NCBI GenBank assembly: GCA_029246105.1
Contig: JAQWOA010000043.1
Location: 1 to 62,158 of the forward strand
Origin: Woeseiaceae bacterium
GTDB taxonomy: Bacteria > Pseudomonadota > Gammaproteobacteria > Steroidobacterales > Woeseiaceae
Length of the DNA: 62,158 bases
Reading direction: 5' to 3'
Numbering within the stretch: the stretch's first letter is position 1; every line of letters begins with the position of its first letter. A model generated the notes under the pieces. The model saw nothing but the letters and a program-made list of their open reading frames with translations, was not told the DNA's origin and ran no database searches. Below, in pieces: positions 1 through 62,158 of this stretch. The translations under genes and the position numbers were made by a program.

Positions 1-83
1 CTACATTAATGGGTGATCAGGTCGAACCACGTCGCGAGTTTATTGAAAAAAATGCATTATCGGTCGAAAATCTCGATATTTAG
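1..83 (+). CDS. gyrB: DNA gyrase subunit B, C-terminal end (partial)
   Basis: Only the last codons are present. The frame beginning at base 3 reads into LMGDQVEPRREFIEKNAL and ends NLDI before a TAG at 81-83. This matches the conserved GyrB C-terminus (LMG..VEPRR.FIE.NAL). GyrB is the ATPase subunit of DNA gyrase, which introduces negative supercoils into DNA. The gene lies upstream of the window. Together with the glyS/glyQ/gmhB/plsC block it places the window near the chromosomal origin, because dnaA-dnaN-recF-gyrB followed by these genes is the usual order in pseudomonads. Confidence 0.9.
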   Translation, partial: TLMGDQVEPRREFIEKNALSVENLDI

Positions 84-242
84 TAACAAGATAAGAGCAT
101 TTTTAAAGGATTTAATGAATTTTAGATCCATTATCGAGACATTTAGCGACAATTGATTTTTTTAGCTTTGCACTAATAATCCTTGCTTGGCGCTCTTAAC
201 ATGAAACTTTTGCAATAGGTATTAAGTTGTAAGGTGAAATAA

Positions 243-2288
243 TTGAATAAGATAATTATCAGTATCGCGACATTTTTTTTGTTCTCTGCGTGTGGTCAAA
301 AATCAATCGAGAAATCAATTGTAGAGGGGCCAAAGTTACTAGGATCTGGCATTTCCCTTGCTAATATGGATGACAAAGTTCGTCCCGGGGATGATTTTTT
401 CTCTTATGTGAATGGTGCTTGGATTTCTCGAACTGAAATACCGGTCGATAAGGGACGCTATGGCGCATTCGATGTGTTGCGGGATGAATCGCAGGAAGCA
501 GTTAAAGCGATTATTGAAGAATCTGCAGCAGGTAATTTTGCAAATGGAACTGATGAGCAGAAGGTTGGAGATCTTTATCGTTCCTATTTGGACATAGAAA
601 CGCGTGACGCTCTTGGCATGAGGCCTTTAATACCTGAGTTGGCTCGTATCGATGCAATTTTAAATAATAATGAACTTGCTGTGTATTTTGCCAGTGCCAT
701 TAAGCGAAATATGGATGTACCACTTGGTTTTGGTCAATTAGCAGATTTCAAAGATCCAACAAGATATTCAATTGGTTTATTCAGTGGTGGTTTAGGTTTG
801 CCAGATCGCGAATATTATCTTAAGGAAGATGAAATATCGGTTGAATTGCGACAAAAATATGTTGCACATATCGAAGCTATTTTTAATCTTGCTGGCTTAA
901 ATAATGCCGCAAGTGCTGCAAAGAAAATTATGGAACTTGAAACGCGCCTCGCTGAGCAAAACATGCCTAAAGAGGAAGCGCGTAATTGGACAAAAAATTA
1001 TAACGCTGTTTCTCTTAATGATTTACCGTCTTTAATGCCTAACTTTAATTGGGAGGGTTATTTATCAGAAGCCGGTCTTGAAAAGATAGGCAAGATGATT
1101 GTTTTTAGGACCGAATACGTAAAAGCGCTCGATGATATTCTTGTTAACACAGATCTTGAAACTTGGAAGATCTATTTAAAATGGCGTGCTGTTGATAGTG
1201 CTGCCACTCGACTGACGTCTTCTATTGATGCTCAAAACTTCGAGTTTTATGGTAAGGCGCTTTCTGGTACTGCAGCACAACGCCCGATGTGGCGGCGAGC
1301 TGTGAATACAGTTAATAGAACGCTAGGCGAGGTTGTAGGCAAGGTTTATGTGAAGCGACACTTCCCGCCAGAGGCAAAAGAGAGAATGCTTATTCTTGTC
1401 GGTAACTTAATTAGTGCCTATGAAAAAAGTATAAAAGAGCTTGATTGGATGTCTGATGAGACTAAGCTTGAGGCACTCGATAAGTTATCTAAATTTACGC
1501 CTAAGATTGGCTATCCTGATGATTGGCGAGATTATTCAGCCCTTGAGATTGATGCCGCTGATTATTACGGCAATATCGAGCGAGCAGTTGAGGTAGAGTA
1601 CAAGCGTCAGATGGATCGTCATGATGAGCCTGTTGATCGTACAGAATGGGGCATGACGCCGCAGACTGTTAATGCTTACTACAACCCACTACTAAACGAA
1701 ATTGTTTTTCCTGCTGCAATCTTGCAGCCGCCATTTTTTAATCTTGAGGCTGAAGAAGCTGTTAACTATGGTGGAATTGGTGCGGTTATTGGGCACGAAA
1801 TTGGTCATGGTTTCGATGATTCAGGTGCTAATTTTGATGGTGATGGCGTCATGCGTAATTGGTGGACTAAAGCAGATCTTACTGAATTTAAAAATCGTAC
1901 AGAAAAATTAGTTGAACAGTACAACGCTTTTAAGCCTTTCGATGATTTGAGTATTAACGGTGAATATACACTGGGTGAAAATATTGGTGATCTCAGTGGA
2001 ATTAGCATTAGTCTACTTGCATATAAAATGTCTCTCGACGGTATAGAGTCACCAGTTATCGATGGGTTTACTGGTGTGCAACGTGTGTTTTTAGGTTTTG
2101 GACAAGTTTGGAGTGGTAAGTATCGTGACAAGACTTTGCGATTGCAGATTGAAACTGATCCGCATGCACCATCTAAATATCGCGCTAATGGATCGGTCCG
2201 CAATGTTCCAGAATTCTATGAGGCATTTGATATACATGAAGATGATGCTTTGTATTTAGCCCCAAAAGATCGCGTTAAGATTTGGTGA
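243..2288 (+). CDS. M13 family zinc metallopeptidase, lipoprotein
   Basis: A 681-residue protein of the neprilysin/PepO (M13) family, which cleaves small peptides outside the cytoplasm. The start is TTG with AGGTG just upstream. The N-terminus is a lipoprotein signal with lipobox FSAC (Cys17), so the protein should be anchored in a membrane facing the periplasm. The zinc motif HEIGH is near residue 518. The third ligand motif, ENIGD (usually ENxAD), is near residue 578. The substrate-binding NAYYNP lies before the zinc site, and the chain ends in Trp as is usual for the family. Length fits M13 enzymes. It stands alone between gyrB and the glyQ operon, where pseudomonads have no such gene, so it is probably a lineage-specific insertion. 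Confidence 0.93.
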   Translation: MNKIIISIATFFLFSACGQKSIEKSIVEGPKLLGSGISLANMDDKVRPGDDFFSYVNGAWISRTEIPVDKGRYGAFDVLRDESQEAVKAIIEESAAGNFANGTDEQKVGDLYRSYLDIETRDALGMRPLIPELARIDAILNNNELAVYFASAIKRNMDVPLGFGQLADFKDPTRYSIGLFSGGLGLPDREYYLKEDEISVELRQKYVAHIEAIFNLAGLNNAASAAKKIMELETRLAEQNMPKEEARNWTKNYNAVSLNDLPSLMPNFNWEGYLSEAGLEKIGKMIVFRTEYVKALDDILVNTDLETWKIYLKWRAVDSAATRLTSSIDAQNFEFYGKALSGTAAQRPMWRRAVNTVNRTLGEVVGKVYVKRHFPPEAKERMLILVGNLISAYEKSIKELDWMSDETKLEALDKLSKFTPKIGYPDDWRDYSALEIDAADYYGNIERAVEVEYKRQMDRHDEPVDRTEWGMTPQTVNAYYNPLLNEIVFPAAILQPPFFNLEAEEAVNYGGIGAVIGHEIGHGFDDSGANFDGDGVMRNWWTKADLTEFKNRTEKLVEQYNAFKPFDDLSINGEYTLGENIGDLSGISISLLAYKMSLDGIESPVIDGFTGVQRVFLGFGQVWSGKYRDKTLRLQIETDPHAPSKYRANGSVRNVPEFYEAFDIHEDDALYLAPKDRVKIW

Positions 2289-2554
2289 GCCCATTAACAG
2301 ACAATGATGAGTGTATTGAAATCGCTAAAACTTAAGACTTAGATGGTGAAACTGCAGGTAAGGCAATTGCAGGGGTAGCGACAGCCGTAGCAGGTGCTGT
2401 TTTTGCTCCAGCCATACCCTTTATTGTTGCTGGCACCGTAGCTGGTGGCGGCATATGGGGATCTAAGATTTCCAAAAAGGAGGCTATTGCAAGGCAAGCA
2501 ATTCTTGAGTCGTGTTTGGAAAAAAGAGGATACGAGGTTTATTCAGCAAAATAA
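2285..2554 (+). pseudogene. Remnant of a small Gly/Ala-rich membrane-type protein
   Basis: One frame is open from a GTG at 2285 except for a single TAA at 2333-2335. After that stop it continues for 72 codons to a TAA at 2552-2554 with no ATG, GTG or TTG near its beginning. The downstream part has a Gly/Ala-rich hydrophobic stretch of glycine-zipper type (residues such as AGVATAVAGAVFAPAIPFIV) followed by a charged tail ending in YEVYSAK. I do not recognise the protein. A small gene broken by one nonsense change is the simplest reading. A readthrough product, or an intact gene using a rare start codon, cannot be excluded. It overlaps the end of the M13 gene by four bases and faces plsC. Confidence 0.45.
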
Positions 2555-2559
2555 GGATG

Positions 2560-3303
2560 TTAATGGGCATCCTTGGAAATGTCTTGATAGGCACTGCTTA
2601 TCTCATGCATCTTGGCTTCAATCCATTTCTGTACGATTAAATTTGTTTCTTCGGGCGATTGAGCACTTGCGTCAATCGGCGGTCCGATACAAAAGCGAAC
2701 TACGCCAGATCGTTTTGTGAGTTCGCGTCGTTGCCAAAAATCCGCAGCATTATGAGCAACTGGCACGATCGAAACGCCAGCTACTTTGGCTAGTGCAGCG
2801 CCGCTAATACCATATTTTCGAGTTTTACCTGGTGGCATTCGTGTGCCTTCAGGAAAAATAGTTACCCAAGTACCTTCTTTTAGTTTTTTTTGTCCTTGTT
2901 CAATCACTTGTTTTACGGCAAGTCTGCCAGCATTACGATCAATTGCGATGGGGCGAAGAACAAACTTAAGTGCCCAACCGATAAATGGTATCCATAAAAT
3001 TGTTCGTTTGAGGACCCATGTTGAGCGTGGAAAAAAAGGTATATGCCCATAAGTTTCAAAAGCGGAAGAGTGCTTGATCATGATGACGCTTGCGTTGTGA
3101 GGCAAGTTTTTCTGGCCTTCCACAACAACCTTGAGCCCGCAAAAAAAATCACCTGCCCACAATATTAGTCGGCAGTAATTATTTACTAGTCTCCAGAGAA
3201 AATCACGTGGTGCGTAGAAAAATAATAAGATTGTAAACCCGATAAGCAAGCTACTTACAAAGCCAAAAACAATAAAAAGAATTGACCGCAGGCTACGAAG
3301 CAA
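2560..3303 (-). CDS. plsC: 1-acyl-sn-glycerol-3-phosphate acyltransferase
   Basis: A 247-residue inner-membrane acyltransferase of the PlsC/LPLAT family, which transfers an acyl group to lysophosphatidate in phospholipid synthesis. The first ~40 residues form a membrane segment. The catalytic motif reads HSSAFE, an HX4E variant of the usual HX4D; I recall a similar variant in the gyrB-linked acyltransferases of pseudomonads. The acyl-acceptor motif FPEGTR is present near residue 150. It is last in the operon glyQ-glyS-gmhB-plsC and its start overlaps gmhB by 11 bases, which suggests translational coupling. Possible alternative: a specialised acyltransferase for lysophospholipid or ornithine-lipid synthesis. 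Confidence 0.87.
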   Translation of the reverse strand: MLRSLRSILFIVFGFVSSLLIGFTILLFFYAPRDFLWRLVNNYCRLILWAGDFFCGLKVVVEGQKNLPHNASVIMIKHSSAFETYGHIPFFPRSTWVLKRTILWIPFIGWALKFVLRPIAIDRNAGRLAVKQVIEQGQKKLKEGTWVTIFPEGTRMPPGKTRKYGISGAALAKVAGVSIVPVAHNAADFWQRRELTKRSGVVRFCIGPPIDASAQSPEETNLIVQKWIEAKMHEISSAYQDISKDAH

Positions 3304-3868
3304 GAGTTTGTTCTTTAACTATGGCAGCTGCAGCTGCAGCTAGATCGTCATAAATGTCGATAGCTAAAAGTTCTGGTGGGAGATTTTTTTCGGTATAGGA
3401 GCCGTTGCCTGTGCGAACTAGTATAGGTTTAGCACCTGCAGTAGAAGCAGCCTGTAAGTCTCGTAAAGAATCTCCCACCATGGGGACATTTTGAAGAGGC
3501 ACACCATAATCACTGCCAAGTTCAAGCAACATTCCAGATTTTGGTTTGCGGCATTCGCAACCATCATTCGGCCCATGCGGACACACAATGATTCGACCAA
3601 TATGTCCGCCAGCATTAACAACTAATTTGCAAAGCTTTTGATGTATTGCTTCCAATGCTTCGGCATCGAATAGTTTACGGGCGAGACCTGATTGATTGCT
3701 GGCGATGGTCACTATAAAACCAGCAGTTGATAATGATGCAATTGCAGCAATGCTTCCAGGAAGGGGTAACCATTCATCAGCAGATTTAACGAACTCGTCA
3801 GAGTCTTGATTGATGACACCATCACGATCAAGAATGACAAGTCTTGGTGCGCTCGAGCTATCTACCAT
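3293..3868 (-). CDS. gmhB: D-glycero-D-manno-heptose-1,7-bisphosphate 7-phosphatase
   Basis: A 191-residue HAD-superfamily phosphatase that removes the C7 phosphate from heptose bisphosphate on the way to ADP-heptose for the LPS core. The catalytic aspartates are in DRDGVIN near the N-terminus. SNQSG supplies motif II. The structural zinc site CPHGPNDGCECRKP is characteristic of GmhB, and VGDSLRDLQAA gives motif III/IV. Length is typical. It starts two bases after the end of glyS and overlaps plsC, so it belongs to the glyQ-glyS operon. HisB-type histidinol phosphatases share the fold, but the locus is the normal gmhB locus next to gyrB. Confidence 0.92.
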   Translation of the reverse strand: MVDSSSAPRLVILDRDGVINQDSDEFVKSADEWLPLPGSIAAIASLSTAGFIVTIASNQSGLARKLFDAEALEAIHQKLCKLVVNAGGHIGRIIVCPHGPNDGCECRKPKSGMLLELGSDYGVPLQNVPMVGDSLRDLQAASTAGAKPILVRTGNGSYTEKNLPPELLAIDIYDDLAAAAAAIVKEQTLAS

Positions 3869-3870
3869 GG

Positions 3871-5958
3871 TTAACCGAGTGACAGCCGTGAAATATCAGC
3901 GACATGCAAGAATAAAGCTCGAAGATCGCTAAGTAGTGCTAGACGATTGTTTCTGACAGCTTGATCTTCATCCATCACCATTACTTCATTAAAGAATTGA
4001 TCAATCGGATCACGCAAATCAGCCAGCTCGTTAAGTACCTCAGCATAGTTTTTTACAGCGAGCATTGGTGCGATTTTATTTTGTGCGTTTTCAAGGAAGT
4101 TGAAAAGTGCTAGTTCAACATCGCTGCTGAGGAGTTTTTTGTTGATTACCAGACCTTCTGGGAAATCGGCCTTTCTAAGGATATTGGCGATACGTTTGTT
4201 GGCAGACGCTAGACTTTCTGCTTGCTCTAATCGAGCAAAAGTTTGAACAGCCACAAGGCGCCTATCAAAGTCGATGAGAGATGTAGGCTGTTGAGCGATA
4301 ACTGCTTCAAAGGTTTCTGAAGTTAGGCTGGTGTCGCGATCAAGAAAATAACGACGTAGACGGTCGGTAATAAAAACATATAGCTCTTTTGTGAGCTTTT
4401 CATTATTGAGTTGACCTTCTGGTTGCACATTTACAGCTACTTGAATTAGTTCCTTAAGGTCGATATCGATGCCACCTTCAATAAGGAGCCGAACCACACC
4501 AAGTGCAGCGCGACGAAGTCCAAACGGATCTCGATTGCCGCTTGGCTTCTTGTTAGTTGAAAATATGCCTGCAAGTGTGTCTAGTTTGTCAGCAATGGCG
4601 AGTAGCTGGCCGTCTATGGTTTCTGGTAGATTATCTCCCGCAAAGCGCGGCAGATAGTGTTCGCGGATAGCTGTAGCAACCCCTTCTGTTTCTCCATCAA
4701 CTATGGCGTAGTAGTAACCCATTATTCCCTGAAGCGTTGGAAATTCTCCCACCATTCCAGTAAGTAAGTCACACTTGGCTAGCAAAGCGGCCCGGCTAAC
4801 ATTTGTATTATCATGTTTTAGAGTCTTAGCTAAAGACTTAGCGATAACGGCAACGCGTTGGCTTTTATCAAATAAGCTACCGAGGCCCTGCTGGTAAACA
4901 ATTTTATGTAGGCCTGCTTCGCGACTGGAAAGGGTGCTTTGTTTATCATTGGTCCAGAAGAATGTAGCGTCTGAGAGGCGTGGTCGGATTACACGTTCAT
5001 TGCCGTCTCTTACTTGCTCTGGGTTTTTGCTCGCAAGATTTGCAATGGTGATGAAGTTGGCCAATAAGTTTCCAGTCTGGTCCTCTATTGGAAAGTAACG
5101 TTGATGTGCAGTTAATGTTGAAATTATGGCTTCTCGGGGTAGTTCAAGAAAAGCTTTGTCAAAACTGCCTATTATGGGTACTGGCCATTCAACTAACGCC
5201 GCTACTTCGTCGTAAAGTGCGTCATCACTTATAACAACGCCGCCGGCCACTGTCGCCGCTTTGTTGACTCCATCTCGAATTATCTTAAGACGACGGTCAA
5301 AGTCGGCGATGACATAACCATCATGTTCGAGTGTATCAAGATATGTGTCTGACGAGTTGATCGTAATTGGACCGGATGAATGAAAGCGGTGCCCCCATGT
5401 CTGGTTGCCGGTTTCGATGCCCATGATAGAAGTCTCGATTGTCTGGTTACCATGCAGCATTACTATCCAGTGCAATGGTCGAACAAACTCCACCTCACTT
5501 GCGCCCCAGCGCATGCGGCGTGGTATTGGTAGTGCGCTCAGCGATTTTTCAATCAGGCTCGGTAAAAGGTCAATTAATTTCTTACCCTTTATAAGGCTTT
5601 CTGAAGTGAGCCATTCGCCTTTATTTGTTTTATTCCGTCCCAGCGCATCTAAGGTAGTGCCACATTTCTTGGCAAATGCTGTTGCCGCCGCCGTTGGCTT
5701 GCCAGCTTTATCAAAAGCTATACTTATGGGCGGACCCTTTTGCTCGCTTTTTTGGTCGTTTTGCTTTTCGGCTAGGTCGGCTATGAAAACTGTCAGACGC
5801 CTTGGGCTCGCGAAAGTTTTGATTTCACCATGCGACAAAAGAGCAGTATCAATGCCATCGGCCAGGTTTTTGCCAAAAGCTTCCATGAGTGATCTTAAGG
5901 CTTTCGGTGGAAGTTCTTCAGTGCCGATTTCAACAAGAAAATTTGCGGTCTTACTCAT
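3871..5958 (-). CDS. glyS: Glycine--tRNA ligase beta subunit
   Basis: The 695-residue beta subunit of the bacterial alpha2beta2 glycyl-tRNA synthetase, acting in the cytoplasm to charge tRNA-Gly. The N-terminus ([16 protein letters not shown]) is the conserved opening of GlyS. The body contains the HD-like region around [15 protein letters not shown] and the C-terminal DALR anticodon-binding domain with the motif VMVMDED. Length matches other gammaproteobacterial GlyS proteins. Its start overlaps the glyQ stop by four bases (ATGA arrangement), so the two subunits are translationally coupled. Confidence 0.97.
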
Positions 5959-6884
5959 TTTAAAGATTTATCTTTTGCTACAGAATTAACCATAGGGAAA
6001 CCGATTATTTCACGACTGGTGAAGTAGGCCTTACAGATTGCATTTGATAGTTTTCGAACTCGCAAAATAAATCGTTGTCGCTCGGTTACGGAAATAGCTT
6101 GACGAGCATCCAATAAATTAAAGGTATGTGACGCAGCCAGCATTTGTTCATATGCCGGTAACGCTAGGCTTAGGTTAATTAACCGCTCAGCCTCATGTTC
6201 GGCATGGTCGAATGCATTAAATAGAGAATCGATGTCAGCTTGTTCGAAGTTGTATTTTGATTGCTCGACCTCGTTTTGGTGGTAAACGTCACGATAGGTA
6301 ATGCGGCCAAGAGGGCCGTCCGTCCAGACTAGATCAAAAATACTTTCGACATTCTGTAAATACATTGCCAATCGTTCCAGCCCATAGGTAATTTCGCCAG
6401 TAACCGGTTGGCATTCAAGACCACCAACTTGCTGAAAATAAGTGAATTGTGTGATTTCCATACCGTTTAGCCAAACCTCCCATCCGAGGCCCCAAGCACC
6501 AAGCGTCGGCGATTCCCAATTATCTTCGACAAACCGGATATCATGGATTTTAGGGTCAAGCCCAATGGAACGCAGTGAGTCTAGATATAGTTCTTGTATG
6601 TTATCTGGAGACGGTTTTAGAACTACTTGATATTGATAATAGTGCTGTAGCCGAAATGGGTTATCACCGTAACGGCCATCTGTCGGTCGTCGACTTGGCT
6701 GTACATAGGCTGCGCTCCATGGTTCTGGCCCTACGGCGCGCAAGAAAGTCGCTGGGTGAAAAGTACCCGCACCCATAGGCATATCGTAAGGCTGCATGAT
6801 TGCACAGCCGCGGTCAGCCCAGTATTCCTGTAAACGAAGAATCAGGTCCTGAAAGTTTTGCGGTACGGATGTAGAGTTATTCAT
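5955..6884 (-). CDS. glyQ: Glycine--tRNA ligase alpha subunit
   Basis: The 309-residue alpha subunit, carrying the class II aminoacylation site of glycyl-tRNA synthetase. Conserved stretches are [12 protein letters not shown] at the start, [14 protein letters not shown], the [13 protein letters not shown] segment and the [19 protein letters not shown] block. It is the first gene of the minus-strand operon glyQ-glyS-gmhB-plsC. The ATG is preceded only by a weak purine-rich sequence (ACAAAGA). Its promoter must lie in the 300-base gap shared with the divergent glnII gene. I saw no clear -35/-10 pair for it there. Confidence 0.97.
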
Positions 6885-7014
6885 TATTCTTTGTCACGGA
6901 CTTGCCAAAGCCCCGAAGTATAACGGCTTCAGTGGCAAACGGGGTGATTTATCTGATAGAACTAAAAGCACACCTTCTAAGCCGCTCCCTAAAAGAGTGC
7001 ATTCATTTAACTTT

Positions 7015-7031
7015 TGCACTAATATGGTGCT
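7015..7031 (+). promoter_or_regulatory. NtrC-type binding site 1 upstream of glnII
   Basis: The sequence TGCACTAATATGGTGCT is a near-perfect inverted repeat. It agrees with the NtrC consensus TGCACCA-N3-TGGTGCA at 12 of 14 arm positions. Its centre (7023) lies about 129 bases upstream of the start predicted from the sigma-54 promoter at 7126-7141, a normal enhancer distance. Its cognate regulator, NtrC, is encoded 2.5 kb downstream. Confidence 0.8.
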
Positions 7032-7046
7032 TTATTAATGACGTTA

Positions 7047-7063
7047 TGCACTATAAAGGTGCA
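7047..7063 (+). promoter_or_regulatory. NtrC-type binding site 2 upstream of glnII
   Basis: TGCACTATAAAGGTGCA is a second copy of the NtrC palindrome. Its centre at 7055 is 32 bases from that of site 1, about three helical turns, so two dimers would bind the same face of the DNA. A pair of strong sites about 32 bp apart is the arrangement I recall for the enteric glnA enhancer. The rest of the 6885-7184 gap holds the sigma-54 promoter and no gene. Confidence 0.8.
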
Positions 7064-7125
7064 AATTATTATTTGGTCATGATGAGAAGTTATTGAATAA
7101 CAACGGTTTATAAACAAGTCTGTTT

Positions 7126-7141
7126 TGGCATAATTCCTGCA
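7126..7141 (+). promoter_or_regulatory. Sigma-54 (-24/-12) promoter of glnII
   Basis: TGGCATAATTCCTGCA has the invariant GG and GC elements separated by exactly ten bases, as in the consensus TGGCAC-N5-TTGCA. Transcription should start near 7152, about 33 bases before the glnII ATG. Two NtrC-type palindromes lie upstream at enhancer distance, and NtrC is the obvious activator. Confidence 0.82.
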
Positions 7142-7184
7142 ACTACTTATTGTCATAATAAATTGAGTAGGAGCAAAGTAGCTC

Positions 7185-8195
7185 ATGAAAAGTAAATTGG
7201 AATATATTTGGCTCGATGGCTATTTGCCAACACAGAGCTTACGAAGTAAAACACAAATAGCATCAGATTTTGGTGGAACTTTAGAAGAGTGTCCCATGTG
7301 GTCATTCGACGGAAGCTCTACTCAGCAAGCTGATGGAAGTGCTTCGGATTGCCTTCTAAAACCAGTAGCTATTTATCCTGATCCTATGCGGCTTAATGCT
7401 TATTTGGTGATGACTGAAGTTTTAAATGCTGATGGAACACCTCATGTGTCAAATGGCAGGTCCACTATAGATGATGACGATGAAGATTTTTGGTTCGGAT
7501 TCGAACAGGAATATTTCCTTTGGGATACTTTATTAGATCTTCCGCCAGGGTTTCCAGAAAAAGGGTTCCCAAGACCTCAAGGACCATATTATTGTTCAGT
7601 TGGTGCTAACAACGCTTTCGGAAGAGATTGTGTCGAAGAACATTTTGATGCATGCCTAGAGGCAGGTATAAACGTTGAAGGTATTAATGCAGAAGTGGCT
7701 GCTGGGCAGTGGGAATTTCAGGTATTTGCAAAAGGCGCTAAGCGTGCTGGAGATGAAACCTGGATAGCTCGGTATATTCTTGAGCGGACAGCAGAAAAAT
7801 ATGGATATGCCATAAATTGGCATCCTAAGCCACTTGGACAAACAGATTGGAATGGATCAGGAATGCATGCAAATTTTTCTAACACTGTAATGCGAGAATC
7901 TGGAGATGAAAAAGTTTTCCATAAAATTTGCAAAGAGTTTGGGAAAAATATTGAAAGGCATATAAGTGTTTATGGTGCAGATAATGATCATCGTCTAACT
8001 GGTTTACATGAGACTCAGTCAATCAACGAATTCAGTTACGGTGTATCTGATCGGGGTGCATCAATTCGGATTCCTGTAGGAACTGTTGATGACGGTTGGA
8101 AGGGACGTTTAGAGGATCGAAGACCAGCATCAAATGCAGATCCTTATAAGGTTGCTGCTGCAGTTGTCAAAACTACTAAGGAGTCTGGGGTATAG
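7185..8195 (+). CDS. glnII: Glutamine synthetase, type II (eukaryote-like)
   Basis: A 336-residue enzyme making glutamine from glutamate, ammonia and ATP. It is far shorter than bacterial GSI (about 470 residues) and carries GSII features: LEYIWLDG and the CPMWSFDGSSTQQA segment of the beta-grasp domain, then FGFEQEYFL, GINAEVAAGQWEFQV, TDWNGSGMHANFS and the C-terminal SDRGASIRIP. The GSI adenylylation-site loop is absent, so control by GlnE is unlikely and transcriptional control by NtrC is expected. An AGGAG lies 11 bases before the ATG. A partial terminator follows and ntrB-ntrC lie directly downstream, so this gene holds the position normally taken by glnA in a glnA-ntrB-ntrC operon. GSII is known in rhizobia, Streptomyces and some marine bacteria. 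Confidence 0.94.
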   Translation: MKSKLEYIWLDGYLPTQSLRSKTQIASDFGGTLEECPMWSFDGSSTQQADGSASDCLLKPVAIYPDPMRLNAYLVMTEVLNADGTPHVSNGRSTIDDDDEDFWFGFEQEYFLWDTLLDLPPGFPEKGFPRPQGPYYCSVGANNAFGRDCVEEHFDACLEAGINVEGINAEVAAGQWEFQVFAKGAKRAGDETWIARYILERTAEKYGYAINWHPKPLGQTDWNGSGMHANFSNTVMRESGDEKVFHKICKEFGKNIERHISVYGADNDHRLTGLHETQSINEFSYGVSDRGASIRIPVGTVDDGWKGRLEDRRPASNADPYKVAAAVVKTTKESGV

Positions 8196-8218
8196 CATTA
8201 GTGTAATTAAAGTGTTGA

Positions 8219-8246
8219 CCGGGCGGCATTTTGCCGCCTGGTTTTT
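8219..8246 (+). terminator. Hairpin with T-tract between glnII and ntrB
   Basis: CCGGGCGGCA and TGCCGCCTGG form a ten-pair stem with one G-U pair and a TTT loop, followed by five T. This is a credible intrinsic terminator or attenuator 23 bases after the glnII stop. It would let glnII be expressed at a higher level than the regulators ntrB and ntrC, which begin 24 bases beyond it. Confidence 0.7.
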
Positions 8247-8269
8247 ACCCAAAGGACGGCGATACTACT

Positions 8270-9538
8270 ATGCTAACAGCGTGGAAACGTAACCAATTTT
8301 TTTCTTCCGGAGACTCATCTCGGCTTCCAAACTCTTCAAGTGGAAATGATCAGTGTGATGGGCAAAATGTTCATTCACAGTCGTTCCAACCAGCTCTATG
8401 CGCTACAGAACATAACGTTTTAGATGGGTCGAAAAAACGTCTACCATCAGGTTCTGATGATGATGACGGTACCATTAAGAAAAACTCCAGCAATATTCTT
8501 GATGCACTAAGCTCGGGCGTGATTCTCCTTGATGAGAATTTGCTCATCAGAGGATTAAACCCCGCTGCCGAAAATATTATTGGTATTAGTCAGCGTCGAG
8601 CATGCGGCGAATCATTATTGAAATTGGTTAACGATGAACCTGAAATGAGAGACATTCTCATGCGAGTGGTTACGACTGGCGAGCATTGCGCTAACGAAAT
8701 GCGGCTTTCATCAACAGAAACTCATAGCGATGAAAGAATGGTCGATTGTAGGGTATCGCCAATTTTAATGGATGATGCTTGTCTTCTTGTCGAAATTATA
8801 GACGTGACTCGGCGATCACAAATAAGTCGCGAAAATGCGTTGCTTATTCAGCATGGCGCTGGACGACAAATGATTCGACAGCTCGCTCATGAGATTAAAA
8901 ATCCGTTGGGCGGAATTCGAGGTGCAGCACAACTACTTGAGCGTCAACTTGAAGAATTGGAGCTTCGCGAATACACCGATGTAGTTATTAGTGAAACTGA
9001 TAGGCTTGCCGCTCTTGTGGATACTTTGCTTGGGCCTGGTGGCCCATCGAATAAACAGCCTGTAAATGTCCATGAATTGATCGAATATGTTATTCGTATA
9101 ATCAACGCAGAAGATAAGCGTAGTCTGTCTATCCGACGTGAATACGATCCGGCAATACCGAGCATCGATCTCGACAGAGATCAATTGGTGCAAGCGATTT
9201 TGAATTTGGTAAGAAACGCAGTTGTGGCACTTGAGGGCCAAGGAACGCTAACCCTGAGAACTCGTACGGTAACTAATTTTACGATTGGTGAAACTCGACA
9301 TCGTGTGATTGTTTCGATTGAAATAGAAGATGATGGGCCTGGCATCCCAAAAGATATGCAAGACTCAATTTTCTATCCGTTAGTGACTAGTCGCCCTGAA
9401 GGCACTGGGTTGGGCTTGCCGGCAGCTCAGGAGTTGTTGAGTCGTCACAACGGACTAATAGAATTCGAGAGCCGACCTGGCCGTACTGTGTTTTTCGTTC
9501 GCATTCCACTGGATCAATCGGAGGAGGCTAATGGATAG
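8270..9538 (+). CDS. ntrB: Nitrogen regulation sensor histidine kinase NtrB
   Basis: A 422-residue soluble two-component kinase/phosphatase for NtrC. I chose the ATG at 8270 because an in-frame TTG at 8231 lies inside the terminator hairpin. Roughly residues 1-70 are hydrophilic and unlike known domains. A PAS domain follows (ILDALSSGVILLDENLLIRG). The phosphoacceptor helix is QLAHEIKNPLGG, the N box is LVRNAVVAL, and the ATP-binding G boxes are DDGPGIP and EGTGLGLPAAQ. It overlaps ntrC by eight bases. It presumably reads nitrogen status through PII; no glnB/glnK gene is in the window. Confidence 0.93.
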   Translation: MLTAWKRNQFFSSGDSSRLPNSSSGNDQCDGQNVHSQSFQPALCATEHNVLDGSKKRLPSGSDDDDGTIKKNSSNILDALSSGVILLDENLLIRGLNPAAENIIGISQRRACGESLLKLVNDEPEMRDILMRVVTTGEHCANEMRLSSTETHSDERMVDCRVSPILMDDACLLVEIIDVTRRSQISRENALLIQHGAGRQMIRQLAHEIKNPLGGIRGAAQLLERQLEELELREYTDVVISETDRLAALVDTLLGPGGPSNKQPVNVHELIEYVIRIINAEDKRSLSIRREYDPAIPSIDLDRDQLVQAILNLVRNAVVALEGQGTLTLRTRTVTNFTIGETRHRVIVSIEIEDDGPGIPKDMQDSIFYPLVTSRPEGTGLGLPAAQELLSRHNGLIEFESRPGRTVFFVRIPLDQSEEANG

Positions 9539-10931
9539 TAGTGCTTTGAAGGTTTGGGTAGTAGACGACGATCAGTCTGTTAGATGGGTTCTTGAAAAGG
9601 CTCTAAAGCAGGCCGGCATGAAAACTCAGTGCTTTGATCGAACAGAGCCCTTATTAGCTGCATTGAAGGACGAGGCACCTGATGTCCTTATTACTGATGT
9701 ACGTATGCCTGGTATGAGCGGGCTTTCACTTCTTGAGCGACTCAGGACAACCAATCCTGAGTTACCGATCATCGTTATTACTGCGTACTCCGATCTCGAA
9801 AATGCTGTTGCTGCTTATAAAGGTGGAGCATTTGAGTATTTGCCAAAGCCATTTGACATAGACGAAGCAGTTGAATTGGTTTATAAAGCCGCTCGTTCTG
9901 TGGGAGCTGATATTGATGGAACTAAAGAAGCTCCCGCCTCAATGGCATCAATGATTGGTCAGGCGCCAGCAATGCAGGAAGTCTTTCGATCTATTGGTCG
10001 TTTAGCAGGATCAAGTATGACGGTGCTTATAACTGGCGAATCTGGCACTGGAAAAGAGTTAGTTGCCCGCGCTCTTCATGATCATAGCCCGCGAGCAGAA
10101 AAAACATTTGTCGCTTTGAACACTTCAGCAATTGCTTCAGAGTTACTAGAGTCAGAATTGTTCGGTCATGAAAAAGGTTCTTTTACTGGTGCTGACTCAC
10201 GACGAATTGGGCGCTTTGAGCAAGCAGATCGTGGAACACTCTTTCTTGATGAAATTGGTGATATGTCACCTGCACTACAGACCCGCTTGCTGAGAGTTTT
10301 GGCGGAAAGCGAATTCTACCGCGTTGGGGGGCAAACACCTATCAAGGTAGATGTGCGTGTGATTGCCGCAACGAATCAGGATCTCGCTCGTGCTGTAAAA
10401 GAGTCTCGTTTTCGTGAGGATCTTTTTCATCGATTGAACGTTATCCGAATTAATACTCCACCACTTCGACAGCGCCGCGAAGATATCCCGTTATTGCTTA
10501 ATCATTATTTGGTTGAAGCTGCTGAAGAATTTGGTACACCACCTAAAGCAATCGATGCTGAGGCATTAGAGGCTCTCCAAGATTTTGGATGGCCAGGTAA
10601 TGTTCGTCAGCTTGTTAATGCCGCACGACGATTAACAGTTACAGCACCCGGAAATGTAATCTACGCACAAGATATACCCGATGATCTTGGTGGGAGTGAA
10701 ACACCTCGGCGTGCTGTAAAAGAATGGACACGAATGCTTGCTTCGTGGGCAGAGCGACAAATAAGCAGTAGCGATGGCCCACTCCTTGATAAGGCGATAC
10801 CAGAATTTGAAAAGACTCTGATCGAGACAGTTATGGCGCGGACCAATGGGCATCGTCAAGAAGCAGCTAAACTGTTGGGTTGGGGCCGCAATACCTTGGC
10901 ACGTAAAATGAAATCTTTACATTTGGACTGA
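9531..10931 (+). CDS. ntrC: Nitrogen regulation response regulator NtrC
   Basis: A 466-residue sigma-54 activator. The receiver domain comes first (VVDDDQSVRWVLEKAL, phosphorylation site in ITDVRMPG, KPFD lysine). The AAA+ domain spans about residues 140-380 with Walker A GESGTGKE, the sigma-54 contact loop GSFTGA (Ser in place of the commoner Ala) and LFLDEIGDM. A Fis-type helix-turn-helix closes the protein (HRQEAAKLLGWGRNTLARK). It would bind the palindromes at 7015-7063 and activate the glnII promoter. The start overlaps ntrB (ATGGATAG). After the stop, 10932-11115 shows no clear terminator. Confidence 0.96.
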   Translation: MDSSALKVWVVDDDQSVRWVLEKALKQAGMKTQCFDRTEPLLAALKDEAPDVLITDVRMPGMSGLSLLERLRTTNPELPIIVITAYSDLENAVAAYKGGAFEYLPKPFDIDEAVELVYKAARSVGADIDGTKEAPASMASMIGQAPAMQEVFRSIGRLAGSSMTVLITGESGTGKELVARALHDHSPRAEKTFVALNTSAIASELLESELFGHEKGSFTGADSRRIGRFEQADRGTLFLDEIGDMSPALQTRLLRVLAESEFYRVGGQTPIKVDVRVIAATNQDLARAVKESRFREDLFHRLNVIRINTPPLRQRREDIPLLLNHYLVEAAEEFGTPPKAIDAEALEALQDFGWPGNVRQLVNAARRLTVTAPGNVIYAQDIPDDLGGSETPRRAVKEWTRMLASWAERQISSSDGPLLDKAIPEFEKTLIETVMARTNGHRQEAAKLLGWGRNTLARKMKSLHLD

Positions 10932-11115
10932 CTGGCCTAAATCAACATTATCAAGCAGAGCTATGCGATACTGTCATCGCTCCCGATGTCAAAGATCAAC
11001 CTCATTAATTCTGTGGATACGCCAGATTATAAGTTTGGAAGCGTGTATGGATGATTGTATTTTTGTTCGATTAGTTAGTCGAGATAGCTAAATAAGTTCT
11101 AAATAAGGATGCGTA

Positions 11116-12387
11116 ATGAATAAGGTAATAATTTATTTAGCTATGCTATGGCTTGTGTCTGGTTGTGAGGTTGCGACGGAATCTAATTTCGACTGGCCTG
11201 GCATTGCTGATGAACGTTTAATTAGAATTGATAGTGCGATCATTGCAGAGGTTGAGGCTGGTAAGATTCCTGGAGCGGTTGCCTTGGTCTCAAGAAAAGG
11301 CCAGAGGATTTATCATAAAAGCTTCGGTTTTGCTGACATAGAAGCAGGGACACTAATGCGAAATGACTCAATTTTTCGTATTGCATCTATGACGAAAGCC
11401 ATTACCACCGTTGGCGTAATGCAATTATATGAGAAAGGGTATTTTCAATTAAATGATCCGATTTCAAGCTATTTGCCAGTCTTTAAGGATCCTCAGGTGT
11501 TGGTTTCGGTCGATGAAAATGATGTCGTGATGGAAACTCGGGCTGCGAGTAGGGAGATTAGAATTATTGATCTTCTTACTCATTCTTCAGGGCTTGGGTA
11601 TCCTTTTATACCCTCGCCTATACAAAAAACTTATATTATCAATGGCATTATCGATGGACTTACTGATCAGGACGAACGTCTTGAATTACAGATGGCTAAG
11701 CTCGCTAAATTGCCGCTGCTGTTTGATCCTGGCAATCGTTATAATTATGGACTTAGTACTGATGTTCTGGGTTATTTGATAGAGGTAGTATCTGGCCAAT
11801 CTTTGAATGACTACTTTCGCAATGAAATTTTTATACCATTAGAAATGCATGATACATCCTTTTATTTATCAGAAGATAAATATGATCGATTGGTAACTTT
11901 GTATGCGAATGAAGGTGGGGAGTTAATTTCCTATACTGATGATTCTGATACTGATGATTCCATCACGGACCAAGTCAATACTAATTATCCGATTTCAGGT
12001 GCGATGACATACTTTTCTGGCGGCGCTGGTTTGTCATCAACAGCATCTGATTATTCTCATTTTATTGAAATGCTTTTAAATAATGGTGAGCTTAATGGTA
12101 AGCGGTTGTTAGGTAGAAAGTCTGTTGAGCTTATGCGCTCTCCAAGGATGGACATGAATGGTGATGGCGTCGTGAATTTTGGGCTAGGATTCAAGGTTAT
12201 TAACGATATTGGCGTGGTAGGTGAGCTCGGCACTCCAGGCACTTACAACTGGGGAGGCGCTTTTAGTACATCATTTTGGATTGACCCAAAAGAACAATTA
12301 CTCGGTGTCATTATGACTCAGGTTCGACCAAATGATAGCGACATTACTGATCGGTTTAAGACGTTGGTTTATCAAGCTCTCGAATAG
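11116..12387 (+). CDS. Serine hydrolase of the class C beta-lactamase family, lipoprotein
   Basis: A 423-residue penicillin-binding-protein-like esterase or beta-lactamase relative. The N-terminus is a lipoprotein signal with lipobox VSGC, so it should be membrane-anchored in the periplasm. The catalytic S-x-x-K is SMTK near residue 94. The tyrosine motif lies in YNYGLSTD near residue 213, and the third box is replaced by the NWGGAF region typical of esterase-like members (EstB group). Substrate unknown; a true beta-lactamase is unlikely from these features. Start ATG with AAGGA six bases before it. It is a single gene between ntrC and the xyl operon. Confidence 0.85.
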   Translation: MNKVIIYLAMLWLVSGCEVATESNFDWPGIADERLIRIDSAIIAEVEAGKIPGAVALVSRKGQRIYHKSFGFADIEAGTLMRNDSIFRIASMTKAITTVGVMQLYEKGYFQLNDPISSYLPVFKDPQVLVSVDENDVVMETRAASREIRIIDLLTHSSGLGYPFIPSPIQKTYIINGIIDGLTDQDERLELQMAKLAKLPLLFDPGNRYNYGLSTDVLGYLIEVVSGQSLNDYFRNEIFIPLEMHDTSFYLSEDKYDRLVTLYANEGGELISYTDDSDTDDSITDQVNTNYPISGAMTYFSGGAGLSSTASDYSHFIEMLLNNGELNGKRLLGRKSVELMRSPRMDMNGDGVVNFGLGFKVINDIGVVGELGTPGTYNWGGAFSTSFWIDPKEQLLGVIMTQVRPNDSDITDRFKTLVYQALE

Positions 12388-12563
12388 TAACTATAGGTAA
12401 GATTAAGCGCCTCATTGAATTGCTTTGCATCAACGATAATATAATCTATGCTATCGCGCAGACACGTCTGGGTATTCCCGTTTTTTTATGAGGAAGGCCT
12501 GCCGGTCAATCGACTCGCAGACAGCAGTATTTTCTATTGGTAACGGGAGTAACACGACATACG

Positions 12564-14075
12564 ATGGATACGACACTTGGTATAGATCTTGGCACACAAA
12601 GCCTGAAAGTTGTTTTTTATGACTATAAGGCTCGCAAAGTTGTCGCCTCGGCAGCTGCGCCGCTAGAAGTTACTCGCGATGAATCTGGTAGGGCCGAACA
12701 GGAAGCGAGTTGGTGGCTGGCGGCATTACAGCAATCATTGCAGCAGGTTAGCGAAGATATTCGCATGTCAGTGCGTTCGATAGCAGTTTCTGGGCAGCAA
12801 CATGGCTTTGTGCCGATAGATGATAATGGCGATGTGCTGCATGCGGTAAAACTATGGTGTGATACAGAGACGCAGCAAGAAGCGGATGAGATTATGGAAG
12901 TTTGCGGTGGCCGTGAGCGCTGCATCGAGCTTATCGGAAACCCGATATTGACTGGCTACACTGCTCCAAAGATTCGTTGGTTGCGTAAGCATCATCCACG
13001 TAAGTATCGAAACATGACAAAAGTTTTGCTCCCGCACGATTACATTAATTTTATTATGACGGATCGTGTGATTATGGAATACGGCGATGCATCAGGTACG
13101 GCGCTGCTCGATGTACGGAATCGATGCTGGAGCAGTGACTTACTGCGAGCTGTTGACCCAACACGGGATCTGGCGAATTGTATGCCAGAACTAGTTGGGC
13201 CTGGAGAAGTGATTGGGCATACCACATCTTCGTTTTCACAGGAGTTTGGTTTACCAGCTGGTGTTCCGGTGGCACCGGGCGGTGGTGATAACATGATGGC
13301 AGCGATCGGTACTGGCAACGTTGTGCCAGGTAAGTTGACGATGAGCCTTGGAACGTCAGGAACGTTGTTTGCTTATTCAGATCGACCGATTATTGATCCG
13401 CAAGGTAATATTGCCGCGTTTTGCAGCTCGACTGGCGGATGGCTACCCCTTCTTTGCACAATGAATTGCACACTTGCCACCGAACTAATGAAACAGCCAC
13501 TGGCTATTGTTAATGCCGGCTTCGATGCAGCCATTGATGCCGTACCAGCTGCTTCTCAGGGTTTGATTGTTCTGCCCTTTTTCACTGGTGAACGAACACC
13601 AAACCTGCCGCGTGCTACTGCAAGTGTGCTGGGATTAAATTCGAAAAACTGTGAGAAAGGTCATTTGTTACGAGCGACAGTTGAGGGTGTAACCTATGGG
13701 CTGCGTTTCGGTCTTGATGAATTGCGCCGGCTGGGCATTGAGTCATCAGAAATTGTGTTGACGGGAGGTGGTGCCAATAGTCGTGCCTGGCGCCAGATTG
13801 TGGCTGATATTTGTCGTCTGCCGGTTGTACTGCTCGCGCAGGATGAAGGCGCCTCGTTTGGTGCCGCACTGCACGCACTTTGGGTGCTGGAACGTCAGCA
13901 TAGTTCTGAGTGTAAAATCGGCGATGTAACTAGTGAACACATTATGCAACGTTCTGATCTAGCTTGTATGCCCGACGAAGCAACATCAGATCGCTATGCT
14001 GAAGGTTATGCAACTTACCGGGACGCGGTAGCGAGCGTAGCACCATTATTCGAAACAGACGGAGCAAGATTATGA
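12564..14075 (+). CDS. xylB: Xylulokinase
   Basis: A 503-residue FGGY-family kinase that phosphorylates D-xylulose to xylulose 5-phosphate in the cytoplasm. I start at ATG 12564 ([16 protein letters not shown], the usual FGGY opening) and not at the upstream TTG. Landmarks are SGQQHGFV, the substrate loop [30 protein letters not shown], and the C-terminal ATP-site [11 protein letters not shown]. It overlaps xylA by four bases (ATGA) and is followed by galM, giving a compact xylose operon. No xylose transporter or XylR is present. A TATAAT at 12440-12445 with TTGAAT at 12415 is a possible promoter, but the spacing (19) is long. Confidence 0.93.
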
Positions 14076-15421
14076 GTATGCGATCCTGGATTGGTAACCG
14101 TGAGTACTTTCCTGGCATTTCACGTATAGAGTACGAAGGACCGGAGTCTGATAATCCCTTAGCATTTAAAGCATATGATGCGGATCGTATGGTCGGCAAT
14201 AAGTCTATGCGCGAACATCTGCGTTTTGCTATTTGTTATTGGCATACGTTTTGTGCCAATGGTGCTGACCCTTTTGGTCCCGGCACGCGTTTTCATCCAT
14301 GGAGTGAGAGCGCTGACCCACTTGAGGCGGCAGAAGAGAAACTTGATGCTGCGTTCGAATTTTTTAGCAAAATGACGGTGCCTTACTTTTGTTTTCATGA
14401 TCGTGATCTAGCGCCAGAAGGTGCAAATGTTGCTGAAAGTGAGAAAAACTTGCAGCACCTGGTTGATCGCGTCAAACCACGGCAAAAGGAAACTGGTATT
14501 AATTTGCTATGGGGCACTTCTAATTTGTTTTCACATCCGCGCTATATGAACGGTGGATCAACTAATCCGAATTTTGATGTTGTCGCGCAAGCTGGCGCTC
14601 AAGTTAAGGCAGCACTGGATGCGACAGTAGAGCTCGGCGGCCAGAATTTTGTATTTTGGGGCGGCCGCGAAGGGTATGCCACACTTTTTAATACAGATAC
14701 TGGTCGCGAGTTAGAGCACATGGCTAACTTCCTAGGTATGGCTCGCGATTACGGCCGGTCGATTGGCTTTAAAGGCACTTTCCTGATTGAGCCCAAGCCG
14801 ATGGAGCCTATGTATCATCAATATGATGTTGATTCTCAGACTGTTATTGGTTTTCTTCGTCACAATGGGCTTGCCGAAGATTTTAAGGTTAACGTAGAAG
14901 CGAATCACGCCACGTTGGCGGGCCATACATTAGCTCATGAGCTGAAAATGTGTGCGGATGCTGGCATGCTTGGCTCGGTCGATGCTAACCGCGGCAATCC
15001 TCAGAATGGTTGGGATACGGATCAATTTCCGGCTGACCTTTACGATACAGTGCAATCGATGCTTATCATTCTTGAAGATGGCGGTTTTAAGAATGGTGGC
15101 CTTAATTTTGATGCAAAACTTCGACGTGAGTCTACCGATCTAGAAGACATGTTTATTGCACATATCGGCGGCATGGATTCATATGCTCGCGGTCTTCTTA
15201 TTGCCCATGAAATTCTTGAGCAGTCCTCGCTGGTTGAGGCTCGTCGCGAGCGTTATGCTAGCTTCGACAGCGGACAGGGTAAGGCCTTTACCAAAGGCAA
15301 ATTATCTCTTGAAGATCTTCGTGAATACGCTGTGAAACAGGGCGAGCCGCGCCAGCAAAGTGGACGGCAGGAGTGGGTTGAAAATGTCATGAATGATTTT
15401 ATATTTCGTGCGAAGCTCTGA
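14072..15421 (+). CDS. xylA: Xylose isomerase
   Basis: A 449-residue class II xylose isomerase converting D-xylose to D-xylulose with two divalent metals. Visible motifs are [13 protein letters not shown] (catalytic His and Asp), [16 protein letters not shown] (metal Glu and catalytic Lys), [14 protein letters not shown] (metal ligands) and [17 protein letters not shown]. Length and order match the family. It is translationally coupled to xylB and followed 42 bases later by galM. Expression is probably induced by xylose, but no regulator or operator is recognised nearby. Confidence 0.97.
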
Positions 15422-15463
15422 GAGCTCTATGAATAGGCATCCTAATTTGTATAGGCACCTTAG

Positions 15464-16468
15464 ATGACGCAGCAAAGTTCGAATAGCCTTGCAGAGCGAG
15501 TATTGCGAAATGCCCATGGGGACTGCGTGACGTTGCTTAATTATGGTGCTCGACTGACAGGAATCGAATTGCAGTTACCAGAGGGTCCACGTAACGTTAT
15601 TTGTGGTTACAAAGATAATATGGGTTATCTTACTGATCCTTACTTCATGGGTGTTATTGCTGGGCGTACTTGTAATCGCATTGCTGGTGCACGCTTCAAG
15701 CTTGACGGTATTGATTATCCGCTTGATGCTAATGAGGGGAATAATCACTTGCATGGTGGTGCGAATGGTTTTCATAGTAGGTACTGGTCAATCGATGAAG
15801 CAGCCCCGGAGGATACAGTTCGGTTTTTGTTGGAGTCAGCGGATGGCGACCAGGGCTATCCTGGAGCGCTCGAGGCAAGTGTCACTTACAGCTGGACGAA
15901 TGAGCGTGAGCTCGTTATTCATGTGGAAGCTGAAACTGACCGGCCGACACATGTAAACATGACTAATCATGCCTATTTTAATCTTGCGGCCGGCGATGAC
16001 GATGTATTAGGGCATCGATTGCACGTTGCTAGCCAGCAAATCTTACAGATTGATGAAGAGCTCCTGCCGACTGGCGATTTCCTTGATATTACCGACTCAG
16101 AACTGGATCTACGTCGGTCAGTGGCGTTGCGTGATGTTATCGAGTCACAGTATCCGCTCGTCGTACGCACTGGCGGTATAGATTTTAATTATATTCTGGG
16201 TGAATCTGGTGTTCATGCTGAGCTTGAGAGCCCATACGGCGATCTTTGTTTGAGAATGATAACAACTTGCCCCGGCCTTCAGGTTTACGGCGGGCAGAAA
16301 CTTGGACTGCCTTTTGCGCCGTATCGTGGAATGTGCCTCGAGCCTCAGCATTTTCCAGATTCGCCTAATCAATCCAACTTCCCTAGCACGCTACTTATTC
16401 CGGGCGAACGCTATTCTCAGACGACGAGTTATCATTTTATAGCTGACCGCTGGCAATTATTAACTTGA
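15464..16468 (+). CDS. galM: Aldose 1-epimerase (mutarotase)
   Basis: A 334-residue cytoplasmic enzyme interconverting alpha and beta anomers of aldoses. Diagnostic motifs are NNHLHGGANGF, the catalytic histidine in MTNHAYFNLA, and CLEPQHFPDSPNQ near the C-terminus; the catalytic glutamate is in this last motif. It follows xylA in the same operon, so xylose is the likely natural sugar: it supplies the anomer used by xylose isomerase. A strong bidirectional terminator lies about 165 bases downstream. Confidence 0.92.
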   Translation: MTQQSSNSLAERVLRNAHGDCVTLLNYGARLTGIELQLPEGPRNVICGYKDNMGYLTDPYFMGVIAGRTCNRIAGARFKLDGIDYPLDANEGNNHLHGGANGFHSRYWSIDEAAPEDTVRFLLESADGDQGYPGALEASVTYSWTNERELVIHVEAETDRPTHVNMTNHAYFNLAAGDDDVLGHRLHVASQQILQIDEELLPTGDFLDITDSELDLRRSVALRDVIESQYPLVVRTGGIDFNYILGESGVHAELESPYGDLCLRMITTCPGLQVYGGQKLGLPFAPYRGMCLEPQHFPDSPNQSNFPSTLLIPGERYSQTTSYHFIADRWQLLT

Positions 16469-16633
16469 TGCATCAGAAAACTCTACGCCTGGCAAACAAT
16501 AATTACTGAATTATCTGGATGAGCAGCAGTAACGTGTTGATGACTTATAAATTGAAAATTAACACTTTTCAGAAGATATATTTTATTTCTTGATGATCAA
16601 CGGTACGTAGCTTTGGGTGCATAATTTTTCTTT

Positions 16634-16676
16634 AAAAAAAACCGCTCGAAGTTTGACAACGAGCGGCTTATTTTTT
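16634..16676. terminator. Bidirectional intrinsic terminator
   Basis: A run of A (16634-16641) precedes a seven-pair stem, CCGCTCG at 16642-16648 pairing with CGAGCGG at 16660-16666, then TTATTTTTT. It can stop transcription from both sides: the xylB-xylA-galM operon from the left and the FG-GAP gene (minus strand) from the right, whose stop is 40 bases away. Confidence 0.85.
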
Positions 16677-16715
16677 CATTAATCAAAAATTTTTAATTTT
16701 TTGCTAGCATTTAAA

Positions 16716-18101
16716 TTACTTGCGTTTAAAATTTTTGATGCGGACAGGCTGAGCTTTTTTCCATTCCTTTCGGCTGACTTTTCGAGCTTCTTGGATAAAG
16801 GCAAAGGCTCCATTTTTATTGCCAACCACAAAATCAGGCAATCCATCTGCATTGAGGTCGCCACTTACTAGTTGTCGTCCAATACCGGCTTTATCATCAA
16901 TTTGATAAGGCACATATTCTACTTTGCCATTATCTTGGCGTGTAAGTCGGAAGTAATAGATTACAGGAGCCTGTCGAGATCCTTCATCACCGAAGTCATG
17001 AGCTCGATAGGTTTTGCCGGTCAAAATATCCTTTAGGCCATCACCATCGATATCGACAAGTTCTACTGCGTGCAGCTGGGAGAACTGAACACCATATGGG
17101 TTGTCAGTGTTTTCTTCCTGTTTACTCATAATGATATGTTCTTTGAAGGTGATCATCTCTCCATCATCACCATATTGACGGACCTGTTCATACCAGCTCA
17201 AGCCCCAACCATGAGCATCCTGACTAGTGATAACGTCATTGAGACCATCGCCATTTACGTCATAGGCATACATATTGCCTCCACCAGTTAAGCAGCAGAA
17301 TACGGGGTTGCTCGCGCGGTTAAGAAACTCATAGGGATTAAACTCCCAATCTACACCGGTATCCAGGGAGGCAGGCTGTCGATACCATCCTTCCCCAGTT
17401 ATGTAATCGGTTCGTCCATCGCCATCAATATCTCCAATTCCCATACCGTGGGTATAGTGATGAATTACTTCTTCGTAGGTTCCTATTGGATGAAAGATCC
17501 AGGGAAGCCTCGGAGATACGGGACTCGGTGATACATATCCATAATGTTTGTCGTAGGCCATCAAAAGTTCAGGCACTCCATCACCAGTGAGATCTTTAAA
17601 ATCAGGCGCTTCATTTTTAACTGCTTTTGTAACAAAGTGTTTTTCCCAGTGGACTGGTATTTGAGGAGCTTTTCCACCAAAGGGCTTTCCTGGGTTTTCG
17701 TACCAGTAAGCGGGAGTATTGGGTAGCCCTACTGTCATGATGTCAGGCCAGCCATCTCCACTTATGTCGTAAACGAAAGAAAAGAAATTATCATTAGAAT
17801 AATACGAAAAGTCCCTTGAACTACGCCTTGTTGGCGCGACTGCTGGATAATATTCATGGCGAAAGCCAGTTCTTCGGTCGAAGTTAGGCCCTAAGTATAG
17901 GTCTGGCCCAACAACAATATCCATATGACCGTCTTGGTTAAAGTCGCCCATTGAGCCGCCTTCAGACCAGTAAACAGGAGTCAATTCCATCTTTTGAAAT
18001 TCACGAATAATGTTTTCTTTATGGTGGTCAGCTTGAGCGGTGACCATTAAGCATGAGCAGGTGAATATCAATAATGCTGCAACTCGCTGAATTCTGTTCA
18101 T
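16716..18101 (-). CDS. Secreted FG-GAP/VCBS repeat beta-propeller protein
   Basis: A 461-residue exported protein of unknown substrate. Residues 1-25 form a Sec signal (MNRIQRVAALLIFTCSCL..., cleavage likely after AQA). At least seven FG-GAP/VCBS repeats follow, each with a calcium-binding D-x-D/N-x-D-G core: DFNQDGHMD, DISGDGWPD, DLTGDGVPE, DIDGDGRTD, DVNGDGLND, DIDGDGLKD and DLNADGLPD. This predicts a seven-bladed propeller binding calcium in each blade. The His/Trp-rich connections (AHGWGLSWYE) resemble FG-GAP proteins that accompany carbohydrate-degradation genes in marine bacteria. Start ATG with GAGG upstream. It is a single gene facing the xyl operon; a role in extracellular glycan binding is a guess. 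Confidence 0.85.
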   Translation of the reverse strand: MNRIQRVAALLIFTCSCLMVTAQADHHKENIIREFQKMELTPVYWSEGGSMGDFNQDGHMDIVVGPDLYLGPNFDRRTGFRHEYYPAVAPTRRSSRDFSYYSNDNFFSFVYDISGDGWPDIMTVGLPNTPAYWYENPGKPFGGKAPQIPVHWEKHFVTKAVKNEAPDFKDLTGDGVPELLMAYDKHYGYVSPSPVSPRLPWIFHPIGTYEEVIHHYTHGMGIGDIDGDGRTDYITGEGWYRQPASLDTGVDWEFNPYEFLNRASNPVFCCLTGGGNMYAYDVNGDGLNDVITSQDAHGWGLSWYEQVRQYGDDGEMITFKEHIIMSKQEENTDNPYGVQFSQLHAVELVDIDGDGLKDILTGKTYRAHDFGDEGSRQAPVIYYFRLTRQDNGKVEYVPYQIDDKAGIGRQLVSGDLNADGLPDFVVGNKNGAFAFIQEARKVSRKEWKKAQPVRIKNFKRK

Positions 18102-18286
18102 TTCATTACCTCATCCCGGTTATGCGGGCCTTGATTTTGATTTTACCAAGCATGGCTATAATGCCTCTGCTTGCCCTCTGATTGCCGGAAAGATTTATGC
18201 TCTTCAGCCATCTCCCAGCCGTTATTTTTAATTATTATTTGATTACTTTTTATCATTATTGGCCCAACAACGCCAATTCTCTTGAA

Positions 18287-19093
18287 TTAAAGCTTCTTAG
18301 TTGTTACGACCGCATCTGCAGGAATGCATTCAAGGGTTTCAATATCAAAATCTGGTGAGATCGAGAGTGGCCCTTTTTCAATAACACCTGTACGAACCCG
18401 TATTGTTGGAATCCCCGCTGCATGACCGGCGGCGATGTCAGTCATGATTTGATCTCCGACCATGAATGTTGATTGTTGGTCTGTTCCAAGTATTGATAAT
18501 GCCATATTGACAAGATCAGGCTTAGGCTTGCCGATGATGGTGGGTGCAATACCAGAAGCTGTTTCAATAGCCTTTAGGATTGAGCCAGCACCAGGTTCGA
18601 ATCCACCGTTTTTAGGCAGCATAGGATCCGGATTAGTGCCAATAAAATGCGCGCCATTCAATAATGCTGTTTGGGCTAATGCTAATTTTTTATGTGTAAA
18701 GCTGCGATCTAGCCCTGCGATAACCGCATCAACATTTTTATCAGCAATATTAAAATTGCAATCCGATATCGCCTGTATCAACGCCGGCTCACCAATCACC
18801 ATAACGCGAGATTTGGGTTTAAGTAATTTATTAAGCTTATTTGCAGCTACTGCACTAGTGGTAATGATGCGCTCAGGGCTGATGGGTATACCCATTACAT
18901 TAAGTTTATTGCTGAATTCTTTTGCTGATTTTGTTGAATTATTTGTGACAAATGCATACGGGAGCCCAATATCATGCCAACGTTGAAATACTCTAATGGC
19001 AGATTCGATTGGCTCATCACCACAATAGGTGACACCATCCAAGTCACTTATAATTGCAGATATTTTAGGCCAGTGTGTCAATCTTTCTCTCAA
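18287..19093 (-). CDS. HAD-superfamily phosphatase, NagD-like (subclass IIA)
   Basis: A 268-residue cytoplasmic phosphatase. The nucleophile motif is DLDGVTY, motif II is VTNNSTKSA, then a C2-type cap (GTNPDPMLP), the lysine in IGKPKPDLV and the acidic motif MVGDQIMTDI. These are the marks of NagD/4-nitrophenylphosphatase enzymes that act on small sugar or nucleotide phosphates. The start is TTG, overlapping the SDR stop (TTGA); an inner TTG twelve bases on is also possible. It is last in the six-gene minus operon from 24586. With a ribokinase two genes upstream, a sugar phosphate is the likely substrate. Confidence 0.85.
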   Translation of the reverse strand: MRERLTHWPKISAIISDLDGVTYCGDEPIESAIRVFQRWHDIGLPYAFVTNNSTKSAKEFSNKLNVMGIPISPERIITTSAVAANKLNKLLKPKSRVMVIGEPALIQAISDCNFNIADKNVDAVIAGLDRSFTHKKLALAQTALLNGAHFIGTNPDPMLPKNGGFEPGAGSILKAIETASGIAPTIIGKPKPDLVNMALSILGTDQQSTFMVGDQIMTDIAAGHAAGIPTIRVRTGVIEKGPLSISPDFDIETLECIPADAVVTTKKL

Positions 19094-19848
19094 TCACTCA
19101 TGACCATGCCGCCATTTACATGTAGGACTTGGCCAGTGATATATGCAGCAGCCTCTGACGCTAGAAATACTGCAGCACCGACAATGTCCTCTGGCTGTCC
19201 AATACGCCCTAGCGGTATACGACCACTATGGCGAGCCTCAGTTTCCTCAACAGGGCGATCATGCAAGGGAGTGTGAATAATGCCTGGGGCAATCGCATTC
19301 ACGGTGATACCTTGTGGTGCCGTCTCGTAAGCGAGAAGTTGCGTCATATCATGCAAGATAGCCTTAGAGTAGCAGTAATCCGCACCGCCGGCTTGATAGT
19401 TTAGAATGGCCCCTCGTGATGAAATTGATGAACCAATATTAATAATGCGACCGCCATTTTCTTTCAATGAATCTTCGTAGATAAGACGTGTTAAATTCAA
19501 TACGGCTTCGGTATTTATTGAAAGTGTATGCTGAATTTTTTTCTTGTCGCCATCAATTAACCGTTCGCTTGATTTGACACCGGCATTGTTAATCAGAATA
19601 TCTATCGGTCCAAAGTGAGCCCGAGCTAGAATTAGCACTTCGTTTATTTTACTTGAATCAGACACATCCAAAGCGACCGACATCACACGATCGTTGTTAG
19701 CCATAGAGTTTGTGACGGGTTCCAGATTTAAATCTGTCGCAACGACGTTAGCAGATGCTTCAACGAATCCTTTTACAAGAGCTAATCCGATACCTCCAGA
19801 GGCGCCGGTAATCAATACTGTCTTTCCAGACAGATCAAGAGTATGCAT
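19090..19848 (-). CDS. Short-chain dehydrogenase/reductase
   Basis: A 252-residue classical SDR, a tetrameric NAD(P)-dependent oxidoreductase. The cofactor motif is TGASGGIG, NNAG is present at residue ~88, the catalytic Ser is in SSISSRG, and Tyr/Lys are in YCYSK. The C-terminus (ITGQVLHVNGGMVMSD) is that of FabG-like and sugar/polyol dehydrogenases. The acid at the end of the first beta strand (ATDLN) suggests preference for NAD(H). AGGAG lies nine bases before the ATG. It overlaps ribokinase by 14 bases and the HAD gene by four. In this locus it is more likely a sugar or sugar-alcohol dehydrogenase than a fatty-acid enzyme. Confidence 0.87.
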   Translation of the reverse strand: MHTLDLSGKTVLITGASGGIGLALVKGFVEASANVVATDLNLEPVTNSMANNDRVMSVALDVSDSSKINEVLILARAHFGPIDILINNAGVKSSERLIDGDKKKIQHTLSINTEAVLNLTRLIYEDSLKENGGRIINIGSSISSRGAILNYQAGGADYCYSKAILHDMTQLLAYETAPQGITVNAIAPGIIHTPLHDRPVEETEARHSGRIPLGRIGQPEDIVGAAVFLASEAAAYITGQVLHVNGGMVMSD

Positions 19849-20770
19849 TTTTTAGAGCTCCTTTTTCGGCCATAAAATGCTTGACCTCCTGTTCAGTGGG
19901 CATTGATGTTTGTGCACCTTTGCGCGTTACGCAAAGACTTGCTGTAGCAGATGCAAAACACAGTGAATCTTCTATCTTCATTCCACGTGCAACTGCTACA
20001 GCAAGGGCGCCGTTAAAAGCATCGCCGGCCGCGGTAGTGTCTATAGCGTCCACCGGAAAGGCTTTTTGATGTATCCGTTGTTTAGCATCTAAATAAACAA
20101 CACCATTGGCTCCAAGTGTGATGGCGACAGCAGCGATGCCATTATTATGCAGCCGCATGGCGGCATCAAAGGCTTGATCAATCGATGAGACATGCAGTCC
20201 GGACAATTCTTCAGCTTCAGTTTCATTCGGAGTAATGATGTCGATAAGCTTGCAGTCTGCTGCAGTTAATTGAGCACGTACTGGAGCAGGGTTAAAAATT
20301 AGGGTGCGATTTTTTTTATTCTCGAAAGCTGCTCGGCAAGTATCGAGGGGCAGTCCCATTTCGACCACCATAACGGCATCTTCTGGTACATCTTTTAGTG
20401 CCATGAGCATATCATCCGGACTAAATTCTTCATTTGCGCCAACATCTATGCCCATCATGTTAGTGCCATCATTAGCGACAAGAATCAGTGCTTTTCCTGA
20501 CCTTGAACCAGGTTTTTTACAAATTTTACTGGTTTGCACACCAAATTCCGCTAGGTTGCGCATTAGGCTGTCTGCCGCGCTATCTTCGCCTAACATGGTT
20601 GCAAAATACGGCATGGCTCCTAGGCGCGCAGCAGCAACTGCTTGATTGGCACCTTTACCGCCGGCAAATTCCTCAGTAGTACCAATTAAGCTTTGGCCAA
20701 CGGATGGAAGGGCCGTTGAATAAAAATTAATGTCAAGATTTGTTGTACCAATGAAGATTAATGGCCGCAT
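19835..20770 (-). CDS. rbsK: Ribokinase-like PfkB sugar kinase
   Basis: A 311-residue kinase with strong ribokinase features: the N-terminal signature FAGGKGANQAVAAARLGA, FATMLGEDS, ITPNETEAEELSG and the ATP-site DTTAAGDAFNGALAVA. Ribokinase phosphorylates D-ribose at O5. The symbol is given because the resemblance is close, but the true substrate may be another pentose or deoxyribose. It sits between the flavoprotein and the SDR in the minus operon, opposite a ribose-type ABC importer that could deliver its substrate. A second PfkB kinase (30958-31905) lies in the divergent operon. Confidence 0.85.
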   Translation of the reverse strand: MRPLIFIGTTNLDINFYSTALPSVGQSLIGTTEEFAGGKGANQAVAAARLGAMPYFATMLGEDSAADSLMRNLAEFGVQTSKICKKPGSRSGKALILVANDGTNMMGIDVGANEEFSPDDMLMALKDVPEDAVMVVEMGLPLDTCRAAFENKKNRTLIFNPAPVRAQLTAADCKLIDIITPNETEAEELSGLHVSSIDQAFDAAMRLHNNGIAAVAITLGANGVVYLDAKQRIHQKAFPVDAIDTTAAGDAFNGALAVAVARGMKIEDSLCFASATASLCVTRKGAQTSMPTEQEVKHFMAEKGALKNAYS

Positions 20771-20853
20771 TGTTTAAGGGCTCCAAAAGTAAGGTCGCGC
20801 TCAAGATACTTTGCAATGAAATAAGAAATATAAAATCCCATAATTATTCACGC

Positions 20854-22548
20854 TTAGGTAGCATCTGCTCTAGCTTTGGCATCTTCAATGGCCAAATAAG
20901 CAGAAACAATTCCTGGCCCGATGGTGATCCCAGCACCCGGATAAATTCCTGCCATTATCGAGGTCGCGTCGTTTCCGCACGCATAAAGGCCTGTGATTGC
21001 ATTATCGTCTTTTTTTAGGACTCTTGCCCTTTCGTCAGTCTTGAGTCCTGCCGCTGTACCTAAAGTTCCTGGGACGATTCGAAGTGCGATAAAAGGGCCA
21101 TTTTTAATCTCGCCTAGATTCGGATTCTTTAGGCCCAAGCTTTCGTCTCCTAAAGCTAGATTGAAGGCAGATTCACCGCGACCAAAATCTGGATCTTTTC
21201 CAGAATGAGCATTTTGATTGTGTTGGCTCACTGTGGCTATAAGAGATTCTGAATTAATATCGATTTCTTTTGCTAGTGCTTCAAGGGTATTGCCACGTTG
21301 GATATAGCCGCGTCGGATATAGCTGCTGAGACTAGGAGTCCATGGCCAAGGTAGAATATCTCCCATGCCTCGTTTTTTTACGAACGCTTCTTCGCAAATA
21401 AAGAAGAAGCGTTCATCATCAGGGTAGCCATTATTAAAAAGGCCGATACAAATATCATGATATGAGTTTGATTCATTCACAAACCTTTTGCCTTTCGGGT
21501 CTACTGCTATAACGCCAGGGCGACCTCGATCAAGCCATCCGTAGGGCACGATGGCGGTTGACCCATCTTTATTTTTTAAGCGTGATACAGGCGTCCAGAA
21601 ACCAGGACTTGCGACCTTTAGATCAAGCATTCCACCTGCTTTGCCTGCAGCTTGAATGCCATTGCCTTGGTTTTCGGTGGCACATAATGTGACATCATGT
21701 TGATGTTTGGCTCCCATATTGGCTCGCAATTTAGGATTGGCGGCGAATCCTCCGGTAGCCAGAATTACCCCATGCCGAGCTTGGACGCGAATTTCGGAAC
21801 CTTCATAGGAAACGATAGCACCGGTCGCCCTATCGTTTTCAACAATCAGCTCTTTCATCGGACAATCAGTTGCTAATTCTATATTTAACTTGCGAACACT
21901 TTTTAAGGCTGCGGCTAGAAACGCATTGCCACCGCTTAATTCAGTGCCACGCGAAAATTTTAAACGATCTATCATATAACGACTCACGCGGCGCAATACA
22001 TGCAATAGAGACGTGGCAGACTTTATTGGATTTAAGAAATGCTTGATTTCACTTGATGTAATCATCATGCCGCCTAGCACTACTCTGATTGGATCTCCAA
22101 TAAGATCAAAGTCAGCTCCTAAATGACGCCCATCGAATGGTGCTGGACTTAAAGCCCGCCCTTTATCAACACCGCCAGCACGATTTGAGTGATAGTCGGG
22201 AGCTCCAGCTAAAACGAACTTTATCTCTGAGCATTTTTCGATTTCCTGAACAGCTTTTGGGCCATATTTGAGGTAAGTATCGATTTTCTTCTCATTATAA
22301 TAACTTCCCAATTCACCACGTAAATATATACGTGCTTGATCGAGTGAATCATCAATTCCAGCCTTAATGGCATGATCAGAGCATGGCACCCAAATCATTG
22401 CATTCGATAATGCAGTCGTGCCACCTATCTTGGAGGCTTTTTCACATAACATCACTGAATATCCAGCAGATGATGCATAGAGCGCTGCACAGATACCTGC
22501 AGCGCCGCTACCAATGATTAAAAAATCAGTAGTTTTTTCATTACTCAC
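20854..22548 (-). CDS. FAD-dependent oxidoreductase, KstD/fumarate-reductase-like
   Basis: A 564-residue flavoprotein. The N-terminal dinucleotide motif is IIGSGAAGICAALYA, followed by CEKASKIGGTTALSNAMIW. Near the C-terminus, GLYACGNDATSIMAGIYPGAG resembles the signature of the 3-ketosteroid-delta1-dehydrogenase group within the fumarate reductase flavoprotein superfamily. RFVNESNSYHD is another group motif. The locus holds no other steroid genes, so I infer dehydrogenation of a sugar-derived or other small keto compound. GTG start with AGGA ten bases upstream. It lies six bases after the TIM-barrel gene and 83 bases before ribokinase. Confidence 0.82.
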   Translation of the reverse strand: MSNEKTTDFLIIGSGAAGICAALYASSAGYSVMLCEKASKIGGTTALSNAMIWVPCSDHAIKAGIDDSLDQARIYLRGELGSYYNEKKIDTYLKYGPKAVQEIEKCSEIKFVLAGAPDYHSNRAGGVDKGRALSPAPFDGRHLGADFDLIGDPIRVVLGGMMITSSEIKHFLNPIKSATSLLHVLRRVSRYMIDRLKFSRGTELSGGNAFLAAALKSVRKLNIELATDCPMKELIVENDRATGAIVSYEGSEIRVQARHGVILATGGFAANPKLRANMGAKHQHDVTLCATENQGNGIQAAGKAGGMLDLKVASPGFWTPVSRLKNKDGSTAIVPYGWLDRGRPGVIAVDPKGKRFVNESNSYHDICIGLFNNGYPDDERFFFICEEAFVKKRGMGDILPWPWTPSLSSYIRRGYIQRGNTLEALAKEIDINSESLIATVSQHNQNAHSGKDPDFGRGESAFNLALGDESLGLKNPNLGEIKNGPFIALRIVPGTLGTAAGLKTDERARVLKKDDNAITGLYACGNDATSIMAGIYPGAGITIGPGIVSAYLAIEDAKARADAT

Positions 22549-22553
22549 TAGGT

Positions 22554-23381
22554 TTATTTCCTTGAGAATGGAATGGCCTTGAAGTCTTCAGCTATTGTTT
22601 TCACCGCATGCTCTATCGGAATGCGCTCGATGGACGATGCACCGACGAAACCCACACATTGGGTGTTTTCATAAACTCGACGGGTATCTTCTGGCGATGC
22701 TATTTTACCGCCATGGCAGAGAAAGGTTGGTGTATGGCCGGCTACTATAACAGCGTCTACCATTTCTGAGATTTTGCGTATTTCTTCATCTATTTTAGTT
22801 TCAGTTTCGTGCCCCGAAAGCCCACCGCTCGTGGCGCCGACATGAGGCACTATACAATCGACACCCTTTTCAGCTACATCTATTGCATCTTGGACTGTTG
22901 CCACATAAGCCATAGAAAAAATGTCACGTGCGGTAGCTTTTTCGATCAGCTCAACTTCGCGTTTCCAGCCAAGATCTACTTTGCCTCTCCGCTTACGCCA
23001 GCGTTCACCCATAGTAGAAATAGTAGGATAATTGATAATGCCTGAGTACCCAGCTGCTTGGAATTCATCGAGTAGCTGATCTAAATCCATGCGCGTTGGA
23101 TCCCAAGCCTCGATCCCACCAACTAAGGGTGTGTCTGATACTACATTTCGAATCTCAGCTGCCATGTCGATCGTGATAGTATTGGAGTCTCCGATACGAC
23201 TCGTTGGCAGACCCATAAGCCTTGACTTGCCAGTGCTGTATACAATCAGCAAATCTGCGCCGCCAAGAGCAGCGCATTTAGCAATCAAACCACAGCTAGT
23301 GCCTGCTGCGAGAATAGGACGACTGGCTTTTGTTTCTTCAGCCAGGCGATTCAATATATTTTGTCGGGAAAAATTCTTCAT
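22554..23381 (-). CDS. TIM-barrel protein of the phosphoenolpyruvate hydrolase-like family
   Basis: A 275-residue protein matching the TIM-barrel 'signal transduction/PEP hydrolase-like' family. It opens with the segment ILAAGTSCGLIAKCAALGGA. The central WRKRRGKVDLGWKREVELI and PHVGATSGGLSG are highly characteristic, and FVGASSIERIP closes the barrel. The family fold is that of PEP-utilising isomerases and lyases, but I know no firmly assigned reaction. It corresponds to the C-terminal domain of the plant Tm-1 protein. Its start overlaps the Tm-1-like gene by four bases, so the two are coupled and probably work together. Confidence 0.85.
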   Translation of the reverse strand: MKNFSRQNILNRLAEETKASRPILAAGTSCGLIAKCAALGGADLLIVYSTGKSRLMGLPTSRIGDSNTITIDMAAEIRNVVSDTPLVGGIEAWDPTRMDLDQLLDEFQAAGYSGIINYPTISTMGERWRKRRGKVDLGWKREVELIEKATARDIFSMAYVATVQDAIDVAEKGVDCIVPHVGATSGGLSGHETETKIDEEIRKISEMVDAVIVAGHTPTFLCHGGKIASPEDTRRVYENTQCVGFVGASSIERIPIEHAVKTIAEDFKAIPFSRK

Positions 23382-24586
23382 GAAGACCTATTAAGTTGTG
23401 CAACCATCCAGTCGGCGCAGAGCATTCCGAATTCGGGATCATTGATGTGTAAATCATTCTCTAAGACAGGAATATCTGCTCTGAGCGTCTGCTTCATTGT
23501 ATCGCGCCATGACATATTAGCCACCGGGTCATGGAAGGGTTTACCTGGGCGATCGTAATCCGATACGCCTTGCGCCGGCCAGAATACTGCAACTGGCCCT
23601 ATAGATTGGTTTATCCTGACCGCCGTTTGGTAAGCAATCTTTGCGGTTTCATCAGAATTTGTGCGCACGAGCGTTGTCATTGATGTGTGTCGATATGTGG
23701 TACGGTCCAAAAGATGATTTGGCATCGATTCTGGTGGTCCAAAATTAACCATATCAACTGCTCCTGGTGCAATGATTTGAGGAATACCAGTCCTAGCTGC
23801 TGCTTTTAAGCGATCTTCCCCTGCGCTGGCCGTTCCATCCAATAGCAGGTCTGCCATTTCTGTTGTTGTTAGGTCGACTACGCCATCAAATTCGCCTTTG
23901 GCGATAAGTGATTCCATAGTGCGTCCACCTGCACCATTTGCTGGAAATACGATGACAGTCACATCAGAATCTTCAAGACGAGACATCACTGATTGAACTG
24001 CTGGTGTAGTGACACCAAAAGCTGTAACAGCAACTGTTTTTCCAGGTCGAATTGCCTCTTGCACCCATTCCAATCCATGTAGCATATTTGCTGCATTGAT
24101 CAACACGCTGCGCGTGAACTTGTTTATACCCATTAGATCCACAATTGTTGGCAGAAGTATGGTGTCAGAAGTGGTAGCAATCTCCGCCAGCAGTGCTGGC
24201 CGAGCGCTTGTAACAAGTACCTTTGGAAATCCATAGGGAAGGTCGCATGTTATTTGATGAAATATGCCAGCACCCTTGCCACCACCTACTCCTGCGATCG
24301 CAGAGATATTTCCCGTTTTGAATAACTCATTAACTATGGCAATTGCACCAGATGCCATTGCATTGAGTGCTTCTGCTGGTCCATCAAAATCAATGGGAAT
24401 TTTAGCTTTATTTGTGATGGATTCGCGTGTTATGTCCCCAGGAAACTTTGGAGAACCAGCAGTCCCAATATCCATGACAATCACTGAGCGGCCATATGAA
24501 ACAAGTTGCTTCTTGAGAAATGCGATTTCATCTCCCTTGGAATCAAGGGTAGCGACAAGTAAAATATTACCTTTGGGTGTGCTCAT
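23378..24586 (-). CDS. Tm-1-like ATP-binding domain protein (UPF0261)
   Basis: A 402-residue protein of the UPF0261/Tm-1-like family. Diagnostic segments are ILLVATLDSKGDE at the start, VMDIGTAGSP, AGVGGGKGAGIF, VDLMGINKFTRSVL and FPANGAGGRTMESLI. In tomato Tm-1 this domain binds ATP and is fused to a TIM barrel; in bacteria the biochemical role is not established to my knowledge. Here the two domains are separate, adjacent, overlapping genes in the same order as the plant fusion. It is first in the six-gene minus operon, divergent from the ABC transporter. Two short inverted repeats lie in its upstream region. Confidence 0.87.
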   Translation of the reverse strand: MSTPKGNILLVATLDSKGDEIAFLKKQLVSYGRSVIVMDIGTAGSPKFPGDITRESITNKAKIPIDFDGPAEALNAMASGAIAIVNELFKTGNISAIAGVGGGKGAGIFHQITCDLPYGFPKVLVTSARPALLAEIATTSDTILLPTIVDLMGINKFTRSVLINAANMLHGLEWVQEAIRPGKTVAVTAFGVTTPAVQSVMSRLEDSDVTVIVFPANGAGGRTMESLIAKGEFDGVVDLTTTEMADLLLDGTASAGEDRLKAAARTGIPQIIAPGAVDMVNFGPPESMPNHLLDRTTYRHTSMTTLVRTNSDETAKIAYQTAVRINQSIGPVAVFWPAQGVSDYDRPGKPFHDPVANMSWRDTMKQTLRADIPVLENDLHINDPEFGMLCADWMVAQLNRSS

Positions 24587-24613
24587 TCGTTTCTCGGTTT
24601 ATCTAACAATCGA

Positions 24614-24649
24614 CCTATGTAATAGGCCTGCGAGATTAGATCAGATCTA
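24614..24649. promoter_or_regulatory. Two short inverted repeats upstream of the Tm-1-like gene
   Basis: CCTAT-GTA-ATAGG (24614-24626) and TAGATC-A-GATCTA (24637-24649) are perfect inverted repeats, 28 and 51 bases upstream of the Tm-1-like start and in the region shared with the divergent ABC operon. They may be operator sites; no regulator gene is in the window. The rest of 24587-24997 holds an eight-G run (24810-24817) and no gene. Confidence 0.3.
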
Positions 24650-24952
24650 GATTTATATCAGTCATGGCGGATTTTCCGCACGATTGCGTATTAATTATGT
24701 TGATATTTCCACTTTGTAGCATAAACCGGCGACGTTGCCGACAGCTGGTGTATCATCGACATCGCGTTTGTCGAGCAATGTTTATACTCCAATGACTTTA
24801 CGGTCTTTTGGGGGGGGAACTGAAATACGGTAAGTTATGGAATGCTCTGTAATTTATTTATTGGTTTTTCATCTGATAGAAGCTGGAACAGAAATGGCAG
24901 ACTTAGTATTGATTCGTTTTATAGATTGGTGAGGTAACACTACTATCTACCA

Positions 24953-24968
24953 ATAAAGCGCTTTATTT
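24953..24968. promoter_or_regulatory. LacI/GalR-type operator palindrome
   Basis: AATAAAGCGCTTTATT is a perfect 16-base palindrome with the central AAAGCGCTTT typical of LacI-family operators. It lies 30 bases upstream of the ATG of the ABC substrate-binding protein, where a bound repressor would block transcription. The LacI-type regulator that would use it is not encoded in the window. Confidence 0.6.
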
Positions 24969-24997
24969 AGGGCGTCCAATTTCAACAGGAGAGAAAT

Positions 24998-25936
24998 ATG
25001 AATTTTCGACAAACGTTAAAATCAGCAGTGTTTGCAATTACTGCTGCATTTATGAGTACCACGGTGTTTGCGGAAGAGCTAAAAATTGGACTTGTTCAGA
25101 TTAATCAACAGGCCCTCTTTTTCAATCAAATGAATGAAGGTGCAAATACGGCAGCAGAGGCTGCAGGGGTCGAATTATTTATTTTTAATGCAAACAATGA
25201 CCCAGCAAAGCAGGCAGATGCTATCGAAACCTACATTGCTGAAGGTGTGGATGGTCTAGTGGTAGTGGCGATTGATGTAAATGGCGTCATGCCAAGTGTG
25301 ATAGATGCTGCCGCTGCAGGTATCCCAGTTGTTGCTGTTGATGCAATCTTGCCGGAGGGCCCACAGAAGGCTCAAGTCGGTGTTGATAACGCACTTGCAG
25401 GACAATTGTTAGCGACTCATCTCATCGACCATCTTGATGGCAGTGGTTTTGAGGGCGTGGAGCTTGGCATTGTTGGTGCACTTAATTCGTTTATTCAGAA
25501 TGTCCGTCAGAAAGGCTTTGAAGATGGGATTTCAGATGATTCACGTATTAAGATTGTAGGCATAGTTGATGGCCGTAATTCGCAGGACAATGCTCTAAGG
25601 TCTGCTGAGAATTTGATAACAGCAAATCCTGGAATTGATGTGATTTATGCAACTGGTGAGCCAGCTCTTGTAGGCGCAATTGCTGCCGTTGAAAGTCAAG
25701 GCCGGACTGACGACATTGAAGTAATCGGTTGGGATTTGACTGGCGAAGTTATTGCTGGAATCGATGCTGGGTATGTAACCGCTGTAATTCAGCAGGATCC
25801 GACAGGCATGGGTAATGCTGCAATAAATTCAGTTCTTAAATCCATCGCAGGTAAGGTGATTGAATATGATGTTGCCGTACCAGTCACTATTGTTACAAAG
25901 TATAATGTTGATCCTTATCGTGAGATTTTTAAGTAA
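24998..25936 (+). CDS. Ribose-type ABC transporter, periplasmic sugar-binding protein
   Basis: A 312-residue exported binding protein of the RbsB/peripla_BP_4 group. The signal peptide is residues 1-25, with cleavage expected after VFA before EELKIGLV. Family landmarks are IFNANNDPAKQADAIE, GVDGLVVVAID, AAAGIPVVAVDA and VGVDNALAGQLLA. It would bind a pyranose or pentose in the periplasm and pass it to the ATPase and permease downstream. A strong AGGAG precedes the ATG. A LacI-type palindrome just upstream suggests induction by the sugar. The stop overlaps the ATPase start by one base (TAATG). Confidence 0.9.
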   Translation: MNFRQTLKSAVFAITAAFMSTTVFAEELKIGLVQINQQALFFNQMNEGANTAAEAAGVELFIFNANNDPAKQADAIETYIAEGVDGLVVVAIDVNGVMPSVIDAAAAGIPVVAVDAILPEGPQKAQVGVDNALAGQLLATHLIDHLDGSGFEGVELGIVGALNSFIQNVRQKGFEDGISDDSRIKIVGIVDGRNSQDNALRSAENLITANPGIDVIYATGEPALVGAIAAVESQGRTDDIEVIGWDLTGEVIAGIDAGYVTAVIQQDPTGMGNAAINSVLKSIAGKVIEYDVAVPVTIVTKYNVDPYREIFK

Positions 25937-26751
25937 TGGTTTCGCAAGACTTGTTGAGTAAGGAGGCGGACCAAGCCACCTTCAATCAATCAAAACCGCG
26001 TATTTCTGTGCGAGGAATAAAAAAACGCTTTGGTGCGGTTGAGGCTTTGCGCGGCGTCGATCTGGATATCTATCCAGGCGAGTGCTTGGGTCTCGTGGGC
26101 GACAACGCAGCAGGTAAATCAACTTTTACCAAAATGTTATCTGGAGTGTATGTGCCGGATGAAGGTGAGATGAAAATTGATGGCCATGAGGTTCAGTTCG
26201 AGACGCCGAATGATGCCCGAAAGCATCGGATTGAGATGGTCTATCAAGACTTAAGCCTTTGCGACACGATTGACATTCCAGGTAATCTTTTTCTGGGACG
26301 AGAGCTACGCAAGTCACCTGAATTTTTTGGATTCTTGGATAAGCGCAAGATGCGAAAGAGCACTCAGAAGATGCTGGATAAATTGCAAATCCGTATTCCA
26401 AATATAAATTCTAAGGTTGCGATGCTATCGGGGGGTCAGCGTCAAGCCATCGCTATCGCACGCGCTGCAGCATTTAATCCTGATTTATTAATTATGGATG
26501 AGCCAACATCGGCACTTGCAGTTGCTGAAGTGGACGCCGTGTTGGACCTGATAAACCGTTTAAAGGAAACGGGAGTGTCGATTATTCTGATAACACATCG
26601 ATTGCAGGACTTATTTCGCGTTTGTGACCGCATTGCCGTTATGTATGAGGGCACAAAAGTGGCTGAAAGAAACATACATGATACTGATCTTGAAGATTTA
26701 GTTAATCTGATTGTTGGAGGGCATGCACATGCAGCCACAAAACAAAAATAA
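25936..26751 (+). CDS. Sugar ABC transporter ATP-binding protein, single domain
   Basis: A 271-residue ATPase with Walker A GDNAAGKST, the Q-loop region, the signature LSGGQRQAIAIARA and Walker B LLIMDEPTSAL. Ribose-type systems usually carry a duplicated ATPase of about 500 residues. This one has a single domain, as in FrcA-like fructose/ribose systems, and should act as a homodimer. The start is fixed by the TAATG junction with the binding-protein gene, and the 3' end overlaps the permease start by 23 bases. Confidence 0.9.
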   Translation: MVSQDLLSKEADQATFNQSKPRISVRGIKKRFGAVEALRGVDLDIYPGECLGLVGDNAAGKSTFTKMLSGVYVPDEGEMKIDGHEVQFETPNDARKHRIEMVYQDLSLCDTIDIPGNLFLGRELRKSPEFFGFLDKRKMRKSTQKMLDKLQIRIPNINSKVAMLSGGQRQAIAIARAAAFNPDLLIMDEPTSALAVAEVDAVLDLINRLKETGVSIILITHRLQDLFRVCDRIAVMYEGTKVAERNIHDTDLEDLVNLIVGGHAHAATKQK

Positions 26752-27715
26752 GAGCAGTGCGTTAACAGAATTTTTAGCGCAAAATGCGCAGGTATCTAGC
26801 ATCGCTGTTTTTCTGTTGGTTTGTGTTATTGGCTTTTCAGCTTCGACAGACGCCTTTCTATCTAGTCCTAATCTTTTAAATCTTCTTCGCCAATCTGCTC
26901 CTTTAATGATTGTAGCGGTGGCGATGACTTTTGTAATTACCACCGCTGGAATTGATTTATCAGTTGGTTCAACTCTTGCACTTGCCAATGCTCTGGTAGC
27001 TATTCTTATTGCGCAGGCAACACCTTGGCCTTTGGCAGCGCTAATTGTACTGAGCGTGGGTGCATTGATTGGATTGATGCAGGGTTGGTTTATTGCGTAT
27101 GAAAAAATTCCACCATTTATTGTCACGCTTGCAGGATTATCGATTTTCCGCGGTATCGCACTTTTGATGACCGAAGGCTTTTCTATTCCAATTGATCGAA
27201 GCTCAGGTTTTTTAGCCCTTGGCCGTGGCTGGTTTATGGGTGTGCCAATCCCTGCAATTTTGGCAATAATTGTTGTAGTGGTCGGTCTTATTACGCTCTC
27301 ACAGACAACGTTTGGGCGACACGTGATTGGCATTGGTGCGGATACAGAGTCGGCACGTCGTGCGGGTATCTCGACAAAGCGCGTAATTATTATGGTTTAT
27401 GTTCTAGCCGGAGTAGCCGCAGCTTTTGCTGGTTTAATTTTTGCCGCACGCCTTGCAAGTGGTAGCTCAAACGCTGGTGTTGCATTCGAACTGGAGGTTA
27501 TCGCGGCAGTTGTTCTGGGGGGAACTTCTTTAATGGGCGGTCGTGGATCCGTAGCTGGTACGGTACTCGGAGCGCTGACTATTGTTGTGATTGGTAACGG
27601 ACTGATCCTATTACATGTATCTCCATTCTTCACGCAAATTGTTACTGGGAGTATCATCTTGATTGCGATCTGGTTAAATACAAGAGTTTTTACTCGCATA
27701 GTTACAACTCATTGA
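26729..27715 (+). CDS. Sugar ABC transporter permease (RbsC/FrcB-like)
   Basis: A 328-residue membrane protein with about ten hydrophobic segments. The conserved TTAGIDLSVGSTLALANAL and the coupling-loop region RRAGISTKRVIIMVY are as in RbsC. FELEVIAAVVLGGTSLMGGRG is the other classical motif of the family. I chose ATG 26729 because GGAGG at 26716-26720 is eight bases before it; an ATG at 26723 and upstream TTG codons are possible. It completes a three-part importer with the preceding genes and overlaps the ATPase gene. Confidence 0.9.
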   Translation: MQPQNKNKSSALTEFLAQNAQVSSIAVFLLVCVIGFSASTDAFLSSPNLLNLLRQSAPLMIVAVAMTFVITTAGIDLSVGSTLALANALVAILIAQATPWPLAALIVLSVGALIGLMQGWFIAYEKIPPFIVTLAGLSIFRGIALLMTEGFSIPIDRSSGFLALGRGWFMGVPIPAILAIIVVVVGLITLSQTTFGRHVIGIGADTESARRAGISTKRVIIMVYVLAGVAAAFAGLIFAARLASGSSNAGVAFELEVIAAVVLGGTSLMGGRGSVAGTVLGALTIVVIGNGLILLHVSPFFTQIVTGSIILIAIWLNTRVFTRIVTTH

Positions 27716-27723
27716 GGAGTAAG

Positions 27724-28767
27724 ATGATGTCGGAATCAACCGCTATGACAGTACTAGGTCCGATCTCTACTTCGGAGCTTGGAACCACGCTGATGCATGA
27801 GCATGTCTTCAATGACTGTTCTTGTGCTTGGCGTGGTCATGAACCCGGCTATCATTCAGAAATTATGCATAAAAAAGTTGATGCTTCTATGCAGCAGCAA
27901 CTTATTGAAGATCCGTTTGGATGTTTAGATAATTGCGGTAATGATGATGAAGCGTTGGCTATTCAAGAGCTCGCACCGGTCGCTGTCCATGGTGGACAGA
28001 CATTGGTGGATCCAACAAATCGTGGTGTTGGGCGTGATCCCGAGGCCCTCATGCGAGTGGCGAAAGCCACTGGGCTTAATATCATAATGGGCTCGGGCTA
28101 TTATTTACACAGCTCACATCCAGCTGAATTGAGTGCTCTATCGGTCGATGATATTGCATCGGAGATAGAGAGCGAATATGAAGTTGGTGTCGATCAATCT
28201 GGTGCTCGAATCGGTTTAATTGGCGAGATTGGTGTTAGCACCGAATTTACTGATTCTGAGATGAAGGTTTTAAAGGCTTCAGCTAAGGCCGCTGTCCGAA
28301 TAGGTCTCCCGCTAATGGTGCATCTGCCAGCCTGGGATAGGCATGGACATAAGGTGTTAGATGTAGCTGAGTCTTGTGAGCTGGATCCTGCGCGTATCAT
28401 CCTTTGTCACATGAATCCTTCTCATGATGATCAGCCATATCAACAAGCTTTGGCTGCGCGGGGCGCCTTTATTGAATATGACATGATTGGCATGGACTAT
28501 ATATTTGAGCAGGGTACTGTTACTTGCCCGACAGATCATGAAAGTGCGATAGGCCTCGCAAATTTGGCTGAAGCTGGCTATTTAGATCAATTACTTTTGT
28601 CGCAGGATGTTTTTCTAAAGTCCATGCTCAGCGCCTATGGAGGCAAAGGTTATGCCCATCTTTTTTCGGAATTCTTGCCTCGTCTATTGGGCCATGGTTT
28701 TGGTCAGAAAGAGATCGATCATATGATGATATCCAATACAGCTACTTCCCTTGAAATTCAAAAATAA
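27724..28767 (+). CDS. Phosphotriesterase-like amidohydrolase (PHP/lactonase family)
   Basis: A 347-residue TIM-barrel metal-dependent hydrolase. The HxH metal motif is LMHEHVFND. The bridging residue is a Glu in LIGEIGVS, where true phosphotriesterases have a carboxylated Lys; Glu here is what I recall for the PHP subgroup. Further ligands lie in PLMVHLPAW, ILCHMNP and the Asp of LSQDVF. Members of this subgroup hydrolyse sugar lactones or lactone phosphates, which would suit a sugar-oxidation pathway. GAGGAG precedes the ATG. An in-frame TTG at 27712 lies in the permease stop and is rejected. It sits in the ABC operon. Confidence 0.82.
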   Translation: MMSESTAMTVLGPISTSELGTTLMHEHVFNDCSCAWRGHEPGYHSEIMHKKVDASMQQQLIEDPFGCLDNCGNDDEALAIQELAPVAVHGGQTLVDPTNRGVGRDPEALMRVAKATGLNIIMGSGYYLHSSHPAELSALSVDDIASEIESEYEVGVDQSGARIGLIGEIGVSTEFTDSEMKVLKASAKAAVRIGLPLMVHLPAWDRHGHKVLDVAESCELDPARIILCHMNPSHDDQPYQQALAARGAFIEYDMIGMDYIFEQGTVTCPTDHESAIGLANLAEAGYLDQLLLSQDVFLKSMLSAYGGKGYAHLFSEFLPRLLGHGFGQKEIDHMMISNTATSLEIQK

Positions 28768-28779
28768 AGAATATTACCT

Positions 28780-29949
28780 ATGACCAACGTTGATGCCTCC
28801 TGTGCCTTTCTCGCTCAAAACTTAGAGCGCTTTTCTTCAATTCGTCAAGAATTTCACATGCAACCTGAGCTCGCATATGAAGAGAAGGAAACCTCTACTC
28901 GCATAGCAAATTTTCTTACAGATATTGGATGGACGGTCTCAAGGGGTATTGGCGGCACTGGAGTTGTAGCGACTTTAGCTGGAGGTACAGGTTCAACCAT
29001 AGGACTTCGTTCTGATATGGACGCTCTTCCAATTATCGAAAATACTCATGTCGCTCATTCAAGTCGTAATGCCGGAAAAATGCATGCTTGTGGCCATGAT
29101 GGACATATCACAATTTTACTAGCTTTAGCAGAGTTACTAGTTCAGGAGAAAGAAAGGCCAGGAGATGTAAACCTATATTTTCAACCGGCTGAGGAAACTG
29201 GAAGTGGAGCACAATCGATGCTGGAAGATGGAGTACTCAAAAGGTTCCCATGTGATCAGATGTTAGGCCTACATAATTGGCCAACTCTTCCATTAGGAGT
29301 TGTTTCGGTGCGCCAAGGTGTGCAGATGAGCGCTTTTCAATCGCTTGAATTGGATTTTTTATGTGGTGGTGGTCATGCAGCAATGCCAGAAAATTGCCCA
29401 GATATTTTTTCTGCTATGTCTGATTTTCTTAGTCAATCATATTCTAAAATAAGAAATTTAAAGCATGAAAATGCACCGGTTAGTTTTTCCTTTACGCGCG
29501 TCAAAGGTGGCAGCGCCATAAATATAATTCCAACCACAATTAGTTTAGAGGCGAGCTTTAGATATAGCTCCAATAGTCAGTTTTTGATGGTTTGCGATAT
29601 TGTTGATGAAATCCGAAAGCAGATTATTAAAAATTATGGAGTTGATATTGATTTGAGGTGGATAGAACGATTTGCTCCACTTGTTAATGATGAGGTTGTT
29701 ACCTCGAGCCTGGTTAAAAGCCTGTCGGATATCCCCAGTGTGAAATATCAAGAAACAGCTGCTCCTTCAATGGTTGCAGATGATTTCGGGTATTTTGCCG
29801 AGCATGTACCAAGTTGTTATTTTTGGGTTGGCACTGGACAGAAAAATACAAATCTTCATGCGGATAATTATGATTTTAACGATAATGTTTTGAAGATTGC
29901 TCCAGCTATCTTATATAACTATGTTATGCGTTCTGGGCCTCGGGACTAA
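28780..29949 (+). CDS. M20 family amidohydrolase (hippurate hydrolase-like)
   Basis: A 389-residue binuclear metal-dependent hydrolase of the M20D group (hippurate hydrolase, N-acyl amino acid amidohydrolase, IAA-amino acid hydrolase). RSDMDALP and MHACGHDGH give the first ligands, QPAEETGSGA the catalytic and bridging Glu, and LGLHNWP is a subgroup motif. A dimerisation domain lies in the middle (about residues 185-290), and the last ligand is in NLHADNYDF. It would cleave an acyl-amide bond in the cytoplasm, perhaps N-deacylation of an imported amino sugar or conjugate. It follows the phosphotriesterase-like gene by 12 bases. Confidence 0.88.
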   Translation: MTNVDASCAFLAQNLERFSSIRQEFHMQPELAYEEKETSTRIANFLTDIGWTVSRGIGGTGVVATLAGGTGSTIGLRSDMDALPIIENTHVAHSSRNAGKMHACGHDGHITILLALAELLVQEKERPGDVNLYFQPAEETGSGAQSMLEDGVLKRFPCDQMLGLHNWPTLPLGVVSVRQGVQMSAFQSLELDFLCGGGHAAMPENCPDIFSAMSDFLSQSYSKIRNLKHENAPVSFSFTRVKGGSAINIIPTTISLEASFRYSSNSQFLMVCDIVDEIRKQIIKNYGVDIDLRWIERFAPLVNDEVVTSSLVKSLSDIPSVKYQETAAPSMVADDFGYFAEHVPSCYFWVGTGQKNTNLHADNYDFNDNVLKIAPAILYNYVMRSGPRD

Positions 29950-30127
29950 ATGAAAGAAGCATTAACTTAAGTTTTATTTGCGTAAGTTGACTGGAATTTT
30001 TTTTTAAAAAACGATTACACATTAATTATTTATAATAGATCCCGACTAACTTGCTGTCGGAAAATTATTGCTGGTTTCTTGCACGCTACCTAAAAATCGA
30101 AACTCTTAATATGAGGATAATCTAGAG

Positions 30128-30961
30128 ATGTCAGTTGGACAATTACGAGACAATGCAATTACATCGCTGTTCAAGCAGCCTAAAATTGTCATCGGTGTCA
30201 TACACTCAAAGGCACTTCCAGGCGCTCCAAGATACAGCGGCGATCCGGTTTCAAAGATTTATGATTATGCGTTAGCTGAGGCGCAACGTTATGCAGAAGC
30301 GGGCGTAGATGGACTGATTGTTGAAAATCATGGCGATATTCCGTTTCTTAAGCCGGATGTCATTGGACCAGAAACTGCTGCCTGTATGGCTGTTATGACT
30401 GAGCGCGTCCGAGTTAAAACGGGCCTGCAAGTCGGTGTAAACGTTTTAGCAAATGGGGCCCTTCAGGCGCTGTCCATTGCACAAGCAGCAGGCGCTTCAT
30501 TTATACGTGTTAATCAGTGGTCGAATGCTTATGTCGCCAATGAGGGATTAGTAGAAGGACCAGCTGCTATGGCGTTGCGCTATCGTAGAAATATTGGCGC
30601 CGAAGCAGTTCGAATTTTTACTGATGTACATGTTAAGCATGGTGCGCATGCAATTACTGCTGATCGCAGCATTGAAGAGTTGGCTCGTGATAACGAGTTC
30701 TTCGACGCTGATGTGGCAATTGCGACAGGTCAGCGAACTGGTAATGCCGCAACCCAAGAAGAGCTTGCCACTATAGCTGAAGCAACAAGTTTGCCTGTGT
30801 TGGTTGGTAGTGGTGTTAGTGAGAGTAACGTGGAAAGAATAATGTCGATTGCAAGTGGTGTAATAGTCGCAAGCTCTCTTAAGAAAGATGGTGTTTGGTG
30901 GAACTCCGTTGATCCGGTGCGTGCACGAAGCTTCATGCGGGCGGTAGAGGATATGCGGTGA
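30128..30961 (+). CDS. BtpA/SgcQ family TIM-barrel protein
   Basis: A 277-residue protein of the BtpA/SgcQ family. Characteristic parts are VIGVIHSKALPGAPRY, DGLIVENHGDIPF, VGVNVLANGALQALSIAQAAGASFIRVNQW and the C-terminal PVLVGSGVSESNV phosphate-binding-like loop. BtpA was named for a role in photosystem I biogenesis in cyanobacteria. In heterotrophs its relatives lie in sugar operons (SgcQ), and the barrel suggests a sugar-phosphate epimerase, aldolase or lyase; the reaction is not known to me. GAGG precedes the ATG. Upstream 29950-30127 holds a TATAAT at 30031. The stop overlaps the next kinase (GTGA). Confidence 0.85.
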   Translation: MSVGQLRDNAITSLFKQPKIVIGVIHSKALPGAPRYSGDPVSKIYDYALAEAQRYAEAGVDGLIVENHGDIPFLKPDVIGPETAACMAVMTERVRVKTGLQVGVNVLANGALQALSIAQAAGASFIRVNQWSNAYVANEGLVEGPAAMALRYRRNIGAEAVRIFTDVHVKHGAHAITADRSIEELARDNEFFDADVAIATGQRTGNAATQEELATIAEATSLPVLVGSGVSESNVERIMSIASGVIVASSLKKDGVWWNSVDPVRARSFMRAVEDMR

Positions 30962-31905
30962 CACTAAGAGTCATCGGTAATACAACACGAGATATTTTCT
31001 ATCTAACGCAAAATTTTCCTATGCCTGGTGAGAGCGTTCTTGCATTTGAACGAAAAGAAGATGTTGGAGGGAAGGGTTTTAATCAAGCTGTAGCGGCGGC
31101 TCGTGCTGGAGCTAAAGTCTGCTTTACAACATCTATAGGCAATGATGCGCCAGCCGAGATCTTACGTATGGCGATTAACGCTGAAGAAGGAATGGTAGCT
31201 AATATTTTGACCGCGCCATTTTCTACGGATGAATCAGTCATCATGATCAGCGATGAAAGCGAAAATGCAATAGTTAGCACTGCTGACTGTGCTAGGTGGC
31301 TTGATGTTCAGAGTTTGGCTCCGACCTTAGAATCAGTAATTCAGGGTGATCTGCTTCTAATGCAAGGAAACATGAATCATGAGACGACTGCGAATGCTCT
31401 AAGTCAGGCACGAGCGCGTGGCGCAATCAGTGTCCTGAATATTGCCCCACTTCCACAAGATGCTGCTGCACTGGTAGAAATGGCAGATATTGTCGTCTTA
31501 AATCTGGTCGAAGCTTGCACCATTTTGGGGCATACATGTGTAAAAATTGAGACTAACTCTATTGCTTCCGCTATCAACAGTGGCAAGATGTTGCAGGAGC
31601 AGAGCGGATCAATTATTTTACTAACCTTGGGCTCGAATGGCTGTGTCATCCTCTCTCCTGATGCTGAGCCCATTGAAATTTCGGCTCCTCGAGTCGAGGC
31701 GGTGGATACAACTGGCGCAGGAGACACCTTTACAGGATGGTTTTGTGCAGGGCGAATGAGGGGGCTGTCACTCGAAGATGCTGTCAAGGAGGCTGTAGAT
31801 GCTGCCGCTTTGATGGTAACTCGCCTTGGCACAGGAAATGCTCTGCCTTCACGAACAGAGTATGTAAAATTTTTAGAGGAACAATGTCAGAATGAACTTG
31901 GTTGA
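30958..31905 (+). CDS. PfkB family carbohydrate kinase
   Basis: A 315-residue kinase with the ribokinase-family motifs EDVGGKGFNQAVAAARAGA at the substrate site and DTTGAGDTFTGWFCAG at the ATP/anion hole. It starts with GTG in a GTGA overlap with the BtpA-family gene, so the two proteins are made together. The substrate is unknown; the pairing suggests that it phosphorylates a sugar which the BtpA-like barrel then converts. It differs from the ribokinase at 19835-20770, so this locus carries two kinases of the superfamily. Confidence 0.87.
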   Translation: MTLRVIGNTTRDIFYLTQNFPMPGESVLAFERKEDVGGKGFNQAVAAARAGAKVCFTTSIGNDAPAEILRMAINAEEGMVANILTAPFSTDESVIMISDESENAIVSTADCARWLDVQSLAPTLESVIQGDLLLMQGNMNHETTANALSQARARGAISVLNIAPLPQDAAALVEMADIVVLNLVEACTILGHTCVKIETNSIASAINSGKMLQEQSGSIILLTLGSNGCVILSPDAEPIEISAPRVEAVDTTGAGDTFTGWFCAGRMRGLSLEDAVKEAVDAAALMVTRLGTGNALPSRTEYVKFLEEQCQNELG

Positions 31906-32058
31906 GCCAGAGAGAACACCTATCTATACTCAACCACAATTCGAAAAAGCCCGGCGGGGTGCTAGACAAAAATTACGCTTTTTAGCTCAGTTAAAAACGT
32001 AAGAGTGCATTTTTCCAAAGAGTATCTCGGAATTTTGGTATATATGAGTTAACCGATA

Positions 32059-32075
32059 GCACGCAGGCTGCGTGC
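32059..32075. promoter_or_regulatory. GC-rich perfect inverted repeat upstream of the halogenase-like gene
   Basis: GCACGCAG-G-CTGCGTGC is a 17-base perfect inverted repeat in an AT-rich gap, 45 bases before the ATG at 32120. As DNA it could be an operator. As RNA it would form a seven-pair hairpin with a GGC loop. No T-tract follows, so it is not a terminator. The remainder of 31906-32119 shows nothing else convincing. Confidence 0.45.
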
Positions 32076-32119
32076 AATTGCAACACAATTTAAATCATCA
32101 GCTCTCTGGAGAATTATTG

Positions 32120-33619
32120 ATGGAGAAGAAAATTCGCGTAATCGTCGCCGGTGGTGGAACGGCTGGCTGGACGACAGCCCATTGCTTGGCCAAGCGGCTG
32201 GGTAATATGCTCGAAATCATTCTAGTGGAATCTGATCAGATTGGAACCGTTGGTGTGGGTGAGGCGACAATTCCTACCATGCGTAGATTTCATCAGTTTT
32301 TTGGAATTGATGAGCGTGAGTTTATGCGTGAAACCCAGGGAACATTTAAGCTCGGCATTGACTTCGTCAACTGGAGCAGGCCAGGCGAAAGCTATATTCA
32401 CTCTTTTGGTGATATTGGTCAAAGTACATGGATGGCTGAATTTCATCAGTATTGGATGGAGGCTCAGGCAAATGGTTTTGGGGGTAGCTTGGATGACTAT
32501 TGTCTCGAATTGAAGGCGGCCCAGGAAGATAAATTTGCTATAAAAGTTGGCGAGACGTCATTGGCGTATGCTTTTCACATGGATGCAACGGCCTATGCTA
32601 AATGGCTGCGCAAAAAAAGTGAATTACTTGGCGTCCAGCGAGTTGAAGGCAAAATTAATGAAATTACTGTTGATCCAGTGACGGGTAATATTACATCGTT
32701 GGAGTTAGAGCATAACAGACAGGTTGCCGGTGATTTTTTTATTGATTGTAGTGGCTTTAGAGGCTTGTTGCTTGGCGATGCATTGGATGTTGAATTCGAG
32801 GACTGGAGTCATTGGATAGCCTCTGACCGCGCTTGGGCAGTTCAGACGAAAAATATTGAACCGCCTGTTCCTTACACAAGTGCGATTGCACATCCTATCG
32901 GTTGGCAGTGGCATATTCCTCTGCAAACTCGCACTGGTAATGGTCTTGTTTTTAGTAGCCAATTTTGTTCCGAAGATGAAGCTCTTACAACTTTGCTTGG
33001 CAATGTTACTGGTGAAACAACCACTGAGCCTCGTCTCTTAAAATTTAAAACAGGTCGCCGAATAAATCCATGGCACAAAAACTGTGTTGCTATAGGTTTA
33101 GCGAGTGGCTTTATCGAACCTCTTGAATCGACCAGCATACATTTGATTAACACCTCGCTCGTACGCTTGATGAATCTCTTTCCATTTTCAGGTGAAATGG
33201 AGTCGTTAACGGAGCGCTTTAATCGTGAAACCCGTCTTGAATGGGAGGCAGTGCGTGATTTCATTATTCTGCATTACAAGCAGACATTTCGGGATGATAG
33301 TGAATTCTGGAATTATTATCGTACGATGGATATTCCAGACAGCCTTGCTCATCGTCTAGAGATATTTAAAGAAAGCGGTTATGTGTGGCAGGATGAGGTG
33401 AATCTGTTTCGCTCACATTCTTGGGTGCAGGTAATGATTGGGCAGGGTTTAATTCCAGAATACCATCACCACGCTGGCCGCATGCTGCCACCGAATGAAC
33501 TAAAGAGACAACTTGATGGGATGATCACTTCTATTGATCAGAATCTTGCCAAGCTGCCCAGTCATAGTGACTTCATTAAACAGTATTGCCCGGCGGTAGA
33601 GCTGAGTGACAATGAATAA
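32120..33619 (+). CDS. Tryptophan halogenase-like flavoprotein
   Basis: A 499-residue FAD-dependent protein of the tryptophan-7-halogenase family. The FAD motif GGGTAGW is near the N-terminus. The catalytic lysine is in GTFKLGIDF, the WxWxIP motif is WQWHIP, and the second catalytic residue, Glu, is in EPLESTSIHLI. Key residues for hypohalous-acid chemistry are thus present. Many marine TonB-rich bacteria carry such genes next to carbohydrate and TonB loci, with no natural-product cluster and with unknown substrates. I start at ATG 32120 (GGAGA seven bases upstream) and not at the in-frame GTG 32072, which lies inside an inverted repeat. Confidence 0.85.
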   Translation: MEKKIRVIVAGGGTAGWTTAHCLAKRLGNMLEIILVESDQIGTVGVGEATIPTMRRFHQFFGIDEREFMRETQGTFKLGIDFVNWSRPGESYIHSFGDIGQSTWMAEFHQYWMEAQANGFGGSLDDYCLELKAAQEDKFAIKVGETSLAYAFHMDATAYAKWLRKKSELLGVQRVEGKINEITVDPVTGNITSLELEHNRQVAGDFFIDCSGFRGLLLGDALDVEFEDWSHWIASDRAWAVQTKNIEPPVPYTSAIAHPIGWQWHIPLQTRTGNGLVFSSQFCSEDEALTTLLGNVTGETTTEPRLLKFKTGRRINPWHKNCVAIGLASGFIEPLESTSIHLINTSLVRLMNLFPFSGEMESLTERFNRETRLEWEAVRDFIILHYKQTFRDDSEFWNYYRTMDIPDSLAHRLEIFKESGYVWQDEVNLFRSHSWVQVMIGQGLIPEYHHHAGRMLPPNELKRQLDGMITSIDQNLAKLPSHSDFIKQYCPAVELSDNE

Positions 33620-33657
33620 AGATTGAATGCAAGAGATCAAAATCGGGGGATCAGAAA

Positions 33658-35205
33658 ATGAATAAGAATTTAAAAATATTTAAAAAAATATTTCTTTCTA
33701 TTTCAATATTAATTTTTTCTAGCAGCCTAACTCAATATGCTGGAGCAGCTCATCATGGAGCACATGAACATCATGCGGACCCATTAAAGGTCTTAATGAT
33801 TACAGGCGGTGGCCCCTATCACGATTACTACACTCAATTAAGACAGCTCACAGAGGGCTTAACTGATCGCATCGGTAATATTGAATTTACTATTGAGCAT
33901 AATGAGGGTGCGAATAAACGAGATATGTATTTCAAATTTGAGAGTCTGCAAACAAATGAGTGGACACAAAATTTTGATTTAGTTTTATACAACAGTTGTA
34001 ACCTTCATGTGGCTCAAGGTAATCCTGAGTATGTCGATAAAATTATTCAAGCTCATGTTGAGAGTCAAATACCTGCAGTGATGACACATTGCCCAATGCA
34101 CTTGCATCGAACAAATGCTCCAAATTGGTATAACTTTACTGGAGCTGAATCTTATGTGCATGAAGTTGTTAATACTCCTTTTACGATAGAGCTACTTGAG
34201 CCGAATAATCCTATTATGGTTAATTTCCCTGATACTTGGCGGACTCCTAATGGGGAACTCTATATGCCAGTTGAGTTAAAGGATAATGCCACTCCGCTGG
34301 CACGTGCTTATGGCGCAGAACCAGCTGAATTTTTTCCTATAGCTTGGACTCATGAGTATGAAGGGGTTCGAGTATTCAGTAGCACTTTGGGCCACCACAA
34401 TGTGACTATGGGTTCCGATGTAAATCTAAATCTGGTAGCAGCTGGATTATTATGGGCAGCTGGCAAGCTTAATGATGATGGTGCTCCATATAAAGGATAT
34501 TCAGGTGAGAGAGGATTGGGATGGATTTCCTTGCTTAAGGGGGGGACTCTACATGGTTGGCGTGCTACCCAGACAACTGATTGGGCATCATTTAGTTGGT
34601 GGGATGGAAAAGATATTTGGCCATCAAAAGAAAATATGGGTACTGATTCTTTTAAACTAGTTGCTGGTAAAGCTGAACATTTGTTACGCATGCCAAAGCA
34701 TGACGCTCCTGACCCTGATGTTTATTCAAATACTGTTCTTGTTGAGGGTCCACAGAGTAACTTATTTTATTTAGGACCGATTGATGGCGGTGATTTTAAA
34801 AATTTCGATTTCAAAGTTGATGTATATACCTCTCCTGGTTCGGCTTCAGGAATCTATTTTCATACCCGTTATAAAAACGATGGACGTCCTGTTTATGGTT
34901 ATGAGGCTCAAATTAATGCTAGTCGTCGTGGTGAGAGTAAAACCGGTAGTTTGGTTGGGGTAAGTGAAGTTAATACTGCCTCACATACAGATAACGAATG
35001 GTTTAGTTACTACATCAAGGTTGATGGCAAGAAAGTAACAATAAAAGTAAATGGCGAAACAGTTAATGAATTTACTGAACCACAAGATGCAGAAGGACCG
35101 GCTAGTCTTCGCCGGGGGACAATTGCTCTGGAATCTATAAGTTCAAAAAAAAGTCGTGTTCAGTTTCGTAATCCGAGAATTCGTCTATTACCAGATAGTA
35201 ACTAG
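33658..35205 (+). CDS. Secreted ThuA-domain plus DUF1080 (3-keto-disaccharide hydrolase-like) protein
   Basis: A 515-residue exported two-domain protein. Residues 1-31 form a Sec signal ending near AGA. A histidine-rich linker (HHGAHEHHAD) follows. Residues ~40-275 are a ThuA domain, a class I glutamine-amidotransferase-like fold (LKVLMITGGGPYHD, MTHCPMHLHR). Residues ~290-515 are a DUF1080/laminin-G-like domain (GWRATQTTDW, GIYFHTRY, TKTGSL-like turn, NEWFSYYIKVDGKKVTIKVN). DUF1080 members hydrolyse 3-keto-glycosides, and ThuA proteins are linked to trehalose and 3-keto-sugar use. It may act on oxidised glycosides in the periplasm. Confidence 0.85.
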   Translation: MNKNLKIFKKIFLSISILIFSSSLTQYAGAAHHGAHEHHADPLKVLMITGGGPYHDYYTQLRQLTEGLTDRIGNIEFTIEHNEGANKRDMYFKFESLQTNEWTQNFDLVLYNSCNLHVAQGNPEYVDKIIQAHVESQIPAVMTHCPMHLHRTNAPNWYNFTGAESYVHEVVNTPFTIELLEPNNPIMVNFPDTWRTPNGELYMPVELKDNATPLARAYGAEPAEFFPIAWTHEYEGVRVFSSTLGHHNVTMGSDVNLNLVAAGLLWAAGKLNDDGAPYKGYSGERGLGWISLLKGGTLHGWRATQTTDWASFSWWDGKDIWPSKENMGTDSFKLVAGKAEHLLRMPKHDAPDPDVYSNTVLVEGPQSNLFYLGPIDGGDFKNFDFKVDVYTSPGSASGIYFHTRYKNDGRPVYGYEAQINASRRGESKTGSLVGVSEVNTASHTDNEWFSYYIKVDGKKVTIKVNGETVNEFTEPQDAEGPASLRRGTIALESISSKKSRVQFRNPRIRLLPDSN

Positions 35206-35219
35206 AGAGAGTCTGAATT

Positions 35220-36158
35220 ATGAGAGGCATTAAGGTATTAATTTTTTGCTGTTTTGCTGCTCTTTCAACGGCTGGTCTTGCGCAGCGGGACTTTAGTCAG
35301 GTTGAAATTACCACCCACCGTCTGGCGGACAATCTTTATTACCTAAAGGGTGCGGGGGGTAATATTGGCATGTTAGTGGGTGAGGATGGCGTCTTCCTCA
35401 TAGATGACCAGTTTGCACCGCTGACAGAAAAAATTCTTGCTGCTATTAGTGCCGTCACCGACCAGCCAGTACGATTTGTGTTTAACACTCATCATCATGG
35501 CGATCACACCGGGGGAAATCAGAATCTTGGCAAGGCGGGGGCTGTGATCGTAGCCCATGAGAATGTTAGGGTTTTATTGATAAAGGGTATCGAGGGTCTT
35601 CTTGAGGAATGGGCTCATCAACGGCGATCACCTAGAGGCGATATTGATCAACTTCTTACCGCGGATCAGCGTGCTGGTTTACCGGTACTCACTTATAAGG
35701 ATTCGGTGCACTTTCATTTAAACGGTGAAAACATTCATGCCTTCTATAACGGTCCTGGCCACACCAGCGGTGATTCATTTGTACACTTCCAAAACGCCAA
35801 TGTCATCCATACTGGAGACGTTTTCAGGACCACGGGTTACCCGTTTGTGGATGGTAAAGCTAGTGGAAGTTTCCTGGGTATCTTGGCGAGTTATGAAATG
35901 CTGTTGGAAATCTCCAATCCGGATACGGTTTTTTTACCAGGACACGGCGTTCCCAGCGGCCAGGATGATATTAGAGAACAGCTGGAAATGCTTTACACCA
36001 TCCGTGACCGGGTAAAGACTGGCATTAATGATGGTTTGAATCTGGAGCGCATCCAATCGACCAATCCCACTGCTGAATATGATGACCGTTGGGCCGGCGG
36101 TAAAGTTAAAGGTCCAGATTTAGTGAAGGTGGTCTATAACGAGTTGATATATAAATAA
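35220..36158 (+). CDS. Metallo-beta-lactamase fold hydrolase, exported
   Basis: A 312-residue exported metal hydrolase. The signal peptide is residues 1-21 (cleavage after GLA or LAQ). The zinc motif HHHGDHTGG is complete, with further ligands in GPGHTSGDSFVHF and HTGDVF, and the last His in PGHGVPS. This is the general MBL scaffold used by lactonases, thioesterases and class B beta-lactamases; the exact substrate cannot be told. A purine-rich GAGAGAG precedes the ATG. It follows the ThuA-DUF1080 gene by 14 bases, which suggests a joint periplasmic job. Confidence 0.85.
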   Translation: MRGIKVLIFCCFAALSTAGLAQRDFSQVEITTHRLADNLYYLKGAGGNIGMLVGEDGVFLIDDQFAPLTEKILAAISAVTDQPVRFVFNTHHHGDHTGGNQNLGKAGAVIVAHENVRVLLIKGIEGLLEEWAHQRRSPRGDIDQLLTADQRAGLPVLTYKDSVHFHLNGENIHAFYNGPGHTSGDSFVHFQNANVIHTGDVFRTTGYPFVDGKASGSFLGILASYEMLLEISNPDTVFLPGHGVPSGQDDIREQLEMLYTIRDRVKTGINDGLNLERIQSTNPTAEYDDRWAGGKVKGPDLVKVVYNELIYK

Positions 36159-36213
36159 AATAAAGAGGATCGCAAGGCGCAAAGCCGGTGCTGTGGATTG
36201 TGGGAGCCTGGAT

Positions 36214-37245
36214 ATGAAGATGAGATATATTTTAAGCAGTTTTGTAATCACCATCGTGTTGATATATGTCTTTCTTGATGATGATGAATTGATTGAGTCA
36301 AATACTCTTTCATCTGACCAGGATAATTTTAGTGCCGTTTATGTGATGAGTGACAATCTCGGTGATATGGGATTTAACGATAATGCTGCAATGGGCTTTG
36401 CGCGCGTTGAAGAAGAGGGTGTAAAAACTCGTCTACTTCAGGCATCACCTACCGATCCGCAGCTTTGGCTTCAAAATCTTGAGGCTGTCTCAAATTCGGG
36501 TGATTGGGATGTGGTTTTTACTGGTCCAAATATGCACGATAATCTGGCTGTAGTTGCACCGAAAAATCCAGATCAGATTTATGTCTTTTTTGACGATGAA
36601 TTGATAGAACCAAATGTTCTTTCAATTAAATACGCTCAGAACGAAGGATCTTATCTTGCGGGGGCTCTTGCAGCGGTTGCTGCGACGGACATCGAAAATT
36701 TTCCGTTGTCATCGGGTAAAGCAAAAATCGCCATCGTCGCAGGCATGGATTTGCCAATAATTCAGGACTTTATTCTTGGCTTTAAGCAGGGTGCCACCAC
36801 TATGGTGCCAGACATTGAGATTCAAATTATTTTCATAGGTAATTTCAATGATGCGCAAAAGGCCTACGATCTAACTCGCACTGCTATCGAGAATGGCGCC
36901 AATGTAGTTTATAACGTGGCGGGTCCTGCTGGGTTAGGTACCCTCAAGGCAGCAGCTGATTCAGATAAGTATGCCATCGGCGTGGACTCTAATCAGAATG
37001 GTATCCACCCTGACAACGTGCTTGCGTCCATGCTCAAGCAAATCGGTAATTCAATCTACAACTCGATTGAACAGATCAAGGCGGGCCAAGCCAATTTCGG
37101 TACAGTTCAAGTGTTTGGCTTACAGGATGAGGGGGTTGCGCTGATTTATAACAATAAGATCGTTCCTGAACAAGTAAAAGCTCAGATAGAGTTTGCAGAG
37201 GTAAAAGTCACCAGCGGTGAGATTGAGGTTGATTCAGCTTTCTGA
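36214..37245 (+). CDS. BMP/PnrA-type nucleoside ABC transporter binding protein
   Basis: A 343-residue binding protein of the BMP family (purine nucleoside binding, PnrA-like). Landmarks are NLGDMGFNDNAAMGF at the start of the domain, YAQNEGSYLAGALAA, KAKIAIVAGMDLPIIQDF, NVVYNVAGPAGLG and YAIGVDSNQNG. I use ATG 36214 (GGGAG upstream) and not GTG 36193. The N-terminus is a short hydrophobic helix with no clear cleavage site, suggesting a membrane anchor. Residues 18-33 and 123-137 are near-identical (YVFLDDDELIESNTLS and YVFFDDELIEPNVLS), as if part of the mature domain had been copied into the leader. The three transporter genes that follow complete the importer. Confidence 0.85.
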   Translation: MKMRYILSSFVITIVLIYVFLDDDELIESNTLSSDQDNFSAVYVMSDNLGDMGFNDNAAMGFARVEEEGVKTRLLQASPTDPQLWLQNLEAVSNSGDWDVVFTGPNMHDNLAVVAPKNPDQIYVFFDDELIEPNVLSIKYAQNEGSYLAGALAAVAATDIENFPLSSGKAKIAIVAGMDLPIIQDFILGFKQGATTMVPDIEIQIIFIGNFNDAQKAYDLTRTAIENGANVVYNVAGPAGLGTLKAAADSDKYAIGVDSNQNGIHPDNVLASMLKQIGNSIYNSIEQIKAGQANFGTVQVFGLQDEGVALIYNNKIVPEQVKAQIEFAEVKVTSGEIEVDSAF

Positions 37246-37327
37246 TTAATAAAAATGGCGCGAGGGGCGATCGAAAGGCTGCCTGCTATTTTAAGGAACT
37301 TGCTTTAGCGAAAACGGGTATTCCACG

Positions 37328-38866
37328 ATGGATCATGACAATATTCTTGTGCTTGATAGTATCGGTAAAAAGTTTGGTGACATAGTCGCACTGGAGAATG
37401 TTGATTTGTCAATCCGACGTGGCGAAGTCCACGTGGTGTGTGGTGAAAATGGCGCGGGCAAATCCACGCTTATGAATATTCTAGTTGGTATTCATTCTGC
37501 TGATGGCGGCAAAATTTTCTTTAACGGTAAAGAAACGAAAATTCGTGATCCACTGGCCGCTGGAGCCATGGGTATTGGTATGGTGCATCAGCACTTTACG
37601 TTAGTTCCGTCGATGAGCGTTGCAGAAAATCTGTTTCTTGGGCACCACCTACTTCGATTCGGAATTTTTTCGGATCATCGCACTATGGTGGAACGTGCGG
37701 ATATACTTATTGATACTTATAGTTTTGCCCTCGATCCGGAGGCAATCGTGAGCTCGCTTTCAGTAGGACAACGACAGCGTGTGGAAATCCTCAAAGCGTT
37801 GGTGTTTGACGCGGAACTTTTGATTTTGGATGAACCCACAGCTGTTTTGACTCCACCTGAAGTAGAAGAGCTACTTAAGGTTATTACTAATCTGCGTGAT
37901 CGTGGACGGACTGTTCTTTTCATCACTCATAAATTGCGCGAAGTTAAAGCTGTCTCTGATCGGGTGACGATTCTGCGACGCGGTAAAAATATTTCAACAC
38001 ATATCACTAAAACTGTGACTGAAAATGATATCGCTCGGGATATGGTCGGCAGGGATGTTTTTTTGACTGGTCGGCAGGGCCAAGATCATGGCATGCGCAC
38101 TTTTGGTGAAAGTGTGTTGCAACTTGAAAATGTAAGTATTACTAATTCCAGTGGGCGACTTCTGTTGGATAATATTGATTTGGATGTGCGCGCTGGAGAG
38201 GTTCTGGGAGTAGCTGGCGTGGATGGTAATGGACAGACCGAACTGGCTGAGGCAATAGCTGGCTTAATTCCAATTCAAGCTGGTGCGATAAGATTGGATG
38301 GTACGGATATTACTCATGTATCTGTCGCAGGTCGCCAGGAGGTTGGCCTAGGTTTCGTACCTGAAGATCGGCTGGACAGAGGTCTAAGTAGCAACATGAG
38401 CGTCGCCGAAAACATGGCGGCGACGAATTATCTGAGAGAGGGTATTTTGAGGCGTGGTTTCGTGGATAAGGACCAGCTTACTGAATTCACTCAAAAAGGT
38501 ATCGAGCAGTTCGATATTCGCGGTGCTAAACCTGATCTTGCTGTGGCTTCATTGTCTGGCGGTAATATGCAAAAGGTTGTATTAGCACGTGAATTCGCTC
38601 GCGAACCTAAGGCATTACTGGTCAGTCAGCCAACAAGGGGGCTCGATATCGGCGCATCCGAATTCGTCTACTCTGAAATCCTTTCAGCTGCCGATAAGGG
38701 AAACGGTATTCTTCTTATCTCGTCTGAACTTTCTGAAATATTCGCGCTCGCTGACCGGATTGCGGTCATATACTCGGGTTGCATAATGCAAGTTTTGACA
38801 CGCGAGGATGCAGACGAAGAGACCATAGGTATTCTGATGAACGGTGGCAAGGAACACGCGGCATGA
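37328..38866 (+). CDS. Nucleoside ABC transporter ATP-binding protein, duplicated domains
   Basis: A 512-residue ATPase with two fused domains, the form used by BMP-type nucleoside importers. Domain 1 has Walker A GENGAGKST, signature LSVGQRQRVEILKAL and Walker B LLILDEPTAVL. Domain 2 has GVDGNGQTEL as a degenerate Walker A and LSGGNMQKVVLARE as signature, followed by LLVSQPTRGLDIGA in place of a normal Walker B. Degeneration of the second site is normal in this group. It overlaps the first permease gene by four bases (ATGA). Confidence 0.92.
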   Translation: MDHDNILVLDSIGKKFGDIVALENVDLSIRRGEVHVVCGENGAGKSTLMNILVGIHSADGGKIFFNGKETKIRDPLAAGAMGIGMVHQHFTLVPSMSVAENLFLGHHLLRFGIFSDHRTMVERADILIDTYSFALDPEAIVSSLSVGQRQRVEILKALVFDAELLILDEPTAVLTPPEVEELLKVITNLRDRGRTVLFITHKLREVKAVSDRVTILRRGKNISTHITKTVTENDIARDMVGRDVFLTGRQGQDHGMRTFGESVLQLENVSITNSSGRLLLDNIDLDVRAGEVLGVAGVDGNGQTELAEAIAGLIPIQAGAIRLDGTDITHVSVAGRQEVGLGFVPEDRLDRGLSSNMSVAENMAATNYLREGILRRGFVDKDQLTEFTQKGIEQFDIRGAKPDLAVASLSGGNMQKVVLAREFAREPKALLVSQPTRGLDIGASEFVYSEILSAADKGNGILLISSELSEIFALADRIAVIYSGCIMQVLTREDADEETIGILMNGGKEHAA

Positions 38867-39912
38867 TGAGCGCTGAGCTCAAAGGGTCACTTAATGCATT
38901 AATAGCGCCCATAGGGGCTATTGTGTTGACCATGTTGCTGGGGTTTATTTTGGTTGCTGCAATTTCAGATGAGCCAGTACTGGCTTATCGTGAACTTATG
39001 TTCGCAAATTTTGACTCTCTTAGTAACTTTGCAATGTTTCTCAATCGTGCGACACCACTGGTGTTGATCTCGGTAGGCATCACGTTTGCTTTTCGGGCGG
39101 GTGTATTCAATGTGGGTGGTGAGGGGCAACTTTTTGCTGGGGCGATTACCACAACAGTCGTGGGTATCGCATTCGCTACATTGCCCGCTATGATTCTGTT
39201 TCCGTTTGCTGTCATTTCAGGTATTGCAGCAGGTGCTGCAGTCGGCTGGGTGCCAGGAATTCTAAAAGTTAAATTGGGTGTCGATGAAGTAGTTGTGACG
39301 TTAATGCTCAATACCATTGTGCTGCTATTCACCTCATATTTAGTTAACCAAGTTATTCGTGATACGACGGCGTATGGAGCGGTCAGTTGGGAGTTGCCTG
39401 AACATATTTGGCTGCCAAGTATTCCTGGTATTCCGGATGCCACCAGCGGGTTTATGATCGCGGTGGTTCTCTCGTTGGCCAGTTGGGTCGTTCTATTCCG
39501 TACTCAATGGGGTGCAGAGGTCCGCTCATCTGGAACGAATCTGCGTTATGCTGAAGCCGTAGGGATTGCCGCAGGTAAGAGGGTAATTACGGCAATGTTG
39601 ATCGCGGGTGGCTTTGCTGGTTTTGCAGGCTCTCTTTATGTATTGGGCATCGGGCATCGGTTTGAGCAGAATTTCTCACCAGAATACGGACTGATCGCAC
39701 TGACATGTGCCCTTTTGGCTCGCGTCAATCCTATTGCGTCGCTGTTCACTGCACTTTATTACGCGTTGATGCTAAACGGGGCTGCTTATATGCAGATCTC
39801 TACCGAGGTACCACGCTCACTGGTTATTCTGCTCACTGGTTTGTTGGTATTGCTAATGACGGCGCGTTTGGCGCGTAAGGACACCAATACTCAAACTTTT
39901 GATGCGTTCTAG
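38863..39912 (+). CDS. Nucleoside ABC transporter permease 1
   Basis: A 349-residue inner-membrane protein of the NupP/YufP-like group, partner of the permease that follows. Conserved are GITFAFRAGVFNVGGEGQLF, WVPGILKVKLGVDEVVVTLML and the coupling loop RYAEAVGIAAGKRV. An upstream TTG in the same frame lies within the ATPase gene and is rejected. The ATG at 38863 overlaps the ATPase stop, and a second ATG follows at 38866. The stop TAG overlaps the start of an AGGAGG ribosome site for the next gene. Confidence 0.9.
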   Translation: MMSAELKGSLNALIAPIGAIVLTMLLGFILVAAISDEPVLAYRELMFANFDSLSNFAMFLNRATPLVLISVGITFAFRAGVFNVGGEGQLFAGAITTTVVGIAFATLPAMILFPFAVISGIAAGAAVGWVPGILKVKLGVDEVVVTLMLNTIVLLFTSYLVNQVIRDTTAYGAVSWELPEHIWLPSIPGIPDATSGFMIAVVLSLASWVVLFRTQWGAEVRSSGTNLRYAEAVGIAAGKRVITAMLIAGGFAGFAGSLYVLGIGHRFEQNFSPEYGLIALTCALLARVNPIASLFTALYYALMLNGAAYMQISTEVPRSLVILLTGLLVLLMTARLARKDTNTQTFDAF

Positions 39913-39923
39913 GAGGAATACCT

Positions 39924-40826
39924 ATTTCATACGAATCCTTATTTGCTTCAGTACTGGAACAGTCGACTCCATTAGTATTGGCAGCTTTGGCAGCAATGAT
40001 TACCTTGCGTGCGAATATCCTGAACGTTGCTGTTGAAGGTATGATGCTGGTATCAGCCTTTAGCGCCATTGCAGTAGGATCGGTTTCAGGTAGTGCGCTT
40101 GCTGGATTTAGTGCGGGTATTTTCGGAGCAGTTATTACCTCCTTGGTGTTCTCGATCATCACCTTGCGGTTTGGTGCTGGATTCATCGTTGCAGGCCTAG
40201 GGATCAACTTATTGGCTGCAGGTGGGACATTGTTTGCATTGGAGCGCTGGTACAATAGTCCGGGCGGGCTGCGGCCGCTTGGGTTTCCTGAAATATGGTA
40301 TGTCCCGGAGGGCAGCCTGTCCTTTGTTCCGTTTCTGGGCTCAGTGTTGGAGGGGCAAAGCATTATCGTGCTATTGACTTTTTTGGCTGTGCCCGCCTGC
40401 TGGATATTTTTGTATCGAACGCCGACAGGTTCATATCTACGTGCTGCCGGCGAAGATGAAAATGCAGCGCGCTCTGCTGGTATTAACGTCGTGCGCATGA
40501 AAATGCTAGCAGTGACGATTAGTGGCCTTCTTTCTGGGCTTGCTGGTGCACAGCTTGCGATGAACAAGTTGCATTTTTTTCTCCCCAATATGACAGCTGG
40601 CCGAGGTTTCATTGGGCTCGCTGCTACATTGTTTGGTGCCGGACATCCTTGGGCAACATCTGGCGCTGCAGTTTTGTTTGGCTTTTTTGGTGCGCTTGGG
40701 GATCGCCTGCAGGCTTTCGATATACCAGCGCAGTTTGTATTGATGCTGCCTTATTTGGTGGCGATTCTTGCCCTGACCTTTTCTCGCTGGCGGATATATG
40801 TTCGCAATAAGCCAGCCAAATTGTGA
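39924..40826 (+). CDS. Nucleoside ABC transporter permease 2, ATT start
   Basis: A 300-residue permease of the NupQ/YufQ-like group. The frame is open upstream to a TGA at 39900-39902 and contains no ATG, GTG or TTG before a TTG at 39978. Starting there would remove the conserved N-terminus and part of the first membrane helix. With ATT at 39924 the protein begins ISYESLFASVLEQSTPLVLA, matching the family opening, and AGGAGG (39911-39916) is seven bases upstream. I therefore call a rare ATT start. Later motifs are ANILNVAVEGMMLVSAF, RFGAGFIVAGLGINLLA and AARSAGINVVRMK. It is coupled to the nucleoside hydrolase gene. Confidence 0.85.
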   Translation: MSYESLFASVLEQSTPLVLAALAAMITLRANILNVAVEGMMLVSAFSAIAVGSVSGSALAGFSAGIFGAVITSLVFSIITLRFGAGFIVAGLGINLLAAGGTLFALERWYNSPGGLRPLGFPEIWYVPEGSLSFVPFLGSVLEGQSIIVLLTFLAVPACWIFLYRTPTGSYLRAAGEDENAARSAGINVVRMKMLAVTISGLLSGLAGAQLAMNKLHFFLPNMTAGRGFIGLAATLFGAGHPWATSGAAVLFGFFGALGDRLQAFDIPAQFVLMLPYLVAILALTFSRWRIYVRNKPAKL

Positions 40827-40834
40827 GTTTATTT

Positions 40835-41782
40835 ATGTCCTTACCCATCATTCTCGATTGTGATCCTGGAAATGACGACGCCCTTGGTATTCTTGTGGCA
40901 GCAGGTCATGCTGAAATTGATTTGCGAGCAGTGACCACTGGCGCCGGTCACCTTACTGGTGCCCGAACTGCGCGTAACGCTGCTAAAACACTAAGATTAT
41001 CTGGCCGATCAGACATTCCCTTAGGAGCTGGCGCATTGAATCCTTTGGTGCGTGAACGGATGATTGCAGGTGTTCTTGATATGACATCTGCGCTTGATCC
41101 TGAGAGGCCTGATCTTGAGGAGCAGGATCTTGATCCTCGTCACTCTGCAGATCTAATAGCACAAACTCTGTTATCAGGAGATGCTACTTCCATCGTTACT
41201 ACTGGTCCGCTGACAAATTTAGCCATGGCATTGAATCGTACGCCAGAGATTACAGCCAAGCTAGAGCGGATCACTATACTGGGGGGGTCTTGGGGATTAG
41301 GTAATAAAACTGCCGCCGCAGAATGGAACATTCTTTGTGATCCCGAAGCAGCACATGTTGTGCTGAGTGCGGGTATTCCAGTCACAATGATTCCGATAGA
41401 TGCACTTAACCCTGTAGGCATTACTCCTGATCTGATAAAACGCATCCGTGCTATTGGTGGCACAATCGGTGATTTTGCTACTGAACTATTACAATCGCTG
41501 GTCATGACATTTCGTCCTGGCAATGCCATGGCGCCAAAATTTATGCCATTAAATGATCCGGTGGCCAGCCTAGTTGCAGCGCAACCAAAGCTGGCACAAA
41601 CTCAGCCTGCTCGCGTCGATGTCGAGCTTGCTGGTCACCATACCTATGGTCGTACCGTCATTGATTTTGGTTTGCGTGATGGTGCGGTGGCAAACGTTGA
41701 TGTCGTAACTCAATTAAACTGCGACCAAACCATTAATGCTTTCGTCGATGCGCTGACGCGTCTCGCAAATCTAGATATATAG
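40835..41782 (+). CDS. Inosine-uridine-preferring nucleoside hydrolase family protein
   Basis: A 315-residue calcium-dependent N-ribosyl hydrolase that splits nucleosides into base and ribose. The calcium-binding N-terminal motif is DCDPGNDDAL. ITTGPLTNLAMAL carries the nucleoside hydrolase central motif. EWNILCDPEAAHVVL supplies the ribose-binding Asn and Glu, and LNDPVASLVAA provides the last Asp. I start at ATG 40835; a GTG at 40823 overlapping the permease stop (GTGA) is an alternative. Its position directly after a BMP-type importer makes nucleoside scavenging the clear role. Confidence 0.9.
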   Translation: MSLPIILDCDPGNDDALGILVAAGHAEIDLRAVTTGAGHLTGARTARNAAKTLRLSGRSDIPLGAGALNPLVRERMIAGVLDMTSALDPERPDLEEQDLDPRHSADLIAQTLLSGDATSIVTTGPLTNLAMALNRTPEITAKLERITILGGSWGLGNKTAAAEWNILCDPEAAHVVLSAGIPVTMIPIDALNPVGITPDLIKRIRAIGGTIGDFATELLQSLVMTFRPGNAMAPKFMPLNDPVASLVAAQPKLAQTQPARVDVELAGHHTYGRTVIDFGLRDGAVANVDVVTQLNCDQTINAFVDALTRLANLDI

Positions 41783-41799
41783 AAAAGGAGATAATTACT

Positions 41800-42555
41800 A
41801 TGGCAAAACAACCTCGTGTCCTGATCGCAGGCGAATCTTGGACCACCCATTCAATTCATCAAAAAGGTTTTGATAGTTTTACTACCACGGAGTACACCGA
41901 GGGGGTGAAATGGTTACAAGAGGCTCTTGAAGCAGGGGGGTGGGAAGTTACCTATCAGCCTGCCCATGTTGCTGCTCGCGACTTCCCGTTTGAGGCAGCA
42001 GATCTTGCCCAATATGATTGTGTAATGCTGAGTGACGTTGGTGCTAATACGTTGCTCTTGCATCCTGATACATTTGCGCACTCTAAGTCATTGCCAAATC
42101 GATTAGAAACGATCCGTCAGTATGTAGAAAATGGTGGTGGTCTTATTATGGTTGGTGGTTGGCTGACATTTCAAGGAATTGATGCCAAGGGACAATATAG
42201 TGGCACAGAGATCGAAACCGCTTTGCCAGTAACTCTCGAAATAGGTGATGATCGCGTGGAATGTCCACAAGGTGTTACACCGCAAGTGGTCGACACTAAT
42301 CATCATCTTGTTGCTGGAATCGAAGGCGTTTGGCCCGATCTACTTGGATACAATCGACTAACGGCAAAAGCGGATGGCGAAGTCGTCGTGACCGTAGGTA
42401 ACGATCCGTTGATTGTTATAGGTACTCACGGTAAAGGCCGCAGTGTTGCATTTGCATCGGATTGTGGACCTCACTGGGCGCCGCCCTCGTTCGTAGATTG
42501 GAAAGGTTATGCCGAAATATGGCAACGTATGACTGCTTGGGCCGCCGGGCAATAA
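41800..42555 (+). CDS. Class I glutamine amidotransferase-like protein
   Basis: A 251-residue cytoplasmic protein of the amidotransferase-like family once called 'putative cytoplasmic protein' (related to DUF1355 and ThuA). Recognisable parts are VLIAGESWTTHSIHQKG, FTTTEYTEGVKWLQEAL, DVGANTLLLHP, GGGLIMVGGWLTFQG and FASDCGPHWAPP. The usual nucleophilic elbow G-x-C-x-G is not seen; VGGWLT stands at that position, so glutaminase activity is doubtful. AAGGAGAT precedes the ATG. The protein is encoded between the nucleoside hydrolase and the alpha/beta hydrolase in one transcription unit. Its reaction is unknown. Confidence 0.8.
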   Translation: MAKQPRVLIAGESWTTHSIHQKGFDSFTTTEYTEGVKWLQEALEAGGWEVTYQPAHVAARDFPFEAADLAQYDCVMLSDVGANTLLLHPDTFAHSKSLPNRLETIRQYVENGGGLIMVGGWLTFQGIDAKGQYSGTEIETALPVTLEIGDDRVECPQGVTPQVVDTNHHLVAGIEGVWPDLLGYNRLTAKADGEVVVTVGNDPLIVIGTHGKGRSVAFASDCGPHWAPPSFVDWKGYAEIWQRMTAWAAGQ

Positions 42556-42556
42556 T

Positions 42557-43324
42557 ATGGTCGCCTTGAACGTCATGCGCTGGGGTGATCCGGGGTCTGC
42601 GCGCACCATGGTCGCGTTGCATGGGATCACCTCAAACGGTGGGGCCATATGTGAACCCGCTCGTTGTCTTGCTGATAAGGGCTGGCAGGTGCTCGCTGCT
42701 GACATGCGTGGCCATGGTGAAAGCGGCCGGGGTAATGGGGACTTTTCATTTAATGCTCTGCTTGGTGACCTGGCTGAAGCATTGCCGATATCCCCTGATA
42801 TTTTGCTCGGCCATTCTTTTGGCGGAACACTGGCGCAGATTGGCGTTTTGAACGATATTTTTACACCCGGCGCTTTAATTCTTGAAGATCCTGTTTCGGT
42901 TTTTGTAGATAAAAAAACCCCGCGTGCCATGCTTGATTGGGATGAAGCAAACTTGCCAACTACTATCGATGGGTTGCTTACGGCAAACCCGGGTTGGACT
43001 GCCCTTGATGCTGCGTGGAAATTGTTGTCGATACAGCAGATGTCTTTTGATGATGCACGTGCGGCTTTTGTTGGAAATGCACCATGGGATTTACGGCCTG
43101 ATGCGGCTCGAATAAGTTCGAAACTGCCAACCGTCTGGGTTCTCCCTGATGTGAGTCGATTTGTGCCATCAGACGACGTGTCACAGTTAAGGGCTGATAC
43201 ACCTGATGGATCTTTGGCAATCTTCAATGGTGCAGGACATAGCGTTCATCGAGATGAAACAATAGCCTTCGTTGATATTATCGAGCGGCTCGCTCAAGGG
43301 GAGTGGTTCAATGAATATGGATAA
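42557..43324 (+). CDS. Alpha/beta hydrolase
   Basis: A 255-residue cytoplasmic hydrolase. The oxyanion region is MVALHGITSNG, the nucleophile elbow is GHSFGG (Ser near residue 90), an acid lies in VLPDVSRFVPSD, and the catalytic His is in GAGHSVHRDE. Sequence between strands resembles the esterase/C-C hydrolase group. It starts one base after the amidotransferase-like gene and overlaps the acetamidase gene by 14 bases. In the nucleoside locus it may open an ester or ring product of the released base. Confidence 0.83.
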   Translation: MVALNVMRWGDPGSARTMVALHGITSNGGAICEPARCLADKGWQVLAADMRGHGESGRGNGDFSFNALLGDLAEALPISPDILLGHSFGGTLAQIGVLNDIFTPGALILEDPVSVFVDKKTPRAMLDWDEANLPTTIDGLLTANPGWTALDAAWKLLSIQQMSFDDARAAFVGNAPWDLRPDAARISSKLPTVWVLPDVSRFVPSDDVSQLRADTPDGSLAIFNGAGHSVHRDETIAFVDIIERLAQGEWFNEYG

Positions 43325-44270
43325 TGAATTTAAATTTTGTTTTGGTGGCCACCATGCGAATCAACGTATTGTGCTTGGGGAATCCTTTGAAGTTTTTACC
43401 GAAGACTGCTTTTCCGGCAAATTGATATCTGAAACTGGAAAACCACGCGAAGTAGCACCGTTTCCCAGAGTAAATCCGCTTGCGGGACCTTTTTATATTG
43501 AGGGTGTTAAACAGGGCGATATTATTGCAATTCATATTCGATCAATGACGCCTGCCCGTGATTGGGGTGTTGCAACCCTTTCACCTAATTTTGGTTTGCT
43601 TTCAGGGACACGTATGGCGCCAAATCTTCAGCCGGATAGTGATGAGCGTGTTTGGATTTGGCATCTAGATGATGATCACACCACTTTGCGAACTAAGGCA
43701 GCAAATGGAACAAACATGTCAGTTCCCTTTAACCCTTTCTTTGGCACGATCGGTGTGGCTCCAGCCCATGGAGAAGTGCGTCTCGGTGTCGTTCCGGGTG
43801 ATTTTGGCGGTAATCTTGATATGACTGATTTATGTCCTGGCACAACACTTTATCTTCGTGCAAATGTAGATGGTGCTCATCTTTATTTGGGTGATGGGCA
43901 CTATGCTCAAGGCGATGGTGAGATAGCAGGAACAGCTATTGAGGGTGCTTTTAATTCAAATCTTTCGGTGACGTTAGCACCTAATGAAGAAACCTTTGAT
44001 TTTCCGCGCATTCAAACAGAAACTTGCATTGGAGTTATCGGCGTTGGGCGTCCACTCGAAAATGCGGTTAAGGTTGCTGCAGCTGAAATGGTGCGATGGG
44101 TTGCTCTATTGACTGGACTGGATTCTCAGGATGCCTATCAACTTGTCAGCCAGATTGGAAAATTACGCGTTTGTAATCTTGTGAATCCTGAATATACGGC
44201 ATTGTTGCTCGTTCCTAAAACGATCTTGTCTAAGGGCACTATCGTTATGGGTGAAAAGCACGATATCTAG
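43311..44270 (+). CDS. Acetamidase/formamidase family protein
   Basis: A 319-residue amidase of the FmdA/AmdA family, which releases ammonia from formamide, acetamide or related small amides. Visible features are the N-terminal HHANQRIVLGE, FPRVNPLAGPFYIEGVKQGD, the PFNPFFGTIGVAP motif, HGEVRLGVVPGDFGGN with metal-site residues, and GDGHYAQGDGEIAGTAIE. I start at ATG 43311, seven bases after AAGGGGAG, and not at the upstream TTG. It ends the nucleoside operon. An amide produced from the nucleobase (for example formamide from a purine ring) would be a fitting substrate, but this is inference. Confidence 0.87.
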   Translation: MNMDNEFKFCFGGHHANQRIVLGESFEVFTEDCFSGKLISETGKPREVAPFPRVNPLAGPFYIEGVKQGDIIAIHIRSMTPARDWGVATLSPNFGLLSGTRMAPNLQPDSDERVWIWHLDDDHTTLRTKAANGTNMSVPFNPFFGTIGVAPAHGEVRLGVVPGDFGGNLDMTDLCPGTTLYLRANVDGAHLYLGDGHYAQGDGEIAGTAIEGAFNSNLSVTLAPNEETFDFPRIQTETCIGVIGVGRPLENAVKVAAAEMVRWVALLTGLDSQDAYQLVSQIGKLRVCNLVNPEYTALLLVPKTILSKGTIVMGEKHDI

Positions 44271-44409
44271 TTGCTTTTCATCTGCTTCTAATAGATGTGC
44301 CTCATTCTGAGATCTCTCATTAATCCTAATGAATGAAGTAGCTCTTATTCAGATTACTAATATTGGGTTAAAGGTGTAAGTGCTTGCTTCTTTTATGCGT
44401 TAGACTCGT

Positions 44410-44429
44410 CTCAGCAACTTCTTGCTGAG
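44410..44429 (+). other. Perfect hairpin in the leader of the SNF symporter gene
   Basis: CTCAGCAA and TTGCTGAG form an eight-pair perfect stem with a CTTC tetraloop, 29 bases before the GTG start. No T-tract follows, so termination is unlikely. It could be a 5' UTR structure or a protein-binding site. I compared it with SAM-II-like architecture and found no match. The rest of 44271-44458 has no gene. Confidence 0.5.
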
Positions 44430-44458
44430 TGCAAAAAATCTAAAGGGTGTCATTCTAA

Positions 44459-45775
44459 GTGGATAGGCAAAAGTTTTCGTCAAAATATACTTCAATTCTG
44501 ACCTTCATCGGTGTTGCTGTGGGCCTCGGAAATGTTTGGCGATTTCCCTATATGATGGGTGAATATGGCGGGTCGGCATTCTTAATTATTTATCTTCTAT
44601 TCACGATATGTTTGGCTGTTCCGGGCTTGACGGCTGAATGGACACTTGGCCGATCAACAGGTAAAGGACCTATCGGTGCATTATCAAGCGTTTTTGGTAA
44701 AACCTGGGGACGTCGGATTGGCGGTTTGATTGTATTCACAATGATAGTGTCGACGTCGTACTACCTTGTTGTTATTGGGAACATTACTTTTACTGCATTT
44801 TTTTCGATATTTAATGGTTTTTCCGAATCAACGATTTTGGAGTTCGATGGGCATATATCGAATGGCTGGCTGCAGTATGTTTTTGGGTTGGTCGTGCTGG
44901 GATTTGCAATGCTGGTTTTGCATTTAGGTGTTAATAAAGGCATTGAATCGGTGAGTCGTCTCTTTGTTCCCTTTTTCGCCATCGTCATTTTATACCTAGC
45001 TATAAATGCTTTGTTTCTGCCTGGCGCAGTGACTAAGGTGGCTGAGTTTCTGAGGCCGGATTTCTCTGTGTTAACACCAGAGCATATATTTGCCGCATTA
45101 GGCCAGTCATTTTTTTCCGTTGGTCTAGCTGGAACGATAATGGTTATTTATGGTTCCTATATGCCGGCCGATCAAAACATGCTAAGGACGGCATCATTTA
45201 CTGCCCTGGGAGATGTTGGAGCGGCATTTTTAGCATCACTATTTATTGTCCCAACAATACTCGTATTCAATCTCGATCTGTCGCAAGGGCCGACATTGGT
45301 TTTTTCGACTTTGCCAAAATTATTTAGTGTGATGGCAGGTGGCCGAGTTTTAGGTAGCTTTTTTCTGCTAGCACTTAGCTTGATTGCGTTTCTTTCCGCG
45401 ATCGGCGCTCTTGAAGCAATTGTTGGCAGTATCAGTGAGGAGATGAAACTACGGTCCAGTCGCGGCATTGTTATTTTAATAATTTTGCTCATTGAGGCAG
45501 CAATAATGCTGCCGAGTTCCTTGGAACCCGAGATCATTGGTGTATTGGACTTATTTTTTGGATCTGGAATGCAAATGCTCGGTAGTACAATAGCTATAAT
45601 TGCGGTGGCATGGGGAATTGGACGACTTGCTACTAAGGCGCAGATTTTTGGGTTGGCGGACAAGTCTTGGCACGATATATATTTTGCTTGGTTGAAGTGG
45701 GTTTTGCCCGGTGTAATGTGCATTGTGCTGATTAGTTATTTGATAAGTAATTTGTTATTTTTTTTAAGGAATTGA
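44459..45775 (+). CDS. Sodium-dependent SNF-family (LeuT-like) transporter
   Basis: A 438-residue sodium symporter of the neurotransmitter:sodium symporter family, importing an amino acid or related amine across the inner membrane. The first helix has the hallmark sodium/substrate site AVGLGNVWRFPYMMGEYGG. About eleven hydrophobic helices are visible, with the second signature in GLTAEWTLGRSTGKGP. Bacterial members transport amino acids such as leucine, tryptophan or methionine. GTG start with AAAGGG upstream. The next gene, a Cys/Met-metabolism enzyme, starts one base after the stop, so a sulfur amino acid is the likeliest cargo. Confidence 0.93.
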   Translation: MDRQKFSSKYTSILTFIGVAVGLGNVWRFPYMMGEYGGSAFLIIYLLFTICLAVPGLTAEWTLGRSTGKGPIGALSSVFGKTWGRRIGGLIVFTMIVSTSYYLVVIGNITFTAFFSIFNGFSESTILEFDGHISNGWLQYVFGLVVLGFAMLVLHLGVNKGIESVSRLFVPFFAIVILYLAINALFLPGAVTKVAEFLRPDFSVLTPEHIFAALGQSFFSVGLAGTIMVIYGSYMPADQNMLRTASFTALGDVGAAFLASLFIVPTILVFNLDLSQGPTLVFSTLPKLFSVMAGGRVLGSFFLLALSLIAFLSAIGALEAIVGSISEEMKLRSSRGIVILIILLIEAAIMLPSSLEPEIIGVLDLFFGSGMQMLGSTIAIIAVAWGIGRLATKAQIFGLADKSWHDIYFAWLKWVLPGVMCIVLISYLISNLLFFLRN

Positions 45776-45776
45776 T

Positions 45777-46928
45777 ATGACACGAAGCTTTTCGACAAGG
45801 GCGATTCATGAGGGCGAAGGTAGAGATGAAACAACGGGTGCGCACAATACGCCGATCTATCAAACAGCTACTTTTTCTTTTGATCGAGCGGAGGATTTTG
45901 CGGCTGCTATTGAAGTTGCCATTGATCCAGACCGAATGAACCCTCTGGATAATTTTTTTTATTCTCGTACCTCCAATCCGACAAATGCCGCATTAGAAGA
46001 AAAATTAGCTTCGCTTGAGTCAGCAGAAGGTTCCCTAGTGACTTCATCGGGAATGTCTGCCGTGGCTATCTCGATTATGATTTCGGCAAAGTCTGGCGAT
46101 CATGTCATTGTGACTAATGATCTTTTTGTTATAAGTAAGCAGTTTTTTGAACAGGATTGTCCAGCGATGGGAATCGAAGTGTCGATGTTTGATGTTCGTG
46201 ATATTAATGAAGCGCGAGCTGCTATTAAAACGAATACGACAGCTATTTTTATTGAGACTGTAACAAACCCAAATATCTTCATTGCAGACCTTGCTGCCTA
46301 TAAAGAATTATCCGATGAAAATGATCTCACACTTATAGTAGACAATACGTTTTTGAGTCCTTATCTCTGTAGACCCATAGAGCAAGGGGCAGATATTGTT
46401 TTGCATTCTGCAACTAAGTACATCAGTGGTCATGGAGATACTCTCGCTGGGGTGCTTTCGGGCACGCGGGATACAATTGATCGAGCTCGTATAAAGATGG
46501 ATGCGTTTGGGCAGTGTCTTAGCCCAATCGCGTCGTGGCTTATCATGCGTGGTGTTAGGACGCTATCACTGCGGATGCGCCAGCATGCTGAAAATGGCCA
46601 AGCGCTGGCCGAATACCTTGAGGCGCATCCTAAGGTGGAGTGGGTGAAATATCCGGGCTTATCAAGTCATTCACAACATGATTTGGCAAAAGAATCTTTA
46701 CCGAATGGATATGGCGGTATCCTGAGTTTCAGAATAGAGGGTGGACTAGATGAGATGAATCGGTTCGCAAATAGTCATAAATTGTTTGCCAAGGGAGTAA
46801 GTCTTGGCGATGTGTGTACATTAATTTACCCGCAGAAATGGCGAGATAATTTAATACGTGTTTCTGTAGGTTGTGAAGATATTAGTGACATTATTGAAGA
46901 ATTCAATGTTGCATTCTCGAATTTGTGA
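45777..46928 (+). CDS. Cys/Met metabolism PLP-dependent enzyme (C-S lyase/synthase family)
   Basis: A 383-residue fold-type I PLP enzyme of the cystathionine gamma-synthase/beta-lyase/methionine gamma-lyase family. The PLP lysine is Lys214 in HSATKYISGHGD, Asp189 lies in LIVDNTFLSPYL, and the phosphate-binding YSRTSNPT (Tyr62, Arg64) is present. The usual LYGGT segment, whose Tyr stacks on PLP and takes part in catalysis, reads LFVIS here: Phe117 replaces Tyr. A short insert precedes YSR. Coupled to the SNF symporter, it could degrade an imported sulfur amino acid, but the Tyr-to-Phe change argues against ordinary gamma-lyase chemistry. AAGGAA precedes the ATG. Confidence 0.87.
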   Translation: MTRSFSTRAIHEGEGRDETTGAHNTPIYQTATFSFDRAEDFAAAIEVAIDPDRMNPLDNFFYSRTSNPTNAALEEKLASLESAEGSLVTSSGMSAVAISIMISAKSGDHVIVTNDLFVISKQFFEQDCPAMGIEVSMFDVRDINEARAAIKTNTTAIFIETVTNPNIFIADLAAYKELSDENDLTLIVDNTFLSPYLCRPIEQGADIVLHSATKYISGHGDTLAGVLSGTRDTIDRARIKMDAFGQCLSPIASWLIMRGVRTLSLRMRQHAENGQALAEYLEAHPKVEWVKYPGLSSHSQHDLAKESLPNGYGGILSFRIEGGLDEMNRFANSHKLFAKGVSLGDVCTLIYPQKWRDNLIRVSVGCEDISDIIEEFNVAFSNL

Positions 46929-46958
46929 TGCCTTCAATATTGAGTTCTTAATTTTTTT

Positions 46959-47903
46959 CTAGCATAAATGCTTGAGTACGTTTTGTGCTGTTAAGAAACT
47001 AACACGTTGATTGGCTTCTTTAGTAATTCCAGCAATGTGAGGCGTGAGTATAAGGTTAGGAACTTCGTTAAATATAGCTCCACTTTCACTATCCAGAGGC
47101 TCGAAATTAAAAACGTCGAGTGCGGCGCCTCCAAGTTTATTTTCACGCAAAGCTTCTACTACTGCGTTTTCATCAACAATGCCACCTCGTGCCGTGTTGA
47201 TGAGTATCGATCCCAATCGCATGCTACGGATAAATTTAATGTCGATTAGATTTCGTGTTTTGTCTGTTAATGGAACATGAACACTGATGACGTCACAATC
47301 TGCTGCAAGTTTAGTCAGTGTTGCACGATAAGCATTTGACCAAGCAGCATCGTTTGCCGCCAAATATGGATCATACGCATAAATGTCCATTCCGAGAGCG
47401 CTAGCGCGAGCCGCAACTTTTCTGGCGATTGATCCGAATCCGATAAGACCCAATCGTTTGCCAGATATTTCCCGACCCATTAGATTAGTGCGTGGCCATT
47501 CACCCGCAATCATGCGATCAGTTGCGCTCCAGGCTCCACGTAAGAGAACAATTGCAGCAGTGATCGTGTACTCCGCAACTGCGATATCGTTTGCTCCTGT
47601 TGCAGGACAGACAACAACATTGTGTGCCTTGCAAGCCTCAAGATCAATATTGTCGAGTCCTACACCCAAGCGGCCTACAACCTGAAGATTGGGTGCATGT
47701 TCAAGGAGTTCATTATTAACTTGTGTACGGTTACGCACGATGATGGCGCGCGCTTTTGCAAGTGTTTTCAGTAATGCGATGCGATCGTCGACGAGAGTTG
47801 GATCGTATTGCACATCAAGATTATTCAGCACCTCAAGTGCAATATCCTTGTCCATGAATTCTGAAATGACGATGTCAGGTAGTTTGCGATCTGAAATTGA
47901 CAA
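46959..47903 (-). CDS. slcC: D-2-hydroxyacid dehydrogenase, (S)-sulfolactate dehydrogenase-like
   Basis: A 314-residue NAD-dependent dehydrogenase of the SerA/2-hydroxyacid family. The Rossmann motif is GLIGFGSIARKVA. The catalytic residues are Arg in INTARGG, Glu in NFEPLD and His in TPHIAG. The opening DIVISEFMD, VRNRTQV, PATGANDIAVAEY and AGEWPR agree with what I remember of SlcC, the (S)-sulfolactate dehydrogenase of Chromohalobacter; the symbol is tentative. TTG start with AGAGAGA eight bases upstream. It is divergent from the kinase at 48168. In this setting it may oxidise a three-carbon sulfonate; phosphoglycerate or another hydroxyacid is the alternative. Confidence 0.75.
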   Translation of the reverse strand: MSISDRKLPDIVISEFMDKDIALEVLNNLDVQYDPTLVDDRIALLKTLAKARAIIVRNRTQVNNELLEHAPNLQVVGRLGVGLDNIDLEACKAHNVVVCPATGANDIAVAEYTITAAIVLLRGAWSATDRMIAGEWPRTNLMGREISGKRLGLIGFGSIARKVAARASALGMDIYAYDPYLAANDAAWSNAYRATLTKLAADCDVISVHVPLTDKTRNLIDIKFIRSMRLGSILINTARGGIVDENAVVEALRENKLGGAALDVFNFEPLDSESGAIFNEVPNLILTPHIAGITKEANQRVSFLTAQNVLKHLC

Positions 47904-47987
47904 TGGTAGTAATCTCTCTTGTTAGATACCGGCAAAATTAGCACACCGTTGATAATCGCTTTCTAACGATATTCGTGTCATGTCGTG

Positions 47988-48015
47988 CTTGGTAAGTGGA
48001 CATTATTTGTATAAT
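47988..48015 (+). promoter_or_regulatory. Possible sigma-70 promoter for the kinase-isomerase-TRAP operon
   Basis: A perfect TATAAT stands at 48010-48015, with TTGGTA about 15 bases upstream, a spacing shorter than ideal. It lies 150 bases before the kinase ATG in the 264-base gap shared with the divergent dehydrogenase. Nothing else in the gap is convincing. Confidence 0.3.
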
Positions 48016-48167
48016 TGATTGCTGAAAATTTATTGTCTTGATAAAGCCAGGAGTAAATAGAGTTAAGATGTTAATTAAGTCTTATATGCGATACCTCGCA
48101 AGTTGTCTATGCGATTAATGTTAGTTTATCTGACATCGCCAAAGTTATACCGAGTGAGGTAATTTAC

Positions 48168-49067
48168 ATGAAGAGTGTGCTTTGTATTGGTCACGCTGTA
48201 CAGGACCTCGTTTTTTCGATTGATTCGATGCCTGCCAATGCGGAAAAGTATATTGCGTCCAATTTTGAAACACTTGGTGGTGGTCCAGCTGCTACGGCTG
48301 CAGTGGCGATTTCGAGCCTTGGCGGTTCGGCACGACTGGCGGCTCGAGTAGGCGATGACATGCAGGCAGATTTCATTATTGCTGAATTAGAAAGCTACGG
48401 TGTCGATTGCACATTGGTGCGGCGTATGAGTGGCCGGCGTTCTTCAACCTCAGCCGTATTTGTCGATAGTGCTGGTGAGCGCATGATTGTAAATTATCTC
48501 GATAATTCAATGAATACTGATCCAATGTGGCTGGAAGCACACATTCCTTTGGATGTAGCCGCGATTCTCACAGACACACGTTGGCCTGAAGCTGCGCTGC
48601 TTGGGATGAACCTAGCGAGGCAAAATGGCTTGCCAGCAATTCTAGATGCGGATATGCCAGTACCAGCAGATGGAGAGCTAATTAGGGCGGCAACGCATGT
48701 CGCTTTTTCGGCATGTGGACTCGCTGAATTTTCTGGAATCAAGGATGCCGAGGCCGCACTTTTTTCTGTACAACAGCATACTGGAGCATGGTGCTGCGTT
48801 ACGCTGGGCTCACAAGGATTACTGACCATCGATGATGGCAAGCTGATTCGTTTACCAGCTTTTAGCGTTACAGTTCGAGATACCTTAGGGGCTGGAGATG
48901 TTTGGCACGGTGCATTTGCGTTGGCCTTGGCGGAAGGAAAGTCAACTAGCGATGCGGCGATTTTTGCGTCAGCCGCCGCGGCTTTGAAAGTTCAAAATGG
49001 TGGGGGTCGCGCTGGTTGTGCGAGCCGTGAAGACGTTGATTATTTTTTACAGCAACATGGGATGTAA
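48168..49067 (+). CDS. PfkB sugar kinase, sulfofructose kinase (YihV)-like
   Basis: A 299-residue PfkB kinase. The substrate loop is LGGGPAATAAVA and the ATP/anion-hole motif is DTLGAGDVWHGAFALA. From memory of E. coli YihV, the two proteins align almost without gaps over the first 140 residues, and three residues I recall as sulfonate contacts, Lys27, Asn109 (VNY) and Arg138 (DTRW), fall at identical positions here. YihV phosphorylates 6-deoxy-6-sulfofructose. GAGGTAA lies eight bases before the ATG. The isomerase-like and TRAP genes follow at once. If not a sulfosugar kinase, it should act on another C6-acidic ketose. Confidence 0.8.
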   Translation: MKSVLCIGHAVQDLVFSIDSMPANAEKYIASNFETLGGGPAATAAVAISSLGGSARLAARVGDDMQADFIIAELESYGVDCTLVRRMSGRRSSTSAVFVDSAGERMIVNYLDNSMNTDPMWLEAHIPLDVAAILTDTRWPEAALLGMNLARQNGLPAILDADMPVPADGELIRAATHVAFSACGLAEFSGIKDAEAALFSVQQHTGAWCCVTLGSQGLLTIDDGKLIRLPAFSVTVRDTLGAGDVWHGAFALALAEGKSTSDAAIFASAAAALKVQNGGGRAGCASREDVDYFLQQHGM

Positions 49068-49075
49068 ATTAAATC

Positions 49076-50473
49076 GTGGCATTTAAATTTGGTGTGATCG
49101 CTTTGGCGCGAACAACATTTGATATGGAGTTCGCCGAGGAAATGAAAAATAAGGTGTTTGCGGCGGTCGATAGGGCAAACATTGTAACTGTCGGACCGCG
49201 AACTCTTGCCTGCGATACTGAGCAGGTTGAAGCGGCGTTGACTGAAATCAATGCTCAAAGCGATATCGATTTGCTACTGATTGTACAAATTACATTCACC
49301 GATGCCTCAATGACGATAGAAATGGCTGAGCAGAGCGATGTTCCTGTAGCAATCTGGGGTGTTCCAGAGCCAAGAGTTGGGGGCCGTCTGCGACTCAATT
49401 CATACTGTGGTATTAACCTTGCGGCACATGCGTTAGGTAAAGCGGGCCTTGATTATCGCTGGCTGTTTTCGTCACCTGATGCAGCTGGCATTAAGGATAA
49501 ATTGACGAGACTTGCCATTTCGTCAAACGAATCGCAGATGTCTCTTGAGCAAGTTGCATATAAAGCTGACATTACTGTTGATCGAGCAGTAAAAAAGCTA
49601 AGTCGAGCTACTGTGAGCGTTATCGGTGAGCATCCGATTGGGTTTGATACCTGTGAATTCGACGCAAACGAATTACATGAGCTGACTGGTATTTCGATCG
49701 ATCAAGTAAAGCTTGAAGACGTTTTTGAAAGGGCGCGATCGGCTTCTTCTGAACGTGCGAATGCACATCATATCGAAGCTGCGAACTCGTTGATTGGACT
49801 TGATGATGTTGATCAGGAGCAACTTGATCGTTCGTTTCGTTTGTTGTGTGCACTTGAAGACATCGTTGATGAGAACAAGGCCGACAGTATTGCCGTTCGT
49901 TGCTGGCCCGAGACATTTGTTGATTATGGCTGTGCAGCATGTGGCCCGATGGCAATGATGAATCAGGCTGGCGTGCCAAGCGCATGTGAAGCTGATGTCT
50001 ATGGATCAGTTACAACCTTAATTCTTCAAGAACTAGCCGATGAGCCAGTATGGATGGCTGATCTCGTGGATGTTGACGAGTCTGATAATACTGCGGTGCT
50101 TTGGCATTGTGGCCTGGCGCCGTTATCGATGTGTGATGCTGAAGCGCAAGCTGAAGCGACAATTCACACTAATCGTAAAATGCCACTCTTGCACCAATTT
50201 CCTTTAAAGCCTGGACGGATCACTCTTGCACGTTTGTCAAAAGCAAAGAACGAGAAAAAGTTGATGATTGCTGGCGCCGAAGTACTGCGCGCACCTATGG
50301 CTTTTACAGGTACTTCTGGCGTTATTCGCCTTGATAAAGAAGTTGCTGAAGTTTGCACCACAATCATGGACGAAGGGCTCGAACATCACTATTCGCTCGC
50401 TTATGGTAATCATTTGGATTCGCTGCGTCAGGTCGCGAATCGTCTCCGTATTCCTGTTTTGCAGATAGCTTGA
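49076..50473 (+). CDS. L-fucose/L-arabinose isomerase-like protein
   Basis: A 465-residue protein related to FucI. The N-terminal two-thirds are poorly matched except for LRLNSYCGINLAAHALG. The C-terminal catalytic domain has the metal-ligand pattern of FucI: Glu in CWPETF, Asp in CEADVYG and His in LWHCGLAP, so aldose-ketose isomerase activity is plausible. It starts with GTG eight bases after the kinase gene and ends three bases before the TRAP small subunit. An aldose-to-ketose step before the kinase would make a standard uptake-isomerise-phosphorylate route. The natural substrate is unknown. Confidence 0.78.
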   Translation: MAFKFGVIALARTTFDMEFAEEMKNKVFAAVDRANIVTVGPRTLACDTEQVEAALTEINAQSDIDLLLIVQITFTDASMTIEMAEQSDVPVAIWGVPEPRVGGRLRLNSYCGINLAAHALGKAGLDYRWLFSSPDAAGIKDKLTRLAISSNESQMSLEQVAYKADITVDRAVKKLSRATVSVIGEHPIGFDTCEFDANELHELTGISIDQVKLEDVFERARSASSERANAHHIEAANSLIGLDDVDQEQLDRSFRLLCALEDIVDENKADSIAVRCWPETFVDYGCAACGPMAMMNQAGVPSACEADVYGSVTTLILQELADEPVWMADLVDVDESDNTAVLWHCGLAPLSMCDAEAQAEATIHTNRKMPLLHQFPLKPGRITLARLSKAKNEKKLMIAGAEVLRAPMAFTGTSGVIRLDKEVAEVCTTIMDEGLEHHYSLAYGNHLDSLRQVANRLRIPVLQIA

Positions 50474-50476
50474 GGC

Positions 50477-51043
50477 ATGACTAATTTGGGAAATATGTTG
50501 TTACGTAAAGTCCTTAGATTGTTGTCGGCTTTCAATGAATGGGCCGGTATAGCTATGCGAAATTCTGCGGGTATATTATTGGTAGCGATGACAGTTATTG
50601 TCCTTTTGCAGATCGTGTTTCGCTACGTACTTAATGATTCACTAATCTGGACTGAAGAGGTTTCGAAGACGATGATGGTTTGGGGTGCGTTCCTCATCGC
50701 ACCTTGGGCGTATCGCAATGGCGCTAACGTTAGTATTACGATGTTTGTAGACGAGCTGCCACTTACTTTGCGACGACTACTACGCCTCGCACTCAATTTA
50801 CTTGTCATCTGGATTATCGTTGTGTTCTGGTTGGAAAGTTTTGGGATGGTTGATCGTGGCTTTCTGATTAGAACCGCAAGCTTACCGATACAAGTTGGTT
50901 GGTTTTTTATCGTGATTCCACTTGCCTTTGGCACAATGCTTCTAGTGGGTGTCGAATTGTTCATTCGTGATGTGCTGGCATTACTTTATCCAAAAGAAGA
51001 CTTCGAAATTGCTGGCGCGATCAGAATCATGGAAGGCGATTAG
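50477..51043 (+). CDS. TRAP transporter small permease (DctQ)
   Basis: A 188-residue inner-membrane protein with four hydrophobic helices. The family motif spans VFRYVLNDSLIWTEEVSKTM, followed by MVWGAFLIAPWAYRNGANV. DctQ pairs with DctM to form the membrane part of a sodium-driven TRAP importer. It lies three bases after the isomerase-like gene and five bases before dctM, so it is part of the same operon. Confidence 0.93.
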   Translation: MTNLGNMLLRKVLRLLSAFNEWAGIAMRNSAGILLVAMTVIVLLQIVFRYVLNDSLIWTEEVSKTMMVWGAFLIAPWAYRNGANVSITMFVDELPLTLRRLLRLALNLLVIWIIVVFWLESFGMVDRGFLIRTASLPIQVGWFFIVIPLAFGTMLLVGVELFIRDVLALLYPKEDFEIAGAIRIMEGD

Positions 51044-51048
51044 CAGTC

Positions 51049-52335
51049 ATGGCTTTGTCATATTTCTGGATATTTATTTTTCTGATGGCTGCAGGAATGC
51101 CGATTGTGTTTGCATTATTGATCGGGCCTGGCCTTAGTTTGGCCTTTGAAGGAGATCAAATATTTTTTAAAGCACTTTTATCGCGCCTATACAGTGGCAT
51201 GGATTCCTTCCCGCTCATGGCATTGCCATTCTTTATGCTTGCTGGGCAGCTCATGAATTCCGGTGGAATCACGCGCTCAATCGTTGATTTCAGCCAATCG
51301 ATCATAGGTCATGTACGCGGTGGATTGGCTCAAGTTAATATTCTGTCGTCCGTCCTTTTTGCAGGGCTTTCCGGGTCGGCTGTCGCTGATACTTCAGCTC
51401 TCGGAAAAATATTTATTCCAGCGATGGAAAAGAGTGGCTATCCACGATCGTTTGCGGCTGCTATTACGGCCGCATCATCAGTCATTGGCCCGATTATTCC
51501 GCCGTCGGGGATTATGATTCTTTATGCGTTTATTATGAATGTGTCTGTTGCTGGACTATTCGCGGCAGGGCTTGTGCCGGGGTTGTTAATGTCTGTCGGC
51601 CTAATGATTGTAACGAGTTTCATTGCAAGAAGGCGCAACTATCCGGTCGTGGGACGAAAGGCAACCTGGCGAGAGCGTGGCCAGTCATTTCATAAGACGA
51701 TACTGGCACTCTTAACACCGGTCATCTTACTGGGCGGTATTCTTGCAGGCATATTTACGCCAACAGAAGCAGCGGCTGTTGCTGCTTTTTACGCTATGTT
51801 CGTTACGTTGTTCTTAACACGTAAACTGCGCTTCAAAGAATTGCCGTCCATTTTCATTGAGTCGGCAGTACAGTCAGGCATCATCCTGCTTCTCGTTGGC
51901 GCATCTGTTGTGTTTGCATGGATCATAACTGTATCAGGCCTGGCCGACATGATTGCTAATGGCATGATGCAAACAAGTGACAATGTTTATATTTTGCTTT
52001 TTCTTGCAAATCTATTTTTGCTCATAGTCGGTATGTTTCTTGATGCTGGGCCTGCAATCTTGATTCTTGGACCGGTGTTGGGACCGTTGTTTGTGGCCAT
52101 GGGCATTGACCCGATTCATTTTGCGGTTGTGATGTGCGTCAATGTGACTGTCGGTTTAGCCACACCACCTATGGGTCTTGCGTTATTTGTGGCGGCTTCG
52201 GTTTCAAAGGAGCGGGTCGAAAGGATTGCGCGTCAGATGCTACCTTTTCTTGCTGTTGAGATTACCTTAATATTTCTCATTACCTTCTTCCCAGCATTGT
52301 CGATGACGCTACCGCGATTACTCGGTTTCGCATAG
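51049..52335 (+). CDS. TRAP transporter large permease (DctM)
   Basis: A 428-residue protein with about twelve membrane segments. Typical DctM parts are GMDSFPLMALPFFMLAGQLM, FAGLSGSAVADTSALG, AITAASSVIGPIIPPSG, GIFTPTEAAAVAAFYA and GLATPPMGLALFVA. It is the transport subunit that uses a sodium gradient to move the bound solute inward. Length and order are normal. It lies between dctQ and dctP. Confidence 0.95.
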   Translation: MALSYFWIFIFLMAAGMPIVFALLIGPGLSLAFEGDQIFFKALLSRLYSGMDSFPLMALPFFMLAGQLMNSGGITRSIVDFSQSIIGHVRGGLAQVNILSSVLFAGLSGSAVADTSALGKIFIPAMEKSGYPRSFAAAITAASSVIGPIIPPSGIMILYAFIMNVSVAGLFAAGLVPGLLMSVGLMIVTSFIARRRNYPVVGRKATWRERGQSFHKTILALLTPVILLGGILAGIFTPTEAAAVAAFYAMFVTLFLTRKLRFKELPSIFIESAVQSGIILLLVGASVVFAWIITVSGLADMIANGMMQTSDNVYILLFLANLFLLIVGMFLDAGPAILILGPVLGPLFVAMGIDPIHFAVVMCVNVTVGLATPPMGLALFVAASVSKERVERIARQMLPFLAVEITLIFLITFFPALSMTLPRLLGFA

Positions 52336-52345
52336 GATCAAACCA

Positions 52346-53413
52346 ATGAGTAAAAGACAAGTATTACTCTCAATTTTCACTGCAATTTTTGTGGCATCGG
52401 TCAGTGGAACAGTCGTCTCAAGCAGCGATTCGGACGCTGACCATACGATTCGATTTTCGTTTCTAGGTTCTCCTGAAGATGAGGACTACGATGGTGCTTT
52501 GGTATTCAAACAATACGTGGAGAGCCGCAGTAACGGACGTGTGGAAGTAGAAATTTATCCATCTGGTCAATTTTGTTCCAATGAGCGCGAGTGTATCGAG
52601 GGTTTGCAGACTGGAGTGCTGCAGGTGTTTATTTTATCTGCCGGTAGCCTGGGCAGTATTTTTGGCCCTGGTCAGGTCCTTGATCTGCCGTATACGTTTC
52701 GTGACGATGCTGTTGCCGAATGTGTGCTTGATGGATCGATAATTGCTGATTTGCGAAGAACGATTCTCGATTCCAACATGCCCATTCGACTTATGACTGT
52801 ATCGAATACAGGTGGTTGGAGAAATTTTGCGTCAACTGATGCGCAGATTCGGTCACCGACAGATATCAACGGTCGAAAATTTCGTACGATTTCAGCTCCT
52901 GTTCAGCAGGAATTGGTGCGGCAACTTGGCGGCAACCCAACGCCGATCGCTTGGTCTGAAGTCTACACAGCTCTTGCCACAGGCGTCGTTGAAGGCACAA
53001 AAAATGGTATTCAGGACATTGTCAGCATGAAACTGCATGAGCAGATCAAGTTTGTAACGCTAGATGGCCACAGTTACATGGGCGGTCTTTGGTGGTTTTC
53101 AGAAAAAAGTTGGCAGGAACTTCAGCCAGATATACAGCGCATTGTTTATGATGGCTTTCAGGAATTAAAGATTGTTACACGCGGCCTCATAAAGCGTCGA
53201 GAAATTGATGCTTATCGTGAGTTCGAAGAGTCTGGTGGGACACTGTACGTGCCTACTGCGAAGGAAAAGATACAGTTTCGCGAAGCAGCTGCCGGTATGC
53301 GCGACTGGTATGTGGAGCAGTACGGTAGTGAATGGCTTATAAAGCTCGATGCTGCAATTGCTGTTTGTGAATCACAAATCGATGTTTTGTATGAGAATGC
53401 AGCAAGTAACTAA
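52346..53413 (+). CDS. TRAP transporter solute-binding protein (DctP)
   Basis: A 355-residue periplasmic binding protein. A signal peptide covers about residues 1-24. DctP motifs are FKQYVESRSNGRVEVEIYPSG, VLQVFILSAGSLG, the DINGRKFRT stretch whose Arg normally clamps the acidic group of the ligand, and AWSEVYTALATGVVEGTKNG. Four cysteines are present, two of them close together (QFCSNERECIEG), perhaps a disulfide. The substrate therefore carries a carboxylate or another anion. A sulfonate would fit the neighbouring kinase. The stop abuts the stop of the convergent Gfo/Idh gene. Confidence 0.92.
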   Translation: MSKRQVLLSIFTAIFVASVSGTVVSSSDSDADHTIRFSFLGSPEDEDYDGALVFKQYVESRSNGRVEVEIYPSGQFCSNERECIEGLQTGVLQVFILSAGSLGSIFGPGQVLDLPYTFRDDAVAECVLDGSIIADLRRTILDSNMPIRLMTVSNTGGWRNFASTDAQIRSPTDINGRKFRTISAPVQQELVRQLGGNPTPIAWSEVYTALATGVVEGTKNGIQDIVSMKLHEQIKFVTLDGHSYMGGLWWFSEKSWQELQPDIQRIVYDGFQELKIVTRGLIKRREIDAYREFEESGGTLYVPTAKEKIQFREAAAGMRDWYVEQYGSEWLIKLDAAIAVCESQIDVLYENAASN

Positions 53414-54667
53414 TTAAAGTTCATCCAGACCGTTTTGCTTGAGTAATTCTTGTATCTCGACCGGTTTACCGCAGGCTACTGAGGTTTCAGCTGCAATGCC
53501 GACTACCACTGACCAGAAAGCATCCATCGCCGTTGGTCCGTTGCTTATGTTGGTATCGATACTGTTGATGAAATGCACATGCTCGAAGAACGTAGCGCCA
53601 TTATGGCCGGACTCTTCAATGGCAACGGGGTAACTTGGTGTTGTCATGCGAGACGGATAAGTCTCGCCTCCAAAAATTTCCAATCGAGATTTCAGTGTGT
53701 TGCCTGGCAGAAAATCTTGATTCTCCGAAGCATGTAGTCGGCCAATATCGCCGCAGAGGACAATTTCCTCATAAAACATTGGTGCAAACATAGCGAGTCC
53801 AAAGCTGCCCCGAACACCATTTTCGTACTCTATGACGACCATCGCATTGTCAAGGATGTCTGATTTAGCCTCTTCATACTCGAATTTCTTGAAGTTAACC
53901 GCCATGCTGCCGGTCGCAAATACACGTTTGGGTCTCGAATTTGCAAAGAGATTAATTAAATCGAAATAGTGGCAGCATTTTTCAACAAGCGTGCCACCTG
54001 AATATTTTGAGAACTTATTCCATTGGCCCACTTTATCGAGGAATGCCATGCGGTGCTCAACCATACTGATGACTTTGATGTCACCAAGTGTCTCGCGTTC
54101 TAATGCTTCATGAATGGCCTCGGTGTAAATTGCTTTATAACGATACTGTAGCCCAACTTGAAAAATTCCATCATAGGCGCTCGCAATCTGTGCGATCTCA
54201 TGGGCATCAGCAATGGTAGTTGCAACCGGCTTTTCGACTAGAACGTGCTTGCCGGATCTCACCGCACTTTTAACTGTATCAAGGTGCATGTAATTCGGTG
54301 TACAGATTATCAGGCCATCAACGTTCTTATCAGAGCAGGCTTCCTCGATAGATGCATATAACTTGAGCGGTTCATTGCTATGTATGGCATGTGCGTTTTT
54401 TGCATTCTCAATACTCAAGGGTTCGGGATCGTACACACCATTTATTGTTGCGCGGCCCTCAAAATTGGTAACGCGGATGTGTTCCTGACCCATTGTGCCA
54501 GCTCCGATTACATTAAATCGATATTTAGGCGCGTCACTCGCGAACAAGTACTTATCCTTGTCGGTAACAATATCAGTATGGCCATAACGACTTGCAAAAT
54601 CGCGGCTCCAGAATTCATTTCCCTTTGGCATCAGCATAACTCGATTGGTGTTAAATTGATCGACCAA
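53414..54667 (-). CDS. Gfo/Idh/MocA family oxidoreductase
   Basis: A 417-residue NAD(P)-dependent protein. The Rossmann motif GAGTMGQEHI begins only near residue 55, after an unusual ~50-residue N-terminal extension. The EKP motif is intact (VLVEKPVATT), and the catalytic-site segment reads GGTLVEKCCHYFDL with the conserved His. Family members oxidise sugars or inositols. One branch (GH188, as I recall) uses NAD to hydrolyse sulfoquinovosides, which would suit this locus, but I cannot tell the branch from sequence alone. TTG start with AGGA eleven bases upstream; an ATG ten codons on lacks a ribosome site. It is convergent with the TRAP operon. Confidence 0.82.
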   Translation of the reverse strand: MVDQFNTNRVMLMPKGNEFWSRDFASRYGHTDIVTDKDKYLFASDAPKYRFNVIGAGTMGQEHIRVTNFEGRATINGVYDPEPLSIENAKNAHAIHSNEPLKLYASIEEACSDKNVDGLIICTPNYMHLDTVKSAVRSGKHVLVEKPVATTIADAHEIAQIASAYDGIFQVGLQYRYKAIYTEAIHEALERETLGDIKVISMVEHRMAFLDKVGQWNKFSKYSGGTLVEKCCHYFDLINLFANSRPKRVFATGSMAVNFKKFEYEEAKSDILDNAMVVIEYENGVRGSFGLAMFAPMFYEEIVLCGDIGRLHASENQDFLPGNTLKSRLEIFGGETYPSRMTTPSYPVAIEESGHNGATFFEHVHFINSIDTNISNGPTAMDAFWSVVVGIAAETSVACGKPVEIQELLKQNGLDEL

Positions 54668-54921
54668 GATAGTCGAAGTCCTGCCCTACAGACTATCATG
54701 CCGCTGTAGTTTTTTGACCACTCCTATGCTTTATCATCCCTTCTGTAAGCAAAATAAATGAGATTTTAAGTTCACTATAATTTTCTTAAGACGTTGTTTT
54801 TCGGGGGCTCATAAGTAGAATATTAGATACACAGGCTTAATAGTGGTTAAAAAACCACAATATAGTAAAAAAAGAGACAAAAAAGTTGGCGTTGGTCTGT
54901 TAATGGTGATAATTTGAGGAA

Positions 54922-55017
54922 ATGCGCGTACTGACCGAGGCTTTCGTGGCCGCGGAAGGCACGCAATTATATACAGCGACCGGGGGATTGCTGAAGGGTA
55001 TTAATCTTTCCGGTTAA
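54922..55017 (+). other. Short ORF (31 codons) in the leader of the TonB receptor gene
   Basis: An ATG with GAGG three bases upstream opens a 31-codon frame ending LLKGINLSG before TAA, with GC-rich codons that stand out from the AT-rich surroundings. It may be a leader peptide or a relic of a lost gene. I do not recognise it. The gap 54668-55101 also holds a GTGGTT-AAAA-AACCAC inverted repeat (54843-54858). Confidence 0.3.
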
Positions 55018-55069
55018 CAAACGGCAGGCGCGGTCAATCTGGCCATGCTTGCTGCTAATGTAAGTATAA

Positions 55070-55086
55070 ACTGGGATTTTCCCAGT
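55070..55086 (+). promoter_or_regulatory. Hairpin directly before the TonB receptor ribosome site
   Basis: ACTGGGA-TTT-TCCCAGT is a perfect seven-pair stem with a three-base loop. Its 3' arm ends three bases before AAGGAAG (55090-55096), the ribosome site of the receptor gene. Such a structure could affect translation. No T-tract follows. Confidence 0.45.
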
Positions 55087-55101
55087 AATAAGGAAGTAAA
55101 A

Positions 55102-58100
55102 ATGAGTAAAAACAAAACTATGCAAAAAACTAAATTGGCTACCGCCATATCGACAGTTTTATGCATGGCAGCCAGCCCGGCAGTAGTTGCGCAGGACGAC
55201 ATCGAAGAAGTTGTTGTTACTGGTATTCGCGGCTCACTGCAGGCAGCTCTGGATGTCAAGCGTGAATCTTCCGGTGTGATGGACGCCATTTCCAATGAGG
55301 ATATCGGTAAGTTCCCTGATACCAACTTGGCAGAATCTCTCCAACGTATTACCGGTGTATCTATTAACCGCGTCGAGGGTGAGGGTTCTGAGGCCACGAT
55401 TCGTGGTTTTAGTGGTAGCTTCAACATGGTTACCTTGAACGGTCGACAAATGCCTTCTGCAGATGCTCGTCCTACGTTCTTTGGTATCAATGCCAACACA
55501 AACTCCGCTGATGAACGCTCGTTCGACTTCTCGAACCTAGCGTCTGAAGGCGTATCTGGTCTGCAAGTATACAAATCAGGTAAAGCAGCAGTTCCGTCTG
55601 GTGGTATTGGTGGTACGATTAATATCGAAACCATTTCTCCCCTGGATACGGGCAATGTCGCAACCTTCGGTATTAAAGCCGTATCGGATGGCGGTGCTCA
55701 TGATGGCATAACGCCGGAAATTAGTGGTTTGGGTAGTTGGGTAAATGATTCAGGCACCTTCGGCGTAGCCGCTTTTGGTTCCTACCAGGATCGTAATTAC
55801 ACCAACCGTACAGCGCTTCAGGGTAACATCGTATGGCAGAACCCATTCGATGCAACTATCCCAGCATTTGCTGGCGCAACTATCGTCAACCCACCGCCAG
55901 CTGATCGTCTGACTGGTTTCCCACGTTCTGCAACTCTCGTATATTCTGAGGCGCAACGTGAGCGTATTAACGGTATGTTGACTTTACAGTTCGCACCTAA
56001 TGATCAGTTGACCATTACCGCTGACGCGATGTTTGCGCAGAATGATCAAAGCTCAAAAGCTGTTTCGGATTTGCCGTACTTCGTACGTCAGTTCGATTTC
56101 GTTGCATTTGATGATGATCCGGTTGTTAGTCTTCCGCTCTTCATAGGTGAGCCACTTGTTTCTGGTGGTGGTAGTGACTTTACTCAAGCGGGTAAAGAGC
56201 TTCCACATCGAAACAGTCTCTTTAAAGTGCGAGATACACTGCAAAGCGTTGGTTTCAATGTTGACTATGTAGTTAATGACAATCTGACAGTTAACGCTGA
56301 CATCGCTACTAGTAAAGCGATTGCCGGTGGTAATTTCCCAGCTGGTAGCATCACCGAAGGTGTTTCTATTGGTGGTCAGGCTGTAGCTGCTCAGTTCATT
56401 GATTATCGTTCTGAAATACCTCTAACGGTTCAGACCATTGCTGACGGTTCAGGTCCAACCAGCTCAAATGTTAACGGTACAGTTGTTAACTTCGCTGGTG
56501 GTAACAAGAACGGTGTATGGGAGAAGTCGGATCTGGGTTCTCAGTACACTCTACGTAACTACAGTGATCAGGAAAGCACCATTAACCAAGCGCATTTGAA
56601 CGCTTCTTGGGATAATGGCGGTCCAATCAGAGCTAATTTTGGTATGAGCTACGTTGATTACGACATGGCTCACTATTCGTCAGGTCAACGCGACGAGCTC
56701 GGTGGTTGGAATACTGGCTTCATTGGCGATATCCCGACTCTGATGGGCAACGATGCAATTGAAACAATTTGTATCACCTGTAAGTTTAGAGACGACGACA
56801 ATCGCATCCTTCCGTTGGATACAATCATCGCAGATTATACCGCTGCTGGTGGTACCGTAGCTGCAGGCTCAAAGCCTCGTAGAACCGGTGATGTTTCCTT
56901 CTATGTTGATCCGATCGCTATGGCAAAAGCCTTTGACGGCTTTACCAATGGTGGCGGAAAAGTATTTGACGAAGGTAACCGTAATGTAAACAGTGAAGAT
57001 GACAACCATATCAGTGAAGACTCACTATCGGTCTTTGCAGAGTTCATCGCGGACGGCGAAATCAACGACATGCCTGTACAGGTTGTAGTTGGCTTGCGTC
57101 ATGAGTCCACGGAAGTATTGTCATCATCTCTCCAGAATATACCTGTAGAGAAAAACTGGACGTCGGATAATGACTTCGGCACGGTGATGGGTGCAACAGT
57201 ATCGTCTGTTGAGCAGGACTTTTCGTACAACAACTTCCTGCCTAGCCTTGACGTATCGTTGGATCTTAGCGAAAACCTGAAATCTCGCGTTTCTTTCAGT
57301 AAGACTCTCGCGAGACCATCACTATCCAGTATGTTCCTTAAGGTTAATGCTGGTAGCCCAGACACGGCAACGTATCTAGGTGGTAAAGCTAGTGGTAGTA
57401 GAGGTAACGCAGCACTGTTGCCGTTGGTGTCGAATAACTTCGACTTGTCGCTTGAGTACTACTATGGAGAAGGCAGTGCCGTAACGGTTGCTTACTTCAA
57501 TAAGTCGATAGCGAACTTCATCGGTAATGAGCAGGTAACTGATAACCTGTTTGGTCTGCGTGACGTTGCTAGTGGTAAGACTGGTACGCGATCCGGTGCA
57601 GCTGTTGCTGCCCTGCTTGCAGGTGGCTGGTTGGTGACTGAGACAAATATGTTCTCAATGACCGCGATTCTTGATAACCCAACTGTGTACCCAACGGGCG
57701 CAGCGGCATTCATAGATCCTAGTCAAACGGGTGGTTCTGCGTTGTCATCTAACCTCGCAACCGTATACGACATTAGCCCGAATGCAGCTGATCCATTGCT
57801 GGACTTCATTATCCAGCAGCCTACGAACGCGGCAACTGCCGGTATCGAGGGTTGGGAGTTGAACTGGGTGCACTTCTTCACTGGTGCGTTCACCGGCTTC
57901 GGCTTACAGGCTAACGCGACATTCGTAAGCGGTGATATTGGCTTCGACAATTACGCTGACCCAAGTGCGGCTGATCAGTTTGCTCAGACCGGCTTGTCAG
58001 ACTCTGCGAACCTCATTCTCTTCTATGAGAACGACAAGTACGCTGCGCGAGTTCTTTATAACCAGCGCGGTGAGTTCCTGTCGAACACCAACATTGGTGA

Positions 58101-58302
58101 CCGGGTTCCACGGTTTGTTGACGCGTATTCGCAGCTTGATATCAACGCGAGCTATGCCGCAACCGATAATCTGACCTTGACCTTGGAAGGCATTAACATG
58201 CTTGAAGAACCAGTTGTCTTCCGTGGCCGAACAGAGACGCAAGTACAGTCCTTCGTGGAAGGTGATATGCGTGTGATGTTTGGTGCGAGGTACAACTTCT
58301 AA
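55102..58302 (+). CDS. TonB-dependent outer-membrane receptor
   Basis: A 1066-residue outer-membrane transporter. I start at ATG 55102 (AAGGAAG five bases upstream) because the in-frame ATG 55045 would place a hydrophilic extension before the signal peptide. The signal ends near VVAQ and is followed at once by the TonB box IEEVVVTG. The plug domain has the segment EDIGKFPDTNLAESLQRITG and ATIRGFSGSFNMVTLNGRQM. The long barrel ends in Phe (GARYNF), as needed for insertion. This subclass is abundant in Xanthomonas, Caulobacter and marine gammaproteobacteria and commonly imports oligosaccharides. The MFS and oxidoreductase genes downstream suggest a sugar ligand. A strong terminator follows. Confidence 0.95.
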   Translation: MSKNKTMQKTKLATAISTVLCMAASPAVVAQDDIEEVVVTGIRGSLQAALDVKRESSGVMDAISNEDIGKFPDTNLAESLQRITGVSINRVEGEGSEATIRGFSGSFNMVTLNGRQMPSADARPTFFGINANTNSADERSFDFSNLASEGVSGLQVYKSGKAAVPSGGIGGTINIETISPLDTGNVATFGIKAVSDGGAHDGITPEISGLGSWVNDSGTFGVAAFGSYQDRNYTNRTALQGNIVWQNPFDATIPAFAGATIVNPPPADRLTGFPRSATLVYSEAQRERINGMLTLQFAPNDQLTITADAMFAQNDQSSKAVSDLPYFVRQFDFVAFDDDPVVSLPLFIGEPLVSGGGSDFTQAGKELPHRNSLFKVRDTLQSVGFNVDYVVNDNLTVNADIATSKAIAGGNFPAGSITEGVSIGGQAVAAQFIDYRSEIPLTVQTIADGSGPTSSNVNGTVVNFAGGNKNGVWEKSDLGSQYTLRNYSDQESTINQAHLNASWDNGGPIRANFGMSYVDYDMAHYSSGQRDELGGWNTGFIGDIPTLMGNDAIETICITCKFRDDDNRILPLDTIIADYTAAGGTVAAGSKPRRTGDVSFYVDPIAMAKAFDGFTNGGGKVFDEGNRNVNSEDDNHISEDSLSVFAEFIADGEINDMPVQVVVGLRHESTEVLSSSLQNIPVEKNWTSDNDFGTVMGATVSSVEQDFSYNNFLPSLDVSLDLSENLKSRVSFSKTLARPSLSSMFLKVNAGSPDTATYLGGKASGSRGNAALLPLVSNNFDLSLEYYYGEGSAVTVAYFNKSIANFIGNEQVTDNLFGLRDVASGKTGTRSGAAVAALLAGGWLVTETNMFSMTAILDNPTVYPTGAAAFIDPSQTGGSALSSNLATVYDISPNAADPLLDFIIQQPTNAATAGIEGWELNWVHFFTGAFTGFGLQANATFVSGDIGFDNYADPSAADQFAQTGLSDSANLILFYENDKYAARVLYNQRGEFLSNTNIGDRVPRFVDAYSQLDINASYAATDNLTLTLEGINMLEEPVVFRGRTETQVQSFVEGDMRVMFGARYNF

Positions 58303-58336
58303 GTAGAAGTTACCAAGTTCAGAAGCAACACCTAAG

Positions 58337-58373
58337 TACCCACCGGCATTTCTATGTCGGTGGGTATTTTTTT
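58337..58373 (+). terminator. Intrinsic terminator after the TonB receptor gene
   Basis: TACCCACCG pairs with CGGTGGGTA over nine perfect pairs, extendable to about thirteen with one G-U, and seven T follow. It lies 34 bases after the receptor stop and should make the receptor gene its own transcription unit, separate from the MFS gene. Confidence 0.88.
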
Positions 58374-58580
58374 GCTCTTTTTTTGATAGGAAAAAATTAC
58401 TTTTCTCTGACGCTGGAGCGATGGGTTTTGGGTATCGATGATGTGACAAAGCGAATAGGGCTATCTATTGATACAACCGGTAAATAGTTTTGCCCAATGA
58501 TTGAGAGTCGGTATGTATGCGTCGATACGTATGTGATATTATTCTTGACGCTCGCCAAAAGCGCGGGTGGAGTCAATGAG

Positions 58581-58610
58581 CGTAACGTGTCGGTGTTACG
58601 ACAGCGCTGT
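58581..58610. promoter_or_regulatory. Two palindromes upstream of the MFS gene, one LacI-like
   Basis: CGTAAC-GTGTCGGT-GTTACG (58581-58600) is a six-base inverted repeat with an eight-base centre. It abuts ACAGCGCTGT (58601-58610), a perfect ten-base palindrome with the AGCGCT core seen in LacI-family operators. They lie about 100-130 bases before the MFS start and may be operator sites. The rest of 58374-58708 shows no gene. Confidence 0.4.
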
Positions 58611-58708
58611 GAAGAATAAAAATTAACGCGGCACTGGTAAGGAAACGCCTATGTTTAATGCTTCCTCTTCTGTCTCCCATAAAACCAGAATGAAAAGGTA
58701 AGGAATCT

Positions 58709-60307
58709 ATGGATACGAACTCTGTAATGAACACTGACCGCGATATTGATAGGGATAAATTGTTTTTGGGTATCTGCATGGCTTTACTGCCAACTGCTTT
58801 CTCTTTTGTAATAGTAAGTAATATTTTGGGTCAATTAAAAACTGAATTTATTCTTACCAATGCGGATGTTGGTTATATAGGTGGAGCAGCAATGTGGGGG
58901 ATGACCATTTCTTTGCTGACAGTTGGCCCTTTTATGGAAAAATTTGGTCTGAAAATTGCGACGGTATGTGCGTTCTTTGGCCATCTTTTAGGTGTCACTT
59001 TATTTTTAATAGGCTATTTCTTTGCAGGTGAGCCCTCAGCATTTTGGATTTTATTTATGGGCGCTATTGGTATGGGTTTTGGCAATGGCATGATTGAAGT
59101 TGCTGGTAATCCGTTGACGGCGGCTTTGTATCCTGACAATAAAACAACAAAACTAAATCACTTCCATGGTTTTTATATGGGAGGACTTGTTTTTGGGGGT
59201 TTGATTGGTTGGGCAATGTCGCAAATTGGGTCAATAGGAGTTCTTGATGTTGGCCATTGGACTGCGCAAATGGCAGTCGTGTATATCCCTATTCTTATAT
59301 ATGGGTATCTGCTCTTTCCAAGTAAATTTCCAAAAACTGAAATCGCTGAAGCGGGTGTTCCTATCAGAGAGATGTTTCACTACACCTTCACCAGTCCTAA
59401 AGTACTGGGCTTAATTTTATTGACGGTATTCACACTTGGTATGGAAATGGGCCCCATGCGCTGGATCCCTGACTTACTATCAAATGCTGGTTTGCCTGGA
59501 ATATTAGTGTTGGTTTGGATGAGCGGACTGATGTTTCTCTTGCGAATGTATGCAGGGCCCTTGGTTGAAAAATTTTCCCCAACAGGAATGCTTTTAGGTG
59601 GGTCAATTTTAACTTTTATTAGCCTTTTGTTATTCAGTTATGTAGAGACAAATATTCTCCCATTGATGTTTGCTGGCGCTGTTTTTGCTGCAGGTATGGC
59701 TTTTTTTGTACCCAACATGATTGGAATTATGAGTGAGCGGTTCCCTAAGGCAGGGTCTTTGGGTATTGTGCTATTAATCGGAATGGGTTTTGCGGGAGGA
59801 GGAGTTACCAATGCTTTAATCGGAGAGGTTGCTGATGGTTACCTTCCCGAAGCATTGGATGAGCAATCTACGGTTCAAATTCTTGAGCAGGTAGAGCAAG
59901 AGTTCCCAGTGTATCTAAACGAGGCGATTCAAGCGCAAGGTAATCCTGAGGCTATGCAGCAAATAGGGTATCGTGAAGCTGATATCCAAAATATTTTAGC
60001 AAGAACAGAAGCTGCTCTCGATTATTATCGTCAAAATAATCTATTAGAGGGCGTTACAACTGGTAATGCGCTTCGGGCTCTAATTTCTTCTGGCATATCT
60101 CAGGAAGCTGAGCTAATACAAGAGGCTTCAGCAACACTGGGGCCTGCAGATAATTATGGAGGGCGTATGGCCTTTCGATGGTTATCGACTATTCCAGTTG
60201 GAGTTGGAATAATATTTTTAGTGTGGTTTATCAAGGATAGTCGTACTGGTGGTTACACAGTAGTACATTTAGAAAAAAGACGTTCAGATGATGAGTCCCT
60301 TGTATAA
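58709..60307 (+). CDS. MFS transporter, FucP-like sugar permease with a hydrophilic insert
   Basis: A 532-residue inner-membrane carrier. About twelve membrane helices are visible. GFGNGMIEVAGNPLTAALYP and NHFHGFYMGGLVFGGLIG resemble the sugar:proton symporters of the FucP group. Between the eleventh helix (ending ALIGEVAD, near residue 385) and the last helix (starting near residue 490) lies a ~105-residue charged, Glu/Gln-rich, probably helical segment absent from ordinary 400-450-residue relatives. AAGGAA precedes the ATG. The next gene is a Gfo/Idh oxidoreductase, so the carrier likely brings in the sugar that enters the periplasm through the TonB receptor. Confidence 0.85.
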   Translation: MDTNSVMNTDRDIDRDKLFLGICMALLPTAFSFVIVSNILGQLKTEFILTNADVGYIGGAAMWGMTISLLTVGPFMEKFGLKIATVCAFFGHLLGVTLFLIGYFFAGEPSAFWILFMGAIGMGFGNGMIEVAGNPLTAALYPDNKTTKLNHFHGFYMGGLVFGGLIGWAMSQIGSIGVLDVGHWTAQMAVVYIPILIYGYLLFPSKFPKTEIAEAGVPIREMFHYTFTSPKVLGLILLTVFTLGMEMGPMRWIPDLLSNAGLPGILVLVWMSGLMFLLRMYAGPLVEKFSPTGMLLGGSILTFISLLLFSYVETNILPLMFAGAVFAAGMAFFVPNMIGIMSERFPKAGSLGIVLLIGMGFAGGGVTNALIGEVADGYLPEALDEQSTVQILEQVEQEFPVYLNEAIQAQGNPEAMQQIGYREADIQNILARTEAALDYYRQNNLLEGVTTGNALRALISSGISQEAELIQEASATLGPADNYGGRMAFRWLSTIPVGVGIIFLVWFIKDSRTGGYTVVHLEKRRSDDESLV

Positions 60308-60427
60308 TTGATGGTAATTTTATTGTTGGTATTGATTTTCGATATCCTTACTAATAATCAAGATCTGGAATTTTATATTTTTGGACCAATAAATTATGGT
60401 TAACACTTTAAGACTAGGAAGCGTAAA

Positions 60428-61552
60428 GTGAATATTGCAATTGTAGGTTTAGGATTTGGAGCTGAATTCATTCCGATTTATCAAAAGCATCCTGATGCAA
60501 ATATGTATGCAATCTGTCAGCGCTCGGAATCAGAACTTAATAAAGTAGGAGATGCTTTCAATATTGATCCAGATAAGCGTTATCGTTCTTATGAAAAGCT
60601 ACTAGAGGATCCAAATGTTGATGCTGTACATATAAATACTCCTATTCAGCTTCATGCAGAACATTCGTTAATGGCTTTGCGTGCGGGCAAGCATGTTTGC
60701 TGCACTGTACCCATGGCAACAACTGTTGAGGATTGTAAGGAGATTGTAGAATTAGTCGCGGAGACGGGATTAAAATACACAATGGCAGAGACGGTTGTTT
60801 ATAGTCGTGAATATCTGTTTGTAAAAGAGCTTTACGAGAAAGGTGAATTAGGAAAAATTCAATTTTTGCAAGCGAGTCATCCACAAGATATGGAGGGGTG
60901 GCCCGAATATTGGCAGTATATGAAACCTATGCATTACGCAACGCATGTTGTCAGCCCCGTACTTGGGTTGACCAACAAAGAAGCAGAATACGTATCATGT
61001 TTCGGTTCGGGCACCATTAGCGATGATCTTATCGAGAAATCAGGCTCATCTTTTGCGTTTGAAACTTGCCATATTAAGTTGAAGGATTCTGATCTGTCAG
61101 CTCATATTTATCGTTCATTGTTTGATATGTCGCGTCAATATCGAGAGAGTTTTGATGTTTACGGAACTAAAAAATCATTTGAATGGCAGCTCATTGAGGG
61201 AGAGGATCCAGTTCTTCATACGGGAAGCAAGCCTGAACCAGAAAAAGCGGAACGTGTTAAGGTGCCGGATTATGGCCATTTGCTGCCGGAAGAGATTCGC
61301 GAGTTTACATTGGAAGGAGTGTATGATGCAGATGAGCATGCTCATTTATCCTTTATCCAGGGTGCTGGCCATGGAGGTTCCCACCCACACCTAGTGAATG
61401 AGTTTGTCGATTCTGTTGTTAATGATCGAGATCCTTATCCTAATGCTATCCAATCAGCAAATTGGACATGTGTTGGTTTGTTGGCTCATGAGTCAGCTAT
61501 GGAAGGCGGTATCATTAAAAAACTACCTGATTTTACATTGTCAAAAACATAG
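60428..61552 (+). CDS. Gfo/Idh/MocA family oxidoreductase lacking the EKP lysine
   Basis: A 374-residue protein with the Rossmann motif IVGLGFGAEF at the N-terminus and the alpha/beta C-terminal domain of the family. Where members have C-E-K-P, this one reads CCTVPMATT, so the conserved lysine used for substrate and cofactor contact is replaced by Val. The C-terminal part has a His/Gly-rich loop (GAGHGGSHPHLVNEF) that could bind metal or sugar. GTG start with AGGAAG six bases before it. It lies between a sugar MFS and a PQQ dehydrogenase, so a sugar or sugar-acid substrate is likely; whether it is a dehydrogenase is uncertain. Confidence 0.82.
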   Translation: MNIAIVGLGFGAEFIPIYQKHPDANMYAICQRSESELNKVGDAFNIDPDKRYRSYEKLLEDPNVDAVHINTPIQLHAEHSLMALRAGKHVCCTVPMATTVEDCKEIVELVAETGLKYTMAETVVYSREYLFVKELYEKGELGKIQFLQASHPQDMEGWPEYWQYMKPMHYATHVVSPVLGLTNKEAEYVSCFGSGTISDDLIEKSGSSFAFETCHIKLKDSDLSAHIYRSLFDMSRQYRESFDVYGTKKSFEWQLIEGEDPVLHTGSKPEPEKAERVKVPDYGHLLPEEIREFTLEGVYDADEHAHLSFIQGAGHGGSHPHLVNEFVDSVVNDRDPYPNAIQSANWTCVGLLAHESAMEGGIIKKLPDFTLSKT

Positions 61553-61600
61553 AAAAATTTACCTTTTATTAAAATATAAACGGAACGAGGCATCGAACTG

Positions 61601-62158
61601 ATGAACAAGAAAATCCATTTATTCTCCCCCTTGGCATTTATTGCTGTCCTAATATTATCTGGTTGCGAGAGTAGCGATACATCTAAACAAGTAAGTGCTA
61701 CCGGCGAGAAAGGTAGACTGAATAATTCTGTTGATTGGGCTACTTATCGTGGCGATCAAGAAGGAACTCACTACTCTTCTCTTAGCCAAATTACGACTGA
61801 TAATGTTCAGTTGTTAGAAGAGGTATGGACCTACGATATAGACAATATTGTTAGGCCAGGAACATCATCTAACCCGATTATTGTTGAAGGCGTGATGTAT
61901 TTTTCCGATGCGGAACTGAACCTTATTGCCTTGAATGCAGCAACTGGAGAAGAACTCTGGCGTTTTGATCCATCTGAAAATCATCGCAGAGGGGACGGTC
62001 TTGCCAATGGCATCATGAGAGGTGAGGTGTATTGGGAAGATGAGAATGGCAACAACGCAAGAATTTTCCATACTACAAAAGACCTTATTTGGGCGGTTAA
62101 CCCAGATGACGGCAGCCTCATAGAATCCTTCGGTGAAGGTGGGCACATTGATTTAAAG
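61601..62158 (+). CDS. PQQ-dependent dehydrogenase, lipoprotein (5' part)
   Basis: The first 186 codons of a quinoprotein, cut by the window end. The N-terminus is a lipoprotein signal with lipobox LSGC (Cys22). WATYRGDQEGTHYSSLSQI followed by VWTYD and SSNPIIVEGVMYFSD are the opening blades of the membrane-bound glucose dehydrogenase-like PQQ propeller, and ALNAATGEELWRFDP is the tryptophan-docking blade motif. Such enzymes oxidise sugars or alcohols in the periplasm and pass electrons to ubiquinone. It follows the Gfo/Idh gene by 48 bases and probably shares its operon. Confidence 0.88.
   Translation, partial: MNKKIHLFSPLAFIAVLILSGCESSDTSKQVSATGEKGRLNNSVDWATYRGDQEGTHYSSLSQITTDNVQLLEEVWTYDIDNIVRPGTSSNPIIVEGVMYFSDAELNLIALNAATGEELWRFDPSENHRRGDGLANGIMRGEVYWEDENGNNARIFHTTKDLIWAVNPDDGSLIESFGEGGHIDLK

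Follow-up and report, generated by a model that had tools for sequence, protein, structure and literature searches.

The window, by which we mean the whole 62,158-nucleotide contig of a Woeseiaceae bacterium that was analysed, contains a six-gene operon led by a UPF0261-barrel gene pair (Table 1). Two Pfam models, UPF0261 N-terminal (118.1 bits; gathering cut-off 27) and UPF0261 C-terminal (251.1 bits; cut-off 27), match one and the same 402-residue protein, and the PEP_hydrolase model (PF09370; cut-off 33.8) matches the 275-residue product of the neighbouring gene at 275.6 bits. The start ATG of the barrel gene and the stop TGA of the UPF0261 gene overlap in the tetranucleotide ATGA at 23381-23378. 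A sequence-only reading of this DNA had proposed such an adjacent, ATGA-overlapping pair, in the domain order of tomato Tm-1, at the head of an operon with a KstD-like flavoprotein, a ribokinase, an SDR and a phosphatase. The ORFs, the Pfam matches and the overlap itself all bear this out, and the remaining members were recovered as FAD_binding_2, PfkB, SDR and HAD-IIA genes; the order, UPF0261 and then barrel, had already been published (Yang et al., 2016; PMC5028733, in the part available).

Table 1. Features of the UPF0261-barrel locus and of the divergent importer module (positions are those of the window)
Feature	Coordinates	Strand	Basis and remarks
UPF0261 / Tm-1 N-terminal-like protein, 402 aa	23378..24586	-	PF06792 + PF23189; candidate ATP-dependent small-molecule kinase
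PF09370 TIM-barrel protein, 275 aa, Tm-1 C-terminal-like	22554..23381	-	PF09370; putative phosphorylated-intermediate enzyme
ATGA stop/start overlap between UPF0261 and PF09370 genes	23378..23381	-	sequence
KstD-like FAD-dependent oxidoreductase, 564 aa	20854..22548	-	PF00890; PRK06134/PRK12843 relatives
PfkB-family kinase, ribokinase-like	19835..20770	-	PF00294; TIGR02152 276.2 bits, just below cut-off 299.65
Short-chain dehydrogenase (SDR)	19090..19848	-	PF13561
HAD-IIA phosphatase (NagD group)	18287..19093	-	PF13344; TIGR01460 above cut-off
CUT2-type sugar ABC importer (RbsB-like binding protein, ATPase, permease)	24998..27715	+	PF13407, PF02653
PTE-family amidohydrolase, M20 amidohydrolase, BtpA/SgcQ barrel, second PfkB kinase	27712..31905	+	PF02126, PF01546, PF03437, PF00294

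Spacing within the operon is tight, with a gap of 5 bases between the barrel and FAD genes, a gap of 83 between the FAD and PfkB genes, and overlaps of 14 bases (PfkB-SDR) and 4 bases (SDR-HAD). The flavoprotein resembles the 3-ketosteroid delta-1-dehydrogenases in belonging to the FAD_binding_2 family (PDB 7p18, E 6.8e-75) but scores far under the curated steroid-equivalog cut-offs of NCBIfam (NF009478, 414.9 bits against 789; NF005882, 383.5 bits against 788), by which a steroid role is ruled out. Scans of the window with Rfam models and for tRNA genes gave no matches.

Among solved structures, the top relatives of the UPF0261 protein are tomato Tm-1 entries, and 2p10 is the sole relative listed for the barrel protein. 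The predicted UPF0261 structure (pLDDT 92.8) has the fold of the Tm-1 N-terminal half, aligning with 3wrw_D at Z 44.9 (rmsd 4.0, 384 residues), and it also aligns with 9mpy at Z 35.7 (rmsd 7.2, 388 residues, ~29% identity). In the published Tm-1 complex, ATP is said to bridge Tm-1 and the viral helicase. The two domains are separate ORFs in the window rather than one fused protein as in Tm-1, and no ORF matching both profiles was found in the 102 sequences scanned (the window and L025-L125). None of 28 pattern matches on viral contigs was confirmed as a relative by the UPF0261 profile. The assembly to which the window belongs (1.35 Mb in 58 contigs, 88% complete) has one UPF0261 gene.

The two families are co-inherited. 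Across 60 genomes (that of the window, 36 more from its genus and 23 from the order), UPF0261 occurs in four, PF09370 in the same four, and both are absent from the other 56, which is the opposite of the unrelated distributions that the sequence-only reading had named as counter-evidence. The pairing is not due to chance. An even sample of the class (321 genomes) has UPF0261 in 10, PF09370 in six and both in five, for which the hypergeometric probability, with relatedness ignored, is 5e-8; these counts leave out one sub-threshold match per family (in G165 and G087) and retain a PF09370 fragment in G151 as the only barrel without UPF0261. The genes are adjacent in four of the five genomes with both, and lie ~6 kb apart on opposite strands in the fifth (G260). 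The other five UPF0261-bearing genomes, whose UPF0261 proteins belong to other clades, have no barrel, and the linkage is thus one-sided.

Neighbourhoods were compared at the 80 loci most similar to the window protein among 573, a set biased by that choice. The expected adjacency held in 46 of these best 80 of 573, with the barrel immediately downstream in 42 (including L120, whose barrel frame is broken) and upstream in four; it was not seen in the rest, the barrel lying elsewhere in the fetched stretch in six and outside it in 28. All 28 of the latter genomes encode a barrel elsewhere, and in nine of the 28 a contig end falls within 1.2 kb of the locus, so that adjacency cannot be judged there. 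An ATGA or GTGA overlap in frame with the barrel was present at eight of the best 80 of 573 loci.

The Rosetta-stone linkage put forward from the sequence is therefore supported, but it was known: in the part of Yang et al. (2016) available (PMC5028733), UPF0261 and barrel are as a rule encoded separately in prokaryotes and fungi and fused in streptophytes, 491 of 504 barrel-bearing bacterial genomes also carry UPF0261, the two co-evolve in bacteria (mirror-tree correlation 0.77), and interaction is suggested; a STRING score of 0.988 for COG5441-COG5564 is quoted in the available text of PMC8963296. One way to account for so close an association is an obligate physical complex in which the UPF0261 protein would bind ATP and regulate or scaffold the barrel enzyme, without being a kinase. 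The natural fusion in plants and the co-evolution in bacteria (Yang et al., 2016; PMC5028733, as far as available) speak for this explanation, as do the four-base overlap in the window, its ATGA/GTGA counterparts at other loci and the UPF-barrel order of 42 of the 46 adjacent pairs. We nevertheless consider it unlikely, given the 34 of the best 80 of 573 loci at which the genes were not seen side by side and the half of the UPF0261-bearing genomes of the class sample that do without a barrel.

A different role for the UPF0261 protein is suggested by its relative 9mpy, which according to its PDB title is the UPF0261 protein Saro_1862 with bound acetovanillone. Close kin of 9mpy are encoded in Sphingobium yanoikuyae (L146, E 9e-173) and in a gammaproteobacterium (G178, L032, E 8e-139). 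We opened five loci whose UPF0261 protein is >50% identical to that of S. yanoikuyae (S. yanoikuyae itself and its near-identical counterpart in Sphingomonas bisphenolicum, then Novosphingobium humi, Pseudomonas putida YC-AE1 and G178, with hits H63 and H65 left out), and all five have the layout UPF0261 - biotin carrier - biotin carboxylase - carboxyltransferase - HAD phosphatase. At the next two plasmid hits opened, with UPF0261 proteins 41% and 38% identical, a PF09370 barrel replaces the carboxylase. The Rhodococcus hpe operon, in the available part of its description (PMC9618137), comprises the kinase HpeHI, the carboxylase HpeCBA and the phosphatase HpeD, the last likened to NagD, and HpeHI is described as a two-component dikinase (PMC12167813, in the part available). 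Because the five loci have this hpe/acv layout of hydroxyphenylethanone operons with UPF0261 replacing HpeHI/AcvAB (PMC9618137, in part), UPF0261 appears to occupy the kinase's place. A very similar pathway of N. aromaticivorans, the species of Saro_1862, begins with MarK, a single-component kinase (Hall et al., 2025, as cited in the available part of PMC13101465). We infer that Saro_1862 and MarK are one protein. By analogy, UPF0261 proteins would be kinases whose phosphorylated product goes on to a partner enzyme: in those operons a biotin carboxylase, here a PF09370 barrel. If MarK is a UPF0261 protein, its working as a single component (PMC13101465, as far as available) also argues against an obligate complex with the barrel. 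The statement in the sequence-only reading that the function of the pair is not settled would then be partly out of date for the family, whose function is probably more settled than that reader knew.

Conservation was compared between 35 pair-type rows and four MarK-type rows (L146, L032, L151 and L152, with 9mpy itself left out). At 33 positions the pair-type rows are at least 95% conserved and the MarK-type rows invariant, and the window protein keeps the conserved residue at all 33, including D15, K17, E20, K122, D141, D150, N155, T193, D238, E243, R259, D278, T305, R308, S342 and N382. As all 33 are kept, a kinase role is a fair reading of the alignment, and the first gene of the pair probably encodes a small-molecule kinase. 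No PPDK_N kinase gene was found on the S. yanoikuyae plasmid. Several observations weigh against the kinase reading. The G178 genome has four PPDK_N proteins elsewhere, one of them, at 416 residues, a protein that could be a separate HpeI-like kinase; and on a plasmid of Thermomicrobium roseum, genes with the annotations PEP/pyruvate-binding and PEP-utilizing come after an adjacent UPF0261-barrel pair. Enzymes of these two annotations are the kind of kinase that UPF0261 supposedly replaces. The window cassette, moreover, already contains a PfkB kinase and has no carboxylase in its operon: among the six operon genes and 10 other window proteins, Pfam found no part of the three-part biotin-dependent carboxylase of MarK-type operons. 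The low identity of the window protein to 9mpy (~29%) also counts against this reading. The HAD-IIA protein of the window and the HAD protein of a MarK-type operon are 26% identical across 219 residues.

A tree of 48 UPF0261 proteins places the window protein in an 11-row clade of Woeseiaceae and Rhizobiales with support 100/100 and a stem length of 1.27. The KstD-like flavoprotein gene adjoins the pair in all 11 rows of this clade and at no other locus of the neighbourhood screen. Within the 60 genomes, a flavoprotein orthologue of 89% identity is present in the same four genomes as the pair, and a fifth genome (G045) has only 33-34% matches. The association extends to plasmids: a clade barrel gene (at least 60% identity) occurs in 20 of 72,556 plasmid records, many of them near copies of each other, the same 20 carry the flavoprotein at 57-62%, and the next best record falls to 43%. 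Paraburkholderia phymatum pBPHY02, from a betaproteobacterium, is among the 20. At positions conserved elsewhere, all eight clade rows aligned carry four substitutions (A129->R, N301->T, T127->S and G71->A), so that the substrate of the clade probably differs and its activity might differ as well.

The trio of pair and flavoprotein was mapped at 16 distinct loci, the window included (L046 and L047 duplicate L027 and L026). PfkB, SDR and HAD genes are also present at nine of them (the window, L025, L026, L027, L039, L040, L050, L051 and L163); the remaining seven are from Bradyrhizobium, and at L058 and L166 further genes may lie beyond the fetched stretch, since it stops at the cassette's usual regulator. 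The PfkB kinase of L040 is annotated as two pieces. Two close relatives of the window differ in their labels, L047 (G008) being labelled Woeseiaceae and L046 (G004) Gammaproteobacteria. What is new here is apparently the well-supported divergent clade, which in Woeseiaceae, Rhizobiales and Paraburkholderia goes with a KstD-like flavoprotein, together with what appears to be the clade's conserved catabolic cassette; a literature search limited to open-licence papers did not find the six-gene cassette. The catabolic gene set of the clade also occurs in legume root-nodule bacteria.

The sequence-only reading had also offered the sugar ABC importer encoded opposite the pair as metabolic context. 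The importer is there, and the window, G004 and G011 all have the two operons running outwards from a single intergenic region, but as a guide to the substrate it is weak, because it is part of a separable ABC-PTE-BtpA-kinase module. On a Rhizobium leguminosarum plasmid, an importer-PTE-BtpA-ribokinase module, with extra glutamine-amidotransferase and TenA genes and no M20 gene, stands without the UPF0261-barrel pair within the 17 kb stretch shown. A CUT1 importer, in turn, is encoded at six of the 16 trio loci (L026, L039, L040, L050, L051 and L163): the cassettes of the window, G004 and G011 have none, whereas the six other complete cassettes carry one, and this is the importer type of the complete cassettes from alpha- and betaproteobacteria. 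It is conceivable, if doubtful, that the pair and the CUT2 importer form one regulon for a sugar or sugar-acid pathway that the importer feeds. The shared intergenic region would fit such a regulon, as would the presence of the module's PTE gene in the same four of 60 genomes as the pair, and a CUT1 binding protein was not found at E 1e-20 in the window assembly (G000), G004 or G011, which are 88-90% complete. On the other side are G008, in which the PTE gene is on a different contig and the cassette has its own CUT1 importer, the pair-free R. leguminosarum module and the CUT1 importers of the other complete cassettes; four related genomes, besides, represent few events. A link between module and pair may still hold within this genus.

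For the barrel, the model (pLDDT 88.4, with residues 186-195 poor) aligns with 2p10 at Z 34.9 (rmsd 2.1, 250 residues). The next folds are IGPS (3tsm, Z 20.7, rmsd 2.8, 208 residues) and 4ml9 (Z 20.0, rmsd 3.0, 225 residues), further matches include tryptophan synthase alpha chains and ketopantoate hydroxymethyltransferase (1o66, Z 19.0), and a barrel of PEP-mutase type, carboxyvinyl-carboxyphosphonate phosphorylmutase (4iqd, Z 18.7), is almost as close; after 2p10, the matches are mostly barrels with phosphate ligands. The PF09370 family has two invariant motifs, HGG where strand 7 ends and GASS at strand 8, the latter with a short helix after it; several such barrels bind phosphate at strands 7 and 8. 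From fold and motif positions, the modelled barrel would have a phosphate site. Sigma-54 activators beside some pairs (L039, L043 and L031) have a PF09370 N-terminal part, which suggests pathway-ligand binding by the barrel. On account of the phosphate-binding fold matches, the HGG/GASS motifs and this use in activators, we favour, for the modelled barrel, a putative enzyme acting on a phosphorylated intermediate.

The database names given to the PF09370 family and to 2p10 (putative phosphonopyruvate hydrolase), together with the near match to 4iqd, invite a further reading, which we regard as quite unlikely: that the barrel hydrolyses a phosphonate or an enol phosphate and that the UPF0261 protein is not a kinase but an enzyme that cleaves or isomerises a ring or chain. 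An enol phosphate product is conceivable because a pyruvate kinase gene follows the flavoprotein gene in several Bradyrhizobium loci. This gene (at least 76% identity) is present in all 16 Bradyrhizobium plasmid records holding the clade barrel, many of them near copies, and adjoins the flavoprotein gene in 11 of the 16, those whose coordinates or annotation were opened. In the fetched stretches of Bradyrhizobium L048, L049 and L058, of L040, L050, L051 and L163, and of the Woeseiaceae, however, it is absent or a remnant, which makes it a lineage-specific addition at best. The names themselves rest on fold, no paper testing such an activity having been found in the literature search, and the MarK analogy favours a kinase.

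We therefore prefer to view the pair as the free-standing bacterial counterparts of the Tm-1 domains, forming a two-step catabolic unit in which the UPF0261 protein would be a kinase and the barrel would act on the phosphorylated intermediate, and we put the probability of this at about one half. Against such a unit stand the five of 10 UPF0261-bearing genomes of the class sample that have no PF09370 partner. Gene content and order, the family and fold assignments, the co-inheritance of the pair and the tie of the clade to the flavoprotein are established here. The kinase activity is suggested by 9mpy/MarK and by operon position, and the phosphorylated substrate of the barrel by its fold; substrate class, step order and any physical contact between the two proteins are conjectural. 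In outline, the SDR and the KstD-like flavoprotein would carry out the first oxidations, taking an imported polyhydroxylated ring or chain through a ketone to an enone, the UPF0261 protein would use ATP to phosphorylate a small ketone, enol or phenol, the barrel would take this phosphorylated intermediate and break or rearrange it, and the HAD-IIA phosphatase and PfkB kinase would handle the products afterwards. The importer type, the SDR and flavoprotein, and the legume hosts lead us to guess at a cyclitol as substrate. A bolder version, very unlikely as a whole, is an ATP-primed C-C cleavage: a polyhydroxylated, cyclitol-like ring of plant or algal origin would be converted to an enone by the SDR and flavoprotein, the UPF0261 protein would make an enol phosphate of it, and the barrel would release PEP or a similar enol phosphate, from which the pyruvate kinase would recover ATP in Bradyrhizobium; Tm-1 would then be a bifunctional small-molecule kinase/lyase later recruited to virus resistance. 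Culturable legume symbionts have the same set (on P. phymatum pBPHY02 and Bradyrhizobium plasmids, for instance), and since knock-outs and growth tests are ordinary work in them, the cassette offers a compact test case.

To place the pair among known systems, we compared it with four. It shares its barrel fold with 2p10 (Mll9387), at 33% identity over 250 residues, although the barrels of the window clade are without four residues, after residue 60, that are present in the four other-clade proteins aligned. Bacterial COG5441 and COG5564 pairs consist of the same two families, and the window pair differs from them in belonging to a divergent clade with a flavoprotein neighbour and clade-specific substitutions. 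With MarK / Saro_1862 and the hpe/acv operons it has in common the UPF0261 fold (that of MarK / Saro_1862), the conserved residues and an operon HAD phosphatase, but the partner there is a biotin-dependent carboxylase, while in the window it is a PF09370 barrel with an SDR and a KstD-like flavoprotein. Finally, the plant proteins Tm-1 and Tm-1L, of tomato ToMV resistance, share with the window pair both domains, their order and the fold of the N-terminal half; Tm-1 is one polypeptide and the window pair two genes, and nothing here implies the antiviral role of the plant protein for bacteria. That these domains are split in bacteria and fused in plants is already known, and the native job of Tm-1 has been suggested to extend past virus resistance (Yang et al., 2016; PMC5028733, in the part available). 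If UPF0261 proteins are kinases feeding different partners, that native job becomes a concrete enzyme question.

The UPF0261 proteins of five loci from other genomes or plasmids (L033, L034, L035, L036 and L044) form a clade without the barrel, with branch support of 100/100 in a tree of 48 UPF0261 proteins. Relatives of aldehyde dehydrogenase and class III aminotransferase are encoded at all five, and some of these loci also carry genes for an IclR regulator or a TTT transporter (names follow the L044 annotation).

In two haloarchaeal plasmids (L041 and L155) the PF09370 barrel gene precedes UPF0261, and in L041 a cupin gene separates the two. On Bradyrhizobium plasmids (L038, L039, L164, L165 and L166) the trio of UPF0261, barrel and KstD-like flavoprotein genes is followed directly, after the flavoprotein gene, by a pyruvate kinase gene; at locus L048 the pyruvate kinase is reduced to a 130-residue remnant. 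Near some UPF0261-barrel pairs there are also genes for sigma-54/Fis transcription activators that carry a PF09370 barrel at their N-terminus (see table).

Features in the window and at loci of other genomes or plasmids
Feature	Location	Strand	Remarks
Separate catabolic module	window 24998-31905	+	CUT2 importer, PTE-family amidohydrolase, M20 amidohydrolase, BtpA/SgcQ barrel, PfkB kinase
Tryptophan-halogenase-family flavoprotein	window 32072-33619	+	adjoins sugar catabolism genes
ThuA and 3-keto-disaccharide hydrolase domains	window 33658-35205	+	one fused protein
Sigma-54/Fis activator	L039:6969-8744		N-terminal PF09370 barrel
Sigma-54/Fis activator	L043:7084-8865		N-terminal PF09370 barrel
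Sigma-54/Fis activator	L031:2779-4497		N-terminal PF09370 barrel

The halogenase-family flavoprotein has counterparts in three related genomes (92-93% identity in G011 and G004, 79% in G008), and its sugar catabolism neighbourhood is an odd place for such a gene. A version of the catabolic module on a Rhizobium leguminosarum plasmid (L171) includes glutamine-amidotransferase and TenA genes. For the PTE-family amidohydrolase of the window's module, the nearest solved structure is 3k2g.
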